Source: Chitinophagales bacterium (lineage in GTDB: Bacteria; Bacteroidota; Bacteroidia; Chitinophagales; UBA10324). From it: a DNA stretch of 64,000 nucleotides. The stretch covers positions 1-64,000 of the forward strand of contig JACDDS010000016.1 of assembly GCA_013816805.1 (NCBI GenBank), read 5' to 3'. Both the position numbers and the translations under genes were made by a program. A model generated the notes under the pieces. That model worked only from the letters and a program-made list of their open reading frames with translations, was not told the DNA's origin and searched no databases. The first letter of the stretch is position 1, and every line of letters begins with the position of its first letter. This document shows, in pieces, positions 1 to 64,000 of the stretch.

Positions 1-151
1 CATCAAAAAAAGAGGCTGTATAAAACAATTACAACGCTGATGATAGAATAAAAAAGAAAAAATGATACTCGAAGACAATAAAATCTATTCCCATCCCTAA
101 GGCAAAATCATTTTCAGGAACACCCTAGTAAACATGGATAGCAATACTCAA

Positions 152-2857
152 TTACTGTATAACCACCTTTGTCCTCACTATCTGAGCACCTGAATTTATT
201 TCAACAATGTAAGTGCCTTTTGGCCATTGGCTTACGTCAAAGGATTTTGAAACCGTGTTTGGAAACGCTGATATATTAGCTTCAGAATATATCCGGCCCT
301 CTATGGTTGAAATTTTCACATAAGCATCCTGTGCAATATTCTTTATTTCAATTATAAAACTCTCATTGGCAGGATTTGGGTAGAGTGCATAATTTATGGA
401 AGTTGGATTATTGATTCCAATATATTCTATAACAGTGGTAACCATGGTATCCCGCCCTGTACATCCGTTTGATCCGTTAAGTGAATAGATGATCTGATAA
501 GGGCCACCAACACCTGCCAGCAACGGATTAAATACATTTCCATCAATACCTGGTCCGGAAAACGTACCACCCGAAGGTTCACCAAAGAGGGTATCCGGAG
601 GGCTCTTCCGGTAATAGAATGGTTCCAATCCTGAAAGAGAAACTGTGGGAGTTGGTTTAGCATTAACGGTGATAGATATGGAAGTATCGCACTGGTTATT
701 TATTTCAGTGGCTGTTACCAGAAAAGATATGCTGGTATTAATGGGAACTGAAATAGTATCATTTGCTCCATCAGCCGGAATCATTCCGGGCAAAATGGGT
801 GTCCACTGATAGTTAAAGGCACCCGGTCCCAGGTTTTCAGCTACAAGCATTGTCCGTTCACCGGCACAAACATTAGCTGGATCTGCATGAGCTTTTATTT
901 TCGAATGATAGATAACTGCAACAACCGGAGTTCTGGGGCCCGCACATCCTGACTCATTTGACTCCACCCAAAATGTAGTGGTGGACGTTAAAAAGGGTGT
1001 GGTAAAAGGGGAGCCGGATCCCAGCTTATTGCCCCCTGTTTGTGAATCGTACCAATTTAAAGTTCCTGTGCCAGTTGCCGTAAGCTGCCCCTGGCCTGCA
1101 TTACAAATTGAGGCGCCAGTTGCAATGGGAGCCTCGACAATAATGACATCGATCGTAACTGAATTGGAGAAAGCAACTTCTCCACCGGAACTGCAGGTAA
1201 CTTTAGTTCTATATTGCGTAGATTGATCAAGTGCAGGTGTGCTATATATATTAGACGTTGCATCAGAAATATCTATCCAGGAAATACCATCTGTTGATTG
1301 CTGCCATTGCAGGTTAACACCTTCCTGGTCTGAATATCCGGTTGCAGTAAGTGTGGCGGAATTTCCAATCCCGCATAATTGAGACACGTTTGCCTGCACA
1401 GTACCCGCCTCTGGTGTTCCAGTACAAGCCGTTTCAGAAACAAAATTAATAAGGTAGTCTTCTGTCTCACCGTATATCAGCACATCGCAAGCATCATTTT
1501 TTGTTAAAGTAGTATCATATGAACATCGAATGCGCATGCGGTGAAAACCAAGGTCTGATTTATCCGATATAGTAATGGAGCCGATAAATTTACTTGAATC
1601 GGCGGTGTCGGTAGAGTATACAAATTCCCCGGCATCATCAAAGTTTCCATTATTGTTATAATCAATCCATACCCCAAAGCCTTCGGGTTCAGGGCCTGAC
1701 TGTAAGGTAATCGGGTAGATTTTACCCGGTATAACCGCAGTGGTAAAAGAATTTACAGGTGAGTAAAGCGTATAGTCAAACGCTTGTCCACTGCAGCCAC
1801 TTCCAATATTGGAAAGTGTATTAAACGTGACATTATCAATATAGTCACCGGATAAACATAAATTAATAAAATCGCCCGTACAAAAAGAATTTACAACTGT
1901 AAAACCGGCCGGAGCCGTAACAGAAGGGATAATGGTGCCTGTGGTTCCTGTAAAAGTAACAGAGGTAATTTCGGCATCCAGGTAATCCCCACCGATCGCC
2001 GTGCTTGTTAAATCATATGCAAGCCAGAAATAGTTATTACCAGGCTGCAGCATCTGGGTTCCATTAATTGATCCCGATGAAACCGGCGTAGATCCGAATA
2101 ATAAATTTGATGAAAAAGCAGAATCGCTGCCTGTCCAATATATCTTGGCTTTAAGCACGTCAGCTTCATAATCGGTAGTGCCATTACTATTAAAAGTAAA
2201 TGAGGTAACGCTAAATGGATCTGAACTGCCTGTTGTAACTATCTTAATTCCAATTATTCTTTGGCTCTGATTGCCAGGGCCCGCTGTAAGGTTAGGAGGC
2301 TGAAAAGCGGTACAGGATAAGAGTGACATCTGTACACCAGCAGTAACAGCAACTGTGTAATCGTGAGTTTCACCGTAAGTATATAGAGCACATGGATCCA
2401 TAAGCGGAACATTATATGCATCCCTTACGCGTAAACGGTGACTACCAATTGTTGCGGTTGAGGGGAGTGTAAAGCTTACAGAGTAATCCTGAAAACGGCT
2501 GACACAATGAAAGCCAGAAATAATTTGTTCAGCGGAATCAAAAATGTTATCATTATTATAATCAATCCAGGCAGTTATATAATCGCCAGGCCATCCTACA
2601 CTAAAGGTCATGGTATACGTAACTCCTTGCTGCAAGGTGGTAGAAAGACTCGTATAATCTGAATAGCCCGCTTCCCCGGTGGCACAGCCAGAAGCCATCT
2701 GTTGAATGGAACCCAGGTAGAAATCATCTATGTAATCATCATCTGTACAACCCTGATCGTATAAACCCGAGGTACAATACTGAGCATTAGCATCTTTGAT
2801 AAGTGGGAAGAAAAAGGCAATAACTGTAATAAATAAAGCGTAACGGGAAAATTTCAT
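152..2857 (-). CDS. GEVED-domain secreted protein with T9SS type A sorting domain
   Basis: A 901-residue secreted protein. It begins with a signal peptide (hydrophobic residues about 5-25 ending ANAQ). Two GEVED domains follow, recognisable by WIDYNND/WIDYNNN and YGETHDY/YGETEDY, at about residues 40-175 and 330-475. Between them is a segment resembling the N-terminal domain of BNR-repeat sialidases (about 195-315). Ig-like domains occupy about 480-800. The last 80 residues are a T9SS type A C-terminal domain starting at LYPNPANESF and ending in KVVIQ. From family knowledge it should be exported by T9SS and attached to the surface or released. No catalytic domain is visible, so an adhesin or matrix role is an inference. 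It is monocistronic, separated by 176 bp from the next minus-strand gene. Confidence 0.88.
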   Translation of the reverse strand: MKFSRYALFITVIAFFFPLIKDANAQYCTSGLYDQGCTDDDYIDDFYLGSIQQMASGCATGEAGYSDYTSLSTTLQQGVTYTMTFSVGWPGDYITAWIDYNNDNIFDSAEQIISGFHCVSRFQDYSVSFTLPSTATIGSHRLRVRDAYNVPLMDPCALYTYGETHDYTVAVTAGVQMSLLSCTAFQPPNLTAGPGNQSQRIIGIKIVTTGSSDPFSVTSFTFNSNGTTDYEADVLKAKIYWTGSDSAFSSNLLFGSTPVSSGSINGTQMLQPGNNYFWLAYDLTSTAIGGDYLDAEITSVTFTGTTGTIIPSVTAPAGFTVVNSFCTGDFINLCLSGDYIDNVTFNTLSNIGSGCSGQAFDYTLYSPVNSFTTAVIPGKIYPITLQSGPEPEGFGVWIDYNNNGNFDDAGEFVYSTDTADSSKFIGSITISDKSDLGFHRMRIRCSYDTTLTKNDACDVLIYGETEDYLINFVSETACTGTPEAGTVQANVSQLCGIGNSATLTATGYSDQEGVNLQWQQSTDGISWIDISDATSNIYSTPALDQSTQYRTKVTCSSGGEVAFSNSVTIDVIIVEAPIATGASICNAGQGQLTATGTGTLNWYDSQTGGNKLGSGSPFTTPFLTSTTTFWVESNESGCAGPRTPVVAVIYHSKIKAHADPANVCAGERTMLVAENLGPGAFNYQWTPILPGMIPADGANDTISVPINTSISFLVTATEINNQCDTSISITVNAKPTPTVSLSGLEPFYYRKSPPDTLFGEPSGGTFSGPGIDGNVFNPLLAGVGGPYQIIYSLNGSNGCTGRDTMVTTVIEYIGINNPTSINYALYPNPANESFIIEIKNIAQDAYVKISTIEGRIYSEANISAFPNTVSKSFDVSQWPKGTYIVEINSGAQIVRTKVVIQ

Positions 2858-3033
2858 AAGTGAACAGACGTTAAAAAATAAATATGTGTATTAAAAAATA
2901 AATATTTTAAAGAAAACCCCAATTATACGAGAAAAATACCTTCGAAAAAAATTAAGCCTGATTGATATGGGACCTGTAAAGGAATGCTCAGACAACAATA
3001 ATATTCATTAGTTTAATCAATAAAGCAATTACT

Positions 3034-4224
3034 TTACAGGTGAGCATAAATTACTCCTGCAATCAATGCGAACAGAACAAGAACAGGCACTTTGATTCTG
3101 GTAAAGTTTAATAAAAGAAAGGTAGCGATTACAACTATAATATTAATGATGTGAAATTCTACATTTGTATAAAGAATGGCAGCTGCAGAAAATATTAATC
3201 CCACCGATGCTGCATTAATTCCCTCCAGTGAGCGCCGTACGAAAAAATAGTTTTTCAGGTATTCCCATAAAGGATAAATAATAAATGCCATTAAAGCGCC
3301 CGGAAGAAATATCGCCACTATACCGATAATGCATCCCATTAATTGAAACGGCGCGCCCATACCTTTTAAAGCCATTCCTCCCGTGAATGCTGCAAAAGCA
3401 AATGATGGCCCTGGAATAGCCTGACTTATTGCTAACCCTGAGACAAATTCATCGGGAGGCATATAATGACGGTGTTTCACAAACTGCTCAAACATCATAG
3501 GAACCAGAACATTACCACCGCCAAAGGTGATGGTGCCAAACCGGAAAAAATTTTCAAATAAAATAAAGGGAAGATCTTTAGTTACCAGCGCCAGTAGCCC
3601 TACTATTATAAAAATGCAGATAAATAATCCCAATCCGAAATAGACGTGCTTCCAGTTAACAACCCCGGAATGTGTTTCTTTTACCGTTTGAGCCTTGCCG
3701 GTAATATTAGTAACTATCGCGGCACCGATCAGCACTAATGGGAAGGTCCAGGGTGTGGTAATAGATAAGGCAACAATGATTGCTAGTGACATTATTATTA
3801 TCCCGGTGCGGTTCTTTATTAGCTGGACTCCCAAGCTATAACCTGCGTAAGCTATTATGCCTATAGCCATAGGCTGAATAAAAATTAAGAAGTTGGTAGG
3901 CAGATCGCGGGTTTCAAAAATAGAAAAGATCAGTACAGTAAAAGACATTATTGCTGAAGCTGGCAGAATCCATATCAATAAGGACAGAAGCGCCAGTATA
4001 AATCCACCTTTCTTCTGAGATAATACAATAATGGTTTGAGTAGAAGCCGGACCAGGCAGCATCTGGCAAAGCGCATTTACCTCAAGGAGTTCATCATCAG
4101 TAAAATACCTTCTTTTCTTTACGAGTATATTGTGCATTACTGCTAAATGACCCTGGGGCCCGCCGAATGAAGTTACAGCGACTATAAAAATGTCCTTAAG
4201 ATAAATAAGGTCACGTGCCCGCAT
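3034..4224 (-). CDS. chrA: Chromate transporter, CHR family (ChrA)
   Basis: A 396-residue polytopic membrane protein with two homologous halves, each opening with the CHR signature: FGGPQGHLAVM near residue 20 and FGGGNVLVPMM near residue 230. Both halves carry a PGP motif (LPGPASTQ and IPGPSFAFAAF). This two-domain length is usual for long-chain ChrA proteins, which export chromate in proteobacteria; the substrate here is inferred. Its ATG overlaps the stop of the upstream oxygenase gene by one base (TAATG), so the two are probably translationally coupled. The functional link between an oxygenase and chromate export is unknown. Confidence 0.9.
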   Translation of the reverse strand: MRARDLIYLKDIFIVAVTSFGGPQGHLAVMHNILVKKRRYFTDDELLEVNALCQMLPGPASTQTIIVLSQKKGGFILALLSLLIWILPASAIMSFTVLIFSIFETRDLPTNFLIFIQPMAIGIIAYAGYSLGVQLIKNRTGIIIMSLAIIVALSITTPWTFPLVLIGAAIVTNITGKAQTVKETHSGVVNWKHVYFGLGLFICIFIIVGLLALVTKDLPFILFENFFRFGTITFGGGNVLVPMMFEQFVKHRHYMPPDEFVSGLAISQAIPGPSFAFAAFTGGMALKGMGAPFQLMGCIIGIVAIFLPGALMAFIIYPLWEYLKNYFFVRRSLEGINAASVGLIFSAAAILYTNVEFHIINIIVVIATFLLLNFTRIKVPVLVLFALIAGVIYAHL

Positions 4225-5177
4225 TATTTGGCTTTTTTCAAACCAATTTCAATAAGGCGTTCATCTAAATATTCGCCTGCACTGGTAGGATCATATTTGC
4301 GTGAATTTTCAAGAGAAACACAAGTGCTGAGGCAGTCAAGCCTCATTTCGCTTCTGGGATGAAGGAAAAAAGGAATAGAATAGCGGGAAGATCCCCACAT
4401 TTCTTTTGGAGGATTTACTACTCTGTGAGTGGTGGACCTTAAACGGTCGTTTGTCAACCGCTGAAGCATATCTCCTACGTTTACTACAATTTGGCCTGGT
4501 AAGGCAGTAACCGGAATCCAATCATCATTCTTTGACTGAACTTCTAACCCTTCTGCCGAGGCCCCCACGAGCAAAGTAATAAGGTTGATATCTTCGTGCT
4601 GCTCTGCACGCAAAGCGGATTTAGGGTCATCAATTATTGGCGGATAGTGGATGGCGCGAAGAATACTGTTTCCATTATGGATTTTTTTATCGAAATAATT
4701 TTCAGGAAGTTCCAGATAGATGGCGATTGCATTAAGAAGATGCCTGCCGCAAATTTCGAAGCTCCGGTAAGAATTTACACCGATTTCATTAAAGCCCGGC
4801 AATTCTTCCACCCAAACATTTTCCGGATATTGTGAGGCAATCGCATCTCCATCGGAAACTATTTGTCCGAATTGCCAGAACTCCTTCAGATCGGCTACAT
4901 TACTGCCTTTAGCATGTTCTTTTCCAAAAGAAGTATATCCTCTTTGTCCTGCCAAATCCGCCCGTTCATACTTCTTCTTGATATCATAAGGCAGCGAAAA
5001 AAACGCTTTCACTTCACGGTATAATTCTTCAATCAGCTTTTCGCTGATACCATGATTTTTTACAGCTACAAATCCTACTTCGTGATATGCATCACCTAAT
5101 TCCTGCACAAACCTCTTTTTCCTGCTATCGCTGCCAGAAACAAATTCTGCAAGATCAACCACCGGAATTGATTCCAT
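4224..5177 (-). CDS. Isopenicillin N synthase-like 2OG-Fe(II) oxygenase
   Basis: A 317-residue cytoplasmic non-haem iron dioxygenase. The N-terminal DIOX_N region (IPVVDLAEF, then GFVAVKNHGI) precedes the double-stranded beta-helix. The iron ligands are visible as His194 and Asp196 (AEQHEDINL) and His251 (STTHRVVNPP), and the 2-oxoglutarate-binding R-x-S motif is Arg265/Ser267 (SSRYSIPFFLHP). Length matches the family. The substrate cannot be read from sequence; bacterial relatives act on small molecules in secondary metabolism or amino-acid modification. It is the first gene of a two-gene unit with chrA. Confidence 0.88.
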   Translation of the reverse strand: MESIPVVDLAEFVSGSDSRKKRFVQELGDAYHEVGFVAVKNHGISEKLIEELYREVKAFFSLPYDIKKKYERADLAGQRGYTSFGKEHAKGSNVADLKEFWQFGQIVSDGDAIASQYPENVWVEELPGFNEIGVNSYRSFEICGRHLLNAIAIYLELPENYFDKKIHNGNSILRAIHYPPIIDDPKSALRAEQHEDINLITLLVGASAEGLEVQSKNDDWIPVTALPGQIVVNVGDMLQRLTNDRLRSTTHRVVNPPKEMWGSSRYSIPFFLHPRSEMRLDCLSTCVSLENSRKYDPTSAGEYLDERLIEIGLKKAK

Positions 5178-5292
5178 ATTTCGCTTTTTTTAAAGTGAAT
5201 AAAGTTAGCGGAATAAGTTAAAAAGTCAAATGATTTTCAGGTAGTCCGTTCTGTAGCGAAGCACAGTACATATATAAATCAACCGGCAGCAT

Positions 5293-6381
5293 TTATTTCA
5301 GTGGTTTATATTTTGATGCTGTTAAAATTTTTTGTGCATCCTGCTCAGCCATTAACTGGTTTAATTCAATGGAAGAATTTTCTCTCATATATTTTGAAAT
5401 GATACGCCACCCTAACCAGCTTCCTATATTACCCGGAGCTTCCGGCGGCATACCTGAAGTATTTGGCCCCTCACTTACATATTTTTCATATTCAAGGGCA
5501 TCCTGACTGTACAATAGTTTTTTTGAAATGAAAAATTTCCAAATTTCCTTTTCATTCTCATTAAGCCATTTCAGATTACCAGCTGAAAACCCGGTAATGA
5601 TTGAATCAGGTACCCCGGTCATCAGTTTTTGTTTCAGGTAAAGAATTTTTCCTTTATATAGCATCGCGTCCAGCAAAGCTTTCGACGCGTTGCTTGGTTC
5701 ATAATTTCCTGTGAGAAAAACTTCTATAGCATTGGAAGCCATATATTCTGAACGGAATCTTCTTAACAAATACTGCGGGATAGGATCTGCCTCATTTTGA
5801 TATAGTGGGAAATCAGGCCCCAGGTATTTATCCGTGCTGATGCAAATAAGGTCGTCCCCTATTGTAAAAGCAGGAGGTGCATTAATCACCAATGCTATTA
5901 CAGGAATTTTAGCATCCGGAAAATAGTATTTATAATACTTAAATGCGGTTTGTAATTGCTTTTGTAAAAATGAAAGATCATTATATCTCCGCATCGAGGA
6001 ATCATACAAAGCTTGAGAATAGGGATGCATTACATAATGGAGGATACTGTCTTTAACGTTAAGAGAAGAATTTTCATTTACCTTCCATCCGATCAGCTGT
6101 TCAAAATAAAAAGGAAACAATACCGGATATTTTATCTGAAGGGAATCAATCCTGTATTTATAGTTGGAAGTATCGATGGCAAATAAATCTTTATCGAAGC
6201 GCAGTAACTTCAGGTTGATTTGTATATTCGAAATATCAGGCTTCTGGTTTTTACAGGCAAAAAATAAGGCAGAGAAAAAAAAAGATCTAATGAGAAATGC
6301 TGTTAAAAGGTTACTGCGTCTGTTTATAAAATGAATGACTATTCTATAATTTTTTAAAATTGAAGCATTCCGACTATTCAC
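5293..6381 (-). CDS. gldB: GldB-like gliding motility lipoprotein
   Basis: A 362-residue protein with a hydrophobic N-terminus and a lipobox-like ALFFAC (Cys43), so probably a lipoprotein. The body opens with NLLRFD-type sequence (KLLRFDKDLFAIDTSN), then YPVLFPFYFEQLIG, and has a metallopeptidase-like middle (DDLICISTDKYLGPDFP, EYMASNAIEVFLTG) as in the GldB/DUF2268-like family. In Flavobacterium johnsoniae GldB is needed for gliding and T9SS function; here the role in secretion is inferred and fits the many T9SS cargo genes nearby. The start is a GTG and the true start may differ. The frame overlaps the upstream enoyl-CoA hydratase gene by 8 bp. Confidence 0.75.
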   Translation of the reverse strand: MNSRNASILKNYRIVIHFINRRSNLLTAFLIRSFFFSALFFACKNQKPDISNIQINLKLLRFDKDLFAIDTSNYKYRIDSLQIKYPVLFPFYFEQLIGWKVNENSSLNVKDSILHYVMHPYSQALYDSSMRRYNDLSFLQKQLQTAFKYYKYYFPDAKIPVIALVINAPPAFTIGDDLICISTDKYLGPDFPLYQNEADPIPQYLLRRFRSEYMASNAIEVFLTGNYEPSNASKALLDAMLYKGKILYLKQKLMTGVPDSIITGFSAGNLKWLNENEKEIWKFFISKKLLYSQDALEYEKYVSEGPNTSGMPPEAPGNIGSWLGWRIISKYMRENSSIELNQLMAEQDAQKILTASKYKPLK

Positions 6382-7153
6382 CTTTAAATTGTGGTTTTCT
6401 TTTTTCCATAAACGCCGCTACTCCTTCTTTGTTATCAAAAGTAGAAGCTGCAATATCCTGGCAATATGCTTCATAATCGAGCATTGTATTCAAGTCTGAA
6501 TGCATGGCTTTGTTCATCATCTTCTTCATTAATCCAATTGCTTTTGTCGGGGCATTTGCAAAATAATTGGTATAAAAATCTATGGCAGTATCCAACTCTT
6601 CCGCTTTTACAACTTTATTAATAATACCCAATTGAAGACCTTCAACTGCTGTCATTTTTGTTCCCATTGCAGCAACCTCGAATGCTTTTTGATACCCAAT
6701 CAACCTTGGAAGGAAATAAGATGAACCTGAATCGGGTACCAATCCAATGTTTACGAATATCTCTATAAGAGATGCTTCTTCCGAAGCAATAATCATGTCG
6801 CAGGCAAGAACGATGGAGCAGCCGGCGCCTGCAGCAACTCCATTTAACCTGCAGATAACAGGTTTGGGCATATTCCGGATAGCGCGTATGATTGGGTTGT
6901 ATCTCTCATGGATAGATTCAGAAAAGGTGCGATCAGGATTTGCTGTTGCTTCTTTAAGATCCTGTCCTGAACAAAAGGCTTTACCCGCTCCTGTTAATAC
7001 TGCCACCCGGACTTCTTTATTTTTCTCGCATTCCTTTAAAGCATCCTGAAGCTCATAAGTAATGACATCATTGCAGGCATTGTAAACTTCAGGGCGGTTA
7101 AGGGTGATGGTAGCGATTTTATTAGAAATATTAAATAAGAGATATTTGAACAT
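6374..7153 (-). CDS. Enoyl-CoA hydratase/isomerase, PaaG-like
   Basis: A 259-residue crotonase-fold enzyme. Both oxyanion-hole segments are visible: CSGQDLKEA (about 61-69) and GVAAGAGCSIVLACDM (about 105-120). The acidic residue in VPDSGSSYFLPR (Asp141) replaces the glutamate of ordinary hydratases and matches PaaG, the 1,2-epoxyphenylacetyl-CoA isomerase. PaaG function is therefore favoured over a plain beta-oxidation hydratase, but the rest of the phenylacetate operon is not adjacent; a PaaN-like gene lies 40 kb away. It overlaps the downstream GldB-like gene by 8 bp, so the two are probably cotranscribed. Confidence 0.8.
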   Translation of the reverse strand: MFKYLLFNISNKIATITLNRPEVYNACNDVITYELQDALKECEKNKEVRVAVLTGAGKAFCSGQDLKEATANPDRTFSESIHERYNPIIRAIRNMPKPVICRLNGVAAGAGCSIVLACDMIIASEEASLIEIFVNIGLVPDSGSSYFLPRLIGYQKAFEVAAMGTKMTAVEGLQLGIINKVVKAEELDTAIDFYTNYFANAPTKAIGLMKKMMNKAMHSDLNTMLDYEAYCQDIAASTFDNKEGVAAFMEKRKPQFKGE

Positions 7154-7192
7154 AATTTAAGTTTGAACCTCAACTTTTATTCAGTTGTACAA

Positions 7193-7714
7193 TTAATAAT
7201 ACGGCGCAAGCATCAAATAAACGATCACTCCCGTTACCGCTACATATAGCCATATAGGGAATGTCCATCGCGCGATTTTTTTATGCCGGTCAAAACGAGT
7301 TTGCAGAGCGCGTGAAAGTGTAATCAGCACCAGCGGTATTATCACTGCTGCGAGTACAATGTGCGTTATGAGGATAAAAAAATAAACATTTCGTACGATT
7401 CCCTGACCACCGTACAAAGCAGGCGGCGTAAGCGCATGATAAATAACGTAGGAGATGAGAAAAAGAGAGGACAGGAAAAATGCCGCTATCATGCACATTC
7501 TATGATAGTGCACTTTTCGGTTTAGAATAAAATATAAACCTAAGATCAGTAGAATAGCCGTTGTAAAATTTAAAGAAGCATTGAGAGCAGGTAAGATGCC
7601 CAGATTTAAAGCCGGTATATTTCGATGAGGAAGAATGTAGAAAAGAGAAAATACTGCAACAGGTATGGCAATAGAAACAACAACTATTGCAATGTTGATG
7701 GATCGCTCTTTCAT
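7193..7714 (-). CDS. DUF420 membrane protein, oxidase assembly factor
   Basis: A 173-residue integral membrane protein with about five hydrophobic helices and conserved histidines in or near helices (YILPHRNIPALN, VHYHRMCMIAAF, YHALTPP). It belongs to DUF420, the family of CtaM/YozB, which in Firmicutes is needed for haem-copper oxidase maturation. Its start overlaps the sco stop by 4 bp (ATGA), so it is probably translated with the SCO1 homologue. The position just downstream of the cytochrome oxidase operon supports an assembly role, which is inference from family and context. Confidence 0.82.
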   Translation of the reverse strand: MKERSINIAIVVVSIAIPVAVFSLFYILPHRNIPALNLGILPALNASLNFTTAILLILGLYFILNRKVHYHRMCMIAAFFLSSLFLISYVIYHALTPPALYGGQGIVRNVYFFILITHIVLAAVIIPLVLITLSRALQTRFDRHKKIARWTFPIWLYVAVTGVIVYLMLAPYY

Positions 7715-8358
7715 AGCGGCAACGTGCCCTGCAGTTCAACCAGCAGCTTTGCAATATTGTTGTTCAGCGAATCGACTCTGTCCTTTTCAAAACCATTATA
7801 AAAACCCCTTATCATTCCATTAGCATCCACTAAAACAATTCGTTCCGAATGTGCAAATTCATCACCTGCCATAGGATGGTCGTTGGCCACCACCGGGAGC
7901 TTAAAACCTTCCTCCGCCATTCTTAATACAGAATCTTTCTGACCTCGCAGAAAATACCACTTGCCATCCCTTGCTCCAAAACGCGCCGCATATTGCTTAA
8001 GGGCAGGAACGGAATCCCGCTCGGGATCAACTGAAAAGGATACTAATTTCAGCTTCTGGTTATCTGTGAAATTGGTTTCAATGTCCGACATTGTTTTTGA
8101 AAGGTTGGGGCACATACTTCCGCAATTGGTATAAATAAAGTCTGCAACGTAAATAAAACCTTTTAAGTCATCAGCAGATAAAGAATCTCCGTTTTGTGTC
8201 TGGTATTTGAAATAAGGCGTATTCCAGAATGTCTGCACCGTTTTAGCCTGATGCGGAAGCGCATCTATTTTTTGTTTATAATAGAAAAAAAAGCCTAGAG
8301 GAAATCCAAGCAATATGAGTAATGCTACGGCCCGGGAATAAAACTGTCTGTTCATCAT
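7711..8358 (-). CDS. SCO1/SenC copper chaperone for cytochrome oxidase
   Basis: A 215-residue thioredoxin-fold protein with one N-terminal membrane anchor (residues about 8-26). The copper-binding CxxxC motif is in TNCGSMCPNL and the third ligand is the histidine of AHSERIVLVD. SCO proteins deliver copper to, or keep reduced, the CuA centre of oxidase subunit II. The CuA-containing subunit II is encoded upstream in the same direction. It has its own 404-bp leader region and may be transcribed separately from the oxidase genes. Confidence 0.92.
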   Translation of the reverse strand: MMNRQFYSRAVALLILLGFPLGFFFYYKQKIDALPHQAKTVQTFWNTPYFKYQTQNGDSLSADDLKGFIYVADFIYTNCGSMCPNLSKTMSDIETNFTDNQKLKLVSFSVDPERDSVPALKQYAARFGARDGKWYFLRGQKDSVLRMAEEGFKLPVVANDHPMAGDEFAHSERIVLVDANGMIRGFYNGFEKDRVDSLNNNIAKLLVELQGTLPL

Positions 8359-8762
8359 TTATAGTTGCAAAGCTACAGCACTAAATGTGAATAGAATTAT
8401 TTAAATCCTCAATAATAGAAGTACGTATCAGACAATATTTATCTTAATTTCTTTTGGCTTGATCCAAAAGAAACAAAAAATCAAGGCTGTTGAAAAACAG
8501 CAGTCCTACCCAGCCATCGCTCGGAAAAATAAAAGCCATTACAAAGTTTTTACTTAACTTATTTTTCTGCCATCAATCACACAATTTTTCCATTGCCCTA
8601 CTCCAATACTTCACTCATGCTGCTGTTTTTCAAAGGCCGATCTGACATGGAAGATTACAGCGTCTAATAAATTTAAAGAAAATTCACCTGCTCTATATTA
8701 ACGTGCCTGAGAAATACAATCCGTATAAAGCTGAGAAGATACAGTTAAGCAGAAACCCGTAC
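8359..8762. other. Gene-free gap with nested inverted repeats
   Basis: This 404-bp gap lies between two minus-strand genes (cox subunit IV upstream, sco downstream). No ORF longer than a few dozen codons is visible. The part from 8451 to about 8632 is full of inverted repeats, described as a separate repeat feature. The remainder (8633-8762 and 8359-8450) is AT-rich with no clear motif. It should contain the terminator of the oxidase operon and the promoter of sco. Confidence 0.6.
8451..8632. repeat. Compact inverted-repeat element (MITE-like or structured RNA)
   Basis: Several inverted repeats sit close together. CTTTTGG (8451-8457) pairs with CCAAAAG (8464-8470) around the loop CTTGAT, and that loop can instead pair with ATCAAG (8480-8485). 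GCTGTT (8486-8491) pairs with AACAGC (8496-8501) around GAAA. A perfect 13-bp inverted repeat, TGAAAAACAGCAG (8491-8503) and CTGCTGTTTTTCA (8620-8632), bounds a 116-bp interior that itself holds AAAAATAA (8525-8532) and TTATTTTT (8559-8566). No transposase is present. It may be a small non-autonomous element or an intergenic repeat family member. Confidence 0.65.
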
Positions 8763-9080
8763 TCAATAATGCCTCATGATATTCCAGGAATAACCTTCGG
8801 CCAGCAGGGTGAGCACTGCAAAAAATAAAAAGGTCATGGGGATCAAAATGGTGACAGCAAGGTATTTAATTTCAAACCGGAGGTGCATGAATACAGCAAC
8901 TATGTAAAAAGCTTTAACACCGCTCATCAGCACATAAAAAATATTGAGGATAATTTGCGGAACGTGACCAGTTAAGCTTACCGCACAAATAATTTCTACT
9001 ACTGTAACTACCAGCATGATCCAGAATGTCCTCCAGATCAGCTTCACCATGTTAAGCTCTGTCCCGTGTTCGTTACTCAT
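8763..9080 (-). CDS. Cytochrome c oxidase subunit IV (CoxD-like)
   Basis: A 105-residue small membrane protein with three predicted helices (about 14-33, 40-66 and 75-95). It contains the family features FYIVAVFMHLRFE and a short C-terminal helix. It is the last gene of the oxidase block, 38 bp after a subunit III gene. Prokaryotic subunit IV proteins have no cofactors and are thought to stabilise the oxidase core in the inner membrane. Confidence 0.88.
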   Translation of the reverse strand: MSNEHGTELNMVKLIWRTFWIMLVVTVVEIICAVSLTGHVPQIILNIFYVLMSGVKAFYIVAVFMHLRFEIKYLAVTILIPMTFLFFAVLTLLAEGYSWNIMRHY

Positions 9081-9118
9081 AATTTATAGTTATAGTTTAT
9101 TAATGTAAACCTTATTTG

Positions 9119-9787
9119 CTACAGCAGATAAAATGCCATAAACACAAACACCCAAACCAAGTCGACAAAGTGCCAGTACAATCCAATTTTTTCGACCATC
9201 TCATAGCTGCCCTTACGGTCATAATCTCCTTTTGTTACTTTTCCAAGAACGATGCAATTAATCGTAACTCCGGTTAATACGTGGAATCCATGGAAACCAG
9301 TGATAGTGAAAAAAAGCCACCCGAATGCCGGTGCACCAAATGGATTATGAGAAATGGTCATACCTTCAGTAATAAGGTGCGTCCATTCCCATGCCTGGCT
9401 TCCCAAAAATGTAATACCTCCAATTATCGTAAAGAACAACCATTTGGCAACTTTTTTCCTGTTTCCCTCATGGGTACCGTAGTGAACCGCCAACACCATA
9501 GTAACACTGCTCATAATAAGCGTAAATGTCATAAAGCTTACAAACATAAGTGGCAGCTTTATTCCTTCTAAAAATGGAAACGATTCAAAAACCTTATTAG
9601 GAGTGGGCCATGCATCATAACTGAATCGCAATGCCCCGTAGGTGATCAGGAAAGATGCAAATGAAAAAGAATCACCCACCAGAAAATACCACATCATCAG
9701 CTTGCCCCAGCTCACTTTAAACGGAGATCGTCCACCATTCCATACCGAGGGTTTAATTGCTGCAGTTGTATAAAGTGCTTCAGCCAT
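9119..9787 (-). CDS. Haem-copper oxidase subunit III
   Basis: A 222-residue protein with about six to seven transmembrane helices and typical CoxC sequence: WGKLMMWYFLVGDSFSFASF, QAWEWTHLI, FFTITGFHGFHVLTG and GLYWHFVDLVWVFVF. Subunit III forms lipid-filled clefts next to subunit I and sustains proton uptake. It is the second of two consecutive subunit III genes, 10 bp downstream of the shorter copy. The two copies are divergent and not a recent duplication. Paired subunit III genes are common in ACIII-linked oxidase operons. Confidence 0.92.
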   Translation of the reverse strand: MAEALYTTAAIKPSVWNGGRSPFKVSWGKLMMWYFLVGDSFSFASFLITYGALRFSYDAWPTPNKVFESFPFLEGIKLPLMFVSFMTFTLIMSSVTMVLAVHYGTHEGNRKKVAKWLFFTIIGGITFLGSQAWEWTHLITEGMTISHNPFGAPAFGWLFFTITGFHGFHVLTGVTINCIVLGKVTKGDYDRKGSYEMVEKIGLYWHFVDLVWVFVFMAFYLL

Positions 9788-9797
9788 TCATCAGTTT

Positions 9798-10367
9798 TTA
9801 AAACAGATTAATTTGAAAAAAAATAAACAAGTAAATCCATAATATGCCTACAAAATGCCAATAGGTAGCCATCATTTGCAGGTTCACCAATCTGTTAGGA
9901 TTGAATGGTTTCACAAATGCTTTTATTAATGTAATGACCATAAGCACTAGTCCACCGAGCAAATGAGCGGCATGAACTCCGGAAATAACATATACAAAAG
10001 AGCCGGAAGGGTTACCATTAATATATATTCCTATCTTACCCAATTGCAACCATCCTGCGTACTGGCCTATTAAAAAAAGGCATCCTAATAAGAAGGTAAT
10101 ACTTAACCAGGTCCGGTAGGCGGATTCTTTATACCGGGTGAAAGCTTTTATCGCTTGTCGTAATGTGAAACTGCTGGCAATTATAATAGCGGTATCGAGC
10201 CAGAATATTACGGGCATTTTAAAATCAGTCCAGTTGCCCTGTGCCTTCCGGACAATGTAAGCACTCGTTAATGCAGCAAAGAGCATTACAATACTCGCAA
10301 TGCCGAGCCATAATCCAAATTTCAGAGGATGAAAACGGTTGGTCTCTTTTATGGTCGCGCTATTCAT
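9798..10367 (-). CDS. Haem-copper oxidase subunit III, short paralogue
   Basis: A 189-residue membrane protein with five helices, lacking the first two helices of long CoxC proteins. Subunit III marks include FGLWLGIASIVMLFAALTSA, GVHAAHLLGGLVL and ATYWHFVGILWIYLF. Its start overlaps the ctaB stop by 4 bp, so translation is probably coupled to haem O synthase. Its separate contribution to the oxidase is not known; in related operons both CoxC-type genes are retained. Confidence 0.9.
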   Translation of the reverse strand: MNSATIKETNRFHPLKFGLWLGIASIVMLFAALTSAYIVRKAQGNWTDFKMPVIFWLDTAIIIASSFTLRQAIKAFTRYKESAYRTWLSITFLLGCLFLIGQYAGWLQLGKIGIYINGNPSGSFVYVISGVHAAHLLGGLVLMVITLIKAFVKPFNPNRLVNLQMMATYWHFVGILWIYLFIFFQINLF

Positions 10368-11266
10368 ATTCTGTCAAAATAAAGAGCCAGCAATACAACA
10401 GGCAAATAAAAAAATGAACCAAACATTAAACGCTTAGCAGATTCAATAGTGCCACTCCTTAAGAGCTCAATGCTCTGCAAAAGGAAAATAATTCCGCAGG
10501 CAAAAACCAGCAATGCAGAAATAATTCCGGAATAACCCATATAGGCGGGAAACAAGCTCATAGGAATAAGCGCTATGATATAAAAAACAATCTGGATGGC
10601 GCTGAATTTATTCCTTCCTTGTTTTGAAGGAAGTAGTTTATATCCTGCCTTCAGATAATCATCCCAGCCCACCCAAGCGATTGCCCAGAAATGCGGGAAC
10701 TGCCATACAAATTGAATTCCAAACAAGATAAAGGCAACAGGAGCCCAATGGTTCACTGCTGCTACAAACCCGATTAATGGCGGGAGCGCACCTGGTAAGG
10801 CACCCACAAATACTGCGACAGGGGAAAACCTTTTTAAAGGAGTGTATATAAAAGCATATATCAGAAGAGCAAGTGCGCTTAGCAGTGCGCTCATTTGATT
10901 GAAGTATATCCAAAAGATTGATATACCTGCAACCCCTAAAATTCCAGCTACCAGCAAAGCCTCAGCTACTGACATACGATCTGTAGGAAGCGGGCGATTT
11001 GCTGTTCGCTTCATTAACCGGTCAAAGTCTTTTTCAATCACCTGGTTTAAAACATTGGAGGAGGCAGTAGTAAAAAAACCTGCCAAACATAACAATATGA
11101 GCTGACCCCATTCTATCTCTCCCTGAATAGCCATAAGGTATCCGATAACAGATGAAAAGACGACTAAAAGAGCAAGGCGAAGCTTTACCAGCTGAGCATA
11201 ATCCCTAACCTTAAATGAAATTGATGCACTAAAAGTGTTAGGTAAGGTTCTTACTTCAGTTATCAT
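10364..11266 (-). CDS. ctaB: Protoheme IX farnesyltransferase (haem O synthase)
   Basis: A 300-residue UbiA-superfamily membrane prenyltransferase that converts haem B to haem O, the precursor of haem A for oxidase subunit I. The polyprenyl diphosphate-binding motif is NVLNQVIEKDFDRLMKRT (about residues 86-103), followed by RPLPTDRMS. The second acidic loop is WVGWDDYLKAGYKLLPS. About eight to nine helices are predicted. It sits between coxA and the coxC genes, as is common. No haem A synthase (ctaA) is seen in the window. Confidence 0.94.
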   Translation of the reverse strand: MITEVRTLPNTFSASISFKVRDYAQLVKLRLALLVVFSSVIGYLMAIQGEIEWGQLILLCLAGFFTTASSNVLNQVIEKDFDRLMKRTANRPLPTDRMSVAEALLVAGILGVAGISIFWIYFNQMSALLSALALLIYAFIYTPLKRFSPVAVFVGALPGALPPLIGFVAAVNHWAPVAFILFGIQFVWQFPHFWAIAWVGWDDYLKAGYKLLPSKQGRNKFSAIQIVFYIIALIPMSLFPAYMGYSGIISALLVFACGIIFLLQSIELLRSGTIESAKRLMFGSFFYLPVVLLALYFDRI

Positions 11267-11318
11267 TTTCTCTCTGATCTTTAATCCTTAAGTTTTGTTA
11301 ACCCAAACAAAAATATTG

Positions 11319-13163
11319 TTAATGCATTCCTGTTTCCCCTTCCCGCAGAGGTACATTTTGGGGAATAAATTCATCTCCATTCTTACTGTAATCATACGGC
11401 CAGCGATATACCGATGGAATCTCGCCTGCCCAATTGCCATGTCCCGGATTTATAGGAGTGGTCCATTCAAGCGTATTAGACTGCCAGGGATTTGCCTCTT
11501 TCACTATCCTGCCTTTAAAAATGCTGAAGAAGAAATTCAAAAGAAACAGGATTTGACCGAAGAATACCATCATTGCGGCAATAGTAATAAACTCATTTAA
11601 GGATCCGAACATATTAAAATTTTGGAACGCATCGAACGAATAATAGCGGCGGGGCACACCTGCAAGACCCATATAGTGCATGGGCCAAAAAATCATATAT
11701 GCACCTACTATGGTAATCCAGAAATGAATATACCCTAACGTATTGTTCATGAACCTTCCAAACATTTTAGGAAACCAGTGATATACTCCAGCCAGCATTC
11801 CAAAAAAAGCCGAAACTCCCATCACAATATGAAAGTGAGCTATAACGAAATATGTATCGTGCAATTCAATATCAATGGCTGAATTACCCAGAAAAATTCC
11901 AGTTAATCCCCCTGAAATAAACATGGATACAAACCCGATGGCAAAAAGCATGGCAGGCGTAAAGCGGATATTTCCCCTCCATATAGTTGCAATCCAATTA
12001 AAAACTTTAATAGCAGAAGGGACCGCAACCAAAAGGGTAAGAAATACAAATACAGAAGCAACAAAAGGATTTAATCCGGTCACGAACATATGATGGGCCC
12101 ACACTACAAATGCAATAACCGCAATTGCCAAGAGGGAAAGAATCATCGCACGATACCCAAAGATGGGTTTACGTGCATTCGTAGCAAGCACTTCAGAAAC
12201 GATACCGAAGGCAGGCAGAATAATGATATAAACTTCCGGATGACCGAGAAACCAAAAAAGATGCTGGTAAAGTATAGCGTTTCCGCCACTATGCGGCAAT
12301 GCATGACCATTTATAAAAATATTATCCAGATAAAAGCTGGTACCGATAGTTCTGTCAAACATAAGTAAAATGGCTGCTCCCAATAACACAGGAAAAGAGA
12401 GTAAGCCAAGGATAGCAGTAATTAGAAGTGCCCAAATAGTAAGCGGCATTTTGGCCATGGACATTCCACGGGTGCGCAGATTTAATACCGTGGTGATATA
12501 ATTTAAGCCTCCTAGCAAGCTCGAAAAAATAAACAGAGCCATTCCCACAATCCAGAAATCCATGCCTGCGCCACCGCCTGGTGCTGCTTCCCGGATGCCA
12601 CTGAGAGGAGGATAAGCTGTCCAACCAACATCGGATGCGCCTTCCGGCAGAAAAAACGAGCTAAGCATTACTACACTTGCCAAAAAGAAAAACCAGTAAG
12701 AAAGCATGTTAAGAAACGGAGATGCCATATCCCTTGCCCCTATCTGAAGCGGGATTAAAAAATTAGCAAATGTTCCGCTTAAGCCGGCTGTAAGTACAAA
12801 GAAAACGAGTATGGTTCCATGCATCGTTATCAGCATGTAATAGAATTCGGGGCTGATGATTCCACCCGGAGCCCATTTACCAAAAAGTGTTTCCAGGATT
12901 GGAAATGATTGATTTGGAAATCCCAGCTGCAATCGAAAAATTACCGACAGCAAACCGCCGATGAAAGCCCATATGATCCCAGTAATTAAAAATTGTTTCG
13001 CTATCGTTTTATGATCCTGACTAAAAACATATTTGGTTATAAAGCTTTCTTTATGATGCTCCGGACCATGACCGTTCTCATGAATTTCTCCAAGCGAATC
13101 CTGGTGATGCACCGAATCTCCCGTAAAAACCGGATGGGAGGGATTAAGAACTTCGTTACTCAT
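11319..13163 (-). CDS. ctaD: Cytochrome c oxidase subunit I, A1 type
   Basis: A 614-residue catalytic subunit with at least twelve transmembrane helices. The active site is clear: the helix VI motif GHPEVYIIILPAFG carries the CuB histidine and cross-linked tyrosine, AHHMFVTG holds the other two CuB ligands, and DTYFVIAHFHIVMG holds the haem a3 and haem a histidines. The tyrosine in HPEVY places it in the A1 group. It reduces oxygen to water and pumps protons. A roughly 45-residue N-terminal extension precedes the core. It follows coxB by 54 bp. Confidence 0.96.
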   Translation of the reverse strand: MSNEVLNPSHPVFTGDSVHHQDSLGEIHENGHGPEHHKESFITKYVFSQDHKTIAKQFLITGIIWAFIGGLLSVIFRLQLGFPNQSFPILETLFGKWAPGGIISPEFYYMLITMHGTILVFFVLTAGLSGTFANFLIPLQIGARDMASPFLNMLSYWFFFLASVVMLSSFFLPEGASDVGWTAYPPLSGIREAAPGGGAGMDFWIVGMALFIFSSLLGGLNYITTVLNLRTRGMSMAKMPLTIWALLITAILGLLSFPVLLGAAILLMFDRTIGTSFYLDNIFINGHALPHSGGNAILYQHLFWFLGHPEVYIIILPAFGIVSEVLATNARKPIFGYRAMILSLLAIAVIAFVVWAHHMFVTGLNPFVASVFVFLTLLVAVPSAIKVFNWIATIWRGNIRFTPAMLFAIGFVSMFISGGLTGIFLGNSAIDIELHDTYFVIAHFHIVMGVSAFFGMLAGVYHWFPKMFGRFMNNTLGYIHFWITIVGAYMIFWPMHYMGLAGVPRRYYSFDAFQNFNMFGSLNEFITIAAMMVFFGQILFLLNFFFSIFKGRIVKEANPWQSNTLEWTTPINPGHGNWAGEIPSVYRWPYDYSKNGDEFIPQNVPLREGETGMH

Positions 13164-13217
13164 TGACTATTCTTTTCATTAAGTTAAGAAAAACTTCTCA
13201 CGCCGAAAAATGAGTTT

Positions 13218-14276
13218 TCATTTTGATTTTGGTTGCTTTATTGCAAGTACTGAAGAATTAGTTCCGGCAGAGCTTAACATAGTGAACTTCTTTTCTGTTT
13301 CCGTTCCCTTTATTGCTGAATCGTAGAAGGAAGGTTGAGATGCTGCCCATTTATTATATTCTTCCTGTGTTTCTACCACTACGTTCATCTTCATTGAAAA
13401 ATGCCCTTTGCCGCACAGCTGATCACAAGCTATTTCGTAGTTAAAATCAGGATTACCATTTTTAAATCTCATATCAACTGTTGTTGTGATCGGAACAAAC
13501 CAAAACCGCGTTGTAATGCCCGGTACAGCATCCATTTTTACCCTGAAATATGGAATACCAACATCATGAATCACATCACGTGACCTTATACGAAGCAATA
13601 CGGGTTTATTCACTACAAGATGCATTTCATTCGGCATGAAATCATCTTTGCTGGCAGGATCGGTAAAATCCATGCCTACAACATTAATATCGTCTACATA
13701 TTTGAATTCATTGTTTCCCAATTTGCCATCCTGACCAGGATACCGAAGCATCCAGTTAAACTGCCTGCCGGTAATTTCTATTACGCTGGAATCTTTTGGC
13801 TCAGGTCCTGTAATTTGAAACCAGCGATACAATCCTATTACCACAAGCGTAGTAAGCACTATAGCTGGTATAATTGTCCACCACATCTCCAGCTTGTTAT
13901 TTTCCGGATAATAATATGCCTTCGCACCTTCACGGTGCTTGAACCTCCATGCAAAATAGAAAAGCGCAATTTGAGTAAGAACGAAAACAATGGCAGTGAA
14001 AAATAAAGTGACATTAAACATACTGTCGATCCATTGCCCATGCATGGATGCAGCGTTCAGCACCATATCCTTCCTGAAATATCCCACAGACCAGAACATG
14101 GCTGCTAATCCCAAAATGAGAAAAAGTAAAAAAAACCTCGCATGAATACGATCCGATTCCAGCCTGGTCTTTTCATCTCCCTTTAATATAGATACAAACT
14201 CTGTTGTTTTCGCCAGCTGGAATAAAACCAGTGCAAACAATACCACAGCTACAATCAGAAGAACCGTTGAATTCAT
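13218..14276 (-). CDS. ctaC: Cytochrome c oxidase subunit II with CuA site
   Basis: A 352-residue protein with an N-terminal hydrophobic segment, a two-helix hairpin (about 50-70 and 90-115) and a periplasmic cupredoxin domain. The CuA ligands are the histidine in DVIHDVGIPYF and the cluster CDQLCGKGHFSM. The residue between the cysteines that is usually Glu is Gln here; it coordinates through its backbone carbonyl, so the site should still form. There is no fused C-terminal cytochrome c, so this is aa3-like rather than caa3. Electrons probably come from ACIII via its haems. Confidence 0.95.
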   Translation of the reverse strand: MNSTVLLIVAVVLFALVLFQLAKTTEFVSILKGDEKTRLESDRIHARFFLLFLILGLAAMFWSVGYFRKDMVLNAASMHGQWIDSMFNVTLFFTAIVFVLTQIALFYFAWRFKHREGAKAYYYPENNKLEMWWTIIPAIVLTTLVVIGLYRWFQITGPEPKDSSVIEITGRQFNWMLRYPGQDGKLGNNEFKYVDDINVVGMDFTDPASKDDFMPNEMHLVVNKPVLLRIRSRDVIHDVGIPYFRVKMDAVPGITTRFWFVPITTTVDMRFKNGNPDFNYEIACDQLCGKGHFSMKMNVVVETQEEYNKWAASQPSFYDSAIKGTETEKKFTMLSSAGTNSSVLAIKQPKSK

Positions 14277-14296
14277 ATATAATTAATTCAAAACTA

Positions 14297-15493
14297 TTAA
14301 GTTGTATGATGTAAACTTTCTCCTAAAAAAGGATGGTGGCGCGCTACTAATGGTGCTCTTGAAAGATTTGTAAAAACAACATAAATAAATAACCCCGCAA
14401 AAAACAAAGGGGCTAAAAGCTCCATAATTCCAATTCCGGCCTTATCCCCTAATGAAGACGGCATCACCATCAAATAAAAATCTAAAAAATGGCCAATAAT
14501 TATTATCCATGATGCAATTATAAGCCAGGTCATTTTCCTTTTAGCATCCCTGCTCATCAATATCAAAAACGGAGCACAAAAGTTTAAAATAAAATTAGTG
14601 TAAAAAAGCCCCATGACATGATCATAACGCTGACGGAAATATTCCGTTTCTTCAGGAATATTCGCATACCAGATAAGCATGAACTGGTCGAAAATGAGAT
14701 AGGTCCAGAAAATGCTGAATGCAAACATTAATTTTCCAAGATCATGGAGGTGATTTTCGTTTACAATGCTCAGATATCCTTTGCGCTTAAGGTATACCAC
14801 TATAAGAGTAATAACTGCAATTGCCGTTACCCAAAAACTGCTGAAAGAATACCATCCATACATGGTGCTGTACCAATGCACATCCAGCGACATGATCCAA
14901 TCCCACGCAGTAACCAGAATATACACCGCAAAGAATACCAAAAAGACCGATGCCCATTTTAAATTATTCCGGTAGTGAGTAAGCCCGCCGTCAATATCCT
15001 CTTTAAGAGAGTTTTTTCTCATTAAAAACATCAGTGCAGTAAGTATGCCTACAAAGAAAAAAAAGCGAATGAAAAAGAAAGGAAGATTGAGATAACCTGT
15101 TTTTCCTGCTATAATGGGGTCATGGGCAACCACGTTAGGATCTGTCCATTCGTATAAATGAGAACATCCGGTTGCCAGCACAAGTAATAATATAACTGCA
15201 GAAAAAGGAAGGAACATTCCGGCAGCTTCCGGAACCCGTTTTAACGCCACACTCCAGCCACCATATGCTACATAGATAGCTGCCTGAAAGAATGCACAGC
15301 CCATAGTTAGCCCCTGAAAAAAAATCGCATCCAGCAATAGGTTTGCCCAAAACCGTTTTCCGTTATCATCTCCCTGGTACATCAAATAGCCGGTTATCAT
15401 GCCAATAAGTCCTGCAATGATCAAAGCAAAACTTATTGTTTTTAATCGGGCCGGGAAAATAAATTTTTCATCCAGGTTCAGTTCGAGATTCAT
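14297..15493 (-). CDS. actF: Alternative complex III subunit ActF
   Basis: A 398-residue membrane protein with about ten helices, related to the NrfD-like quinol-site subunit ActC. Family sequence includes GLTMGCAFFQAAIYVAYGGW, TAWDWIMSLDVHWYSTMYGW and FSIFWTYLIFDQFMLIWYAN. ActF pairs with ActC in the membrane and is proposed to contribute a proton path in ACIII. It lies between actE and coxB, in the standard order, with 21-31 bp gaps that indicate one transcript. Confidence 0.93.
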   Translation of the reverse strand: MNLELNLDEKFIFPARLKTISFALIIAGLIGMITGYLMYQGDDNGKRFWANLLLDAIFFQGLTMGCAFFQAAIYVAYGGWSVALKRVPEAAGMFLPFSAVILLLVLATGCSHLYEWTDPNVVAHDPIIAGKTGYLNLPFFFIRFFFFVGILTALMFLMRKNSLKEDIDGGLTHYRNNLKWASVFLVFFAVYILVTAWDWIMSLDVHWYSTMYGWYSFSSFWVTAIAVITLIVVYLKRKGYLSIVNENHLHDLGKLMFAFSIFWTYLIFDQFMLIWYANIPEETEYFRQRYDHVMGLFYTNFILNFCAPFLILMSRDAKRKMTWLIIASWIIIIGHFLDFYLMVMPSSLGDKAGIGIMELLAPLFFAGLFIYVVFTNLSRAPLVARHHPFLGESLHHTT

Positions 15494-15523
15494 TACTTCA
15501 TTCCTAATTTAAAAAGTTAAGTG

Positions 15524-16243
15524 TTATTTCTTTTTAGTACTGTCTTTTACAGATGAACCGTTCTTTGTTGCCGGTGAACTTGCACTCTTGTTTTTAGTTG
15601 TATCTCCCGAAGCTGCAAGAGTTCCTCCGGTAGTTTTTATACTATCGGCATAATGCTCCTGCATAGATCTTACATAATAAACCACTTTCCAGATTTGATT
15701 CTGATCAAGAGATTTTGAATAAGCACCCATAAGATTCTTTCCATAGTGTACGCTGTAATATTCTTTTCCTTCGGGAAGATTAATATGGGCTTCATCATAA
15801 TAAGAAGGCGGATTGGGGAAAGGATTTTTCAATTGTGTATTCACCGCAGTAATTGATCCCTCACCATTTCCTTTTAGCCCATGGCAAACTGCGCAATAAA
15901 TACTGAACAGGCGCTGACCTTCCACCCGGTCGGTTTGCGTAAATCCGTCAGGAAAGTGCAGGTAGTTTCCTGCTGAATCATAACCGGTAGGCTGCGGACT
16001 ATAATGAAAAGGCATGTAAATGCCTCTTGGAATTGTTCCGCTCACAGGTATCCGGGCATTTGAACTATCAGGAAAATTAGGATTTGGTGCGTAGGTTTCA
16101 AATGCCGAGGAGTGCGTCATATCGGGCATATATTCCCAGCCAGGGCTGCTTTTGGAATAATAGCAGGAAGATTGGACACCAATAAAAATGATTAGAACCA
16201 TTCCTGCTATTAAAATATTTTTATTCAAATACCCTCTTTTCAT
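15524..16243 (-). CDS. actE: Alternative complex III monohaem cytochrome ActE
   Basis: A 239-residue periplasmic cytochrome. The N-terminal hydrophobic stretch ends in QSSC (Cys27), suggesting lipid anchoring. The single haem site is CAVCH (117-121), with a downstream methionine in LMGAY as the likely sixth ligand. In ACIII, ActE takes electrons from ActA and passes them toward the oxidase. The C-terminal 35 residues are a low-complexity Ser/Thr/Lys tail. It lies directly between actD and actF. Confidence 0.92.
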   Translation of the reverse strand: MKRGYLNKNILIAGMVLIIFIGVQSSCYYSKSSPGWEYMPDMTHSSAFETYAPNPNFPDSSNARIPVSGTIPRGIYMPFHYSPQPTGYDSAGNYLHFPDGFTQTDRVEGQRLFSIYCAVCHGLKGNGEGSITAVNTQLKNPFPNPPSYYDEAHINLPEGKEYYSVHYGKNLMGAYSKSLDQNQIWKVVYYVRSMQEHYADSIKTTGGTLAASGDTTKNKSASSPATKNGSSVKDSTKKK

Positions 16244-16276
16244 CCGATCTGTTTATTACAAGGCTTCATTAATTTA

Positions 16277-16810
16277 TTAATAGTGCTTATTCATTTCCCT
16301 TAATTTCATTTCCACCGCACCGCTTTCCTGGAGCAACTGATACATGCGTCCTTTTTCTTCTTCGGATGTTTGTTCCGTTATTCTAAAAACAATTCCAAAA
16401 AGATGGCTGGTTGTTCGGGGATCAAGCGGTTCGCGGAATCTGCCCGGATATAAATGACACAGCACAAGGAATGCTAAAAACATGCTTATTGATGCTGAAA
16501 GAACCGTAAACTCAAATATAATTGGTATAAAAGCAGGGAATGAAAAATGTGGCTTACCACCAAATACCAGGGGCCAGTTGACGGTAAAAACCCACGTCAT
16601 GAAAGATAGCGCAATAGTAGTCCCGGTCATCCCTACAAAAAATCCTCCTATGTGCAGCCTGGATTCACGCAGTCCTAATTTTTGTTCAAGACCGTGTACA
16701 GCAAAAGGCGTAACTACATCGTGGATCTTTATTCCATTGCCTTTAACTTTATCAACGGCATTTAACAGTACCTGCTCATCATCATATAATGCTAAAAGAT
16801 ATTGCTTCAT
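16277..16810 (-). CDS. actD: Alternative complex III subunit ActD (DUF3341)
   Basis: A 177-residue protein with a cytoplasmic N-terminal domain starting LLALYDDEQVLLNAVDKV and a pair of transmembrane helices (about 57-80 and 98-121). These features define DUF3341, the ActD subunit of ACIII. It has no cofactor motif and is structural. The gene follows actC by 21 bp. Confidence 0.92.
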   Translation of the reverse strand: MKQYLLALYDDEQVLLNAVDKVKGNGIKIHDVVTPFAVHGLEQKLGLRESRLHIGGFFVGMTGTTIALSFMTWVFTVNWPLVFGGKPHFSFPAFIPIIFEFTVLSASISMFLAFLVLCHLYPGRFREPLDPRTTSHLFGIVFRITEQTSEEEKGRMYQLLQESGAVEMKLREMNKHY

Positions 16811-16831
16811 CTTTTCTGTTTCACTGAGATA

Positions 16832-18256
16832 TTAAATGGTTTGAGGCATGACCTCCATAGGCCTGTCCTCATGAAAAGTTGGCTCTAACTGGTTTTTCTT
16901 ATGCATTTCTCCCGATATCTTTAGTATCGCTTTAACCTCCGCCATGGCAATTACAGGCATTGTTTTAGCAAAAACCAGGAATGCTGTAAAAAATAGTCCG
17001 AGAGTTCCTAAATAGATGCTGATCTCGATCCAGGTGGGTGAATACATGGCCCAGGAGGAAGGAATATAATCGCGGTGTAATGAAGTTACAATAATCACAA
17101 ATCTTTCGAACCACATTCCGCAATTAATTACAATAGACATAAAAAAAGTAAACCACACATTTCTCCTTAATTTTCTTATCCAGAAGAGCTGGGGCGAAAT
17201 CACATTACACGTCATCATGGACCAATAAGCCCACCAATAAGGCCCTAATGCCCTGTTTGCAAAAGCATATTGCTCATAGGGATTTTGTGAATACCATGCA
17301 GTAAATAATTCAGTGAGATAAGCACAGCCCACAATAGACCCCGTGAGAACAATGATTTTATTCATCGACTCAATGTGATCGAGCGTAATGTATTCCTGAA
17401 GATTCAGCACCTTACGGGTAATCACCATCAGTGTTAATACCATTGCGAAGCCCGAGAAAATAGCACCTGCCACGAAGTAAGGAGGAAAGATGGTAGTATG
17501 CCAGCCGGGAATCACAGAAGTTGCGAAGTCGAAGGATACTATGGTATGAACGGAGAGCACAAGAGGTGTTGAGATACCGGCCAAAACCAGGGAAAGCGCC
17601 TCATGCCGCTGCCAGTGTTTTGCGGATCCTACCCAGCCAAAGGATAAAACGCTGTAAGAGAACTTTGCAATTTTCGATTTAGCCCGGTCCCGTATGGTAG
17701 CTATATCAGGAATCAACCCTGAGTACCAGAATAGCAGGGATACGGTGAAATAGGTAGAAATGGCGAATACATCCCACATAAGCGGAGAATTAAAATTTGG
17801 CCAAACAGGTCCGCGGGTATTGGGATATGGTAAATTAAAGAAAGCAAGCCAAACGCGGCCCATGTGTATTACCGGAAATATAGCAGCGCAGATAACCGCG
17901 AAGATGGTCATTGCTTCTGCTGAACGGTTAACGCCGGTACGCCATTTTTGCCTGAACAATAATAATATTGCAGAGATAAGTGTTCCGGCATGCCCGATAC
18001 CGATCCACCATACAAAATTGGTAATGTCCCATCCCCATCCAATCGTTCTGTTCAGGTTCCAGGCACCGATACCAAACCATACCGTCCAGGCTAACGCAAA
18101 AAATCCCCACAACATTACAGCTGCCGTGATGGATGTTACAATCCACCATAAACGACGCGGCTTCATTTCAACTGCAGCCACAATATCTTCTGTTATCTTC
18201 AGATAGTTTTTATCTCCCTGAATCAATGGCGGTCTGATAGATGATTCTGAATGCAT
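16832..18256 (-). CDS. actC: Alternative complex III quinol-site subunit ActC (NrfD/PsrC)
   Basis: A 474-residue NrfD/PsrC-family membrane protein with about ten helices. Recognisable segments are WIGIGHAGTLISAILLLFRQ, FDFATSVIPGWHTTIFPPYF and CNVISPQLFWIRKLRRN. In solved ACIII structures the menaquinol-binding site lies in ActC next to the 3Fe-4S cluster of ActB. Its start is 58 bp after the actB stop. Function is assigned from family and operon order. Confidence 0.94.
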   Translation of the reverse strand: MHSESSIRPPLIQGDKNYLKITEDIVAAVEMKPRRLWWIVTSITAAVMLWGFFALAWTVWFGIGAWNLNRTIGWGWDITNFVWWIGIGHAGTLISAILLLFRQKWRTGVNRSAEAMTIFAVICAAIFPVIHMGRVWLAFFNLPYPNTRGPVWPNFNSPLMWDVFAISTYFTVSLLFWYSGLIPDIATIRDRAKSKIAKFSYSVLSFGWVGSAKHWQRHEALSLVLAGISTPLVLSVHTIVSFDFATSVIPGWHTTIFPPYFVAGAIFSGFAMVLTLMVITRKVLNLQEYITLDHIESMNKIIVLTGSIVGCAYLTELFTAWYSQNPYEQYAFANRALGPYWWAYWSMMTCNVISPQLFWIRKLRRNVWFTFFMSIVINCGMWFERFVIIVTSLHRDYIPSSWAMYSPTWIEISIYLGTLGLFFTAFLVFAKTMPVIAMAEVKAILKISGEMHKKNQLEPTFHEDRPMEVMPQTI

Positions 18257-18314
18257 GAAATTTATTTTGCCGCTAAAAAATTTTTAAAAATTCCGCTGTT
18301 GATGATAAATAAAA

Positions 18315-21300
18315 CTATGCATTTATATTCTCACTCTTATTCCGGACTTTCCTCATATAAGCAATCGATGGCCGGGTATTTATATCAGCCAGTACATAAT
18401 AAGCCCGCGCATCGTCATGCATTTTCCAAACTTCTGTATTATGGTCGTTGATGTTTCCAAATACTATTGCATCCGCGGGGCAGGCAGCCTGACAGGCTGT
18501 AACAATATCTCCGTCCTTTAAAGGACGGTCTTCTTTTTTCGCGCTTAGTTTACCATCCTGAATGCGCTGCACACAAAATGTACACTTTTCCATAACACCG
18601 CGTGACCTGACCGTAACGTCCGGATTTAATACCATTCGCGTCATAGCGTCCGTAACTTGTGGGTTTTGAATTCCATAGGTTGGCATATTCCACGGCTCAT
18701 TCCAGGGGAAAACATCTGCACCGGTATAATCAAGCCAATTAAAACGTCTTACTTTATAGGGACAGTTATTTGCACAATACCTGGTACCGATACAGCGGTT
18801 ATATGCCATCTGATTCAATCCTTCCGAACTATGGTTAGTTGCAGAAACAGGGCAAACATTTTCACAGGGCGCGTTTGCACAATGCTGGCAAAGCATAGGC
18901 TGAAAGGTTACCTGCACATCCTGGTAATCGGGTATTTCATCGTACTTTTTCTCTTCTGTAATCAAGCCCTGCGCGCTTGGAAAAGAATAATAACGGTCAA
19001 TACGCAACCAGGCCATTTCGTGCACTCTCCGGACTTCAGTCTTTCCCACTACAGGAATATTATTTTCTGACTGGCAAGCTACGGCGCAAGTACCGCAACC
19101 TATACAGGAGTTTAAATCTATTGACATCGCCCACCGGGCACCGGGAAATTTCTGTGTCGGGTAAAGAGTTTCTCCCCACAATTTCTTTAATTCATCATGT
19201 TCATCCTTACCTTCATCGGGATTTTTCTGATACTCTGTAATGGTTCTTTCCTGGATCACATCCCGCCCTTCGAAACTGAAATGAGTCTGAGTCATTGCCA
19301 GATCCGACCTTTTACCTGTTTTGGAAACACTTACATTGGAAAGGTTATAGATACAGGTTTCCCCATTAGAAGTAACCAGTGAAAATGCGTTTTGACCGAT
19401 TCCATTTCCGGAACGGCCGGCCCTGGTTCTGCCATATCCTAAGGCTAAAGAAAATGAATTATCACATTGACCGGGAGCAATATAAACAGGGACTTCAACC
19501 GACTTATTACCTGCTGTTACCTTAACAATATCAGTATTATGCTCCACCATGTCCATACTGAGCCCGTTATCTTTTGCGTACTTTGGAGAAACACACAGAT
19601 AATTATCCCATACAATTTTTGACACAGGATCCGGAAGCTCCTGTAACCATGGGTTATTCGCATATCTTCCATTACCTGCACCCACTTTCTCATACAAAAC
19701 TAGTTCCATACCCCGTGAACCTGCAGATTGAGAAAGCGCTGTTGCGGACTGATTTACGTCTATGGCGGAAACTGAAGTTGTTTTATCTCCATAACCTGGT
19801 GACGCAGAAGAAGCACTTATTTCAATGACTCCTTCTTTTACACAGTTATCCCAAAAAGTTTGGAAATCACTGTACATTGATTGGTTAGGATATACCGTTT
19901 TTTCCCAATTTTTCCGAATGTAAGTATAATAATCATCGGTGTTTCCCATCCATCTCATTAAAGAATCCTGAGCCTGGCGTGTTTTAAATAGTGGCCAGAT
20001 AGTGGGCTGACACATGGTAAACAATCCCGAACGGGGCTCCGCATCATTCCAGCTTTCCAGGTAATGATGATCGGGACAATGGTATCTGCAATTTACCGTA
20101 GTTTCATCTGTACGGTCATTTAATGAAATGGTGGTTTCTACTTTCTTCATTGCTTCAGCAAAACCACTACCATCCATATAATCATACACTGGATTGGCAC
20201 CATAAACAATTAAAGCATTAACAGCACCTCTATTCATTTCATCCAATAGCTCCATGAACCCTTTATCATCAGACTGATGGATATTGGAATAATGATTTAG
20301 ATTTATTGTAGTACCATAGTTACCGAGTAAATTGTTGATTGCATTAATGGTTACCTGAACATTAACATCATTTGATCCGGATACTACCAGTGATTTTCCC
20401 TTGTTTGCTGCAAGATCCATAGCTGCCTGAGTAAGCAATTTGTCCGCTTTGGCATTTAAGGGAGCTACAGCAACAGATCCACCATTCATCATCCCGGCCA
20501 GCTTATCATATAGAGTAAGAACTGCTAAATTTTCTTCTGAGGGTTTAACAGCTATCCGCTTATCAGCATTTGAACCCGTAATGGAAAGGCGCGATTCCAC
20601 CTGATAATGACGTGACATTTCTGTTTTGGCAGGAGAGACCTTTCTGTTTTGTACATATTGCCTGGCATATTCAATTGGAGAAAGCCAGGTGCCTAAAAAA
20701 TCAGCGCCAAAAGAAACAATAACATTTGCCTGATCAAAGTGATAACCCGGAATTATACGCTTGCCAAAGTTTTTTTCATTTGCAACTGAAATAGCTGCGT
20801 AGGAAATAGGATCATATACAATATGCTTCGTAGTTGGGTAAATTTCCGTAAAGTCGTTTATTAACTGACGGGTCGATGGACTTAACAGACTGGGAGTAAG
20901 CAGCCTTATATTTCCATTACTGCCTTTACTTTTTTGCAACTTTTCCCGTATTTCTGAATCAACAACTTCCCACGTGGCTTTTTTACCGGTTACTGTTGGT
21001 TGCTGCGGGCGGGACATATCGTACAGTGACAATATGGATGCCTGTGTTCTGGCATTAGTACCACCGAAAAAAAAGCGATTCGCTGAATCATCGGCAATAT
21101 GCTTTGAAGTAAGCGGTTCTATTTTTATGGGACGGCCATCCCGGACTTTCACTAAAACAGGACAATAATCGTTACCATCTATAAAAGAAGAAGCATAGTA
21201 ATTTGCTACTCCAGGCACAATTTCCTCTGGCTTAATTACATAGGGAATGGCCCTGTTAACAGGAATACGGCAACTTGCCGCAAGGGTAGCTGCCGATAGA

Positions 21301-21476
21301 CTGAAACCCAAATACTTTAAAAAATCACGCCGGCTGGTGGGAGCGTTGGCTATAGACGAAACGGAACTAAAAAGTTCTTCCGGCAATTCTTCCACAAATT
21401 CTTTATCCTGCTCATTCAGAAATTCCGGATCTTCATGCAATTCTTCAAGTCCTTTCCAATACTCTTTTTGTTCCAT
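18315..21476 (-). CDS. actB: Alternative complex III iron-sulphur subunit ActB
   Basis: A 1053-residue fusion. The N-terminal part (about 50-740) resembles molybdopterin oxidoreductases, and the C-terminal part (about 770-1040) is a ferredoxin-like domain. Cluster-binding cysteines occur in CIGCGTCAVACQSE, CQHCANAPCENVCPV, CIGTRYCANNCPY and CTFCVQRI/CQAACPADA. A Tat-like signal SRRDFLKYLGF (Arg49/Arg50) ends at LAASC (Cys69), as in the TAT-variant-translocated proteins. From ACIII studies the molybdopterin-like domain carries no cofactor and electrons flow through the clusters from ActC to ActA. It lies 20 bp downstream of actA. Confidence 0.95.
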   Translation of the reverse strand: MEQKEYWKGLEELHEDPEFLNEQDKEFVEELPEELFSSVSSIANAPTSRRDFLKYLGFSLSAATLAASCRIPVNRAIPYVIKPEEIVPGVANYYASSFIDGNDYCPVLVKVRDGRPIKIEPLTSKHIADDSANRFFFGGTNARTQASILSLYDMSRPQQPTVTGKKATWEVVDSEIREKLQKSKGSNGNIRLLTPSLLSPSTRQLINDFTEIYPTTKHIVYDPISYAAISVANEKNFGKRIIPGYHFDQANVIVSFGADFLGTWLSPIEYARQYVQNRKVSPAKTEMSRHYQVESRLSITGSNADKRIAVKPSEENLAVLTLYDKLAGMMNGGSVAVAPLNAKADKLLTQAAMDLAANKGKSLVVSGSNDVNVQVTINAINNLLGNYGTTINLNHYSNIHQSDDKGFMELLDEMNRGAVNALIVYGANPVYDYMDGSGFAEAMKKVETTISLNDRTDETTVNCRYHCPDHHYLESWNDAEPRSGLFTMCQPTIWPLFKTRQAQDSLMRWMGNTDDYYTYIRKNWEKTVYPNQSMYSDFQTFWDNCVKEGVIEISASSASPGYGDKTTSVSAIDVNQSATALSQSAGSRGMELVLYEKVGAGNGRYANNPWLQELPDPVSKIVWDNYLCVSPKYAKDNGLSMDMVEHNTDIVKVTAGNKSVEVPVYIAPGQCDNSFSLALGYGRTRAGRSGNGIGQNAFSLVTSNGETCIYNLSNVSVSKTGKRSDLAMTQTHFSFEGRDVIQERTITEYQKNPDEGKDEHDELKKLWGETLYPTQKFPGARWAMSIDLNSCIGCGTCAVACQSENNIPVVGKTEVRRVHEMAWLRIDRYYSFPSAQGLITEEKKYDEIPDYQDVQVTFQPMLCQHCANAPCENVCPVSATNHSSEGLNQMAYNRCIGTRYCANNCPYKVRRFNWLDYTGADVFPWNEPWNMPTYGIQNPQVTDAMTRMVLNPDVTVRSRGVMEKCTFCVQRIQDGKLSAKKEDRPLKDGDIVTACQAACPADAIVFGNINDHNTEVWKMHDDARAYYVLADINTRPSIAYMRKVRNKSENINA

Positions 21477-21496
21477 TCAAATTGATTTACACTTCA

Positions 21497-22720
21497 TCAG
21501 TAATGACACTTTTGACATTCCGTTCCACCCATCATCTCCTCAGTAACCTTATCAATTTTGCCATCTTTAAAGTCATGCTGTAATGTTTCATACATGGAAT
21601 AGTAGTTGTTGCTTGCAAATTGAACTCCGGTCTGGCGGTGGCAGTTAATACACCAGCCCATAGATAAGCTTGAATACTGATTAACCACATCCATAGTTTC
21701 TACGGGTCCGTGACAGGTCTGACATTTTACTTTCCCCACAACCACGTGCTGTGAATGGTTAAAATAGACATGGTCAGGCAGGTTATGAATTTTAATCCAC
21801 GGAATCGCCTTATTGTTGTCGTAGTAGGTGTAAATTTTTTTTATTTCCTGCGTTCCTGCATCACTTTGCCCGGCTTGTACGCCTGCATGGCAATTCATAC
21901 AAACATTTATGGAAGGTATGGATGCCACTTTACTCTTTTCAGCTCCCACATGACAATACAAACAATTTATCTGATTGATACCGGCGTGCAACTGATGAGA
22001 AAAATGTATGGGCTGCTCAGGCGTGTAATTTTTTGAGTGACCAAGGCGCATAGCACTGTCTGCTATAGTAAACCCAAAAAGAAATACACCTGCAATCACA
22101 TAAAATGCAATGGCAGGCTTGGTGGTAAGTCTTCTGCTTAAAGGTCTTTCTTCCGGAATGGGTTCTCCCAACTTCTCGAAGGCGAGCCGCTTAAGTGTGG
22201 TATTTACCCTCATCAATAGAAAAACGAGTATGCATAACACAATTATAACGACATACATCAGGTAAGATGGTGTGGCTGATTGTGTACCAGAAGCTGCCGG
22301 ACCCTGAGCTGTTGCTGCCGGCTTATTGCTTTCTTCCTTTACATAAGAAAGGATGGATTTAATATCATCATCCGAGAGGTTAAGAAAGGCTGGCATCGCA
22401 TTCCTCTGATATTCTTCATATATCGCAATGGCATCTTTATCTCCCGCAGCCCTTAGTGCAGGGTTATTATGAATCCATTTGATTAACCAGTCTTCAGGCT
22501 CTTTCTCATCAATATCTTTTAGTTGAGGACCAATTAATTTTCCTTCTATTCTATGGCAGGATGTGCAATATTGTTTGAATATTTTTGAACCTTTAGCAGG
22601 GCTTACGTCGGCAAAGTTGAATTCAGGAATGAATAAAAAAATTGCTATAAACAAAAAAAAGACTCCTCTGAAAGCTGCACCAGACGTGAGTTTAAGAGGA
22701 AAAATCAACACTTGCCGCAT
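21497..22720 (-). CDS. actA: Alternative complex III multihaem cytochrome ActA
   Basis: A c-type cytochrome of 407 residues when started at the ATG at 22720 (MRQVLIF); a TTG 24 bp upstream is less likely. Six haem sites are present: CTSCH in an N-terminal monohaem domain, then CLYCH, CMNCH, CQTCH, CINCH and CQKCH. A transmembrane helix (SYLMYVVIIVLCILVFLLM) and a second hydrophobic segment separate the monohaem domain from the multihaem domain. ActA accepts electrons from ActB and passes them to ActE or the oxidase. It is the first gene of the ACIII-oxidase operon. Confidence 0.93.
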   Translation of the reverse strand: MRQVLIFPLKLTSGAAFRGVFFLFIAIFLFIPEFNFADVSPAKGSKIFKQYCTSCHRIEGKLIGPQLKDIDEKEPEDWLIKWIHNNPALRAAGDKDAIAIYEEYQRNAMPAFLNLSDDDIKSILSYVKEESNKPAATAQGPAASGTQSATPSYLMYVVIIVLCILVFLLMRVNTTLKRLAFEKLGEPIPEERPLSRRLTTKPAIAFYVIAGVFLFGFTIADSAMRLGHSKNYTPEQPIHFSHQLHAGINQINCLYCHVGAEKSKVASIPSINVCMNCHAGVQAGQSDAGTQEIKKIYTYYDNNKAIPWIKIHNLPDHVYFNHSQHVVVGKVKCQTCHGPVETMDVVNQYSSLSMGWCINCHRQTGVQFASNNYYSMYETLQHDFKDGKIDKVTEEMMGGTECQKCHY

Positions 22721-22741
22721 AGCCGCTTTTTTTTGCACGGG

Positions 22742-22749
22742 CAAATTTA
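22742..22749 (-). promoter_or_regulatory. Candidate -7 box for the ACIII-oxidase operon
   Basis: On the minus strand this reads TAAATTTG, a perfect match to the Bacteroidota -7 consensus TAnnTTTG, 22 bp upstream of the preferred actA ATG at 22720. No TTG-type -33 box is present at the usual 19-21 bp spacing, so the call is tentative. The position supports the ATG at 22720 rather than the TTG at 22744. Confidence 0.45.
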
Positions 22750-22958
22750 GGTCACGAAGCCCGAAGTAGGTAATTTATTGACAAAAAAATGACGAAGTAA
22801 CGAGAGACCAATTATTGCTGTAGTTTCTGGCTGAATTTTTTTTCAAAGAATAATTTATTTTACCTGCATGTTTTACTTTGAGAATCTGCCATTAATTTGC
22901 TTGTATTGCATTTATTCCATTCATGAAAGGTTGCTTTATCAATACAGTGCATTGGGTA

Positions 22959-24119
22959 TTAGTCAAGGATTGGTGCACGTGAAAATGGCTTTGCATGATC
23001 GAAGATTTTCCGAAAGGTGCTATATCGTTTTACAACCTTAGTCCCAAGGTTTTCCACAAGCTTGATCATTTTGGGGTTAAAATCTCCGATCCAGTTCATC
23101 TCAAGATTCTTATATCTCTTCATGGGTTGTATAACCCTGCCTGCAGCCATAATAACCGCACCATCAATTCCCTTTCCCTGGAATTCGGGTACCACGCCAA
23201 ACAATACACCAAACATTTTATCTATTACCCCAAGGGATTTATAGTATAGAAATTTTATTTTACCCCATCCATCCATCCTTCCATTCAGGTATTTAATAAC
23301 CTGGTTTATTTCCGGCAACATGACAAAAAATGCAATTGGCTTGTCTTTAAAATAACCAAACCAGATCAATCGCTCATCCATCACAGGCTTCATCTGCTTT
23401 AGTGTCTTTAAGGTTTGATCAATGGTGACTGGCTTATGGTGAGGCATCTTGCTCCAGGCCTGGTTGTATATATCTGTAAGGTCAATAGCATATTTTTCCA
23501 GGCTATCTTTTTTGATGTGTTCAAACTTAAATGCGGTACTCTTAAAAATGCGCTCTGCCTTAGCCTTAAAGATATCCGGAACTTCTTTGTTTACTTCATA
23601 ATTAAAGACCAGCTGGTTAAAATAAATTTGAAAACCATATGATTGAAAAAGCTCAATATAATATGGCGGATTATAATTCATGTGGTAGGTTGGAGGCATA
23701 AACCCTTCGATCAGCAGGCCCCACCATTCATTTCGTTCCCCAAAATTAATAGGCCCATCCATTGCTTCCATCCCGCGGATAATGAGCCATTCTTTACAGG
23801 CGTCAAATAAACAATCAGCCGCCTTTTGATCATTGATACATTCAAAAAAACCCATGCCGCCGGTTACATACTCTGAAGTCCTTGAAGTATTCTCATTTAT
23901 GAATGCTGCAACCCTCCCAATCGGTACATCCTTATCGTTTTTTAATACCCACCTTATTGCTTCCCCATGTTTGAATAATTTGTTTTTTCCAGGATCAAAT
24001 ATTGCCTTTATATCATTGTCCAGCGGACGGATCCAATGAGGATCATTTTTATAAACAGAGAGCGGCGTCATAAGGAAGTCCTTTTCTGTCTGTTTGCTAT
24101 TCACTTCAGTCAAATGCAT
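22959..24119 (-). CDS. GNAT-superfamily-like acyltransferase of unknown substrate
   Basis: A 386-residue cytoplasmic protein (from the ATG at 24119, MHLTEVNSKQTEKDF; an in-frame ATG 78 bp upstream would add a hydrophobic leader not expected in this family). It contains YKNDPHWIRPLDNDIKAIFD, GPINFGERNEWWGLLIEGF and GVVPEFQGKGIDGAVIMAAG. The last resembles the acetyl-CoA-binding Q/RxxGxG/A motif of GNAT enzymes. Such roughly 385-residue proteins are widespread in Bacteroidota but I know of no established substrate. It is monocistronic and divergent from the BNR protein gene. Confidence 0.65.
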   Translation of the reverse strand: MHLTEVNSKQTEKDFLMTPLSVYKNDPHWIRPLDNDIKAIFDPGKNKLFKHGEAIRWVLKNDKDVPIGRVAAFINENTSRTSEYVTGGMGFFECINDQKAADCLFDACKEWLIIRGMEAMDGPINFGERNEWWGLLIEGFMPPTYHMNYNPPYYIELFQSYGFQIYFNQLVFNYEVNKEVPDIFKAKAERIFKSTAFKFEHIKKDSLEKYAIDLTDIYNQAWSKMPHHKPVTIDQTLKTLKQMKPVMDERLIWFGYFKDKPIAFFVMLPEINQVIKYLNGRMDGWGKIKFLYYKSLGVIDKMFGVLFGVVPEFQGKGIDGAVIMAAGRVIQPMKRYKNLEMNWIGDFNPKMIKLVENLGTKVVKRYSTFRKIFDHAKPFSRAPILD

Positions 24120-24140
24120 AACCGGTACACTTTTCAAATT

Positions 24141-24148
24141 CAAAAGTA
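24141..24148 (-). promoter_or_regulatory. Candidate -7 box for the GNAT-like gene
   Basis: Minus strand TACTTTTG fits TAnnTTTG exactly and lies 22 bp upstream of the ATG at 24119. It falls inside the longer alternative reading frame, which argues for the shorter start. No good -33 box is seen. Confidence 0.4.
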
Positions 24149-24229
24149 TTAAATACAAAGGCTGTTTAGTCGAAAACAACAATCTCTGTTTTTTCATTTA
24201 TTGTATTTTCACCTTTTACCCTTTGAAAC

Positions 24230-27214
24230 ATGAGAAAAATTTTCTTTTCACTCCTCTCCGCTTTCCTTGTTGTTGTTTTATGCAGAGATACTTTTGCACA
24301 AAAAAATGCTGCAAGTCCGCAGCCACCGTTTACGAAGGCAGCGCAACGGTTAACCGGGTTTGAACAGCGTAAAAATCTGGAAGCAAGCTCACTCCTCTCA
24401 CAAATACAATTCAGAAATGTGGGCCCTACTATAATGAGCGGGCGCGTGGTGGATGTGGATGTGAATCCAAATGATGCTACCGAGTTTTATGTTGCCTATG
24501 CGTCCGGAGGATTGTGGTATACTCATAACAACGGTTTGTCCTTCCAACCCATATTCGATCAGGAAGCTGTAATGACTATAGGCGACATTGCAGTGAAGTG
24601 GAGCAACAAGAATTCCTCAGACCAAAATATTATTTGGGTGGGAACAGGTGAAAATAATTCCAGCAGGTCGTCTTATTCCGGCTTTGGCATTTTTAAAAGT
24701 GTGGATGGAGGAAAGACCTGGATTAATTCAGGACTTCCGGAAAGTCATCACATTGGAAGGATTGTTCTCGATCCTGATGATGCAGATATAGTTTTTGTGG
24801 CAGTTCTTGGTCATTTATACAGCACTAATAAAGAGCGCGGTATTTATAAAACATCTGATGGCGGAAAAACCTGGAAACAAAAGCTGTTTGTGGATGATAC
24901 TACCGGCTGCATTGATTTAATATTGGATCCGGTAAATAAAAATATTTTGTATGCAGCCGCATGGGACCGGATCCGGCATCCATGGAATTTTCAGGGCAGC
25001 GGGATAGGTTCCGGCATTTATAAAAGCACCGATCATGGAGAAACCTGGAGCTTAGTTACAACTGGAACAAATGGTTTTCCGAAGGGAACGGATATTGGAA
25101 GAATTGGTCTCGCTGCAGCAAATAACCAGGGTAAAACAGTGCTCTACGCTGTGGTGGACAATCAGTTTGCAAGAGAAAAAAAAGTTGAGGATAGCACTGC
25201 ACTGACTAAAGGAATGCTGCGCACGATGAGCAGCGATAAATTCCTTTCACTGAAAAAAAAGAGGGTAGAGGATTTTCTGCGCAGTAATAGTTTTCCTGAT
25301 AAATATACTGCGGATACTATTTTCACATTGATGCAAAGCAGAAAAATTTCCCCGCAAACACTGGTTCAGTTTTTAGAAGATGCCAATGCCCTTCTTTTTG
25401 AGACGGAGATTATAGGTGCAGAATTGTACAGAAGCGACGATGGCGGAGCATCATGGCAAAGAACTCACAGCTACCATCTCGATGATCTCTTTTACACTTA
25501 TGGATATTATTTTTCCCAGTTACGCGTGGAAAAAAATAATCCTAACAACCTATACATCGTAGGATATGTAGTGCTGAAATCAAACGATGGCGGAAAAACA
25601 TTTCAGAATATCTTAAAGGAAAATGTTCACGTTGACAACCATGCACTATGGGTTGATCCTAACAGACCGGGTCACCTGGTTTTAGGAAACGACGGCGGGG
25701 TAAATGTAACTTTTGATGATGGTAAAAACTGGCTCAAATGCAACAATCCCTCTGTAGGTCAATTCTATTCTGTGAATTACGATATGGATCATCCCTATAA
25801 TGTATTTGGCGGGTTACAGGACAATGGGGTTTGGTATGGTCCAAGCACTACCGAGAATACCATCGACTGGCACCAGACAGGACAGTATCCATATAAAGAA
25901 ATTCTTGGTGGCGACGGAATGGACATTGCCGTTGACCAGCGGGGCAACAGCGTGGTGTACACGGGTTTTCAGTTTGGGAATTACTTCCGGGTAAATGTGC
26001 TGACTCAAAGTACGAAGGACATTACTCCTAAGCATGAACTTAGCGAACGGCCTTACCGGTGGAACTGGGAATCGCCGATTCAAATTTCCACCTATAATGA
26101 AGACATCCTTTATTTCGGCTGTAATAAGCTGATGCGGTCTTTCAATCGCGGTGATAATTTTAAACCCATTTCACCCGATCTTACAAAAGGTGGTAAAAAA
26201 GGAAATGTCCCTTATGGTACCATTACTACATTGAATGAATCAACTTTGAAATTTGGATTGATTTATACAGGAAGTGATGACGGATTAATTTATGTAACAA
26301 AAGACGGAGGCAATAGCTGGACAAAGATTTCAGACAAACTTCCGCAAGATTTATGGGTGAGCCGCATACAGGCATCTCAGTTTTCTGAATCGCGCGTATA
26401 TGCCTCATTAAACGGGTACCGCTGGGACGACTTTAACAGTTATCTCTATGTATCCGAAAATTACGGCGCTTCATGGACGAGACTTGGTACTGACTTGCCT
26501 GCCGAGCCAATCAATGTGGTACGGGAAGATCCGGTAAATGAAAACATATTGTTTGTCGGAACGGACCACGGTGTGTATGTTTCAATCGATCGGGGTAAAA
26601 AATTTATGCGTATGAGTGGTGGTTTACCTGCTGTCTCCGTACACGATCTCGTAATTCAACCTCGTGAGCATGACCTGATTTTAGGAACTCACGGCCGCTC
26701 GATATATGTTGCTTCGATTCAGGAATTAGAAATGCTGCGTGACAGCATTCTATCCAAACCCTTGTATGCTTTCTCAATCAGCAGCACCCGGTATAGCAAT
26801 AACTGGGGTAAGAAAGATTTTACATGGGATTCCATTAAAGGACCCGAAGTAAAAATTCCAATTTATTTAAACAGGCCAGGTAATGTGAAGATTACCATCT
26901 ATGCTGACAGTAATTTGCTTTTATCGCAATTGAATTATGAAGGGAAAAAAGGACTGAATTATATTAAATACGATCTTTCCATCGATTCAACTCGCAGGCA
27001 GGATTATGAAGGCCAGCTGAATAAAAATTTAAAAGCAGATGAGGAAAAAATAGCTGTTAAAAAGGCAGATAATGGTAGGTATTATCTTCATCCCGGGGAA
27101 TACAAATGCGTGATAGAAACTTCCGGTTACAAGGCTGAAAAAAAATTAGTAATTGAAAAGCCGCACTATGGCAGTTCTACCGCTCCATTCCCGGAAAATC
27201 CAAGTGATCGATAA
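24230..27214 (+). CDS. Sortilin/BNR-type beta-propeller protein
   Basis: A 994-residue secreted protein with an N-terminal signal peptide (KIFFSLLSAFLVVVLC, cleavage near TFAQ). It has at least nine Asp-box hairpins of the type SxDxGxTW, for example SVDGGKTW, TSDGGKTW, STDHGETW, TKDGGNSW and SENYGASW, spread over residues about 150-800. These make one or two large propellers as in VPS10/sortilin-like and glycosyl-hydrolase-like proteins. The C-terminal 180 residues form a beta-rich domain. It has no T9SS domain, so it probably stays in the periplasm or outer membrane. Enzymatic activity cannot be inferred. Confidence 0.85.
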   Translation: MRKIFFSLLSAFLVVVLCRDTFAQKNAASPQPPFTKAAQRLTGFEQRKNLEASSLLSQIQFRNVGPTIMSGRVVDVDVNPNDATEFYVAYASGGLWYTHNNGLSFQPIFDQEAVMTIGDIAVKWSNKNSSDQNIIWVGTGENNSSRSSYSGFGIFKSVDGGKTWINSGLPESHHIGRIVLDPDDADIVFVAVLGHLYSTNKERGIYKTSDGGKTWKQKLFVDDTTGCIDLILDPVNKNILYAAAWDRIRHPWNFQGSGIGSGIYKSTDHGETWSLVTTGTNGFPKGTDIGRIGLAAANNQGKTVLYAVVDNQFAREKKVEDSTALTKGMLRTMSSDKFLSLKKKRVEDFLRSNSFPDKYTADTIFTLMQSRKISPQTLVQFLEDANALLFETEIIGAELYRSDDGGASWQRTHSYHLDDLFYTYGYYFSQLRVEKNNPNNLYIVGYVVLKSNDGGKTFQNILKENVHVDNHALWVDPNRPGHLVLGNDGGVNVTFDDGKNWLKCNNPSVGQFYSVNYDMDHPYNVFGGLQDNGVWYGPSTTENTIDWHQTGQYPYKEILGGDGMDIAVDQRGNSVVYTGFQFGNYFRVNVLTQSTKDITPKHELSERPYRWNWESPIQISTYNEDILYFGCNKLMRSFNRGDNFKPISPDLTKGGKKGNVPYGTITTLNESTLKFGLIYTGSDDGLIYVTKDGGNSWTKISDKLPQDLWVSRIQASQFSESRVYASLNGYRWDDFNSYLYVSENYGASWTRLGTDLPAEPINVVREDPVNENILFVGTDHGVYVSIDRGKKFMRMSGGLPAVSVHDLVIQPREHDLILGTHGRSIYVASIQELEMLRDSILSKPLYAFSISSTRYSNNWGKKDFTWDSIKGPEVKIPIYLNRPGNVKITIYADSNLLLSQLNYEGKKGLNYIKYDLSIDSTRRQDYEGQLNKNLKADEEKIAVKKADNGRYYLHPGEYKCVIETSGYKAEKKLVIEKPHYGSSTAPFPENPSDR

Positions 27215-27259
27215 TAATAAACAATTTTGGTCTTGCACCTGTTTTGAAAATAAACAGCT

Positions 27260-27748
27260 ATGAGCCTGCACTCTTTAAAGCAACAACAAACGCTCAATAT
27301 ATCATTAGATGAGGCGTGGAATTTTTTTTCATCTCCCATTAATTTAAATATCATTACGCCACCGTACATGAAATTTAAAGTGCTCTCCGACTTTAGTTCA
27401 GAAGATAAAATTTATCCGGGCATGCTGATCAATTATACCGTAAGCCCACTATTCAACTTACCTCTAAACTGGACTACAGAGATTACTGCGGTTCAAGATC
27501 ACCATTACTTTATCGATGAACAGCGTTTCGGCCCTTTTGCCTTTTGGCAGCATCAGCACTTTTTTGAAGAGATTAATGGATCAGTTTTGATAAAAGATGC
27601 TGTTCATTATCGTATTCCTTTTGGATTTATTGGTGATGTGGTGAATGAAATTACAGTGAAAAAGAAAGTGGAAAGCATCTTCAATTTTAGAAGAAAAAAG
27701 CTGGCGGAATTATATCCATCTGCACTAACCAAGGAATTTATTTATTAA
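27260..27748 (+). CDS. SRPBCC (START-like) family protein
   Basis: A 162-residue cytoplasmic protein of the SRPBCC lipid/ligand-binding fold, with an N-terminal SLKQQQTLNISLDEAWNFFS and the typical FGPFAFWQHQHFFEE and PFGFIGDVVNE stretches near the C-terminus. Related proteins in Bacteroidota are often called cell-division-inhibitor-like, without proven function. It follows the BNR gene by 45 bp and is followed by a terminator-like hairpin. A truncated second copy of its 3' end lies at 32091-32240. Confidence 0.82.
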   Translation: MSLHSLKQQQTLNISLDEAWNFFSSPINLNIITPPYMKFKVLSDFSSEDKIYPGMLINYTVSPLFNLPLNWTTEITAVQDHHYFIDEQRFGPFAFWQHQHFFEEINGSVLIKDAVHYRIPFGFIGDVVNEITVKKKVESIFNFRRKKLAELYPSALTKEFIY

Positions 27749-27811
27749 TTACTTGTAGTATTCCGCCTAATTACTTACAAGCCCTTTAAGATTATAGAAT
27801 TAATTTCTTGT

Positions 27812-27845
27812 AAAAAACTGCTTTTATTATAAGGCGGTTTTTTTT
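27812..27845 (+). terminator. Rho-independent terminator after the SRPBCC gene
   Basis: AAAAAACTGC (27812-27821) pairs with GCGGTTTTTT (27834-27843) with one G-U pair and a 12-base loop, and the right arm runs into an eight-T tract (27838-27845). It lies 64 bp after the SRPBCC stop codon. Confidence 0.7.
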
Positions 27846-27974
27846 ATGCTGAACCTGGATTATTGGATATGGTGAGTTGCGATATTCAATTTGGATAAAT
27901 CAAAAAGCCGCATTAGATTCGTGAGAGTAAGTCCGCTCGCCTGCTTATCAATTTCTTCCTGTTTTAAAACTTAA

Positions 27975-28193
27975 TTGATGAAAAAAATTTACCACTTCTT
28001 CCTTATAGAGTTGATTTTCTTCTTATTTTATAATACTACCCTGCTTGCCCAAACTTCTCCGGTTCCTGATTATTTATGCGGCAATGGTTGCAGGCTGCAT
28101 CCTGTAATTAATGGCACTCGTTATTACGGACAAGGCGATGCATGGGATACCATTAGCTGGAAAAGACTGACCACCAGTAAATTCAATAACTAA
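27975..28193 (+). pseudogene. Detached signal-peptide end of the T9SS hydrolase gene
   Basis: A 72-codon frame encoding a good signal peptide (HFFLIELIFFLFYNTTLLAQ) and about 48 further residues (LCGNGCRLHPVINGTRYYGQ) before TAA at 28191-28193. The next codon, 28194, is the ATG of the hydrolase ORF in the same frame. The hydrolase has a T9SS C-terminal domain but no signal peptide of its own. I therefore read this as the true 5' end of that gene, cut by one nonsense codon. It could be a real mutation or a base error. Confidence 0.7.
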
Positions 28194-30299
28194 ATGAAAA
28201 AAGGAGTGCTGCAGATAAAAGCGATTCCTTTTGTAACCTATGGCAAGAATAAGGTTACGTATTATTATGACGGATCAAAAGATACATCCAACTTCTATAT
28301 GGATATCTTCTTCCCGGAAGTTTACAATGATCCAAGTACGTGTACAGGCTCATGCGGCACTGATCCCTTACAGGGTTCCGAATCTTTTTCGGATAGTGAT
28401 GATGAAATGGATGACAGTGAAGACTCAATAGTGCTCTACACCGATGATCAATCGGATGATGAGGATACCACCAGTCAGAGTGATTCTGAATTGGATGGTT
28501 TAAATGGCCAGGCCAATGGTGATGCTTTAACTGATGTCATTGTCTGCAAATATCCTGTGATGCTGTTTCTGCCCGGCGGAGGCTTCTCCTCCGCTTACCG
28601 CGATAGTGTAGCCGCTATAGCCGATTCACTGGCAGCAAGAGGATTTATTGTAGCCACTATAAATTATCGTACCGCTCCTCATGTGCAGTGTGACGATACG
28701 GCCAATAATTACGTGCTGCTTCGCGCGGTACAGGATGCACGTCTTGCCTTGCGCGCTCTTGTAGCCGTTGAAAAGGGAAAATATAGTCTAAACGCCTTGG
28801 GCTATAAACTAAAAATTCCTTTTCTTGATATGGATAATATTTTTATTGGCGGCTCCAGCGCCGGAAGTGTGACAGCTCTTACTACTGCCTATTATGACGA
28901 ATGCGATATTAATGATGCCTTAAGCCATGATAATTCTTTAAAAAAACGAAGCCTTGAGCAACAAAAAAACAGCCATCATGATATTATATGTGGAAATGCA
29001 ACCAAGACCATCTATTTCGACCTGGATCAGCAGCCTAACACCTTAGGCGATGATAGTGTGCATTTATACTTTACAGTATCTGCCAGCAACACCGCAGCCC
29101 CCATTGACAAGATACAGGCAGTGATGGAAATAAAGGGCGGCGTTCCTGATAATGGGTTTCAAATCGATTCCGTCGATGCTAACAATCCCAACACGCTTCC
29201 ACCGTATGTAGCCGATGATGGAACGGAAGATGATATTCCTATGATTGGCTTTCAGGGGGTAAATGACGCAACAGTTCCCTTTTTATCTAATGCAGAAACC
29301 ACGTTTGTGCTCGATGCAGGTGGCACCGGAATGTGCCCTCCGTACCTAAATGATAAACCCTACGATTTCTGCAGAGATAACGTTGTGGATAAGTGCCATG
29401 CTAATGGGCACCGCCATGTTTTTGGCAGCGGTTTTCTCTGGGGCTCGAAAAAGATTTATGATGCTTTGAAAGATGCCAGTGTAAAAACACAACTGTATGC
29501 TGTACCGGGCACAGGGCATAGCTTTGAAAAGAGCGGAGGCAATAAGTATCCCTTTATTTTCGCGCAATCTGCCATTTTTTGCGGAAACGCCTTATGCAAT
29601 AAAGGTGCTATTACGAGAGATTTCGACAGCGTGATGAATTATACGGTGAATGCGAGCAGTATTGCATTTGATAATGATTGTTTTGATCCTACTCGCATTA
29701 GCATTCACTTCAATCTAACGAATAACAATAAAGCAGCAGTTATAACCACTTTATCTGTAAAACCTCAAATTTTTCAAAATGGTGGGAATCAGAATTTAGT
29801 GGACAACCCCTCGGGATTTGTCGAAATCCCTTATACCGCTTCTGATTATTTACCTGTTGGGAATACCGGAGAATTTATTATTAATCAAATTGCTCTTACC
29901 CCAAACTCAACTATTTTTGGTACAATCAAGATTGTTTTAAGTATTAAAAGCATTAATGGCTTTGCCGATTCGGCTTTTATTGGCCCCTCTACGCATAAGC
30001 TCGATTCAGTAATAAGAAATAAAACCGGCACCGGATGCTTTAATACAAGGTTGGAACAAGCAAGCAATGATTTTTATTGTTATCTATATCCCAACCCATC
30101 CGGATCATCTTTTCAAATAGATGCAAGCGAAACTCCGATAGCATTTTTTGTATATGATCTTCAGGGAAGATTGGTAGAGCTTGGGGGTCAATATTTTCCC
30201 GGATATGCTATCGGGAAAAATTTACCCCGTGGAGCATATCTTATTAAAATTGCTTTTTCCAGAGGCAACACGCAGGTGCTTAAAGGTTTCAAAGAATAA
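28194..30299 (+). CDS. Alpha/beta hydrolase (carboxylesterase-like) with T9SS sorting domain
   Basis: A 701-residue open frame. The alpha/beta hydrolase core shows the oxyanion motif PGGGF (about 127-131), nucleophile elbow GGSSAGS with Ser222, acid GVNDAT (Asp358) and catalytic-type histidine GTGHSF (His442). An acidic low-complexity insert rich in Asp, Ser and Glu covers about residues 62-105, and a beta-rich insert lies between nucleophile and acid. The last 75 residues (LYPNPSGSSFQID onward) are a T9SS type A sorting domain. Its signal peptide is in the preceding frame across a TAA. If expressed intact it would be a secreted esterase or peptidase; the substrate is unknown. Confidence 0.8.
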   Translation: MKKGVLQIKAIPFVTYGKNKVTYYYDGSKDTSNFYMDIFFPEVYNDPSTCTGSCGTDPLQGSESFSDSDDEMDDSEDSIVLYTDDQSDDEDTTSQSDSELDGLNGQANGDALTDVIVCKYPVMLFLPGGGFSSAYRDSVAAIADSLAARGFIVATINYRTAPHVQCDDTANNYVLLRAVQDARLALRALVAVEKGKYSLNALGYKLKIPFLDMDNIFIGGSSAGSVTALTTAYYDECDINDALSHDNSLKKRSLEQQKNSHHDIICGNATKTIYFDLDQQPNTLGDDSVHLYFTVSASNTAAPIDKIQAVMEIKGGVPDNGFQIDSVDANNPNTLPPYVADDGTEDDIPMIGFQGVNDATVPFLSNAETTFVLDAGGTGMCPPYLNDKPYDFCRDNVVDKCHANGHRHVFGSGFLWGSKKIYDALKDASVKTQLYAVPGTGHSFEKSGGNKYPFIFAQSAIFCGNALCNKGAITRDFDSVMNYTVNASSIAFDNDCFDPTRISIHFNLTNNNKAAVITTLSVKPQIFQNGGNQNLVDNPSGFVEIPYTASDYLPVGNTGEFIINQIALTPNSTIFGTIKIVLSIKSINGFADSAFIGPSTHKLDSVIRNKTGTGCFNTRLEQASNDFYCYLYPNPSGSSFQIDASETPIAFFVYDLQGRLVELGGQYFPGYAIGKNLPRGAYLIKIAFSRGNTQVLKGFKE

Positions 30300-30349
30300 T
30301 CTGCCCTTTCCTTCATTCTCTCATTAATCTATTCTTAAAATCTTCAACA

Positions 30350-30543
30350 ATGAACTCTATCTTAATTAAGGAACCTGTCTTAGTAAGTATAACTATGATT
30401 TTTCTTGTATTCAGATTATTCTATCAGCCAATGCCCAATCGCCGGAAATTGTCTGGCAACATTCCTATGGCGGAAGCGATTATGATGCGGGAAATGCCAT
30501 TCAGTCTACAGCTGATGGCGGTTTTATTATTTGTGGTTTAACG
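30350..30543 (+). pseudogene. Frameshifted signal-peptide end of the T9SS propeller gene
   Basis: An ATG at 30350 starts a hydrophobic leader (MNSILIKEPVLVSITMIF) that after a T5 run (30399-30403) continues in a wrong frame and stops at 30541. The frame used by the downstream gene is open from 30370 and here encodes ILSANAQSPEIVWQHSYGG, that is, a signal-peptidase site followed by a first propeller blade. One extra T in the run would join leader and mature protein. This is the genuine 5' end of the following gene, broken by a one-base shift. Confidence 0.72.
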
Positions 30544-31992
30544 GTGTCAATAGATGGAGATGTAACTCTAAATAAAGGGTTCTCTGATGTATGGGTTTTA
30601 AAATTGGATGCCGCCGGTAACCTGCAGTGGCAAAAAACATACGGAGGCAGCCGTGATGAAAGTGCCGCGAGCGTTGAGCAAACTTTAGATGGGGGTTATA
30701 TAGTGGCCGCGGGAACGAACTCCTTTGATGGAGATGTAACCGGCTTTCATGGAGATTCATCGAACTATGCCAATGATGCGTGGATCTTGAAATTAAATGC
30801 AGATGGTAATTTAGAATGGCAAAAATGCGTGGGGGGCAGTCAAAATGATGGTACAACTTCTATAAGACAAAGCGATAATGGTGACTATATATTTACGGGT
30901 TCAACGTATTCGAGCGATGGAGATGTTACAATGAATCATGGCCTATCCGATGGATGGGTAGTTTGCTTAGACCAATCGGGAAGCCTCATATGGCAGAAAA
31001 CATTGGGCGGTAGCAATACGGAAACTTTTTACTCATTACAGCTTACATTGGATGGTGGAATTGCAGTAGCAGGATATACAGCTTCAAAAGACGGTGACAT
31101 AACGAAGCATCATAGCTTTTTCAATGGTCCGCTGGATTACTGGCTCGTAAAGCTCGACGCCAACGGCAATAAGCTATGGGACCGTTGTTACGGCGGCGCT
31201 AATAATGATTTTTGTTATTCCGTAAAGCAAACTACTGATAATGGTTTTGTCTTATGCGGCCACAGCTATTCGTTCAGCGGAGATATCAGCGCCACTAAAA
31301 AGCGCGGCGGTGCAGATTATTGGGTGGTAAAGACAGACAGCATGGGTAATATACAATGGCAAAAATCTCTCGGAGGTACCATTGATGACTTAGCTAAGGA
31401 TGTGGTTCAAACAAAAGATGAGGGATATGTAGTAATCGGTGATGCAACTTCTAATAATAAGGATGTTCCAGGCAATAAGGGGTCTTATGATTATTGGTTA
31501 TTAAAATTAAGTAAAAGAGGCAAATTAGAAGGCAGCGTAAATTTGGGCGGCAGCGGAGCCGATGTTCCGTTTTCTATGGTACAGACTGAAAACGGAGATT
31601 TTGTGATAGCCGGTCTAAGCAGCAGCAATGACGGTGATGTAAGCGGTAATCACGGAGGAAATGATGTTTGGGTGGTGAGGGTTACTGAAGGCGCAACGGA
31701 TAAGGAAAGCACGGAAGAAATTGCTGATGCTGCAAAAGCTTCTGAAAATTTATTCACGCCACTTAATACGGCTTCTTTATATCCCAATCCAACAGCCTCG
31801 ACATTTTATATTCAGGCAAATGAATCTCCACAAGCCGTTTTTGTATATGACTTACACGGCAAATTAATAGAAGCCGATAACGATTTTTCGCGTGAAAATG
31901 CAATCGGTGAAGATTTGCCCTCAGGTTTTTATTTAATTAAAGCATTCTTTGCGGATGGCCACATTCAAATAATGAAAGCTCTTAAAGAATAG
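30544..31992 (+). CDS. Repeat beta-propeller protein with T9SS sorting domain
   Basis: As called from a GTG start this is 482 residues, but the coding frame extends upstream (see the preceding entry). It carries about seven repeats of the form DVWVLKLDAAGNLQWQKTYGG followed by SVEQTLDGGYIVAAG, typical of secreted Bacteroidota propellers. The C-terminal 75 residues (LYPNPTASTFYIQ to MKALKE) are a T9SS type A domain closely similar to that of the hydrolase gene upstream. No enzymatic motif is visible. The two secreted genes are 50 bp apart and may be cotranscribed. Confidence 0.8.
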   Translation: MSIDGDVTLNKGFSDVWVLKLDAAGNLQWQKTYGGSRDESAASVEQTLDGGYIVAAGTNSFDGDVTGFHGDSSNYANDAWILKLNADGNLEWQKCVGGSQNDGTTSIRQSDNGDYIFTGSTYSSDGDVTMNHGLSDGWVVCLDQSGSLIWQKTLGGSNTETFYSLQLTLDGGIAVAGYTASKDGDITKHHSFFNGPLDYWLVKLDANGNKLWDRCYGGANNDFCYSVKQTTDNGFVLCGHSYSFSGDISATKKRGGADYWVVKTDSMGNIQWQKSLGGTIDDLAKDVVQTKDEGYVVIGDATSNNKDVPGNKGSYDYWLLKLSKRGKLEGSVNLGGSGADVPFSMVQTENGDFVIAGLSSSNDGDVSGNHGGNDVWVVRVTEGATDKESTEEIADAAKASENLFTPLNTASLYPNPTASTFYIQANESPQAVFVYDLHGKLIEADNDFSRENAIGEDLPSGFYLIKAFFADGHIQIMKALKE

Positions 31993-32090
31993 ATCTTCCT
32001 TTTCCTTTCTATAGATTCTCATTTTAAAAAATTCTCTAAATCTACAGCCATGAAATTATACTCAATAACCACAATCACCGAGGAGTTATA

Positions 32091-32240
32091 ATGAAGGATG
32101 CAATTTATTACCGCGTTCCCTTTGGCTTTATCGGAGATGTGGTGAATGAAGTTACAGTGAAAAAGAAAGTAGAAGGCATTTTTAATTTTAAAGAGAAAAG
32201 CTTACAGAATTATTTCAATCCGTACCAACTGCCAGGTTAA
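32091..32240 (+). pseudogene. C-terminal relic of an SRPBCC-family gene
   Basis: A 49-codon frame encoding KDAIYYRVPFGFIGDVVNE and VTVKKKVEGIFNF, closely matching the last third of the SRPBCC gene at 27260-27748 (KDAVHYRIPFGFIGDVVNE). The first two thirds are missing, so it cannot form the fold. A nearby Shine-Dalgarno-like AGGAG (32081) precedes the ATG. Its last bases overlap the stop of the converging DoxX gene. Confidence 0.75.
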
Positions 32241-32620
32241 TTACTGCGAGGTAATGGCTCTTTTTTTGCAAACCATGCAGCCCAGGCAATCAAAATAACC
32301 TGTAATGGCAAACGGATCAGTAAAAGTGTTTGTGAATATTGCGGAAATTCCCCTGAGGTGTACATATAGACATTGGCAGGGAGTACGGCAATAAGCAGCA
32401 ATATCAATCCTATTGCAGCGTATCGGCGAAATCTCTTTATCAATAAACCTGCACCCAATAAAATCTCAAATATCCCGCTTATATATACGCCCGCTAATGG
32501 AAACGGAACGTAAGGCGGAATAATTTTCAGGAAATTAGAAACATGAATAAAATGGTTGATACCTATTCCAATAAACAACACCGACAATAAATACAAGCTC
32601 AGATTCTTAAAAATTTTCAT
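32237..32620 (-). CDS. DoxX-like membrane protein
   Basis: A 127-residue protein with four predicted helices. It carries DoxX-family features: FIGIGINHFIHVSNFLKIIPPYVPFP, and YISGIFEILLGAGLLIKRFRRYAA. Family members are small quinone-linked or redox-related membrane proteins of mostly unknown function. It stands alone between convergent and divergent neighbours; uvrC starts 86 bp away on the other strand. Confidence 0.82.
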   Translation of the reverse strand: MKIFKNLSLYLLSVLFIGIGINHFIHVSNFLKIIPPYVPFPLAGVYISGIFEILLGAGLLIKRFRRYAAIGLILLLIAVLPANVYMYTSGEFPQYSQTLLLIRLPLQVILIAWAAWFAKKEPLPRSN

Positions 32621-32706
32621 GATAGATCTTTTGTACTTACGAAAAATAGGTACATATGGAGGTTGGCAAAACTCTCAAGTCAAAATGTTTTTCAGAACTT
32701 TGAACC

Positions 32707-34542
32707 ATGAATTCCGAGGAGTTTAAATCGCTTTATGTAAGCCTGCCTGATTATCCCGGGGTTTACCGCTTTATCGATGCGGATGGTAAGCTCCTATATG
32801 TTGGCAAGGCAAAAAATCTCAAGAAGCGCATTGCCTCCTACTTCATTAAGAACCACTCAAATTTCCGCACCCAGGTAATGGTACGTCATGCAAAGCGTAT
32901 TGAATATACAATTGTAGAAACGGAGCAGGATGCCTTTCATCTCGAAAACAGCTTTATAAAAAATTTTCAGCCCCGATATAATATCAATATGAAGGATGAT
33001 AAGTCGTATCCCTTCATCTGCATAAAGAATGAAAGTTTTCCGAGGATTTTTCTTACGCGGCGGCTGGAACGGGATGGCTCAGAATACTTTGGTCCCTATA
33101 CTTCGGTGGTAAAAGTTCGCGGCATCCTGGATTTTATTAAGAAGATGTACCCGTTACGAACCTGCAATCTCAATCTGATTCAGAAGAATATTGAAGCAGG
33201 AAAATTTAAGGTGTGCCTGGAATTTCACATTGGCAATTGCAAAGGGCCCTGCGAAGCAAGGGAGTCAAAAGAAGATTACGATAACCGGATTGCGCATATC
33301 CGGCAAATCTTAAAAGGGAATCTTTCCGAAGTGATCCAAAATTTAAAGATGCAAATGCAGCAATACGCAGAGGCTTATCGTTTTGAAGAAGCAAATTTAT
33401 TGAAGCAGAAATTAGATGCGATGGAAGCTTACCAGAGCCGCTCATTGGTAGTGCATCCGAAGATCACCAATGTAGATGTATTTTCATTTAAAGAGGATGA
33501 AAAGAATGCCTATGTGAATTGCATGCGTATTGTCAATGGATCGGTAATTCAAACACAGACAGTTGAGCTTGTAAAAAAGATCGAGGAAGAGAGTGAAGAT
33601 ATTTTACTGTACGCAGTTCATGAGTTGCGTCAGCAGCTTCAAAGCAATTCAAAAGAGATACTGGTTCCGTTTTTTATTCAATCGCCCGAAACCGACGTTA
33701 CCGTAACTGTTCCCGTAATAGGTGATAAAAAAAAGCTGATTGATCTTTCAGAAAGAAACCTGCAGTATTACCTGCTGGTGAAAGAGCGTGAACGATCTGA
33801 CTTTAAGAAAGAAACTCCCGCGCAACGAATTCTTTCCCAGTTAAAAAAAGATTTCCGGCTGACAGAAATACCTGTTCACATCGAATGTTTTGATAATTCG
33901 AATTTCCAGGGTTCTTTTCCGGTAGCATCCCTCGTAGTTTTTAAGAATGCGCATCCCGCTAAAAAAGAATACCGTCATTTCAATATCAAAACAGTGGAAG
34001 GGCCCAATGACTTTGCTTCCATGGAAGAGATTGTTTTCCGAAGGTATAAGCGCCTCCTGGATGAGCAGCAGCCTTTACCCCAACTGATAATGATCGATGG
34101 AGGAAAGGGCCAACTCAGTGCTGCCATGAACAGCCTTGAAAAATTGAACCTGGTGGGGCGAGTTGCCGTTGCAGGCATTGCCAAGCGACTGGAGGAAATT
34201 TATTTCCCCGGCGACTCTATTCCTCTTTACATCGATAAAAAATCACCGGCACTTCGGCTCATACAGCAGGTACGGAACGAGGCACACCGGTTTGCAATTA
34301 CGTTTCACAGAAATAAAAGAGACAAGAAAACTTTGCGTTCAGAGCTGTATGACATTAAAGGCGTTTCAGGGAAAACAGCAGAGAAATTATTGCGTCATTT
34401 TCATTCCGTAGAAAAGATTAAGGGTACGCCTGAAGAAGAATTAATAAAAGTTATAGGTAAATCAAAGGCGAGACTGATTATAGAATTTTTTAAACCATCT
34501 GTTTCCGTCACAAATGAAATAGTGCAGCCGTCTCAGGAATAA
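32707..34542 (+). CDS. uvrC: Excinuclease ABC subunit C (UvrC)
   Basis: A 611-residue nucleotide excision repair endonuclease. The N-terminal GIY-YIG nuclease is seen as YPGVYRFIDADGKLLYVGKA (about 18-37), a UVR motif for UvrB binding as FEEANLLKQKLDAM (about 226-239), the RNase H-like domain around IECFDNSNFQGS (about 394-405) and MIDGGKGQLSAA, and a helix-hairpin-helix end (DIKGVSGKTAEKLLRHF). It incises on both sides of the lesion with UvrAB. Length is typical. Confidence 0.96.
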   Translation: MNSEEFKSLYVSLPDYPGVYRFIDADGKLLYVGKAKNLKKRIASYFIKNHSNFRTQVMVRHAKRIEYTIVETEQDAFHLENSFIKNFQPRYNINMKDDKSYPFICIKNESFPRIFLTRRLERDGSEYFGPYTSVVKVRGILDFIKKMYPLRTCNLNLIQKNIEAGKFKVCLEFHIGNCKGPCEARESKEDYDNRIAHIRQILKGNLSEVIQNLKMQMQQYAEAYRFEEANLLKQKLDAMEAYQSRSLVVHPKITNVDVFSFKEDEKNAYVNCMRIVNGSVIQTQTVELVKKIEEESEDILLYAVHELRQQLQSNSKEILVPFFIQSPETDVTVTVPVIGDKKKLIDLSERNLQYYLLVKERERSDFKKETPAQRILSQLKKDFRLTEIPVHIECFDNSNFQGSFPVASLVVFKNAHPAKKEYRHFNIKTVEGPNDFASMEEIVFRRYKRLLDEQQPLPQLIMIDGGKGQLSAAMNSLEKLNLVGRVAVAGIAKRLEEIYFPGDSIPLYIDKKSPALRLIQQVRNEAHRFAITFHRNKRDKKTLRSELYDIKGVSGKTAEKLLRHFHSVEKIKGTPEEELIKVIGKSKARLIIEFFKPSVSVTNEIVQPSQE

Positions 34543-34675
34543 GTCTTCCCACCTGATTATTACTATCTGCCGAATCGTGAAATTCATCTCTCTTTGGGAT
34601 TCTAATCCTGACACCGGTACGGTATTTTTCGCAATAACTATTTTATAGTTTTAACGCGGAAAATTAACCTGCATC

Positions 34676-34990
34676 ATGCTTTTGTATAATGTTACTGTAA
34701 AAATTGATAAGGATATTGAAGAAGAGTGGCTGCAGTGGATAAAAGAAAAACACATTCCTGATATGATGCGAACAGGTCAATTTACAGAGGCGCGTCTATG
34801 CCATCTGCTTGATCAGCCGGAAGATGAAGAAAGTACTTATGTAATTCAATATCATTGTGAAAACAATGAAAAATTTAACCGTTACGTCAATGCTTTTTCT
34901 TCTACAATACGAGATGAGCATGCTAAACGCTATAAAGAAAAATTTGTCGCCTTCAGAACACTCATGGAAATCATTGAAATCATTAAATAG
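34676..34990 (+). CDS. DUF4286-family small protein
   Basis: A 104-residue soluble protein matching the DUF4286 pattern: LYNVTVKIDKDIEEEWLQWI, HIPDMMRTGQFTEARLC and YVIQYHCENNEKFNRYVNAF. The fold is probably a dimeric alpha/beta barrel-type (ferredoxin-like). No function is established. It lies 133 bp after uvrC and 34 bp before the trehalase gene. Confidence 0.78.
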   Translation: MLLYNVTVKIDKDIEEEWLQWIKEKHIPDMMRTGQFTEARLCHLLDQPEDEESTYVIQYHCENNEKFNRYVNAFSSTIRDEHAKRYKEKFVAFRTLMEIIEIIK

Positions 34991-35024
34991 CAAGACTATA
35001 TACTCCGGATTTTAATCCCTCACA

Positions 35025-36218
35025 ATGGTTAGAGAAGCAAATGATTCCATTAAAGCAAAAGATTACCAGAAGGTGCTTCATTATATTGATAAGTACTGGA
35101 CTAAAATAACTTGCTATCATCCGGAAGATAAATTCAAGCAGTTGGGTCTGCCCAATAAATTTATTTCACCTAATCACGGAATCTTTAAAAATGATCAGTT
35201 TTACTGGGATAGTTATTTTATCATCCTTGGTTTGGTTAAGTGCGGTAGGGCGGATCTTGCCAAGGACATGGTGGATAATTTTGTACATCTTCAGAAGCGG
35301 TTTCAAATTATTCCTATGCGTAACCGCTTTTATAATTTAGGAACTTCGCAGCCACCCTTTTTAACTTCCATGGCAAGAGAAGTATTCCAGGAAACCAATG
35401 ATCTGGCATGGATGAAACGAGTGATGAAAAGCGCTGAGATTGAATTGCAGGATTACTGGATGAATAAAAAACTGACAGAAATTCATATTGTATTTGAAGG
35501 TCTTTCCCGCTATTGCGATCATTACATCACTCATTTAGCCGCCGAACATGAATCCGGCTGGGACATGACTTCGAGATTCAAAAACCATTGTCTGGATTAT
35601 ATTCCCATCGATCTTAATTGCTGCTTGTATAAATATGAAACGGACCTTGCAGAATTTTATAAAAATACCGGAAACCGGAAAAAGTACAATCAGTACCTCA
35701 TCAATTCAGAAGCACGGCGTGAAAAGATGAATAAGTACATGTGGAATTTTAATAAAGGCTTTTTCTTCGATTACAATTACAAGTTCAAGCGTCAAAGTGC
35801 TTTTTATTCTGTTGCAGGATTTTATCCGTTATGGGCCAAGCTGGCAACCCATACGCAGGCAAAAAAGGTTTTGGATCACCTCGTTCGTTTTGAGTACAAA
35901 GGCGGCCTTGCCAATACCCAAAATAAAAATTTACTGAATGGATACCGCCAGCATGATTATCCCAACGGATGGCCCCATCAGCAGTGGATTGTGGTGAAAG
36001 GGCTTTATAATTATGGATTTAAGAACGACGCCCAACGAATAGCAAAGAAATTTCTGGATTTAAATAAAAGCATGTTTGAAAAAACCGGGGAACTCTGGGA
36101 AAAATACAATGTTGTAAAAGGTGCTGCAGCTACTTCCGAGAGGTATATTACACAGACCGGCTTTGGCTGGACCAATGCCCTCTTTATCCGGCTATTGGAT
36201 AAGTTCACTAAAAAATAG
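35025..36218 (+). CDS. Alpha,alpha-trehalase, GH37, cytoplasmic
   Basis: A 397-residue (alpha/alpha)6-barrel enzyme hydrolysing trehalose to two glucose. GH37 signatures are FKNDQFYWDSYF (about 54-65), IPMRNRFYNLGTSQPP, SGWDMTSRF with the likely general acid Asp180, DYPNGWPHQQW (about 311-321) and GELWEKYN with the likely base Glu359. It is shorter than TreA/TreF (about 550 residues), missing N-terminal sequence, and lacks a signal peptide. It ends 6 bp before the trehalose-phosphate synthase gene, so synthesis and breakdown appear to be coexpressed. Confidence 0.88.
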   Translation: MVREANDSIKAKDYQKVLHYIDKYWTKITCYHPEDKFKQLGLPNKFISPNHGIFKNDQFYWDSYFIILGLVKCGRADLAKDMVDNFVHLQKRFQIIPMRNRFYNLGTSQPPFLTSMAREVFQETNDLAWMKRVMKSAEIELQDYWMNKKLTEIHIVFEGLSRYCDHYITHLAAEHESGWDMTSRFKNHCLDYIPIDLNCCLYKYETDLAEFYKNTGNRKKYNQYLINSEARREKMNKYMWNFNKGFFFDYNYKFKRQSAFYSVAGFYPLWAKLATHTQAKKVLDHLVRFEYKGGLANTQNKNLLNGYRQHDYPNGWPHQQWIVVKGLYNYGFKNDAQRIAKKFLDLNKSMFEKTGELWEKYNVVKGAAATSERYITQTGFGWTNALFIRLLDKFTKK

Positions 36219-36224
36219 CCAAAC

Positions 36225-38456
36225 ATGCGGATTATCATTGTCTCTAATCGCGCACCGGTGAGCATTGTAAAAGAACCGGATGGATATCATTACCAGGAGA
36301 GCTCAGGTGGCCTGGCATCAGGCCTCCGCGCTTTTATGGAGAAAATGAAGAAGGATAAATCGAGCCATACTGAGATTACCTGGCTTGGATGGCCGGGAGC
36401 AACAGTGGATGATCCCGAAACAGTAAAAAAAGAAATTTACCGGCAATTCGGAACCCATTCCATTTTTTTTCTGGAAGAGCTGATGGATAAATTTTACCTC
36501 GGCTTCTGTAATAAAACCATCTGGCCGCTCTTTCACTATTTTCCCGTTTTCACGGAATATAATAAAGAGCAATGGGAAGTGTACCGCACAGTAAATGAAA
36601 TGTTCTGTAAGGAATTAATGCAAATCTATCGCCCCGGTGATTTAATATGGATACACGACTATCACCTGATGCTGCTGCCTGGCTTAATCCGGAAAGAAAT
36701 TCCAAATGCTGCAATTGGATTTTTTCTGCACATTCCCTTTCCCTCCTATGAAATATTCCGGTTGCTTCCCAGTAACTGGAGAAAAGAGCTGCTGCAGGGA
36801 ATTTACGGCGCCGACCTCATTGGATTTCACACACACGATTACCGTACGCATTTTTTAAACAGCACGCTGAGGATACTCGGCATTGATGATCATATGGGTG
36901 AAATTATGTTTGAAAACCGCGCGGTAAAAGTGGACTCCTTTCCGATGGGCATTGACTATGAAAAGTATAGCGATGCCGTAGAAACACATTCAGTTCAGGA
37001 AGAAATAAAAAGGCTTAAGAAAATTTTCGGATCGCTCAAACTTATTCTATCTATCGACAGGCAGGATTATTCCAAAGGAATTCTAAATCGGCTGCAGGGT
37101 TATGAGCTGTTTTTAGATCAGCATCAGGAATGGAGGGAAAAAGTAGTGCTGATGATGGTAATTATACCGAGCAGGATTGGAGTAGAACACTATCAGCTAA
37201 CAAAAAGTCAAATTGATGAATTGGTCGGACGAATTAACGGGAAGTACGGGAACATGCAATGGACACCTATCCTGTACCAGTATCGCTCTCTCTCTTTTGA
37301 TGAATTGATCGCTGCATACGCCGAGAGTGATGTTGCATTGGTGACTCCGCTTAGGGACGGTATGAACCTGGTTGCCAAAGAATATTTGGCCTGCCGGAAT
37401 ACAAAAGCCGGAGTTTTAATCCTGAGTGAAATGGCAGGGTCTGCAGAAGAGTTACCTGAATCGATAATTATCAATCCTAACAATACAGAGGAGATTGGTG
37501 AAGCCATTGCGAAAGCACTGGAGATGAAAAAAAATGAACAGCATCAAAGGATTGGTGCAATGCAAAAAAGACTTCTTCATTACAATTTGTTCGATTGGGT
37601 GAATGATTTTGTCAGCACGCTTCGCAAAGTGAAAAAAAAACAGGCAAGGCTGAAAGCAAAAGTTTTAAATACAGCGGATAGAAAAAAGTTAGTCCGTCAA
37701 TTTGAAAAAGCAGAGTCATGCCTTATATTTCTCGATTATGATGGAACGCTTGTTCCTTTTTCTGATCATCCGAAAAAAGCAAAACCTGAGAAAGAATTAA
37801 TGTTGCTTCTTGAAAAACTCTCCCACATCGGCAACCTCGAGGTAGTGATAATTAGCGGAAGGGATAAAGAAACAATGACCAAATGGCTCGGTCACTTTCC
37901 ATTTCATCTGGTAGCAGAACATGGAGCCATTTTCCGTGAAACAGGATCAGACTGGCAATGGCTAAAACCTGTCAGGAATAATTGGAAAAGAAAGATTATC
38001 CCGATAATGAATCGGTTTACTGATAAGCTTCCCGGATCTTTGATAGAAGAAAAGGACCATGCTGTAGTCTTCCATTACCGAAAATCAGATCCGCAGCTTG
38101 CAAACCTTCGCCTTAAAGAATTGATGGGACATCTGTTAAATTTTACCTCAAACCTGGATCTCCAGGTTCAGCATGGCGAAAAAGTTTTGGAAGTACGGAA
38201 TGCCGGTATTGACAAAGGGCTGGCCGCCATGCACTGGCTGTCTGCAAGCAAGGCCGATTCTATTTTAGCAATCGGTGATGATATTACAGATGAAGATCTT
38301 TTCCGGGTAATGCCACCGACAGCTTTTACTATTAAGGTGGGCATCGCCCCTTCTTATGCTAAATATAATCTTGCAAATCAGCCGGAAGTTCTTCATTTAT
38401 TAAATGAATTACTACGGAAAGCTTTTCCTGTTAAAAAACTACAAAATCACCAGTGA
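36225..38456 (+). CDS. Bifunctional trehalose-6-phosphate synthase/phosphatase
   Basis: A 743-residue fusion. Residues 1 to about 470 are a GT20 synthase (VSNRAPVSIV, GGLASGLRAF, WIHDYHLMLLPGLIR, DRQDYSKGILNRL, TPLRDGMNLVAKEY), which makes trehalose-6-phosphate from UDP- or ADP-glucose. Residues about 490-740 are a HAD phosphatase (FLDYDGTLVPF, ISGRDKETM, AIGDDITDEDLF) that releases trehalose. The fused order OtsA-OtsB is common in Bacteroidota. It is downstream of trehalase with a 6-bp gap. Trehalose is an osmolyte and stress protectant. Confidence 0.95.
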   Translation: MRIIIVSNRAPVSIVKEPDGYHYQESSGGLASGLRAFMEKMKKDKSSHTEITWLGWPGATVDDPETVKKEIYRQFGTHSIFFLEELMDKFYLGFCNKTIWPLFHYFPVFTEYNKEQWEVYRTVNEMFCKELMQIYRPGDLIWIHDYHLMLLPGLIRKEIPNAAIGFFLHIPFPSYEIFRLLPSNWRKELLQGIYGADLIGFHTHDYRTHFLNSTLRILGIDDHMGEIMFENRAVKVDSFPMGIDYEKYSDAVETHSVQEEIKRLKKIFGSLKLILSIDRQDYSKGILNRLQGYELFLDQHQEWREKVVLMMVIIPSRIGVEHYQLTKSQIDELVGRINGKYGNMQWTPILYQYRSLSFDELIAAYAESDVALVTPLRDGMNLVAKEYLACRNTKAGVLILSEMAGSAEELPESIIINPNNTEEIGEAIAKALEMKKNEQHQRIGAMQKRLLHYNLFDWVNDFVSTLRKVKKKQARLKAKVLNTADRKKLVRQFEKAESCLIFLDYDGTLVPFSDHPKKAKPEKELMLLLEKLSHIGNLEVVIISGRDKETMTKWLGHFPFHLVAEHGAIFRETGSDWQWLKPVRNNWKRKIIPIMNRFTDKLPGSLIEEKDHAVVFHYRKSDPQLANLRLKELMGHLLNFTSNLDLQVQHGEKVLEVRNAGIDKGLAAMHWLSASKADSILAIGDDITDEDLFRVMPPTAFTIKVGIAPSYAKYNLANQPEVLHLLNELLRKAFPVKKLQNHQ

Positions 38457-38480
38457 ATCTGCTGATCTTGCAGATTCACT
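38452..38480 (+). other. Perfect 11-bp hairpin overlapping the otsAB stop codon
   Basis: AGTGAATCTGC (38452-38462) and GCAGATTCACT (38470-38480) form a perfect stem with loop TGATCTT. The TGA stop of the trehalose synthase gene lies within the left arm. No T-tract follows, so it is not a classical terminator; it may limit readthrough into, or stabilise mRNA ahead of, the glycosyltransferase gene. Confidence 0.75.
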
Positions 38481-38504
38481 TATGGTTCAATTTTCCTTAT
38501 CGTT

Positions 38505-40025
38505 TTGTATTCTAAAAAGTTAATCCCCGCCATATTCTTTTCTGCTGCATTACTTATTGGTATCATATCATACAAAACATATGGAATACCCTATGATGAG
38601 CCCGTTCAGCGGGATCTGGGTCTGGCAACATGGGCTTATATACAGGGTGAAAATGATTCGCTGTTACACCTCATAAATAAATTCCACGATGCTGCTTACG
38701 AAGTTTTTTTAACAGTTCCTGAAAAAATATTTCACCTGCAAACAGGGGCTGCTATTTACCATTCGCGGCACTTCATAAATTACCTTATTTTCTGGATTGG
38801 CTCTATCTTTTTTTTCCTGCTGGCAAAAAAAATATTTATCAATCACTGGCTTAGCTTATTGCCTGTGGGCATGCTCTATTTAACGCCAAGGATCTTCGCA
38901 CATGCTTTTTATAATTCAAAAGATATTCCGCTGATGGTCTTTTTTATTATCAGCATCTATTGTATGGTAATATTTTTGGATCATCCCTCTTTTAAAAATG
39001 TTTTTCTGTTTGCGCTTGCTTCCGGATTTTTATTGGGTCTAAGAGTAGTTGGAATCATTGTGCCTGCATTTGCTGTAATTTTTTTTTTATGGAATTTAAT
39101 CTTTAGGAATAATGAATTGCGGAATTTAAAATACCTGCTTTGGTATTTTTTGTTATTCGTAATTTTTTCCTATGCCTTTTATCCGGTGCTATGGAAAGAA
39201 CCGATTACAAATGCAATGGATGCTTTTACAATAATGAGCCATTATCCTTTTGACACCCGCATGCTTTTTATGGGTAAGATGATTTCTCCTCTGGAAGTGC
39301 CATGGTATTATATTCCGGTGTGGATGGGAATTACTATTCCATTGTTTTGGCAGGTGGTTTTTATAGCAGGAATTAGTTTAATAGTTTTTAATGGTATTAA
39401 GTCGGTCGCATTTCTAAACCATCATTGGAAAATTATTCTTTTAGTTGCCTGGCTTTTCATCCCCTGGCTGATGGTGGTTTTATTGCATTCCACCATTTAT
39501 GATGAGTGGCGTCATCTCTTTTTCATTTACCCGGCGTTTTTACTTATCGCTGTTTTCGGCATTCGCGAAATATGGATGTTTCCATCTGGTAAACATCCTT
39601 TGATCTTTCTAAGTATTAAAGTTTCTTTCTTTTTTCTCTTGATTTGGCAAATCATGGATGTGGCTTCTTTCATGATTAGAAATCATCCGCATGAATATGT
39701 ATACTTCAACGCACTTGCAGGAAATAATGTTGGAACAAATTACGAGCTTGATTACTGGGGACTTTCTTACCGTGAAGCATTAGAGTATTTAGTACAGCAC
39801 GATAAAAGCCGCGAAATAAAAGCATGCTGGCAAAATGCTCCCGGATATTATAACTTAAGCTGGCTGTCACCCGCAGAGCGAAGCCGTATTCATGAATTGC
39901 CATATGATTCCTGCAAATATTTCCTTACCAATTACCGGCTTCATCCTGATCAATATGCTCACCCTGGCTGGTACACCGTAAAAGTGAATAACCTTAATAT
40001 TCTTACTGTAGAAAAATTACATTAA
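38505..40025 (+). CDS. GT39-like polytopic membrane glycosyltransferase
   Basis: A 506-residue membrane protein with about eleven helices and a GT-C layout. The first loop carries an acidic motif (YGIPYDEPVQRDLG), followed by SRHFINYLIFW and TPRIFAHAFYNSKDIPLM, as in dolichyl-phosphate-mannose-like and ArnT-like transferases. The C-terminal loop contains YFNALAGNNVGTNYELDYWG. It would transfer a sugar from a lipid carrier to an unknown acceptor on the periplasmic side. The start is a TTG; an ATG-initiated in-frame start is not available nearby. Confidence 0.78.
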   Translation: MYSKKLIPAIFFSAALLIGIISYKTYGIPYDEPVQRDLGLATWAYIQGENDSLLHLINKFHDAAYEVFLTVPEKIFHLQTGAAIYHSRHFINYLIFWIGSIFFFLLAKKIFINHWLSLLPVGMLYLTPRIFAHAFYNSKDIPLMVFFIISIYCMVIFLDHPSFKNVFLFALASGFLLGLRVVGIIVPAFAVIFFLWNLIFRNNELRNLKYLLWYFLLFVIFSYAFYPVLWKEPITNAMDAFTIMSHYPFDTRMLFMGKMISPLEVPWYYIPVWMGITIPLFWQVVFIAGISLIVFNGIKSVAFLNHHWKIILLVAWLFIPWLMVVLLHSTIYDEWRHLFFIYPAFLLIAVFGIREIWMFPSGKHPLIFLSIKVSFFFLLIWQIMDVASFMIRNHPHEYVYFNALAGNNVGTNYELDYWGLSYREALEYLVQHDKSREIKACWQNAPGYYNLSWLSPAERSRIHELPYDSCKYFLTNYRLHPDQYAHPGWYTVKVNNLNILTVEKLH

Positions 40026-40180
40026 GTAACATTAACATTGCTGATCACAGTTTTCGTTTTTTTTTGAAAGATTTAAAGAATACAAATAAATTAATCTAAA
40101 TGGTAAACAAATCAGAATTGCAGCATATCAATTGGTGATTGATAACTTGAAGGTTTTTAAATGATCTGAATTCTAATTAA

Positions 40181-42691
40181 ATGCAGCTAGAAGAATTTGA
40201 AACTGATATTACAGTATTTGCAGAAGTGATACTTCCCTTATCACTTCAAAAAAACTATACATATGGCATTCCAAAAGAATTTGAAGACACAGCTGCTATT
40301 GGAAAAAGAGTGGAGATTCAATTCGGGAAAAAAAAGATATACGCGGGAATTATAAAAACCATTCATAATGAAGCTCCTAAAGAATACAAGATTAAACCCA
40401 TCCTTTCTGTGCTGGACGAATATTCTATCGTATCTAAAACGCAGCTTACCTTTTGGAAATGGATGGCAGATTATTATGTGTGCGCCGAGGGTGATGTAAT
40501 GAATGCTGCGCTGCCATCAGGTTTCAGGCTAGAAAGTGAAACCAGTATTATTTTGCATTCCTCCATTTCAGAGCAGAATCCAAGGGAAAATGCTGACTTC
40601 AGCCACCTTTCAGACAAAGAATATTTAGTGGCTGAAGCGATGTTAGTGGAGCATGAACTCAGCATAGATGAGGTAAGCAAAATCCTACTTCAGAAAACGG
40701 TTTATCCTGTTATTCAATCATTGCTTAAAAAAAATATAATCACGATTAAAGAAAAACTCATTGAAAGATATCACCCTAAAATGGAAACGTGGATCAGTCT
40801 AAATCCCGATGCAGCAAATGATGAAAAATTAAAATCATTATTCGATGAGCTGGAGAAAAAGGCACCGGGGCAATTGGCGGTATTGATGGCATACATTCAT
40901 CTCTGTAACCTGCAAAATGATAAGGGCTACCGTGAAATTCTTAAATCTGATCTTATCGAAAAATCGAAAGCAGGAAATGCAGCTTTGAACGTACTGGTAA
41001 AGAAAAAAATATTGTTTCAGCATAAAAGAGAAATAGGAAGAGTAATCGACCCAAATACAGAAAGTGAAGCCTTTCAGCTCTCTTCGCAACAAGCCGCAAC
41101 ACTGCAGCAGATCAGGAAAGAATTTGAAAGTAAAAATGTGGTACTTCTTCACGGAGTAACTGCAAGTGGAAAAACAAATCTCTATGTGCAGCTCATGGAA
41201 GAGGTAATGGCCAGGGATCAGCAAGTCCTGTACCTCCTTCCTGAAATAGCGCTTACCTCACAAATCATTGACCGGCTTCGAAAATATTTTGGCAGCAAAA
41301 TCGGTATCTACCACTCCAGGTTCAATACTGCCCAGCGTGTAGAGATCTGGAACAAGCTTCTGAATGGTGAATACCAGGTCATCATTGGCGCGCGGTCCTC
41401 TTTGTTTCTTCCCTTTGAAAATTTAGGGCTATTAATAGTGGATGAAGAGCATGATTCTTCCTACAAGCAATATGATCCTGCACCACGCTATCATGGAAGA
41501 GATGCGGCGATTTATCTTGCCTCATTGTTTAATGCGAAAACTATTTTAGGAAGCGCCACTCCTTCTCTCGAAAGCTATTACAATGCGGACAAAAAAAAAT
41601 ATGGCTTTGCAGAATTGACGGAGCGCTACTCCGGTATAGAGATGCCTGAAATTGCCATGGCGGATTTGAAAGAGGAGAAGAAAAGGAAAACAATGCATTT
41701 GCATTTTAGCAGTAAGCTATTAGATGGAATGAAAGCTGCATTGGATAGAAAAGAACAGGTCATCTTATTTCAAAACAGGAGGGGATATGCTCCTTACCTT
41801 CAATGCGAAAATTGCGGCTGGGTTGCCATGTGCCCCAATTGTGATGTGCACCTGACGTATCATAAATTTCAGCATGAGCTGCGATGTCACTACTGCAGCC
41901 ATAGAAAAAATTCATTCCGTCAATGTCCTGCATGCGGCAGCAGCCACCTCACCGTTTCAGGTTTCGGAACAGAAAAGATTGAAGAGGAGTTGCAGCTATT
42001 TCTGCCCGGTACCATCATCAGCCGTTTCGATCTGGATGCTATCAAGGCAAAGCACGGTTATCAAAAAATTATCAGTGATTTTGAGAGAGGTAAAATCCAG
42101 GTTTTGGTGGGGACGCAAATGGTGACCAAGGGGCTTGACTTTGAGAATGTTTCTCTTGTCGGGGTAATGAATGCAGACCAGTTGCTTAACTATGCTGACT
42201 TCAGAAGTGCTGAACGCGGTTTTCAGCTGATGTCGCAGGTGAGTGGGCGCGCAGGAAGAAAAAAGAAACGCGGAAATGTAACTATACAAACCATGCAGCC
42301 GGATTTACCACTGCTTCAGCTCATAGTGAATCATGATTACAGAGGTTTTTATAATGCTGAAATCATCCACCGGAAAAAGTTTTTTTATCCGCCGTATTCC
42401 AGGCTGATTCAATTACTTTTTAAACATAAAGAAAAGAAGAAAGCCTGGGAAGCTGCGACCATTATCGGTGATGCATTACAGAAAGAACTGGGAAAAAAAG
42501 TATTGGGTCCGGCGGTGCCATCAGTGTCCCGCATTAAAAATTTATACCTCTTTCAGTTGCTGGTCAAGCTGGATCGTTCGGGTGCATTGATACTTCATAT
42601 TAAATCTCTGATCCGGGAAAACTTGCTAAAGCTTGGAGAAAATACTTTGTATAGAAGTGTGGATGTGGCGGTGGATGTAGATCCGAATTAA
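40181..42691 (+). CDS. priA: Primosomal replication helicase PriA
   Basis: An 836-residue superfamily 2 helicase for replication restart. The N-terminal 3'-DNA-end-binding domain begins VILPLSLQKNYTYGIP. Walker A is HGVTASGKTNLY (about 325-336), the DEAH-type box is VDEEHDSSYKQ, and the zinc-binding insert has four CxxC pairs (CENCGWVAMCPNC, CHYCSHRKNSFRQCPAC). Motif V-VI is GTQMVTKGLDF and SQVSGRAGR. Length is typical for Bacteroidota PriA. Confidence 0.96.
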   Translation: MQLEEFETDITVFAEVILPLSLQKNYTYGIPKEFEDTAAIGKRVEIQFGKKKIYAGIIKTIHNEAPKEYKIKPILSVLDEYSIVSKTQLTFWKWMADYYVCAEGDVMNAALPSGFRLESETSIILHSSISEQNPRENADFSHLSDKEYLVAEAMLVEHELSIDEVSKILLQKTVYPVIQSLLKKNIITIKEKLIERYHPKMETWISLNPDAANDEKLKSLFDELEKKAPGQLAVLMAYIHLCNLQNDKGYREILKSDLIEKSKAGNAALNVLVKKKILFQHKREIGRVIDPNTESEAFQLSSQQAATLQQIRKEFESKNVVLLHGVTASGKTNLYVQLMEEVMARDQQVLYLLPEIALTSQIIDRLRKYFGSKIGIYHSRFNTAQRVEIWNKLLNGEYQVIIGARSSLFLPFENLGLLIVDEEHDSSYKQYDPAPRYHGRDAAIYLASLFNAKTILGSATPSLESYYNADKKKYGFAELTERYSGIEMPEIAMADLKEEKKRKTMHLHFSSKLLDGMKAALDRKEQVILFQNRRGYAPYLQCENCGWVAMCPNCDVHLTYHKFQHELRCHYCSHRKNSFRQCPACGSSHLTVSGFGTEKIEEELQLFLPGTIISRFDLDAIKAKHGYQKIISDFERGKIQVLVGTQMVTKGLDFENVSLVGVMNADQLLNYADFRSAERGFQLMSQVSGRAGRKKKRGNVTIQTMQPDLPLLQLIVNHDYRGFYNAEIIHRKKFFYPPYSRLIQLLFKHKEKKKAWEAATIIGDALQKELGKKVLGPAVPSVSRIKNLYLFQLLVKLDRSGALILHIKSLIRENLLKLGENTLYRSVDVAVDVDPN

Positions 42692-42739
42692 GCTTGAACT
42701 TAGGGGTTAATCCAACCTGCTGCACTGAAAAAATTCCGG

Positions 42740-42747
42740 TAACTTTG
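42740..42747 (+). promoter_or_regulatory. Candidate -7 box for hicBA
   Basis: TAACTTTG matches TAnnTTTG and lies 15 bp upstream of the preferred hicB ATG at 42763. A -33 TTG is not found at the usual spacing. It favours the short hicB start and independent transcription of the pair. Confidence 0.4.
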
Positions 42748-42762
42748 AAAATAAATTTCAAT

Positions 42763-42978
42763 ATGAAGTTAACTCTCGTGGTTTATCAGGGCGAAGACGG
42801 GTTCCTTGTAGGTAAAATCAAAGAAATTCCGGAGGTAATGTCTCAGGGCACAACGAAAGAAAATTTAAGAATGAATATTCTTGACGCGCTGAATACTTAT
42901 TATGATGATTTGAGAACCGAAAGCGGAATTGAACCCTCAGCATTATCTACTGAAGAACTTACGCTGTCAATTTCATGA
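42763..42978 (+). CDS. HicB-like antitoxin
   Basis: A 71-residue protein starting MKLTLVVYQGEDGFLVGKI, with the partial RNase H-like HicB fold (IKEIPEVMSQGTTKENLRMN). The longer frame from 42694 includes a non-homologous leader and is rejected. No C-terminal DNA-binding domain is present, so autoregulation may be absent or rely on another factor. The stop overlaps the hicA ATG (ATGA at 42975), giving the antitoxin-first order. Confidence 0.72.
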   Translation: MKLTLVVYQGEDGFLVGKIKEIPEVMSQGTTKENLRMNILDALNTYYDDLRTESGIEPSALSTEELTLSIS

Positions 42979-43169
42979 AGCATAAAAAGTTCATCAGGCA
43001 TTTGAATGATCATAATTGTTTCTTTCACCATCATGGGGCAAACCACGATATTTACAAGAATAACTCTAATCAGAGGAAAACCACAGTTCCCCGACATACC
43101 GACATTGATAAATTTCTCTGCAAAGAGATATGCAAACAACTCGAAATCGATTTTCCTAAAAGCTTCTGA
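42975..43169 (+). CDS. HicA-like mRNA interferase toxin
   Basis: A 64-residue basic protein with the HicA dsRBD-like fold. The probable catalytic histidine lies in FHHHGANHDIYKNN, and the C-terminal TTVPRHTDIDKFLCKEICKQ matches the PRH(xx)I segment of the family. HicA toxins cleave mRNA when not bound by HicB. It is translationally coupled to the preceding antitoxin gene. Confidence 0.75.
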   Translation: MKHKKFIRHLNDHNCFFHHHGANHDIYKNNSNQRKTTVPRHTDIDKFLCKEICKQLEIDFPKSF

Positions 43170-43288
43170 GAAATAAACCGCGCCAGGCATCCAGACGAAT
43201 AATTCCTTAAGCTCATATTAAACTTTCTGAGAATTTTCAGCTCTTACTTTACTAATGTTGCCACCACTAACCTGTAAACGTACCCATT

Positions 43289-43366
43289 GTGAAAAATTTT
43301 AAGATTCTGCTTATTGCAGATGAAAGGAAAAATGTTTTGCAAACAGGAAAAGAGGTGAAAGAATAG
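43289..43366 (+). pseudogene. Tail relic of a T9SS propeller gene
   Basis: An in-frame stretch ending ADERKNVLQTGKEVKE and a TAG, which matches the extreme C-terminus of the three T9SS genes downstream (for example RDEKGNVLQTEKVVKQ). Sequence upstream of it does not encode the remaining sorting domain. It is followed by the same leader sequence that precedes the 43876 gene. It is read as what is left of a former tandem copy. Confidence 0.6.
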
Positions 43367-43516
43367 CTTATAGTTTTATTCCGCATTTCTTCCATTAAAC
43401 TATTGATCGATATTAAGGTCTTCAGGATGACTTCAATAAATTTATAGATGAAGACACCAATACTTTCCTTCCTGTTTCAATTTTTAATTTTTCAAATAGC
43501 CTATGCTCAGGTATGG
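43364..43516 (+). repeat. Direct repeat copy A (T9SS gene leader and signal sequence)
   Basis: About 150 bp running from a stop codon through the intergenic leader into a signal-peptide-coding region. It matches copy B at 43793-43944 at most positions, including TATTAAGGTCTTCAG and TCAATAAATTTATAGATGAA. It marks unequal duplication of a whole gene unit. Confidence 0.75.
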
Positions 43517-43795
43517 TCACCTCTGCAAAACGGAGTACAAGCAAAAGACAGCATCTTTGATAAGTCAACTGTTCTAACCCTTTTTTCGGATACTATAAAT
43601 CTCCATATTGAAGCATCAAGCCTCCACAATGCAACCGTCACTATTTTAAACCTGTTCGGGCAGGCTGTGATGAAGCAGCAGTTTTCCGATAACGCATCGA
43701 TTAACATTTCGACGCTGGCAAAAGGAATATACCTGGTAAATATTATGGATGAAAGAAGAAATGTTTTGAAGGCCGAAAAAGTATTAAAGGAATAG
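43448..43795 (+). CDS. Mini T9SS protein: signal peptide joined to sorting domain
   Basis: A 115-residue protein made of the same signal peptide as its neighbour (LSFLFQFLIFQIAYAQVW) joined, after about 20 unrelated residues, to the sorting domain (SLHNATVTILNLFGQ, KGIYLVNIMDE). The propeller body of the neighbouring genes is absent. The usual YPNPA start of the sorting domain is degraded to LFSDTINLHIEA. It is an intact frame with its own leader. It could be a decayed internal-deletion product or a small secreted peptide. Confidence 0.65.
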   Translation: MKTPILSFLFQFLIFQIAYAQVWSPLQNGVQAKDSIFDKSTVLTLFSDTINLHIEASSLHNATVTILNLFGQAVMKQQFSDNASINISTLAKGIYLVNIMDERRNVLKAEKVLKE

Positions 43796-43944
43796 CTAAT
43801 AGCTTTACTTTAATTTCTTCCGTTAAACTTCTGATCCATATTAAGGTCTTCAGAATGATTTCAATAAATTTATAGATGAAGACAACGATACTTTCCTTCT
43901 TGTTTCAATTTTTAGCTTTTCAAATAATCTATGCTCAGGTTTGG
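43793..43944 (+). repeat. Direct repeat copy B (T9SS gene leader and signal sequence)
   Basis: Second copy of the roughly 150-bp unit at 43364-43516, here leading into the full-length propeller gene. Differences are mostly single substitutions. Confidence 0.75.
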
Positions 43945-45183
43945 GCTCCATTAGGAAATGGTGTAACGGCGGAACATAAGAATGACTATGCTAAGGTGAA
44001 TACCTTTTCTGAAGATACCGTTAATCATCTATTATATGTAGGTGGTGATTTTTATTATGCTGGAGATACGGTATCGAGATACTTAGCAATTTGGAATGGA
44101 ATAGAATGGCATACTGTTGAAAGCGGCGATATTTCTATTTCTGGCCCTGTGACCGGCAGTTATATGCTTCATGACACTGTGCTTTACTCTAATTCTCATG
44201 GTATAGGGCGATTTCATAATCATAAATTCCTCGAGGATTTGCCAGGTGTAGGCGGCGCGGTACGTGCCTTCATGATGTACCATGATACTCTTTTTGCAGC
44301 AGGAAGTTTTTTCGGAGGCATTAAAAAATATAATGGAAAGAAATGGGAGATAGTAGGCGGAGGTGTATATAATGCCTATGATCTGTGTATTTATAATGAT
44401 CAGTTAATTGTTGGGGGTTCATTCACTGAAGCTGGTGATTCGGTTGCACATGACATCGCCGCATGGGATGGAAATACTTGGCATAGCCTTGGAAGTGGAA
44501 CAAAATATAACCAGTTTCAAACTTCAGGTATTATTGAAGCTTTGACCGTCTACAATAATACAATTATTGCCGGTGGATTATTCGATCACGCAGGTGATAG
44601 CACAGCTCATTATGTAGCGCAATGGGACGGAGTAACATGGCATCCGATGGATGGATTATGTGACGAAGTGGTGGATTTGTTTTCAGATGGGAAGCATGGT
44701 GTATATGCCTGCGGATGGTTTGGGATGAATAAAAGCGGTAAGTGTGCTGCCAATAGAGTTGCATACTGGAATGGGAGTGAGTGGTCAGATTTAGATTTTG
44801 GTGAAATCGACCCGGTATTTTGCATGAACTTCTTTGATAATGATTTATATGTCGGAGGAATTTTTACACGAGCCGGTGACGTAGATGCCAACCATATTGC
44901 GCGGCTTGAAAATGCAATTGCTACTTCTTCACCATCGATCACTCATAACCAAACCTTAGACTTCTATCCCAACCCCGCCACCGACCAACTGCATATTGAA
45001 ACACCCAACATCCACAATGCAACCGTTACCATTTTAAACCTGTTAGGTCAGGTTGTGTTGCAGCAGGAGTTTTCAGATAACGGATTGTTTGATATTTCAA
45101 ATCTGCCAAAAGGAATGTACCTGGTAAATATTATGGATGGAATAGGAAAGGTTTTGAAGAAGGGGAAAGTAGTTAAAGAATGA
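43876..45183 (+). CDS. Secreted beta-propeller protein with T9SS sorting domain, copy 1
   Basis: A 435-residue protein: signal peptide ending YAQ, about six propeller-like repeats of the form LIVGGSFTEAGDSVAHDIAA followed by WDGNTWHSLGSG, and a T9SS type A domain (FYPNPATDQLHIE to KKGKVVKE). The repeats resemble Kelch/galactose-oxidase-like secreted proteins of Bacteroidota. No catalytic residues are evident. It sits 4 bp before a paralogue with the same layout. Confidence 0.85.
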   Translation: MKTTILSFLFQFLAFQIIYAQVWAPLGNGVTAEHKNDYAKVNTFSEDTVNHLLYVGGDFYYAGDTVSRYLAIWNGIEWHTVESGDISISGPVTGSYMLHDTVLYSNSHGIGRFHNHKFLEDLPGVGGAVRAFMMYHDTLFAAGSFFGGIKKYNGKKWEIVGGGVYNAYDLCIYNDQLIVGGSFTEAGDSVAHDIAAWDGNTWHSLGSGTKYNQFQTSGIIEALTVYNNTIIAGGLFDHAGDSTAHYVAQWDGVTWHPMDGLCDEVVDLFSDGKHGVYACGWFGMNKSGKCAANRVAYWNGSEWSDLDFGEIDPVFCMNFFDNDLYVGGIFTRAGDVDANHIARLENAIATSSPSITHNQTLDFYPNPATDQLHIETPNIHNATVTILNLLGQVVLQQEFSDNGLFDISNLPKGMYLVNIMDGIGKVLKKGKVVKE

Positions 45184-45187
45184 AATT

Positions 45188-46504
45188 ATGAAAAAGTTTT
45201 TACTCCTTTTAAGCTTTTTATTTTTTCAATACGCCTCCGTAGCCCAGACTTGGATCCCTTTGGGTGTGGGAATAGGTAGCGGGATTGTAGGTGCCTATAT
45301 CAATACAATGGTTTTCGATTCCACCCATAATTACCTTTATGTAGGAGGTAATTTTTCTTATGCAGGTGATAATCCTGCAAACAGCATAGCCTTTTGGGAT
45401 GGAACTGAATGGAATAGCTTGGAGATAGACACAAACTATGAAGGAGAATATACGAAACTTTTGAATTATGATGATACCATTCTCATTGCCGATCCATTCG
45501 GAAGAATATTGAAACTTTATGATACCAGTATTGTCGGACGAGTAAGTTCATTGAATGGGAAAATAAGAGATCTTATAGTTTATAATGGTGAATTATATGC
45601 CTGTGGTGATTTTATTTCAGACTATGATGATCATCCCTTAAATAAAATTGCCCGATGGAATGGAGAAAAATGGCAGTCCCTTGGCATAGGCATACAAGGA
45701 CAGTATATTACTTCTATGAATATTTATAATGGGAATCTAATAGTAGGAGGAATATTCGATAAGGCCGGAGACTCATCAATGAACAATATTGCCGGTTGGG
45801 ATGGAAAGAATTGGTTCTCACTTGGTAAGGGCATTACCTGGACACAGTCTACCGCTGTTGTGTCAGCTATTGAAATCTATAAAAATGAATTATATGCAGG
45901 AGGGGTCTTTGATTCGGCAGGAAATCGCTTTGCAAAGAATATTGCAAAATGGAATGGGGCAAATTGGGATTCTGTAGGAGCTGGTCTGCTAGGAGGAGTA
46001 CTTTCATTATTATTTAAAGATAGTAGCTTGTATGTTGGGGGAGGCTTTAGAACTTATGGTGTGTATATTGGAAATAGAGTAGCCCGTTGGGATGGAAATC
46101 ATTGGTTCGATCTGGATCTTTCAACAAGTGGAACTGTACATGATCTTATTCCTTTTAAAGGGAGTGTCATAGCTGGTGGTAATTTTACAAATACGAATGA
46201 TGGTAAAACTGTAAATAATATAGCTGAATATTCAACTATTACCAATACGAATTATATATCGCCTAAAGCGGCTAAATTTTATATCTACCCCAACCCTGCC
46301 ACCGATCAACTGCATATTGAAGCGACAAACATCCATAATGCAACTGTCAATATTTTAAACCTGTTCGGGCATGTTGTGTTGAAGCAGCAGTTTTCAGATA
46401 ATGCATCCATTGATATTTCAAATCTGCCAAAAGGAATGTACCTGATAAACATTAGGGATGAAAAAGGAAATGTTTTACAAACAGAAAAAGTGGTGAAGCA
46501 ATAA
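45188..46504 (+). CDS. Secreted beta-propeller protein with T9SS sorting domain, copy 2
   Basis: A 438-residue paralogue of the preceding gene. The signal peptide (FLLLLSFLFFQYASVAQ) is more divergent than the rest. Repeats such as LYVGGNFSYAGDNPANSIAF and WNGEKWQSLGIG follow the same pattern, and the sorting domain (YPNPATDQLHIEATNIHNAT) is very close at both protein and DNA level. It is probably cotranscribed with copy 1. It converges on the PaaN-like gene. Confidence 0.85.
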   Translation: MKKFLLLLSFLFFQYASVAQTWIPLGVGIGSGIVGAYINTMVFDSTHNYLYVGGNFSYAGDNPANSIAFWDGTEWNSLEIDTNYEGEYTKLLNYDDTILIADPFGRILKLYDTSIVGRVSSLNGKIRDLIVYNGELYACGDFISDYDDHPLNKIARWNGEKWQSLGIGIQGQYITSMNIYNGNLIVGGIFDKAGDSSMNNIAGWDGKNWFSLGKGITWTQSTAVVSAIEIYKNELYAGGVFDSAGNRFAKNIAKWNGANWDSVGAGLLGGVLSLLFKDSSLYVGGGFRTYGVYIGNRVARWDGNHWFDLDLSTSGTVHDLIPFKGSVIAGGNFTNTNDGKTVNNIAEYSTITNTNYISPKAAKFYIYPNPATDQLHIEATNIHNATVNILNLFGHVVLKQQFSDNASIDISNLPKGMYLINIRDEKGNVLQTEKVVKQ

Positions 46505-46526
46505 TCACTTGCGGTAACAAAGTATC

Positions 46527-48182
46527 TTAAGCTATCATATTCCTGTTTCCCACCCACACAAACCTCTTGATCACAAACTCGGGATTAACGAGCGATGCAT
46601 TGCCGGCTGGGTTTCCCCCGGTTACATGAAAATCAGAAAACGCCGCATGCTGATTCACCCAGTAAGGTCCGGTAAGGTTAAATGTGACCGGTACAAACAC
46701 TTCATTCATCTCATCACAGATCATCTTCATCACAGAGTCATTAGTAGTGTATGCAGCACAAGTAATGGCACCATGCTCCGCGGCCAGTTCTTTTGCAAGC
46801 CGTAATGCTTCCACCGTATTCTTTGTTTTAATCACTATAGAAACAGGTCCGAATAATTCATTTTCAAACAGCTGTGCGTCCGCAGAATCTGCTTCCATCA
46901 ATAAAGGTGAAATAGTCCTTGCATTTAAAAATTCATCGTTCTTTACAGCCATTGGCTCTAACCAGATTTTCTTGCCTCTGCTTCCGGTGTGCTGTGCCCG
47001 CTCCAGTGTTTCTTCATTTTGTATGGCGCCTAAAACTCCTGAGCCCATCTTCGGGTTGCTCACCAGCCCGCTTATAGCCTCTTTCAGCTTCGCAGCCACC
47101 ACATCAAAAGACAGAACCTGGTCGCCTGCCCTTACTGTTTCAGGAATAAAAAAATTTTGAGGCGCCGTGCACATCTGCCCCGAATACAGAGAAACGGAGA
47201 AGGCAAGATTCTGCAGCGCTGCATCCAGGTCTTTTACCGAATCGATGATCACAGCATTAATGCCGGCCTTTTCCGTGAAAGTAGTTTTGCCGGGAAGTGA
47301 TTCTATGTAATTTCCGAAGGAAGAACTTCCGGTGTAATCAATCAATGTTATATAAGGATGTGAGGCAATCTCTTTGGTATTTTGACTGGAAGAAGTATCT
47401 GCTGCCAGTTGCACTATGGAAGGATCGTAGCCATTTGCTGCTAATGTCTGCTGAAGCAAAGACACGCATATGGCAATAGGTAAAACGGACCTGGGATGAG
47501 GTTTTACAATTACGCTATTGCCGGTAACCAGGCTGGCATAAATTCCCGGTAGGGAGTTCCAGACAGGAAAGGTGGAACACCCTATTACCAGGCTGATTCC
47601 CTTTGGAACCGGCTGCAAGGTTTTTTCTAATCTCACAGAAGATTTTCCCATCGGTTTTTCCCACATCACTTTTTCAGGAAACCGGGTAAGCTCTGCATAG
47701 CCCATAGCAATTGCTTCCAGTGCCCGGTCTGCTGCGTGCGGCCCCGATGCCTGGAATGACATGATCCATGACTGGCCGGTAGTGTGCTGCGTGGCAGATG
47801 CAATATCAAAGAAATGCGCCTTCATCCTTTCGAGCGATTCTACCAATAAACCAGCGCGCTCAGAAGGTGAAATTTTTCGCCATGTGTGAAACGCAATTTT
47901 AGAATTGGAGACCAGGTCTTCAACGCTGTATACGGGATAAAGAACCCCGAGCGGCTCATTAGTATATGGTGATACTTCTTCTCCTAACCAGTGCAAAGGC
48001 GAGCGCTGTGCTTCCAGGTCAAAATTTTTATTAAGTAACCCCTGGAATGTTTCTAATCCCTGTGCCGGGGCATCTTCACTAAAAGCCTTCGGATTGTCCG
48101 GATAGGCTGCATAAAAGCTGCGCTCTCTTATAGCTTTTACTGCCCGGTCAAGAATTTCGTTATGCTTCTCAAAAAGTGACAT
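46527..48182 (-). CDS. paaN: Phenylacetate degradation protein PaaN, aldehyde dehydrogenase family
   Basis: A 551-residue NAD(P)-dependent aldehyde dehydrogenase-fold enzyme. The catalytic cysteine is Cys338 in YSGQMCTAPQNF and the conserved glutamate is Glu304 in FTEKAGINAV. Length and the start SLFEKHNEILDRAVKAIRER fit the stand-alone PaaN type, which lacks the C-terminal MaoC hydratase of E. coli PaaZ. It is thought to oxidise the ring-opened semialdehyde in aerobic phenylacetyl-CoA degradation. No other paa gene adjoins it; a PaaG-like gene is at 6374-7153. Confidence 0.85.
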   Translation of the reverse strand: MSLFEKHNEILDRAVKAIRERSFYAAYPDNPKAFSEDAPAQGLETFQGLLNKNFDLEAQRSPLHWLGEEVSPYTNEPLGVLYPVYSVEDLVSNSKIAFHTWRKISPSERAGLLVESLERMKAHFFDIASATQHTTGQSWIMSFQASGPHAADRALEAIAMGYAELTRFPEKVMWEKPMGKSSVRLEKTLQPVPKGISLVIGCSTFPVWNSLPGIYASLVTGNSVIVKPHPRSVLPIAICVSLLQQTLAANGYDPSIVQLAADTSSSQNTKEIASHPYITLIDYTGSSSFGNYIESLPGKTTFTEKAGINAVIIDSVKDLDAALQNLAFSVSLYSGQMCTAPQNFFIPETVRAGDQVLSFDVVAAKLKEAISGLVSNPKMGSGVLGAIQNEETLERAQHTGSRGKKIWLEPMAVKNDEFLNARTISPLLMEADSADAQLFENELFGPVSIVIKTKNTVEALRLAKELAAEHGAITCAAYTTNDSVMKMICDEMNEVFVPVTFNLTGPYWVNQHAAFSDFHVTGGNPAGNASLVNPEFVIKRFVWVGNRNMIA

Positions 48183-48205
48183 GTTTATCAGGTTTAAAAA
48201 GAATG

Positions 48206-48213
48206 CAAAAATA
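48206..48213 (-). promoter_or_regulatory. Candidate -7 box for paaN
   Basis: Minus strand TATTTTTG fits TAnnTTTG, 23 bp upstream of the paaN ATG. A TTTG at 48229-48232 (minus strand) lies only 15 bp further upstream, shorter than the normal spacing, so support is weak. Confidence 0.35.
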
Positions 48214-48286
48214 CTTTTTTATACACTGCAAAAAGCTCCCTGTCTGCCTCTGTACAAACTCTCCCTTTCAAATGGACAACCCTGCC

Positions 48287-48294
48287 TAATTTTG
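48287..48294 (+). promoter_or_regulatory. Candidate -7 box for the 48373 gene
   Basis: TAATTTTG matches TAnnTTTG, 78 bp upstream of the preferred ATG at 48373. No convincing -33 box. Together with the paaN box it suggests divergent promoters. Confidence 0.35.
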
Positions 48295-48372
48295 TATACT
48301 CTAAAAAACACATTTCAGTAATAAGTACATAAAAATGTGGTGTATAATGTATTTTCGATTATAAATATTCCT

Positions 48373-48999
48373 ATGCCTGTACGATCGCTTTTTATGTATA
48401 TCGGCCTTTCTTTTTTTAGTCTGGTTTCAGCAGCCCAGTATCCTGATCCTTCCCTAATGTCGAAAAGTGAAAGTGCGAAATATATTATCAGGCAATTAAA
48501 ACAAGGTGCTTTACTCGTGCGCCTGGATATGCGCACCAAAGCTGTTACCATGCTTCAGGAACAGGATAAGAATGAAGCGGCAGAAATTATTCTTCAGCGG
48601 CAGCGAAAAGAAAACCTGGAGATCATAAGTGCATTCAAAAGGAATTTCAATTTTTGTCCTGTTTATTTTTTTCTTTCAGATTCAAGTGATGCGGCAAGGG
48701 CAAGTCGAAGATCAGGATATTTTTTGAATGACAGCATGCAGGCAGATCCTGCTATAACTTTGAATGAAAATTATTTCTTAATTGCAGAAAAAGGAATGCT
48801 TGAAAAGGAGATACCGCAGGATAAAACACAAACCAGCCAGGAGCCTTCCACCAGAGGTACCATGGAAGATGCCCTGGTTATTCGTGACAAAAATTATAAT
48901 CTGTTAAAAGATCCGTTTCCTTACTGGGTTCACCTTGGCAACTGGGACACCCGTGTTAGAAAGCTGAATAAAAAATTTTTGAATTTCTATCAGCATTAA
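48373..48999 (+). CDS. Conserved-looking exported protein of unknown function
   Basis: A 208-residue protein from the ATG at 48373 (MPVRSLFMYIG); a 12-residue longer frame is less likely since the signal peptide would be internal. The signal peptide ends near VSAAQ. The mature part has an alpha-helical segment (KSESAKYIIRQLKQGALLVR) and ends PFPYWVHLGNWDTRVRKLNK. I do not recognise the family. It is monocistronic, converging on the PD40 protein gene. Confidence 0.65.
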   Translation: MPVRSLFMYIGLSFFSLVSAAQYPDPSLMSKSESAKYIIRQLKQGALLVRLDMRTKAVTMLQEQDKNEAAEIILQRQRKENLEIISAFKRNFNFCPVYFFLSDSSDAARASRRSGYFLNDSMQADPAITLNENYFLIAEKGMLEKEIPQDKTQTSQEPSTRGTMEDALVIRDKNYNLLKDPFPYWVHLGNWDTRVRKLNKKFLNFYQH

Positions 49000-49060
49000 A
49001 TTTTACTTCGTAACAAGTATATAAATATCCGCAAAATCAGGAGCTGTCTGCAAATATTAT

Positions 49061-49969
49061 TTATGGTTTTTCCCCGGAATATGATACTAAGCATAGCTTA
49101 TCGCCTTTCAGGCTTGCCGCGATCCTGTAAAATTTAGCAACAGGGGTGCCTGCAAAGTCGGCCACCTCAACCCAGCCGTTTTTATCCAAAAAGGGCTTGA
49201 ATTTATAGAGCTTGGAGCCGTTACCCATAAGCAAGGTTCCATCCGGCAGCCAGCAGTAATCCTCTGTACCGGGCAGGCACTTTACCACGGTTGCAGTGGC
49301 ACCGGAAATAGCATCGCGGGTATGAACGGTCCATTGCGTGGAATCATCACTTTTCTGGACATAAGAAAAAGCGTTACGGTTTGGCACTTTTTGAAGACAA
49401 CGTCCTATATTTTTCCCCACAATTTTGATCTGCCCTGTTCTCACATTTCCGAGCTGTAACGTTGAAGTATCACCTAATACAAACATGGCTACCACATCAT
49501 TGGTTGCCCAGCAATAGTAGCCCACAGGTTGCAGTTTCGGGAAAAGCACGGTTGCATTGTCATCCTTATTACTGAACTTAACAAGTATTTGAGTGCTATC
49601 GTCTTCCATTACACGCACGCAAGAAATATTTAACCGGTCCGGGGTTAACTGAGGTGAATATTCTGCAGTAAGCGGAGTGTTTATTTCCGGAGTAGTCCGG
49701 TCTTCCTCCATGTTGTAGCGGAAAATATCTGCTTTCCCGCTTTCACGCACGGAAGTATAAAGAACACTTTTTCCATCAGGGGTAAAAGAAGGTTGGTTAT
49801 CGTACCCTTTCCAGTCAGTTATTTTTTTTGCCTCGCCAAATGTTGGCAGCCCTTTCACCATTTTTATATCTATCAGGTAAAGGTCCGTTGCAGGAAATTC
49901 ATTTTGCGCAACCAGTAATCCCGGAGAAAACAAAACTATAATGAGTGAAAAAAATCTTAAAAATTTCAT
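49061..49969 (-). CDS. PD40/TolB-like beta-propeller protein, periplasmic
   Basis: A 302-residue protein from the ATG at 49969 (MKFLRFFSLI), with a signal peptide ending LLVAQ. WD40-like PD40 repeats are visible: DNQPSFTPDGKSVLYTSVRE, followed by EYSPQLTPDRLNISCVRV and LPDGTLLMGNG. This resembles the TolB C-terminal propeller without the N-terminal domain. Function is unknown; related proteins occur as single-gene units in Bacteroidota. The start at 50032 would add 21 residues before the signal peptide and is rejected. Confidence 0.75.
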   Translation of the reverse strand: MKFLRFFSLIIVLFSPGLLVAQNEFPATDLYLIDIKMVKGLPTFGEAKKITDWKGYDNQPSFTPDGKSVLYTSVRESGKADIFRYNMEEDRTTPEINTPLTAEYSPQLTPDRLNISCVRVMEDDSTQILVKFSNKDDNATVLFPKLQPVGYYCWATNDVVAMFVLGDTSTLQLGNVRTGQIKIVGKNIGRCLQKVPNRNAFSYVQKSDDSTQWTVHTRDAISGATATVVKCLPGTEDYCWLPDGTLLMGNGSKLYKFKPFLDKNGWVEVADFAGTPVAKFYRIAASLKGDKLCLVSYSGEKP

Positions 49970-50268
49970 AAGTAAAAGATTAAAGTGTAAAATAACAATT
50001 CTATGTTGAGATGAAATAACGGTGTGAAGCATAGTGACCGTATTTTTCCTTGCAAAAAAAAGCAGTAACGCATTGCTGCGCTGGATTTGTTTCAGCAGTA
50101 CTCGGCGTGACCGTGAATGAATTCTGAAATATACACGAAACCATCGCTGAGCAAGAACACCATTACAATGTACCTCTCATTTAACCGCCTTAAAGGTAGC
50201 ATGAAGACCGTTGCGACAATAAGTCGTATCTGCTTTATTCTAATTCAGAATAAATAATTGGAACATTA
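49970..50268. other. Gene-free gap between the PD40 and HTH genes
   Basis: About 300 bp between two minus-strand genes. No ORF, tRNA or clear hairpin is seen. It should hold the PD40 gene promoter, but no exact TAnnTTTG box was found on the minus strand. Confidence 0.4.
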
Positions 50269-51273
50269 TTATTGGACTTCTAACCTTTCCCGTTGCTTTA
50301 AAATCGCATCCCTCATATAATTGAAAAAACGGCTGCGCTCTTTTTCGTTTACAGAACTAATCGGAACCGATTTTTTCATTAAATTAGAAAAATAGATCTC
50401 CGTAATCTCACAAAAATGATCATCGCCAGTCATAATATAATTTACTACGGCATGATTAAGGAAGACTAACTTTTTTTGATCAAGAATCGCCAGGTAACTG
50501 TTGTCGCCGATCACCACTTCATTTACATACATTTCATACCCTGCTATGGCATTTGACTTATTTGCCTGGATTGAATATTTTTTGCCCAATTCTGCCTGCT
50601 GTTGAATGTGATGAATCAGTCTTAGTAACTGGTCGTGAAGCATAAGTGCATCCTGCTTCTTTTCAAACCAGCCTGTGTAATAGCAGAAGTCGATCTGCCG
50701 TAAAACATTTGTAATGGTTTCATAGCTCCAGATTTCCGTACTCGGACATCGGTTATAAAGCTCCAGCATGCGGGCAACAAGCGGAAATGACGATGAAGCA
50801 AAATCACTTCTGAATTTCACTTCCTTCAGGGAAGGAACAGCCACAATGTTCTTCATCCAGAAATACAGCTTAAACGCAGTTAGTTCCGGAATATTAAAAT
50901 AATGGAAGATAGGAACATCCTTAGCTGAGCAAAAAATAGATTTTTCATGCGATTGAGTGATGGTTTCTAAATGAGCGGAGATTGTTTGCATGTGATGGAG
51001 GAAATCGGTTTCCTGCTGACCAACTGCTTTTCCAAAAAACAGCAAGGTCTCCTCATTAAGCTGTAAAAGCTGATCAATGGAGAAATGAAAATGATCGGCA
51101 AGCATTTTCAATTCTTCCAGTGAAACTGAAATTTCACCCCGTATCCTCCTATAAGCACTATCGTTACTGATATTGAGCGCCTCAGCTACTTCTGCCGGCA
51201 ATGAAAGATGCGACGGCAACTTGGATTTAATTGCTGCAAAAAGATTTTTCTGAAGATTATTATTTTCTTTCAT
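50269..51273 (-). CDS. HTH transcriptional regulator, XRE-like
   Basis: A 334-residue protein from the ATG at 51273 (MKENNNLQKNLF). The N-terminal HTH spans about residues 15-65 (SLPAEVAEALNISNDSAYRR followed by LEELKMLADHFHFSIDQLLQL). The remaining 260 residues are a mostly helical domain of unknown role (YFNIPELTAFKLYFWMKNI). Such proteins are common in Bacteroidota and I know no ligand. It diverges from an outer-membrane barrel gene and could control it, which is inference from position. Confidence 0.78.
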   Translation of the reverse strand: MKENNNLQKNLFAAIKSKLPSHLSLPAEVAEALNISNDSAYRRIRGEISVSLEELKMLADHFHFSIDQLLQLNEETLLFFGKAVGQQETDFLHHMQTISAHLETITQSHEKSIFCSAKDVPIFHYFNIPELTAFKLYFWMKNIVAVPSLKEVKFRSDFASSSFPLVARMLELYNRCPSTEIWSYETITNVLRQIDFCYYTGWFEKKQDALMLHDQLLRLIHHIQQQAELGKKYSIQANKSNAIAGYEMYVNEVVIGDNSYLAILDQKKLVFLNHAVVNYIMTGDDHFCEITEIYFSNLMKKSVPISSVNEKERSRFFNYMRDAILKQRERLEVQ

Positions 51274-51446
51274 CAGGGGCGAAAAATTATTAGTAATTCT
51301 TACCAATATATCAATTAATTATGGCAGATATTTCTAATTTATTTAATCGAGCCCATGTATTGCCGCAAGAATCGGCGGGCTTACGAGTTGGGTAGTCCAT
51401 TGTAGTAATTTCTTCCAAACGTCCCAAAAACTGCCCCGTAATGCCA

Positions 51447-51478
51447 TTTGACAAAGGTATATCACGCTGTTAGCTTTG
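51447..51478 (+). promoter_or_regulatory. Bacteroidota-type promoter for the barrel gene
   Basis: TTTG (51447-51450), a 20-bp spacer, then TAGCTTTG (51471-51478): both boxes match the Bacteroidota sigma-70-type consensus at the preferred spacing. The start codon at 51549 is 70 bp downstream. A minus-strand TACCTTTG (51452-51459) lies inside the spacer, so a divergent overlapping promoter for the HTH gene is possible. Confidence 0.62.
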
Positions 51479-51548
51479 ACTTAAATTTTCTTAAAACCTA
51501 ATTAAGATTTATTTAACCAATAATCAATAAAGCAAAAAAACCATTTCT

Positions 51549-52196
51549 ATGAGAACAATTATAACCATTATCGTTGCCATTATGGCAATCACTTTACACT
51601 CAAATGCGCAAATCTCCCTCGGACTTAAGGGCGGAGGAAATTTATCTTCTGTGCATTTTAAAGACACATCTGAAAATCGAATAGCGAAATCCATAGTATC
51701 ATTTTTTACGGGTGGAGTTATGAACATTCCGGTTTCAAAACAATTGAGCATTCAGCCTGAATTGCTTTTTACTCAAAAAGGATTAAGTATTCCTGATGCC
51801 TGGATTGATTCAAGGTTAAATATGAATTATCTCGAAGTGCCGGTCCTTCTTAAAAGAACTTTCAAAACTAAAACTGTTAAAATTTGCGTTAATGGCGGTC
51901 CATATGCCGCTTATTTAGCAGGGGCCAATGCAGTTGCCACATTGGATGGCCAAAAAGAGCGTGTAAAAATGGAGGCTGAAGATATTAATTCTACTTTTCA
52001 GCGATTCGATTATGGAATTGTTGGTGGTACAGGATTTCTTCTAAAAACTGGTCCCGGCGACATCACTTTTGATGCACGCTATGAATTTGGCTTGGGCAAT
52101 ATAGAAAAGAGCGATCCTGAGATGGAGGTTAAAGATGCTGCCCATAACCGTGTATTCTCGCTATCTGCAGGTTATTTGATCCCGATAGGAAAATAA
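51549..52196 (+). CDS. Outer-membrane beta-barrel protein, porin family (OMP_b-brl)
   Basis: A 215-residue protein with a signal peptide ending SNAQ, then an eight-strand-like barrel: ISLGLKGGGNLSSVHFKD, LSIQPELLFTQKGLSIPD, NYLEVPVLLKRTFK, VNGGPYAAYLAG and FDARYEFGLGNIEK, ending in an alternating strand (VFSLSAGYLIPIGK). This fits the PorT/OmpX-like outer-membrane barrels of Bacteroidota. Function is unknown. A well-formed promoter lies 70 bp upstream. Confidence 0.85.
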   Translation: MRTIITIIVAIMAITLHSNAQISLGLKGGGNLSSVHFKDTSENRIAKSIVSFFTGGVMNIPVSKQLSIQPELLFTQKGLSIPDAWIDSRLNMNYLEVPVLLKRTFKTKTVKICVNGGPYAAYLAGANAVATLDGQKERVKMEAEDINSTFQRFDYGIVGGTGFLLKTGPGDITFDARYEFGLGNIEKSDPEMEVKDAAHNRVFSLSAGYLIPIGK

Positions 52197-52298
52197 GATC
52201 TGATAAGTAAGGAAATTTATTTATCAAACTGAATCCAGTTACTCAAGAATGAAATTTCTCTGCAAAGTCTTTTTTATAGAGCAACAAAATCAAATTTT

Positions 52299-52553
52299 AT
52301 GAAAACAAAATTTCACATGCTCGTCATAATTGTGATCCTTACATTTTTTGCCTGTGAAGAAAAAGAACAACCCCTCATGCCATATAAGTGCAGTTGCGAA
52401 ATAACTACGCTTGATTGGGAATTCGGGGGCACAGATACCGGAACGGACACAACAATAGTGATGGCCAGTTCTTATGCCGATGCAAAAAAGAAGTGCGCTG
52501 AATTAAATTACGAGGCTGGAGAAGAGAGCAAGGATTGTGTGGCTGTACCATGA
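52299..52553 (+). CDS. Small putative lipoprotein
   Basis: An 84-residue protein with a short signal segment and lipobox-like TFFAC (Cys19). Five further cysteines follow (CSCEI, KKCAEL, KDCVAV among them). No known domain recognised. A Shine-Dalgarno region is not obvious. It is the first of a run of unrecognised envelope genes. Confidence 0.55.
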   Translation: MKTKFHMLVIIVILTFFACEEKEQPLMPYKCSCEITTLDWEFGGTDTGTDTTIVMASSYADAKKKCAELNYEAGEESKDCVAVP

Positions 52554-52768
52554 TCATGTTCCATTTTGAAATGCGGTATTTCATTCGGTTACAAACGGAG
52601 AAAGTGATTGCAATAGGCAAACTGGTGATAAGCTAAAGGAAAAATGGTGACATTCTGTTGACTACAGCTGGGGCCGCTTGCATTAAAACAGTTTTGTATT
52701 GAGAAAGTAAACAGGCAAAAGCTAACTGTCTCTTTAGACTTAAACCAAATTAACTTGAAAAACTCTTT

Positions 52769-54343
52769 ATGAAAGCTTCACAATCATTAAAAGTTATGCT
52801 GCTTGTTGCTGTTTTAGCCTTCACTGCATGTTCCTTTTATCTCAATCCTGCCTTCAAGAAAACATACAGTTCTGTAAACCAATTATTATATTCTGATTCC
52901 GTAAAGCGGATTGTACTTAAAGCACATTGCCGCAACGGTTATGTATACGTATTCAACCAGCCGTGGAACACTACAGAAGATCGCACGCACTTGCTGGGAG
53001 AAGGCACCGTATTTAACGAGCGCCGTCAATTGGTGAACAGCGGAGCACTCAATATGCCGGTTGATAGCATCGTATTGTTTGAGACAAATGCGCAGGTTAA
53101 ATCCTTTGATAAAGGGATAAAAATTGCGCTGGGCATTCTAACGGCATTTGATGTAGCTGGCCTGGCTTTTTGTCTCATCAACCCTAAAGCATGCTTTGGT
53201 TCTTGCCCTACCTTTTACTTACCCGGTGACAATGGTATTATGAGCGCGCGCGCGGAAGGATTTTCAAGCTCCATTCTTCCCTCCTGGGAACAGGCTGACC
53301 TCGATGAATTACACAATGATGAATTGCACACGCGAAACATTTCATTGCTAATGAAAAATGAAGCGCTTGAAACTCATGCTGTAAATTATGTTCATCTGAT
53401 GGCGGTGAAGAGAGAGCCCGGTGAACAGATTTTTCACGATAACAAGAATAATTTTTTTGCCTGTAATCAGGAGCATGCCTCTGAGTATGCAATTGCCGGA
53501 GATTCAGATGTTACTGCATTAGTAAATGCATTTGATGGCAAAGAATATTTTTCAAAAACTGATTCTTTTGATTTGGGTAAGACGGAAGAAATGATTTTGA
53601 ATTTCAAACGAAATAGTTTTCTGAAACATCAGGGATTAGTGATCAGCTTTCGTCAAACACTGGTTACAACGTTTCTTTTTTACTCAATGCTCGGTTACAT
53701 GGGAAATGACGCTGGTGATATCCTGACTGATTTGGAATTGCATCCCGATCAACGGGTAAAAGCGAAGCACATTCAAGCGCGGCTTGGAAGCATTAATGCT
53801 TTTGTTTGGGATGATCTGAACCAGAGATGGATGGCTATGGATAGCGTGTTTGAAGTGGGTCCGATTGCACGTAACACCGTTATTCTTCCTATACCCCACA
53901 ATCAATCAACCACTTCTAATCTCAAAATTAAGTTAGTAATGGCCAAAGGATACTGGAGAATTGATAACGTTTCAGTTACTCAAATCATCGGGCCACGCAG
54001 GCCGGAAGAACTTATCCCTCAAGCTGTTTTAAAAAATGGTGAGCTAGACGAGGTGGAGCGGGCATCTTTATTTTCCGATGATGAACAAAGAACGTGTTCA
54101 CTGCCCGGAACCGTATTTGAGCTAAAGTACCAGTTGCCTGAGGTACACGACTATGCACTCTTCGTTCAAAGTAAAGGCTATTACCTGGAATGGATGCGCC
54201 CTACCTGGTGGAAAGAAAAAAATCTTTTAAAACTGAAGCGGATGATAGATGGGGATGAAAAAACATGGCGCAACCTCGCTGTAGAGTACAAAGAGCATGA
54301 ACCTCAGATGGAAGCAACTTTCTGGGGATCGAAAGTAATGTAA
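52769..54343 (+). CDS. Large putative lipoprotein of unknown function
   Basis: A 524-residue protein with a lipoprotein signal (VLAFTAC, Cys21). A hydrophobic segment at about 116-137 (KIALGILTAFDVAGLAFCLI) leads into NPKACFGSCPTFYLPGDNG. The paired cysteines in CFGSCP followed by an aromatic residue resemble a motif seen in some Bacteroidota envelope proteins. The C-terminal half is beta-rich and ends in WMRPTWWKEKNLLKLKRM. I do not recognise a family with known function. The next gene, also a putative lipoprotein, follows after 21 bp. Confidence 0.7.
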   Translation: MKASQSLKVMLLVAVLAFTACSFYLNPAFKKTYSSVNQLLYSDSVKRIVLKAHCRNGYVYVFNQPWNTTEDRTHLLGEGTVFNERRQLVNSGALNMPVDSIVLFETNAQVKSFDKGIKIALGILTAFDVAGLAFCLINPKACFGSCPTFYLPGDNGIMSARAEGFSSSILPSWEQADLDELHNDELHTRNISLLMKNEALETHAVNYVHLMAVKREPGEQIFHDNKNNFFACNQEHASEYAIAGDSDVTALVNAFDGKEYFSKTDSFDLGKTEEMILNFKRNSFLKHQGLVISFRQTLVTTFLFYSMLGYMGNDAGDILTDLELHPDQRVKAKHIQARLGSINAFVWDDLNQRWMAMDSVFEVGPIARNTVILPIPHNQSTTSNLKIKLVMAKGYWRIDNVSVTQIIGPRRPEELIPQAVLKNGELDEVERASLFSDDEQRTCSLPGTVFELKYQLPEVHDYALFVQSKGYYLEWMRPTWWKEKNLLKLKRMIDGDEKTWRNLAVEYKEHEPQMEATFWGSKVM

Positions 54344-54364
54344 ATAATAAAAAAGAACGGTAGT

Positions 54365-54916
54365 ATGAAAATTAAACCGAAAGAAAAAGGCAGGAAAATA
54401 TTGGCCCTAAAACGAACATTTGGTATTATCATGATTATATTCCTTTTTAATTCCTGCGGCACGCAAAAACAATTCTCGCTTTCAAAAACGAAACCTGCCA
54501 TACTTCCTGAAAAAGTGACCGGAACGGTGGCTATTGTGTATCTGGAAAACAAAAAGAAACGTCCTTTGCGAGGGGAATTGATAGCGGTAACTAATCAGGA
54601 AATTATTCTTAATTGTGAGCAGGGATTAACGAAGATGCCTCTCGATTCTTGTAGCCACATAAAGCTTTTAATTTCCAAGGCGGTAAATAACCGCAGTGCA
54701 CTTACTGCATGGGCAGTAGCTTTACCCTTCACAACCGTTATACATGGCCTTATTTCGGCATATACTTTTCCGCTTAATGTTATTGTGGTTGTTCCAACAA
54801 TTGTAGCAATAAACAGCAATTATAAGGCACTATACCCAGATCAAATGAGTAAAGAAGTGCTGGCAATTTTTGCCCGGTTTCCGCAGGGGATGCCAGAAGG
54901 GTTTAAAATCAATTGA
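54365..54916 (+). CDS. Putative lipoprotein with two hydrophobic segments
   Basis: A 183-residue protein with a basic N-terminus, a hydrophobic stretch and a lipobox-like FNSCG (Cys34). A beta-rich part follows (TGTVAIVYLENKKKRPLRGE), resembling a small barrel with a sequence about handling a cell element (GELIAVTNQEIILNC), then a hydrophobic region at 116-147. Unknown family. It probably shares a transcript with the 524-residue lipoprotein. Confidence 0.6.
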   Translation: MKIKPKEKGRKILALKRTFGIIMIIFLFNSCGTQKQFSLSKTKPAILPEKVTGTVAIVYLENKKKRPLRGELIAVTNQEIILNCEQGLTKMPLDSCSHIKLLISKAVNNRSALTAWAVALPFTTVIHGLISAYTFPLNVIVVVPTIVAINSNYKALYPDQMSKEVLAIFARFPQGMPEGFKIN

Positions 54917-54951
54917 TTCAATAATGCACCATATAAAATCTATGTAAGAAT

Positions 54952-55206
54952 ATGGATCGCGATGTTATAAAAACCATTCTGCCGCTCCTCACCCGTGAGA
55001 CTATTTTACATGTGCATAATGTAGTAGGAAGCGAGCCGGTATCCTTCGCCAAGCTGCGCCATGAGATGATTAAGCAAATGATAGAAGATGGATTAAAAGA
55101 GGAAATCCGCGACGAAGAGATTGCAAGAAAAGCAGGCGTATGCAAAAGAACCGTTGAAAGATATAAACGTAACCAACTGCTCCGCTTTAGAACCGCACTC
55201 TATTGA
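54952..55206 (+). CDS. Small HTH-like protein
   Basis: An 84-residue basic protein whose C-terminal half contains a likely helix-turn-helix (IRDEEIARKAGVCKRTVERY, about residues 50-69). The N-terminal part (DVIKTILPLLTRETILHVH) may mediate dimerisation. It lies 35 bp after a putative lipoprotein gene and could be a local regulator, which is inference only. Confidence 0.6.
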   Translation: MDRDVIKTILPLLTRETILHVHNVVGSEPVSFAKLRHEMIKQMIEDGLKEEIRDEEIARKAGVCKRTVERYKRNQLLRFRTALY

Positions 55207-55318
55207 TTTTATAAAATGGTAGCGATGGTTGAAAAATTTGTATAAGACTAAAATAGTTTAAGGTTAATCTGTTCCATTGACATTGAATAAAATTTACGAT
55301 CAACTTAAAACTATTACT

Positions 55319-56974
55319 ATGAAAAAACAAGATATTACTCTTTTAGTCATGCTTCTCCACATGATTTTTATCTTGACTGCTGCTGCACAATGCACTGGCT
55401 GGGCCAATACTGCTTCAGGAGTGAACAGCAATACTGCATATGGCATCACGCTCGATGAAGAAAATAATTCTTATGTAGCTGGTTATTACAATGGACCAAC
55501 TACGTTCGGGAATATCACGCTCAATGATAATGGAATGTATGTTGTCAAGTATGATTCTCTCGGAAGCCAGCTTTGGGTGAAAGCTTTTCCCGGCTCCTTC
55601 TTCGGGTTTCCTGCATCTATCAATTATTCCAACGCGGCGTTGTTTTTTGTTACCACCTTCATAAGCAGTGCGACATTTGGAAATATCACACTCAACACTG
55701 CGGGGTATTATGGTATTGCTGTAGTGAAGCTGAATACCGATGGTGATGTACTATGGGCAAAAACTTTTTCAGGCACCGCTACCTCTTTAGGTTATGGTAT
55801 TTATAACACTTCTTCCGGAAAAGTTCTGATCACCGGAAAGTATAAAGGAACACTTACCATGGGCAGCTATACGCTTACCGGTTCTGCTGTTCTTAACGGT
55901 GAGTATAACATTTATATATCTGATTTGGATGATTCTTCAGGTGATGTGCTATGGGCTCAGAGTTCCGTTGTTCAGGCAAATTTTAATAATGGACGGGGTT
56001 ATGCTATACGGACAGACATTCAGGGGAATATTGTTTTGTCGGGTTACTATTCAAACATTTTACAGTTCGGAAATCAAACACTTAACAACTCGGGAGACTT
56101 ATATGCCTACGCTCCCTATGTGGCCAAGTTTGACAGTAATGGAACGTGCCTGTGGATCAACGGTGGTATTGGTCCGGCAACATTTGATAATGTTTACGCG
56201 CTTACAACGGATTCGCTGAGTAATATTTATTTCGGCTGCCCCATTGATACCACAACTATTTTTTCAGGGGAAACATTCCACCCTGAAAAAGGAAATTTTG
56301 TAATAGGGAAGTACAACTCTTCAGGTGCCTTATTATGGGCAAAACAATGGGGTTCACATGTTACTGACTCAACTAGTCTGGTAACCGTACTTCACCTAAA
56401 CCGTAATGGTACCTTAACAGCTTACGGCTGGGGAAGGAATGAAATGATCTTTGATCAGGATACATTAACAAGTGTGGGGGGTGAGGATATTTTTTCTGCC
56501 AACTTTGATACCAATGGAAATTATCTTTCTTCATTCATTACGGGAGGAATTTATGGTGAATTTTTTCACGCCGCAGCTTTTGATGAATATGATCATGCTT
56601 ATATTGCCGGCTCCTTCTTTGGTAACACTACTACGCTGGGTGATTTCAGTCTTCACGGGGAAGCTCCGGTAGATTCTAATTTTTTCGTCAACATATTTGT
56701 ATGGAAGAATTGCCCGGCGGGAATAGGTACCACCGTTCAAACCGTACAGGAAAACCAGATCACAGTTTTCCCAAATCCTTCAAATGGATTGTTTTTCATT
56801 GCCGGAGTTCACGAAGAAACCTACCTGATCCGCAATATTGAAGGGACTGTTATATCTCAAGGGAAAATATCAGATCATGAGGCGATTGATCTTTCAGGTA
56901 TTGCTTCAGGAATTTATTTGCTCAGTCTTATTGATAAAAATTTTATGTATCAAACTAAGATTTTCATTCAATAA
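55319..56974 (+). CDS. SBBP-like beta-propeller protein with T9SS sorting domain
   Basis: A 551-residue protein from the ATG at 55319 (MKKQDITLLVM); the upstream TTG at 55277 is rejected since it precedes the signal peptide. The signal peptide ends TAAAQC. Repeats of the form MYVVKYDSLGSQLWVKAFPG followed by FGNITLNDNG occur about eight times, as in SBBP-type propellers. The sorting domain starts VFPNPSNGLFFIAG and ends TKIFIQ. Exported by T9SS from family knowledge; target unknown. Confidence 0.85.
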   Translation: MKKQDITLLVMLLHMIFILTAAAQCTGWANTASGVNSNTAYGITLDEENNSYVAGYYNGPTTFGNITLNDNGMYVVKYDSLGSQLWVKAFPGSFFGFPASINYSNAALFFVTTFISSATFGNITLNTAGYYGIAVVKLNTDGDVLWAKTFSGTATSLGYGIYNTSSGKVLITGKYKGTLTMGSYTLTGSAVLNGEYNIYISDLDDSSGDVLWAQSSVVQANFNNGRGYAIRTDIQGNIVLSGYYSNILQFGNQTLNNSGDLYAYAPYVAKFDSNGTCLWINGGIGPATFDNVYALTTDSLSNIYFGCPIDTTTIFSGETFHPEKGNFVIGKYNSSGALLWAKQWGSHVTDSTSLVTVLHLNRNGTLTAYGWGRNEMIFDQDTLTSVGGEDIFSANFDTNGNYLSSFITGGIYGEFFHAAAFDEYDHAYIAGSFFGNTTTLGDFSLHGEAPVDSNFFVNIFVWKNCPAGIGTTVQTVQENQITVFPNPSNGLFFIAGVHEETYLIRNIEGTVISQGKISDHEAIDLSGIASGIYLLSLIDKNFMYQTKIFIQ

Positions 56975-57169
56975 AGGAAGTGCCTTTTGTATAAAAGTCC
57001 ATTAAAACAGTTCAAGAGCTAAATAGGAATCCATTACAAACAAAATCACTAATACAGAACACAATTGAAATAATAAAACAGAAATGTGAAGTCCCGATGC
57101 ATTGGGGAAAATCAAAACAAATGATGAACAGGTAACTATTAATAAACTCTAACTTAAAAATTTACCACA

Positions 57170-58621
57170 ATGCGGAAAACCTTAAATAAAAATGAAGAAG
57201 TGCCACAATGCTTATCAGGATCATGGGGAAAAAGGACAATGTTTTTTATCAACGTGGTGGTTCTTTTGCAAACTGCATACTGCCTGCTGCCAACTATTTC
57301 CTGGAGCCAAAAAATTGCAGGTGGCAGTGGCCATTCCCTTGCCGTTTGCACCGATAGCACAGGAAGGGCGTGGGGTTACAACGCCGATGGTGAATTAGGC
57401 GATGGAACCAACTTTAGCAGCCCCGTGCCTGTGCAGGTGAGCGCTCTCACAGCCATCGCAGCCATTTCAGGAGGAGGAAATCATTCCATTGCCTTGATAA
57501 ATAATGGTACAGTATGGGCCTGGGGAGACAATGGGTGGGGTCAACTTGGAAATGGAACTAACAGCGATAGCAATGTCCCCGTACAGGTGAATTCCCTTAC
57601 CGGCAGCACTGCCATTGCAGCAGGAGGGAATCACTCTTTAGCCCTGAAGAATGACAGCACCTTATGGACGTGGGGATACAACGGCTATGGTGAACTTGGA
57701 AATGGAACCAACTCTGACAGCAATATTCCGGTACAAGTGAGTTCTCTAACAGGCATCACAGCCATTGCGGGAGGATATACTCATTCGCTTGCCCTGAAGA
57801 ATGACAGCACGGTATGGACCTGGGGGCAGAATAACTATGGTCAACTTGGAAATGGAACCAACACCGACAGTAATGTTCCCGTGCAAGTGAGCGGACTTAC
57901 AGGCATCATTGCCATTGCTGGAGGTTGGGAGCATTCTCTTGCCCTGAAGAATGATGGCACGGCCTGGGCTTGGGGACACAATGGCCATGGTGAACTTGGA
58001 AATGGAACCAACACGGATACCAATATTCCCGTACAGGTGACTGGGCTCTCAGGCATCACCGCCATGTCAGGAGGACTGGATTATTCCCTGGCTCTTGAAA
58101 ATGACGGCTCGGTACGGGCGTGGGGATACAATGTGTTTGGTGAACTTGGAAATGGAACCAACACCGATAGTAATGTTCCCGTGATAGTTGATTCTCTAAC
58201 TGGCATCACCGCCATCGCAGGAGGAACTTATCATATCCTGGCCCTGAAAAATGATCAAACGGTTTGGGCGTGGGGCGGTAATGGCTCTGGTCAACTCGGA
58301 AACGGAACCTTCGGCACCGGTAGCAATTTGCCTGTACAGCTAACGGGATTGTGCCAGGTTTCAACATCAATAAATGAAATTACAGAAGCATTAATCATTT
58401 CAGTTTTTCCAAATCCATTTTCCGAATCATTCCAACTTCAAAATGAAAATGCAAAAGAAGCAACGCTGAAAATTTTTGATGTGGAAGGAAATCTTTTGGT
58501 GAATAGAAAACTAAACCATTCAGAAATAATTTCTCTTAGTGAAAATTTTCCTTCAGGAATTTATTTGTTGCAATTGCAAACGGGTGATCAATGTTCCTCC
58601 ATGAAAATTGTGAAATTATGA
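57170..58621 (+). CDS. RCC1-repeat seven-bladed propeller protein with T9SS sorting domain
   Basis: A 483-residue protein with seven RCC1 repeats of the type HSLALKNDSTVWTWG followed by YGQLGNGTN, covering about residues 50-395, enough for a complete propeller. A hydrophobic segment (MFFINVVVLLQTAYCLL) after an approximately 23-residue hydrophilic N-terminus acts as signal peptide; a closer start is possible at the ATG at 57239. The sorting domain begins VFPNPFSESFQLQN. The TGA stop is directly followed by a shifted-frame relic of another sorting domain. Confidence 0.85.
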   Translation: MRKTLNKNEEVPQCLSGSWGKRTMFFINVVVLLQTAYCLLPTISWSQKIAGGSGHSLAVCTDSTGRAWGYNADGELGDGTNFSSPVPVQVSALTAIAAISGGGNHSIALINNGTVWAWGDNGWGQLGNGTNSDSNVPVQVNSLTGSTAIAAGGNHSLALKNDSTLWTWGYNGYGELGNGTNSDSNIPVQVSSLTGITAIAGGYTHSLALKNDSTVWTWGQNNYGQLGNGTNTDSNVPVQVSGLTGIIAIAGGWEHSLALKNDGTAWAWGHNGHGELGNGTNTDTNIPVQVTGLSGITAMSGGLDYSLALENDGSVRAWGYNVFGELGNGTNTDSNVPVIVDSLTGITAIAGGTYHILALKNDQTVWAWGGNGSGQLGNGTFGTGSNLPVQLTGLCQVSTSINEITEALIISVFPNPFSESFQLQNENAKEATLKIFDVEGNLLVNRKLNHSEIISLSENFPSGIYLLQLQTGDQCSSMKIVKL

Positions 58622-58766
58622 TCTGCAAGGAAATCTTTTAGTCATTGAAGAAATAAATCATTTCGAAGAGATCTTTTTAGGAAAAGACTTACCCGCCGGA
58701 GTTTATCTCTTGCAAATGATCACTGCTGAAAAAAATTCTTCTGTCAGGATTGTGAAAATAAATTAA
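58620..58766 (+). pseudogene. Relic of a second T9SS sorting domain
   Basis: Starting within the stop of the RCC1 gene, the +1 frame encodes DLQGNLLVIEEINHFEEIFL and LPAGVYLLQM to SSVRIVKIN, ending at TAA 58764-58766. It aligns with the RCC1 protein's own sorting domain (DVEGNLLVNRKLNHSEI, FPSGIYLLQL). It has no start codon and no upstream body. It indicates recombination between sorting-domain sequences. Confidence 0.7.
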
Positions 58767-58851
58767 TCATCGATGAGCTCAACACTGCGCTGAAAGGCCA
58801 CTTTACAAATTTTTTGAGAGTGATGAGGATGAGTATTATGCCGGGCTACAG

Positions 58852-59325
58852 ATGGTGAATGGATGCTTGTTTAGAATATCAGAGAGGTTCTCGTTTATTC
58901 CGGATGGCAGGATAGGCGTTGCGCGTAATCTTTCTGCCAATCAATGGCTTGCCATCTGGTCAGTTAAATCAGTCGCCATCCAGAGTGATGGCAAAATAGT
59001 GGTAGCGGGATATAGTGGCAATGGCCTTGAAAGTGATTTTGCTGTAGCGCGGTATAATGTCGATAGTAGGGTTGGTATTGAAAATACTGTTGAGGAAAGT
59101 ACCCTTAATATTTCTCCCAATCCTTTTGGCAATGAACTTTTAATAAAAGGCACTAAAGAAAAAGGTGAGATTATTATTTCTGATGTGTTGGGAAAAGAAA
59201 TTCTACGGCAGAAAACCTTTTCTTTAGAAACAAAAATCAATACTGAAAAATTATTGCTAGGTTTTTATGTGCTAAATTATACGGAAGGAAATAAGACGGA
59301 GATTATGACCATCGTAAAATTCTAA
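58852..59325 (+). pseudogene. Truncated delta-60 repeat T9SS gene
   Basis: A 157-codon frame whose first 40 codons do not resemble a signal peptide. It keeps one delta-60 repeat (SVAIQSDGKIVVAGYSGNG) and a complete sorting domain (ISPNPFGNELLIKG to MTIVKF). Both are near-identical to the full gene immediately downstream. The N-terminus and at least six repeats are missing, so this is a 5'-truncated copy. Confidence 0.78.
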
Positions 59326-59345
59326 TAAGTACTAAAGAAATCAAA

Positions 59346-60869
59346 ATGAAAACTAAGATTTACACTTTTATTATCAGCGGTTGCCTAATTATGGCAACAA
59401 CCTTTATAACCTGCGCACAGCCGGGCTCTTTAGACCTCACCTTTGGCTCCGGTGGAAAAGTAACTACGGATTTAGGTAGTTCTTATGACGTAGGCCATTC
59501 CGTCGCCATACAGAGCGACGGAAAAATATTAGTAGCGGGAAAGTTTGACAACGGTAACAACATAGATTTTTCTTTGGTACGCTACAACAGCGATGGCACA
59601 TTGGATAATACTTTTTCGTCCGATGGAAAGGTTATAACAGATTTCGGAAGTAGCGATGATGATGGTTGGTCCGTTGCCATTCAGATTGATGGTAAAATTG
59701 TGGTGGCGGGTAGCCTGGAAAGCGATTTTGCTGTAGCACGCTTCAACGACGATGGCAGTTTGGATAGCAGCTTTGACTCTGATGGAAAGGTGACTACTGC
59801 AATAAATGGTTATGGCTTTTCCGTCGCCATCCAGATTGATGGAAAAATAGTGGTAGCTGGAACCGGTAACGGGGGTTTCGCTTTGGTACGCTACAACAGC
59901 GATGGAAGTTTGGATAATACCTTTGGCTCCGGTGGCATAGTAACTACGGATTTCGGAAATTCTGATGATGAGGGCGCCTCAGTATCCATCCAGAGTGATG
60001 GCAAAATTGTGGTGGGCGGTTTCAGTGACAATGGCTCTGACTACGATTTTGCTTTAGCTCGTTACAATAGTGATGGTAGCCTGGATAACAGTTTTGACTC
60101 TGATGGAAAAGTAACCACGGATTTCGGAAGTGTTGATGATTTGGGTAATTCAGTTGTCATTCAGAGCGATGGCAAAATTGTGGTCGCAGGACAGAGCTGC
60201 AATGGCTATACCTGTAATTTTGCTTTAGTTCGCTATAACGGCGATGGAAGTCTGGATAACAATTTTGACTCCGATGGAAAAGTACTTACTGAAATAGCCG
60301 GAGTCTCCGTGTGCACGTCAATCGCCATCCAGAAAGATGATAAAATCGTCGTGGCGGGATATAATTCGGATTTCGCTCTCGGTGATTTTGCTTTGGCTCG
60401 CTACAACAACGACGGCAGTTTGGATAACACTTTTGATTCCGATGGTAAGGTAACAACAGATTTCTCAGGTAATGATGATATTGGTATGTCAGTCACTATC
60501 CAGAGCGATGGAAAATTAGTATTGGCGGGATATACTCTTGATGACACTGATTATAATTTTGCCGTAGCGCGGTATAATGGCGGTAATCCAGTTGGCATTG
60601 CCGAAAATATTGCTGAGGAGAATACCATTGATATTTCTCCCAATCCTTTCAGCAATGAGTTATTAATAAAAGGCATCCCGCATACTACAGGACAGGTGCC
60701 AGAAAAAGGAGAGATTGTATTGTTTGATGTGACGGGAAAAGAAATTATGAAAGAAAAAGTTTTTGATGCCGAAACAAAAATCAATACTGAAAAATTATTG
60801 CCGGGTTTTTATGTGCTAAATTATACGGAAGGAAATAAGAAGCAGAATATAGCAGTTGTAAAATTTTGA
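59346..60869 (+). CDS. Delta-60 repeat protein with T9SS sorting domain
   Basis: A 507-residue protein. After the signal peptide (ending ITCAQ) come seven delta-60 repeats of about 55 residues, each with FDSDGKVTTDFGS and SVAIQSDGKIVVAG, spanning about residues 35-420. The sorting domain (ISPNPFSNELLIKG to IAVVKF) follows. The repeats form a secreted propeller. Repeats are also similar at DNA level, which favours slippage or recombination. Function unknown. Confidence 0.88.
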   Translation: MKTKIYTFIISGCLIMATTFITCAQPGSLDLTFGSGGKVTTDLGSSYDVGHSVAIQSDGKILVAGKFDNGNNIDFSLVRYNSDGTLDNTFSSDGKVITDFGSSDDDGWSVAIQIDGKIVVAGSLESDFAVARFNDDGSLDSSFDSDGKVTTAINGYGFSVAIQIDGKIVVAGTGNGGFALVRYNSDGSLDNTFGSGGIVTTDFGNSDDEGASVSIQSDGKIVVGGFSDNGSDYDFALARYNSDGSLDNSFDSDGKVTTDFGSVDDLGNSVVIQSDGKIVVAGQSCNGYTCNFALVRYNGDGSLDNNFDSDGKVLTEIAGVSVCTSIAIQKDDKIVVAGYNSDFALGDFALARYNNDGSLDNTFDSDGKVTTDFSGNDDIGMSVTIQSDGKLVLAGYTLDDTDYNFAVARYNGGNPVGIAENIAEENTIDISPNPFSNELLIKGIPHTTGQVPEKGEIVLFDVTGKEIMKEKVFDAETKINTEKLLPGFYVLNYTEGNKKQNIAVVKF

Positions 60870-61392
60870 TTCTTGCTGAAAGTCTGTTTTGGTTAGTTGA
60901 AATATTTCATTTGCAAAGGTTCAATTGCATGATCAGAGGATAGCGCTTCCGGAGAAGGATTTCTTTTTCATGTAAGTTCATTTTAGTTTAAGATAACGAG
61001 GTATTTGTTCACTATTGATAATCGTATTACAATTGTCTTCATCCTGTTGATGATTGCAACAATTATTAGGGCGACAGCGGGATTCGTTGTTGGAACTTTA
61101 GTTGGAAGTATCTTTTTTCCATTGACCCGCTGGGTAATGCCGGTGCAGCAGCCGAGGCATTGCTTATATTATTCAGAACCGGCGTCACTGCAGGAAAACT
61201 TGAAGGACATCCTCTAGGGTCAGATAAGATGTATTCTTTCGAACGGCTTTCGGCGGATGAGTGATATAAACGCAATAAGCTTTGCGCTATAGAAATGAGC
61301 ATAATAACCGCGAAAAATATTTCCGACAGCCTTCAAAAAATTGTCGCAAAGCCTGTGATACTTTTAATGAACCTCGAATCTCCATTCCTATC
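60870..61392. other. Mostly non-coding stretch before the TonB receptor gene
   Basis: About 520 bp after the delta-60 gene. It contains a broken small frame (separate entry) and otherwise AT-rich sequence with no tRNA or terminator that I can support. The bases before the receptor include TACTTTTA near 61359, one mismatch from the -7 consensus. Confidence 0.45.
61005..61264 (+). pseudogene. Possible small membrane protein frame, shifted at a T tract
   Basis: A frame from 61005 encodes a hydrophobic N-terminus (IVFILLMIATIIRATAGFVV, then GTLVGSIFF). At the T6 run 61113-61118 the coding-like sequence moves to another frame: GNAGAAAEALLILFRTGVTA then GHPLGSDKMYSFERLSADE, ending TGA at 61264. 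One extra T would fuse both parts into a protein of about 85 residues. No family recognised; the start is uncertain (TTG at 61005 or ATG at 61050). Confidence 0.4.
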
Positions 61393-64000
61393 TTGAAAAT
61401 TTTTTACCCTTTACTGATTTTTATTGTCGCATTCTTTCACGGTAATGCGCAAACCATTTCCGGCACGGTGAAAGATATTTCTATAAATGAGCCATTAATC
61501 GGTGCCACCGTTACCATCAAAGAAACTGCTATCGGAACCGTAACAGATGAGGAAGGCAAATTTCTGCTGCGCGTTGATCAATCATTTCCAGTCACAATTA
61601 CAATTTCTTATTTAGGCTACATCAGCAAAGAAGTGATTGTAAGGGAAATTTCCGAAGCGCTCATTATCAAGCTACAGCCGGATAAAATCATTTTGCATGG
61701 AGTTCAGATAACCGGTGAAAGGCTAAGTGAAAAAGAAAAGGGATCGCCGCTTACGATCGAATCAATGGATCTTATTGCCATAAAAGAAACTCCGTCATTC
61801 AATTTTTACGAAGGGCTTGGTGCATTGAAAGGAGTTGATATTGTCTCTGCGAGCTTAGGCTTCAAGATCATAAATACAAGAGGGTTTAATTCTACTTCAC
61901 CGGTGCGAACCCTGCAGATCATTGACGGAGTGGATAACCAGGCCCCGGGCTTAAATTTTTCACTTGGAAATTTTCTGGGCGCTCCTGATCTTGATGTGGT
62001 TCGCGTAGATCTCGTAGTGGGCGCCAGTTCGGCTTTCTATGGACCGAATGCATTTAATGGCGTGATCAGCATGTCAACAAAAGACCCTTTTACTACTCCG
62101 GGATTATCGTTTTCATTTAAAAAAGGTGAGCGCCAATTATTCGAAGGCTCCTTTCGTTGGGACCAGGTCATCAGGAATAAAGCCGGAAAAGAAAAATTTG
62201 CATATAAGCTGAACGGTTATTACCTGAAAGCCCTCGATTGGGAAGCAAATAATATTGATGCCGTCTATGGCTCACAGGATGGCAAAAACAATGCGGGAGG
62301 CTATGATGCAGTGAACCGGTATGGTGATGAATTTAATTACACGCAGGACTATTCAAATCAGGCCTGGTCTTATCCTGGTCTGGGAAGAATATATCGCACA
62401 GGTTATTTAGAAAAAGGCCTCGTAGATTATAACACCTATAATGCAAAAGTTGCTGCGGCATTTCATTATAAGCTTACGCCTGATGTACGTCTTAAATTTG
62501 CTTCTAATTTCGGAACCGGCACTACGGTTTATCAGGGTGATAACAGGTATTCACTAAAAGATGTTTTCCTGGCGCAGACCAGGATAGAAATTGAAAAGCC
62601 TGATAAATTTTTTTTACGCGCTTATGTAACCAATGAAAACTCGGGTAAATCTTATGATGCGTTTTTTACAGCATTGCGGCTGGAGCAGGAAGCAAAGTCT
62701 TCCGGTGCATGGAACCTGGATTATTTTAATTACTATGTAGGGCATGAAGTGCCAAAGATTAAAGGGTTTGAATGCTGGCCCTTATTCCAATATCCGGTCC
62801 CGGAATGGTACACTGACAGCATTCTCGCATGCCTTAAACAGCATGCTGATTTAATTTCTCAGTATCAACAAGATGCCCGCAGCTATGCTGATGACTCGAG
62901 TCTCTATCCGGGCGAGCACGGTTATTTCTTGCCCGGCACTTATGCATTCGACACGGCATTTGCAGGCATCACTTCAAGGGAAACATATGCTCACGGAGGA
63001 ACACATTTGTACGATCGCTCTGCCTTGTATAATGTTCATGGAGAATACAAGCTTTTTCCGAAAATTATGGAGATCACCCTGGGCGCAACGTTCCGCCAAT
63101 ACCGGCCTAATTCTCATGGAACCATTTTTAGCGATACAGCCGGAAGAGTGATCACGAATTCTGAATACGGAATGTATGCCGGCTTCGAAAAAAAATTCTT
63201 CAGAGATCAGCTCACAATAAATATTGCCGTCCGGATGGATAAGAACCAGAATTTCAACTACCTGTTTTCCCCGGCTGCTTCCGCAGTATATAATTACAGA
63301 AAGCAGGTGTTTCGCGTTTCCTTTTCCTCTGCTATAAGAAACCCCACCCTTGCTGATCAATATCTTTATTACAATGCAGGTCCGGCAATCCTTGTTGGAA
63401 ACATTCATGGATTTAATTCCCTTGCTACCCTTGAATCAGTAATAACAGCAGTGAGATGGAATTGCGATTCGCTCAAGTTATTTAACATTGCCCCTCTTCG
63501 GCCGGAAGCAGTTAAAACAATTGAGGCAGGATGGCGTGCTTCGCTTTTTAATCATTTATATATTGACGCGGAGTATTATTTTAGCCGGTATCAGAATTTT
63601 ATCGGGTATAAAATAGGAGCTACTACACGATGTGATATTTATGATCATATTGCCGGTGTTCAATTTTTTAGAGTTGCAGCCAATACCAGCGATATCGTTA
63701 CTACGCAGGGATTTTCAATTGGACTTAATTATTATTTCAGCAATTATTTTTCTCTAAGCGGAAACTATTCTTTTAACCGCCTGGATCGCCGGGGATCGAT
63801 TGATCCAATTATTCCGGCCTATAATACACCGCAAAACAAATGTAACATAGGTATAAGCGGGAGAAATATTCTTGCCTCTATCACCTTCTTAAATGATATC
63901 TGGGATAAGCTTCCTGTTATTCCATTTAATCACTATGGATTTAGCATCAATTATAAATGGGTAGAAGGATTTTTATTTGAAGGATCACCTCAGTTTACAG
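61393..64000 (+). CDS. TonB-dependent outer-membrane receptor, 3' end outside window
   Basis: An open frame of 869 codons to the window edge, starting at a TTG at 61393. It has a signal peptide (YPLLIFIVAFFHGNAQ), a carboxypeptidase-like regulatory domain (ISGTVKDISINEPLIGATV, GTVTDEEGKFLL), a plug domain (TRGFNSTSPVRTLQIIDGVD, VVGASSAFYGPNAFNGVISM), and barrel strands (YKLNGYYLKALDWEA, RVSFSSAIRNPTLADQYLYY). This fits a TonB-dependent transporter. No SusD partner is visible and the ligand is unknown. The 3' end is beyond 64000. Confidence 0.85.
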   Translation, partial: MKIFYPLLIFIVAFFHGNAQTISGTVKDISINEPLIGATVTIKETAIGTVTDEEGKFLLRVDQSFPVTITISYLGYISKEVIVREISEALIIKLQPDKIILHGVQITGERLSEKEKGSPLTIESMDLIAIKETPSFNFYEGLGALKGVDIVSASLGFKIINTRGFNSTSPVRTLQIIDGVDNQAPGLNFSLGNFLGAPDLDVVRVDLVVGASSAFYGPNAFNGVISMSTKDPFTTPGLSFSFKKGERQLFEGSFRWDQVIRNKAGKEKFAYKLNGYYLKALDWEANNIDAVYGSQDGKNNAGGYDAVNRYGDEFNYTQDYSNQAWSYPGLGRIYRTGYLEKGLVDYNTYNAKVAAAFHYKLTPDVRLKFASNFGTGTTVYQGDNRYSLKDVFLAQTRIEIEKPDKFFLRAYVTNENSGKSYDAFFTALRLEQEAKSSGAWNLDYFNYYVGHEVPKIKGFECWPLFQYPVPEWYTDSILACLKQHADLISQYQQDARSYADDSSLYPGEHGYFLPGTYAFDTAFAGITSRETYAHGGTHLYDRSALYNVHGEYKLFPKIMEITLGATFRQYRPNSHGTIFSDTAGRVITNSEYGMYAGFEKKFFRDQLTINIAVRMDKNQNFNYLFSPAASAVYNYRKQVFRVSFSSAIRNPTLADQYLYYNAGPAILVGNIHGFNSLATLESVITAVRWNCDSLKLFNIAPLRPEAVKTIEAGWRASLFNHLYIDAEYYFSRYQNFIGYKIGATTRCDIYDHIAGVQFFRVAANTSDIVTTQGFSIGLNYYFSNYFSLSGNYSFNRLDRRGSIDPIIPAYNTPQNKCNIGISGRNILASITFLNDIWDKLPVIPFNHYGFSINYKWVEGFLFEGSPQFT

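Follow-up and report, generated by a model that had tools for sequence, protein, structure and literature searches.

Within the window, by which we mean the whole 64,000-nucleotide stretch analyzed here (contig C16), an array of secretion-related genes occupies 43.3 to 46.5 kb. It comprises, in this order and all on the forward strand, a tail relic, a mini-gene, and two full genes, gene 2 and gene 3. The array is flanked upstream by priA and then a small gene for a HicA-type toxin, accompanied by a short HicB-like partner, and downstream of gene 3 by an aldehyde dehydrogenase gene on the opposite strand. The tail relic (43312..43366) retains the last ~18 codons and the stop of the sorting domain of a vanished T9SS gene, with 47 bp at 81% DNA identity to a sorting-domain end (46457-46503), and the DNA 5' of it (42600-43311) gave no match to any family member. 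The toxin (PF07927) and its HicB-like partner, at 42763-43169, lie directly upstream of the relic and may have replaced the gene lost there.

An 81-nt leader (leader 1, 43367..43447), which aligns with seven other leaders of the gene set, precedes the mini-gene (43448..43795). This open reading frame of 115 aa matches PF18962 (E = 1.9e-10); its signal peptide and the opening part of blade 1 are fused, at "..LHIEA", to a sorting domain without the YPNP start. Leader 2 (80 nt, 43796..43875), from the same leader alignment, is followed by gene 2 (43876..45183, 435 aa), which is made up of a signal peptide (43876..43938), a beta-propeller passenger (43939..44956), and a T9SS type A sorting domain (44963..45183; TIGR04183 E = 8.9e-16) that is common to 11 other places in the genome. 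Gene 3 (45188..46504, 438 aa) starts 4 nt after gene 2 without a leader; its signal peptide is of another kind and its propeller passenger a distant relative (together 45188..46283), and it ends in a sorting domain of the same type (46284..46504; TIGR04183 E = 6.4e-16), which is 89% identical in DNA to that of a kelch gene, C14f. The original prediction had placed a tail relic, a mini-gene, and two full paralogues within 3.2 kb, and all of these were located. The repeat that it described as leader plus signal peptide does occur twice (43319-43516 versus 43748-43944, 83%), although the unit reaches into the end of the preceding sorting domain and is better written as sorting-domain end, leader, and signal peptide. 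The sorting domains of the mini-gene, gene 2, and gene 3 are, as had been noticed, highly similar in DNA (82-85% identical).

Genes 2 and 3 resemble T9SS type A proteins (TIGR04183/PF18962) in having a probable Sec signal peptide, a passenger, and a C-terminal type A sorting domain (CTD) above the curated cut-offs. All three sorting domains in the window matched both PF18962 (41.3, 55.5, and 60.1 bits; curated cut-off, 27) and TIGR04183 (39.4, 57.6, and 58.1 bits; curated cut-off, 23). Both full genes matched Rax2/DUF5122 propeller models in Pfam, and AlphaFold2 modeled gene 2 as a beta-propeller with a C-terminal beta domain (pLDDT 81). The N-terminal Sec signal peptide, MKTTILSFLFQFLAFQIIYAQ, was judged by eye, and the AlphaFold2 model has a low-confidence N-terminal helix. 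The best solved-structure match of the gene 2 model in Foldseek was PorZ (PDB 5m11), likewise a beta-propeller surface protein of the T9SS, at a low TM of 0.47 and 14% identity. PorZ, however, is a component of the secretion system, whereas genes 2 and 3 are cargo-like, and we regard them as predicted T9SS type A cargo. They differ from type A proteins at large in one respect: most CTDs in this genome are ~27% alike, whereas the 12 of this set are near-copies whatever the passenger.

Eight array leaders carry an invariant TTAAAC and GGTCT, spaced 16 nt apart in the leader alignment; this element lies at 43395..43421 in leader 1 and 43823..43849 in leader 2. Across 3.57 Mb, the only eight exact matches to a degenerate pattern fell in these leaders, two kelch leaders included. 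With up to two mismatches allowed, a reversed-pattern control gave three matches, equal to the number of non-array matches. Because these leaders supplied the pattern, a match to them carries no information of its own, whereas the lack of exact matches elsewhere does; homology among the leaders is also a confounding factor. We take the element to resemble ECF-sigma promoters and call it promoter-like. The genome encodes 14 Sigma70_r2 proteins, none of which adjoins the arrays. A search for structured RNA in the leader gave no Rfam match, and the SigP motif of P. gingivalis (PMC4800418) bears no resemblance to the element.

A whole-genome DNA search with the CTD found 12 places, each a full copy, and no other match. 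Three are in the window, one is at C14:78 kb, four are at C14:103-108 kb, and four are on C29. There are thus four array sites, namely the window, C14:77-80 kb, C14:101-108.6 kb joined to C8, and contig C29; the propeller family occurs also on C1, C2, C3, C9, C14, C23, and C29. The end of C14 (L023:14981-15107) and the start of C8 (L025:1-127) overlap by 127 identical bases; they are probably neighbors and together complete the propeller gene C14c. The start of C23 (L026:1-365) and the end of C3 (L028:5123-5492) are 97.6% identical over ~370 bp, a possible repeat or join. In 15 other genomes of the family, no comparable CTD DNA match was seen, only one 29-bp stretch, and the best match in a wider search of genome contigs was 29% at the amino acid level. 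The evidence on exchange thus comes from one assembly.

The passengers that bear the shared CTD are varied: propellers, two kelch proteins, and proteins of 308 aa and 497 aa, the last two of which had no Pfam match besides the CTD. Pairwise dS among the 11 intact CTDs was 0.18-0.76 (median, 0.44), with dN well below dS, the mark of purifying selection. Among related passengers dS was 1.0-3, the truncated C14 near-copy of gene 2 excepted, so that, judged by synonymous sites, the CTD is more recent than the sequence around it. Genes 2 and 3, for example, have bodies that are 41-43% identical in amino acids, with saturated synonymous sites (dS of ~1.7). Within the cluster, CTDs are 69-89% identical in amino acids, but the preceding 150 aa are only 15-51% identical, and solely gene 2 and its C14 near-copy reach 76% there. 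The genome has at least 150 CTDs, of which 80 outside the cluster were sampled and 90 in total were compared; the 3960 other CTD pairs had a mean amino acid identity of 27% and a maximum of 51%, the latter for a gene-duplicate pair. CTD distance and passenger distance were uncorrelated (Mantel r = 0.07, p = 0.33), and CTDs did not group significantly by array (r = 0.11). In ordinary paralogues of this genome, used as a control, the protein sequence of the CTD diverges as much as that of the passenger or more quickly, except in a C9/C23 pair in which it is somewhat slower.

These values rule out a recent whole-gene tandem duplication. The original prediction had seen in the array a family caught duplicating and decaying, and the decay is evident in the relic, the mini-gene, and broken copies in the sister arrays. 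Recent duplication of the propeller genes is not supported, given passengers at dS 1.0-3 against ends at ~0.4, with the same ends also on unrelated passengers. When aligned, the gene 2 and gene 3 bodies are only distantly related (41% aa), an outcome that the prediction itself had named as refuting recent duplication.

Leaders, signal peptides, and CTDs also change partners at module boundaries. Gene 2 and the gene at C1:391121 share passenger and linker (68% DNA identity over 43996-44939) but their leaders, signal peptides, and CTDs differ. The near-copy on C14 (L022:2143-2916) is 94% identical to gene 2 in the body (19/333 differences) and 83% in the CTD (38/221; Fisher p = 2e-5 for body versus CTD), with a dS of 0.19 in the body and 0.53 in the CTD (p = 0.017). 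Just after the signal peptide it is instead nearer the C1 gene (84.5%). As the two genes have a recent body in common and yet have CTDs as far apart as any, a replacement of the CTD after the duplication is implied. In C29C, a gene 3-related body follows a leader and signal peptide like those of gene 2, with the homology (89%) ending at gene nt 62, that is, at the end of the signal peptide. In C29E, the shared leader and signal peptide precede a body that resembles C1:403199 (C1b), and C14b has them with a CTD of noncluster type. The leader element is missing from gene 3, C29D, and C14d, whose signal peptides are of other kinds.

Debris accompanies these switches. The sister arrays contain frameshifted or truncated copies; a single base is deleted in the CTD of C29B, and the C14 near-copy of gene 2 has lost its blades through an in-frame deletion whose junction lies at a REP palindrome. 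The core of this REP is identical to one beside an upstream RAYT-like gene. That Y1 transposase gene, with REP palindromes, lies at L022:1400-2330 (C14:76.9-77.8 kb), and its family match is below the Pfam cut-off. No REP palindrome of the C14 type is present in the window, and the mini-gene there therefore needs another cause than the C14 deletion. The two sides of its junction fall within blade 1 and within the sorting domain, so that the mini-gene looks like the product of a low-homology deletion rather than of a crossover between leader and sorting domain. The proposal of unequal recombination between leaders and sorting domains is supported as regards recombination in these segments but fits the mini-gene less well. 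Near its contig end (L021:1-120), the propeller gene C29E gives way to different sequence, which looks like the terminal part of an insertion-sequence transposase. A phage origin was considered and rejected, there being just one weak phage tblastn match.

Young ends are thus shared by old or unrelated passengers, and we consider it likely that ectopic recombination or gene conversion homogenizes the CTD, leader, and signal peptide ends among this four-site set of T9SS cargo genes. Each gene consists of a leader, usually with the promoter-like element, a putative Sec signal peptide, a passenger, and a type A sorting domain. The CTD of one gene adjoins the following gene's leader and signal peptide, so that blocks of ~200-400 bp with 80-90% DNA identity alternate with diverged passengers. 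RecA-type homologous recombination between blocks, as conversion tracts or crossovers, would keep the ends alike and would also let passengers change ends, while relics and mini-genes would be leftovers of end exchange or of separate internal deletions. We infer recombination as the agent from the pattern of sharing. A possible benefit is that varied surface propellers, kelch proteins, and others would all share one frame for export and expression.

Alternatively, one CTD with its leader may have been copied in a one-time burst onto many passengers by illegitimate recombination, followed by independent divergence. The CTD tree is near-star with no strongly supported branch, pairwise CTD distances are similar, and the PHI test within CTDs, which has low power on such a short near-star segment, gave no sign that incompatible sites are clustered (p = 0.28 at 40 nt); such a burst would fit all three. 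Incongruence between the CTD and passenger trees is favored by the Mantel result and the pairwise switches, whereas clade tests gave p just under 0.05 in two of six cases and ~0.11 in the rest (range, 0.04-0.12; uncorrected for multiple tests). The near-star tree and the PHI result mean that repeated conversion and a single burst of end capture are not fully separated. A burst is nevertheless rather unlikely as the whole account, because gene 2 and its C14 near-copy have a recently duplicated body and distant CTDs, which implies a later replacement.

Ordinary tandem duplication and divergence, with the CTD kept alike by selection on the protein, would fit adjacent paralogues of one fold and a CTD under purifying selection. 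We regard it as highly improbable, in that protein constraint does not bring dS from saturation to 0.44, the identical CTD type sits on nonhomologous passengers, and elsewhere in the genome CTDs tolerate identities of 27%. Still less credence is due to chimeric assembly joins between repeated CTDs. The sister arrays do lie at contig ends (C29, C14/C8), but the longest exact repeats are 35-45 bp, far under the 127-bp contig overlap, and between copies 10-20% of sites are different. The array in the window lies in the interior of a 100-kb contig, the longest exact repeat there is 35-38 bp, and misassembly inside the window is unlikely.

We examined linked CTD pairs in 80 loci of other Bacteroidota; the loci were found with a CTD-containing query, and thus they do not yield frequencies. 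Linked pairs at L101 and L073 behave as plain duplicates. CTD dS was much lower than passenger dS in Chryseobacterium (L113; dS of 0.12 versus 1.35), Zunongwangia (L093; 0.19-0.36 versus 1.45-1.79), and Adhaeribacter soli (L127; 0.35 versus 1.88). Shared CTDs were found on unrelated passengers in Flavobacterium microcysteis (L121; CTD 76%, upstream 18-19%), a member of the Chitinophagaceae (L103), and Winogradskyella (L118). A wider possibility, which we put forward tentatively, is that the surface proteomes of Bacteroidota evolve, as a general mode, by concerted CTD evolution with exchangeable leader and signal peptide ends, with one dedicated promoter-like element shared in the present case.

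Pilin and vls cassettes are surface families driven by gene conversion. They resemble the present set in the concerted evolution of repeated coding segments, but there the exposed part changes, whereas here it is the export parts that are homogenized and the exposed part that remains diverse. T9SS surface proteins are already known to shuffle domains, and the nearest case is the gingipain/HagA group of P. gingivalis, T9SS surface proteins that are rearranged and diversified by recombination between repeated modules (PMC5266723). The repeats in that system are internal adhesin modules; here they are both ends, and the passengers differ. We found no description of homogenized ends around free passengers in the open-access literature.

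Genomes with a T9SS can carry >100 diverse CTDs. On the question of how new passengers acquire one, this locus shows CTDs and leaders reused across passengers, and in gene 2 and its C14 near-copy the exchange can be dated relative to a duplication. Comparing CTD dS with passenger dS provides a simple genome-wide test, and trees based on CTDs need not track passenger history. If the mode is general, a genome would keep sets of cargo genes in which recombination homogenizes the export ends while the passengers vary freely.
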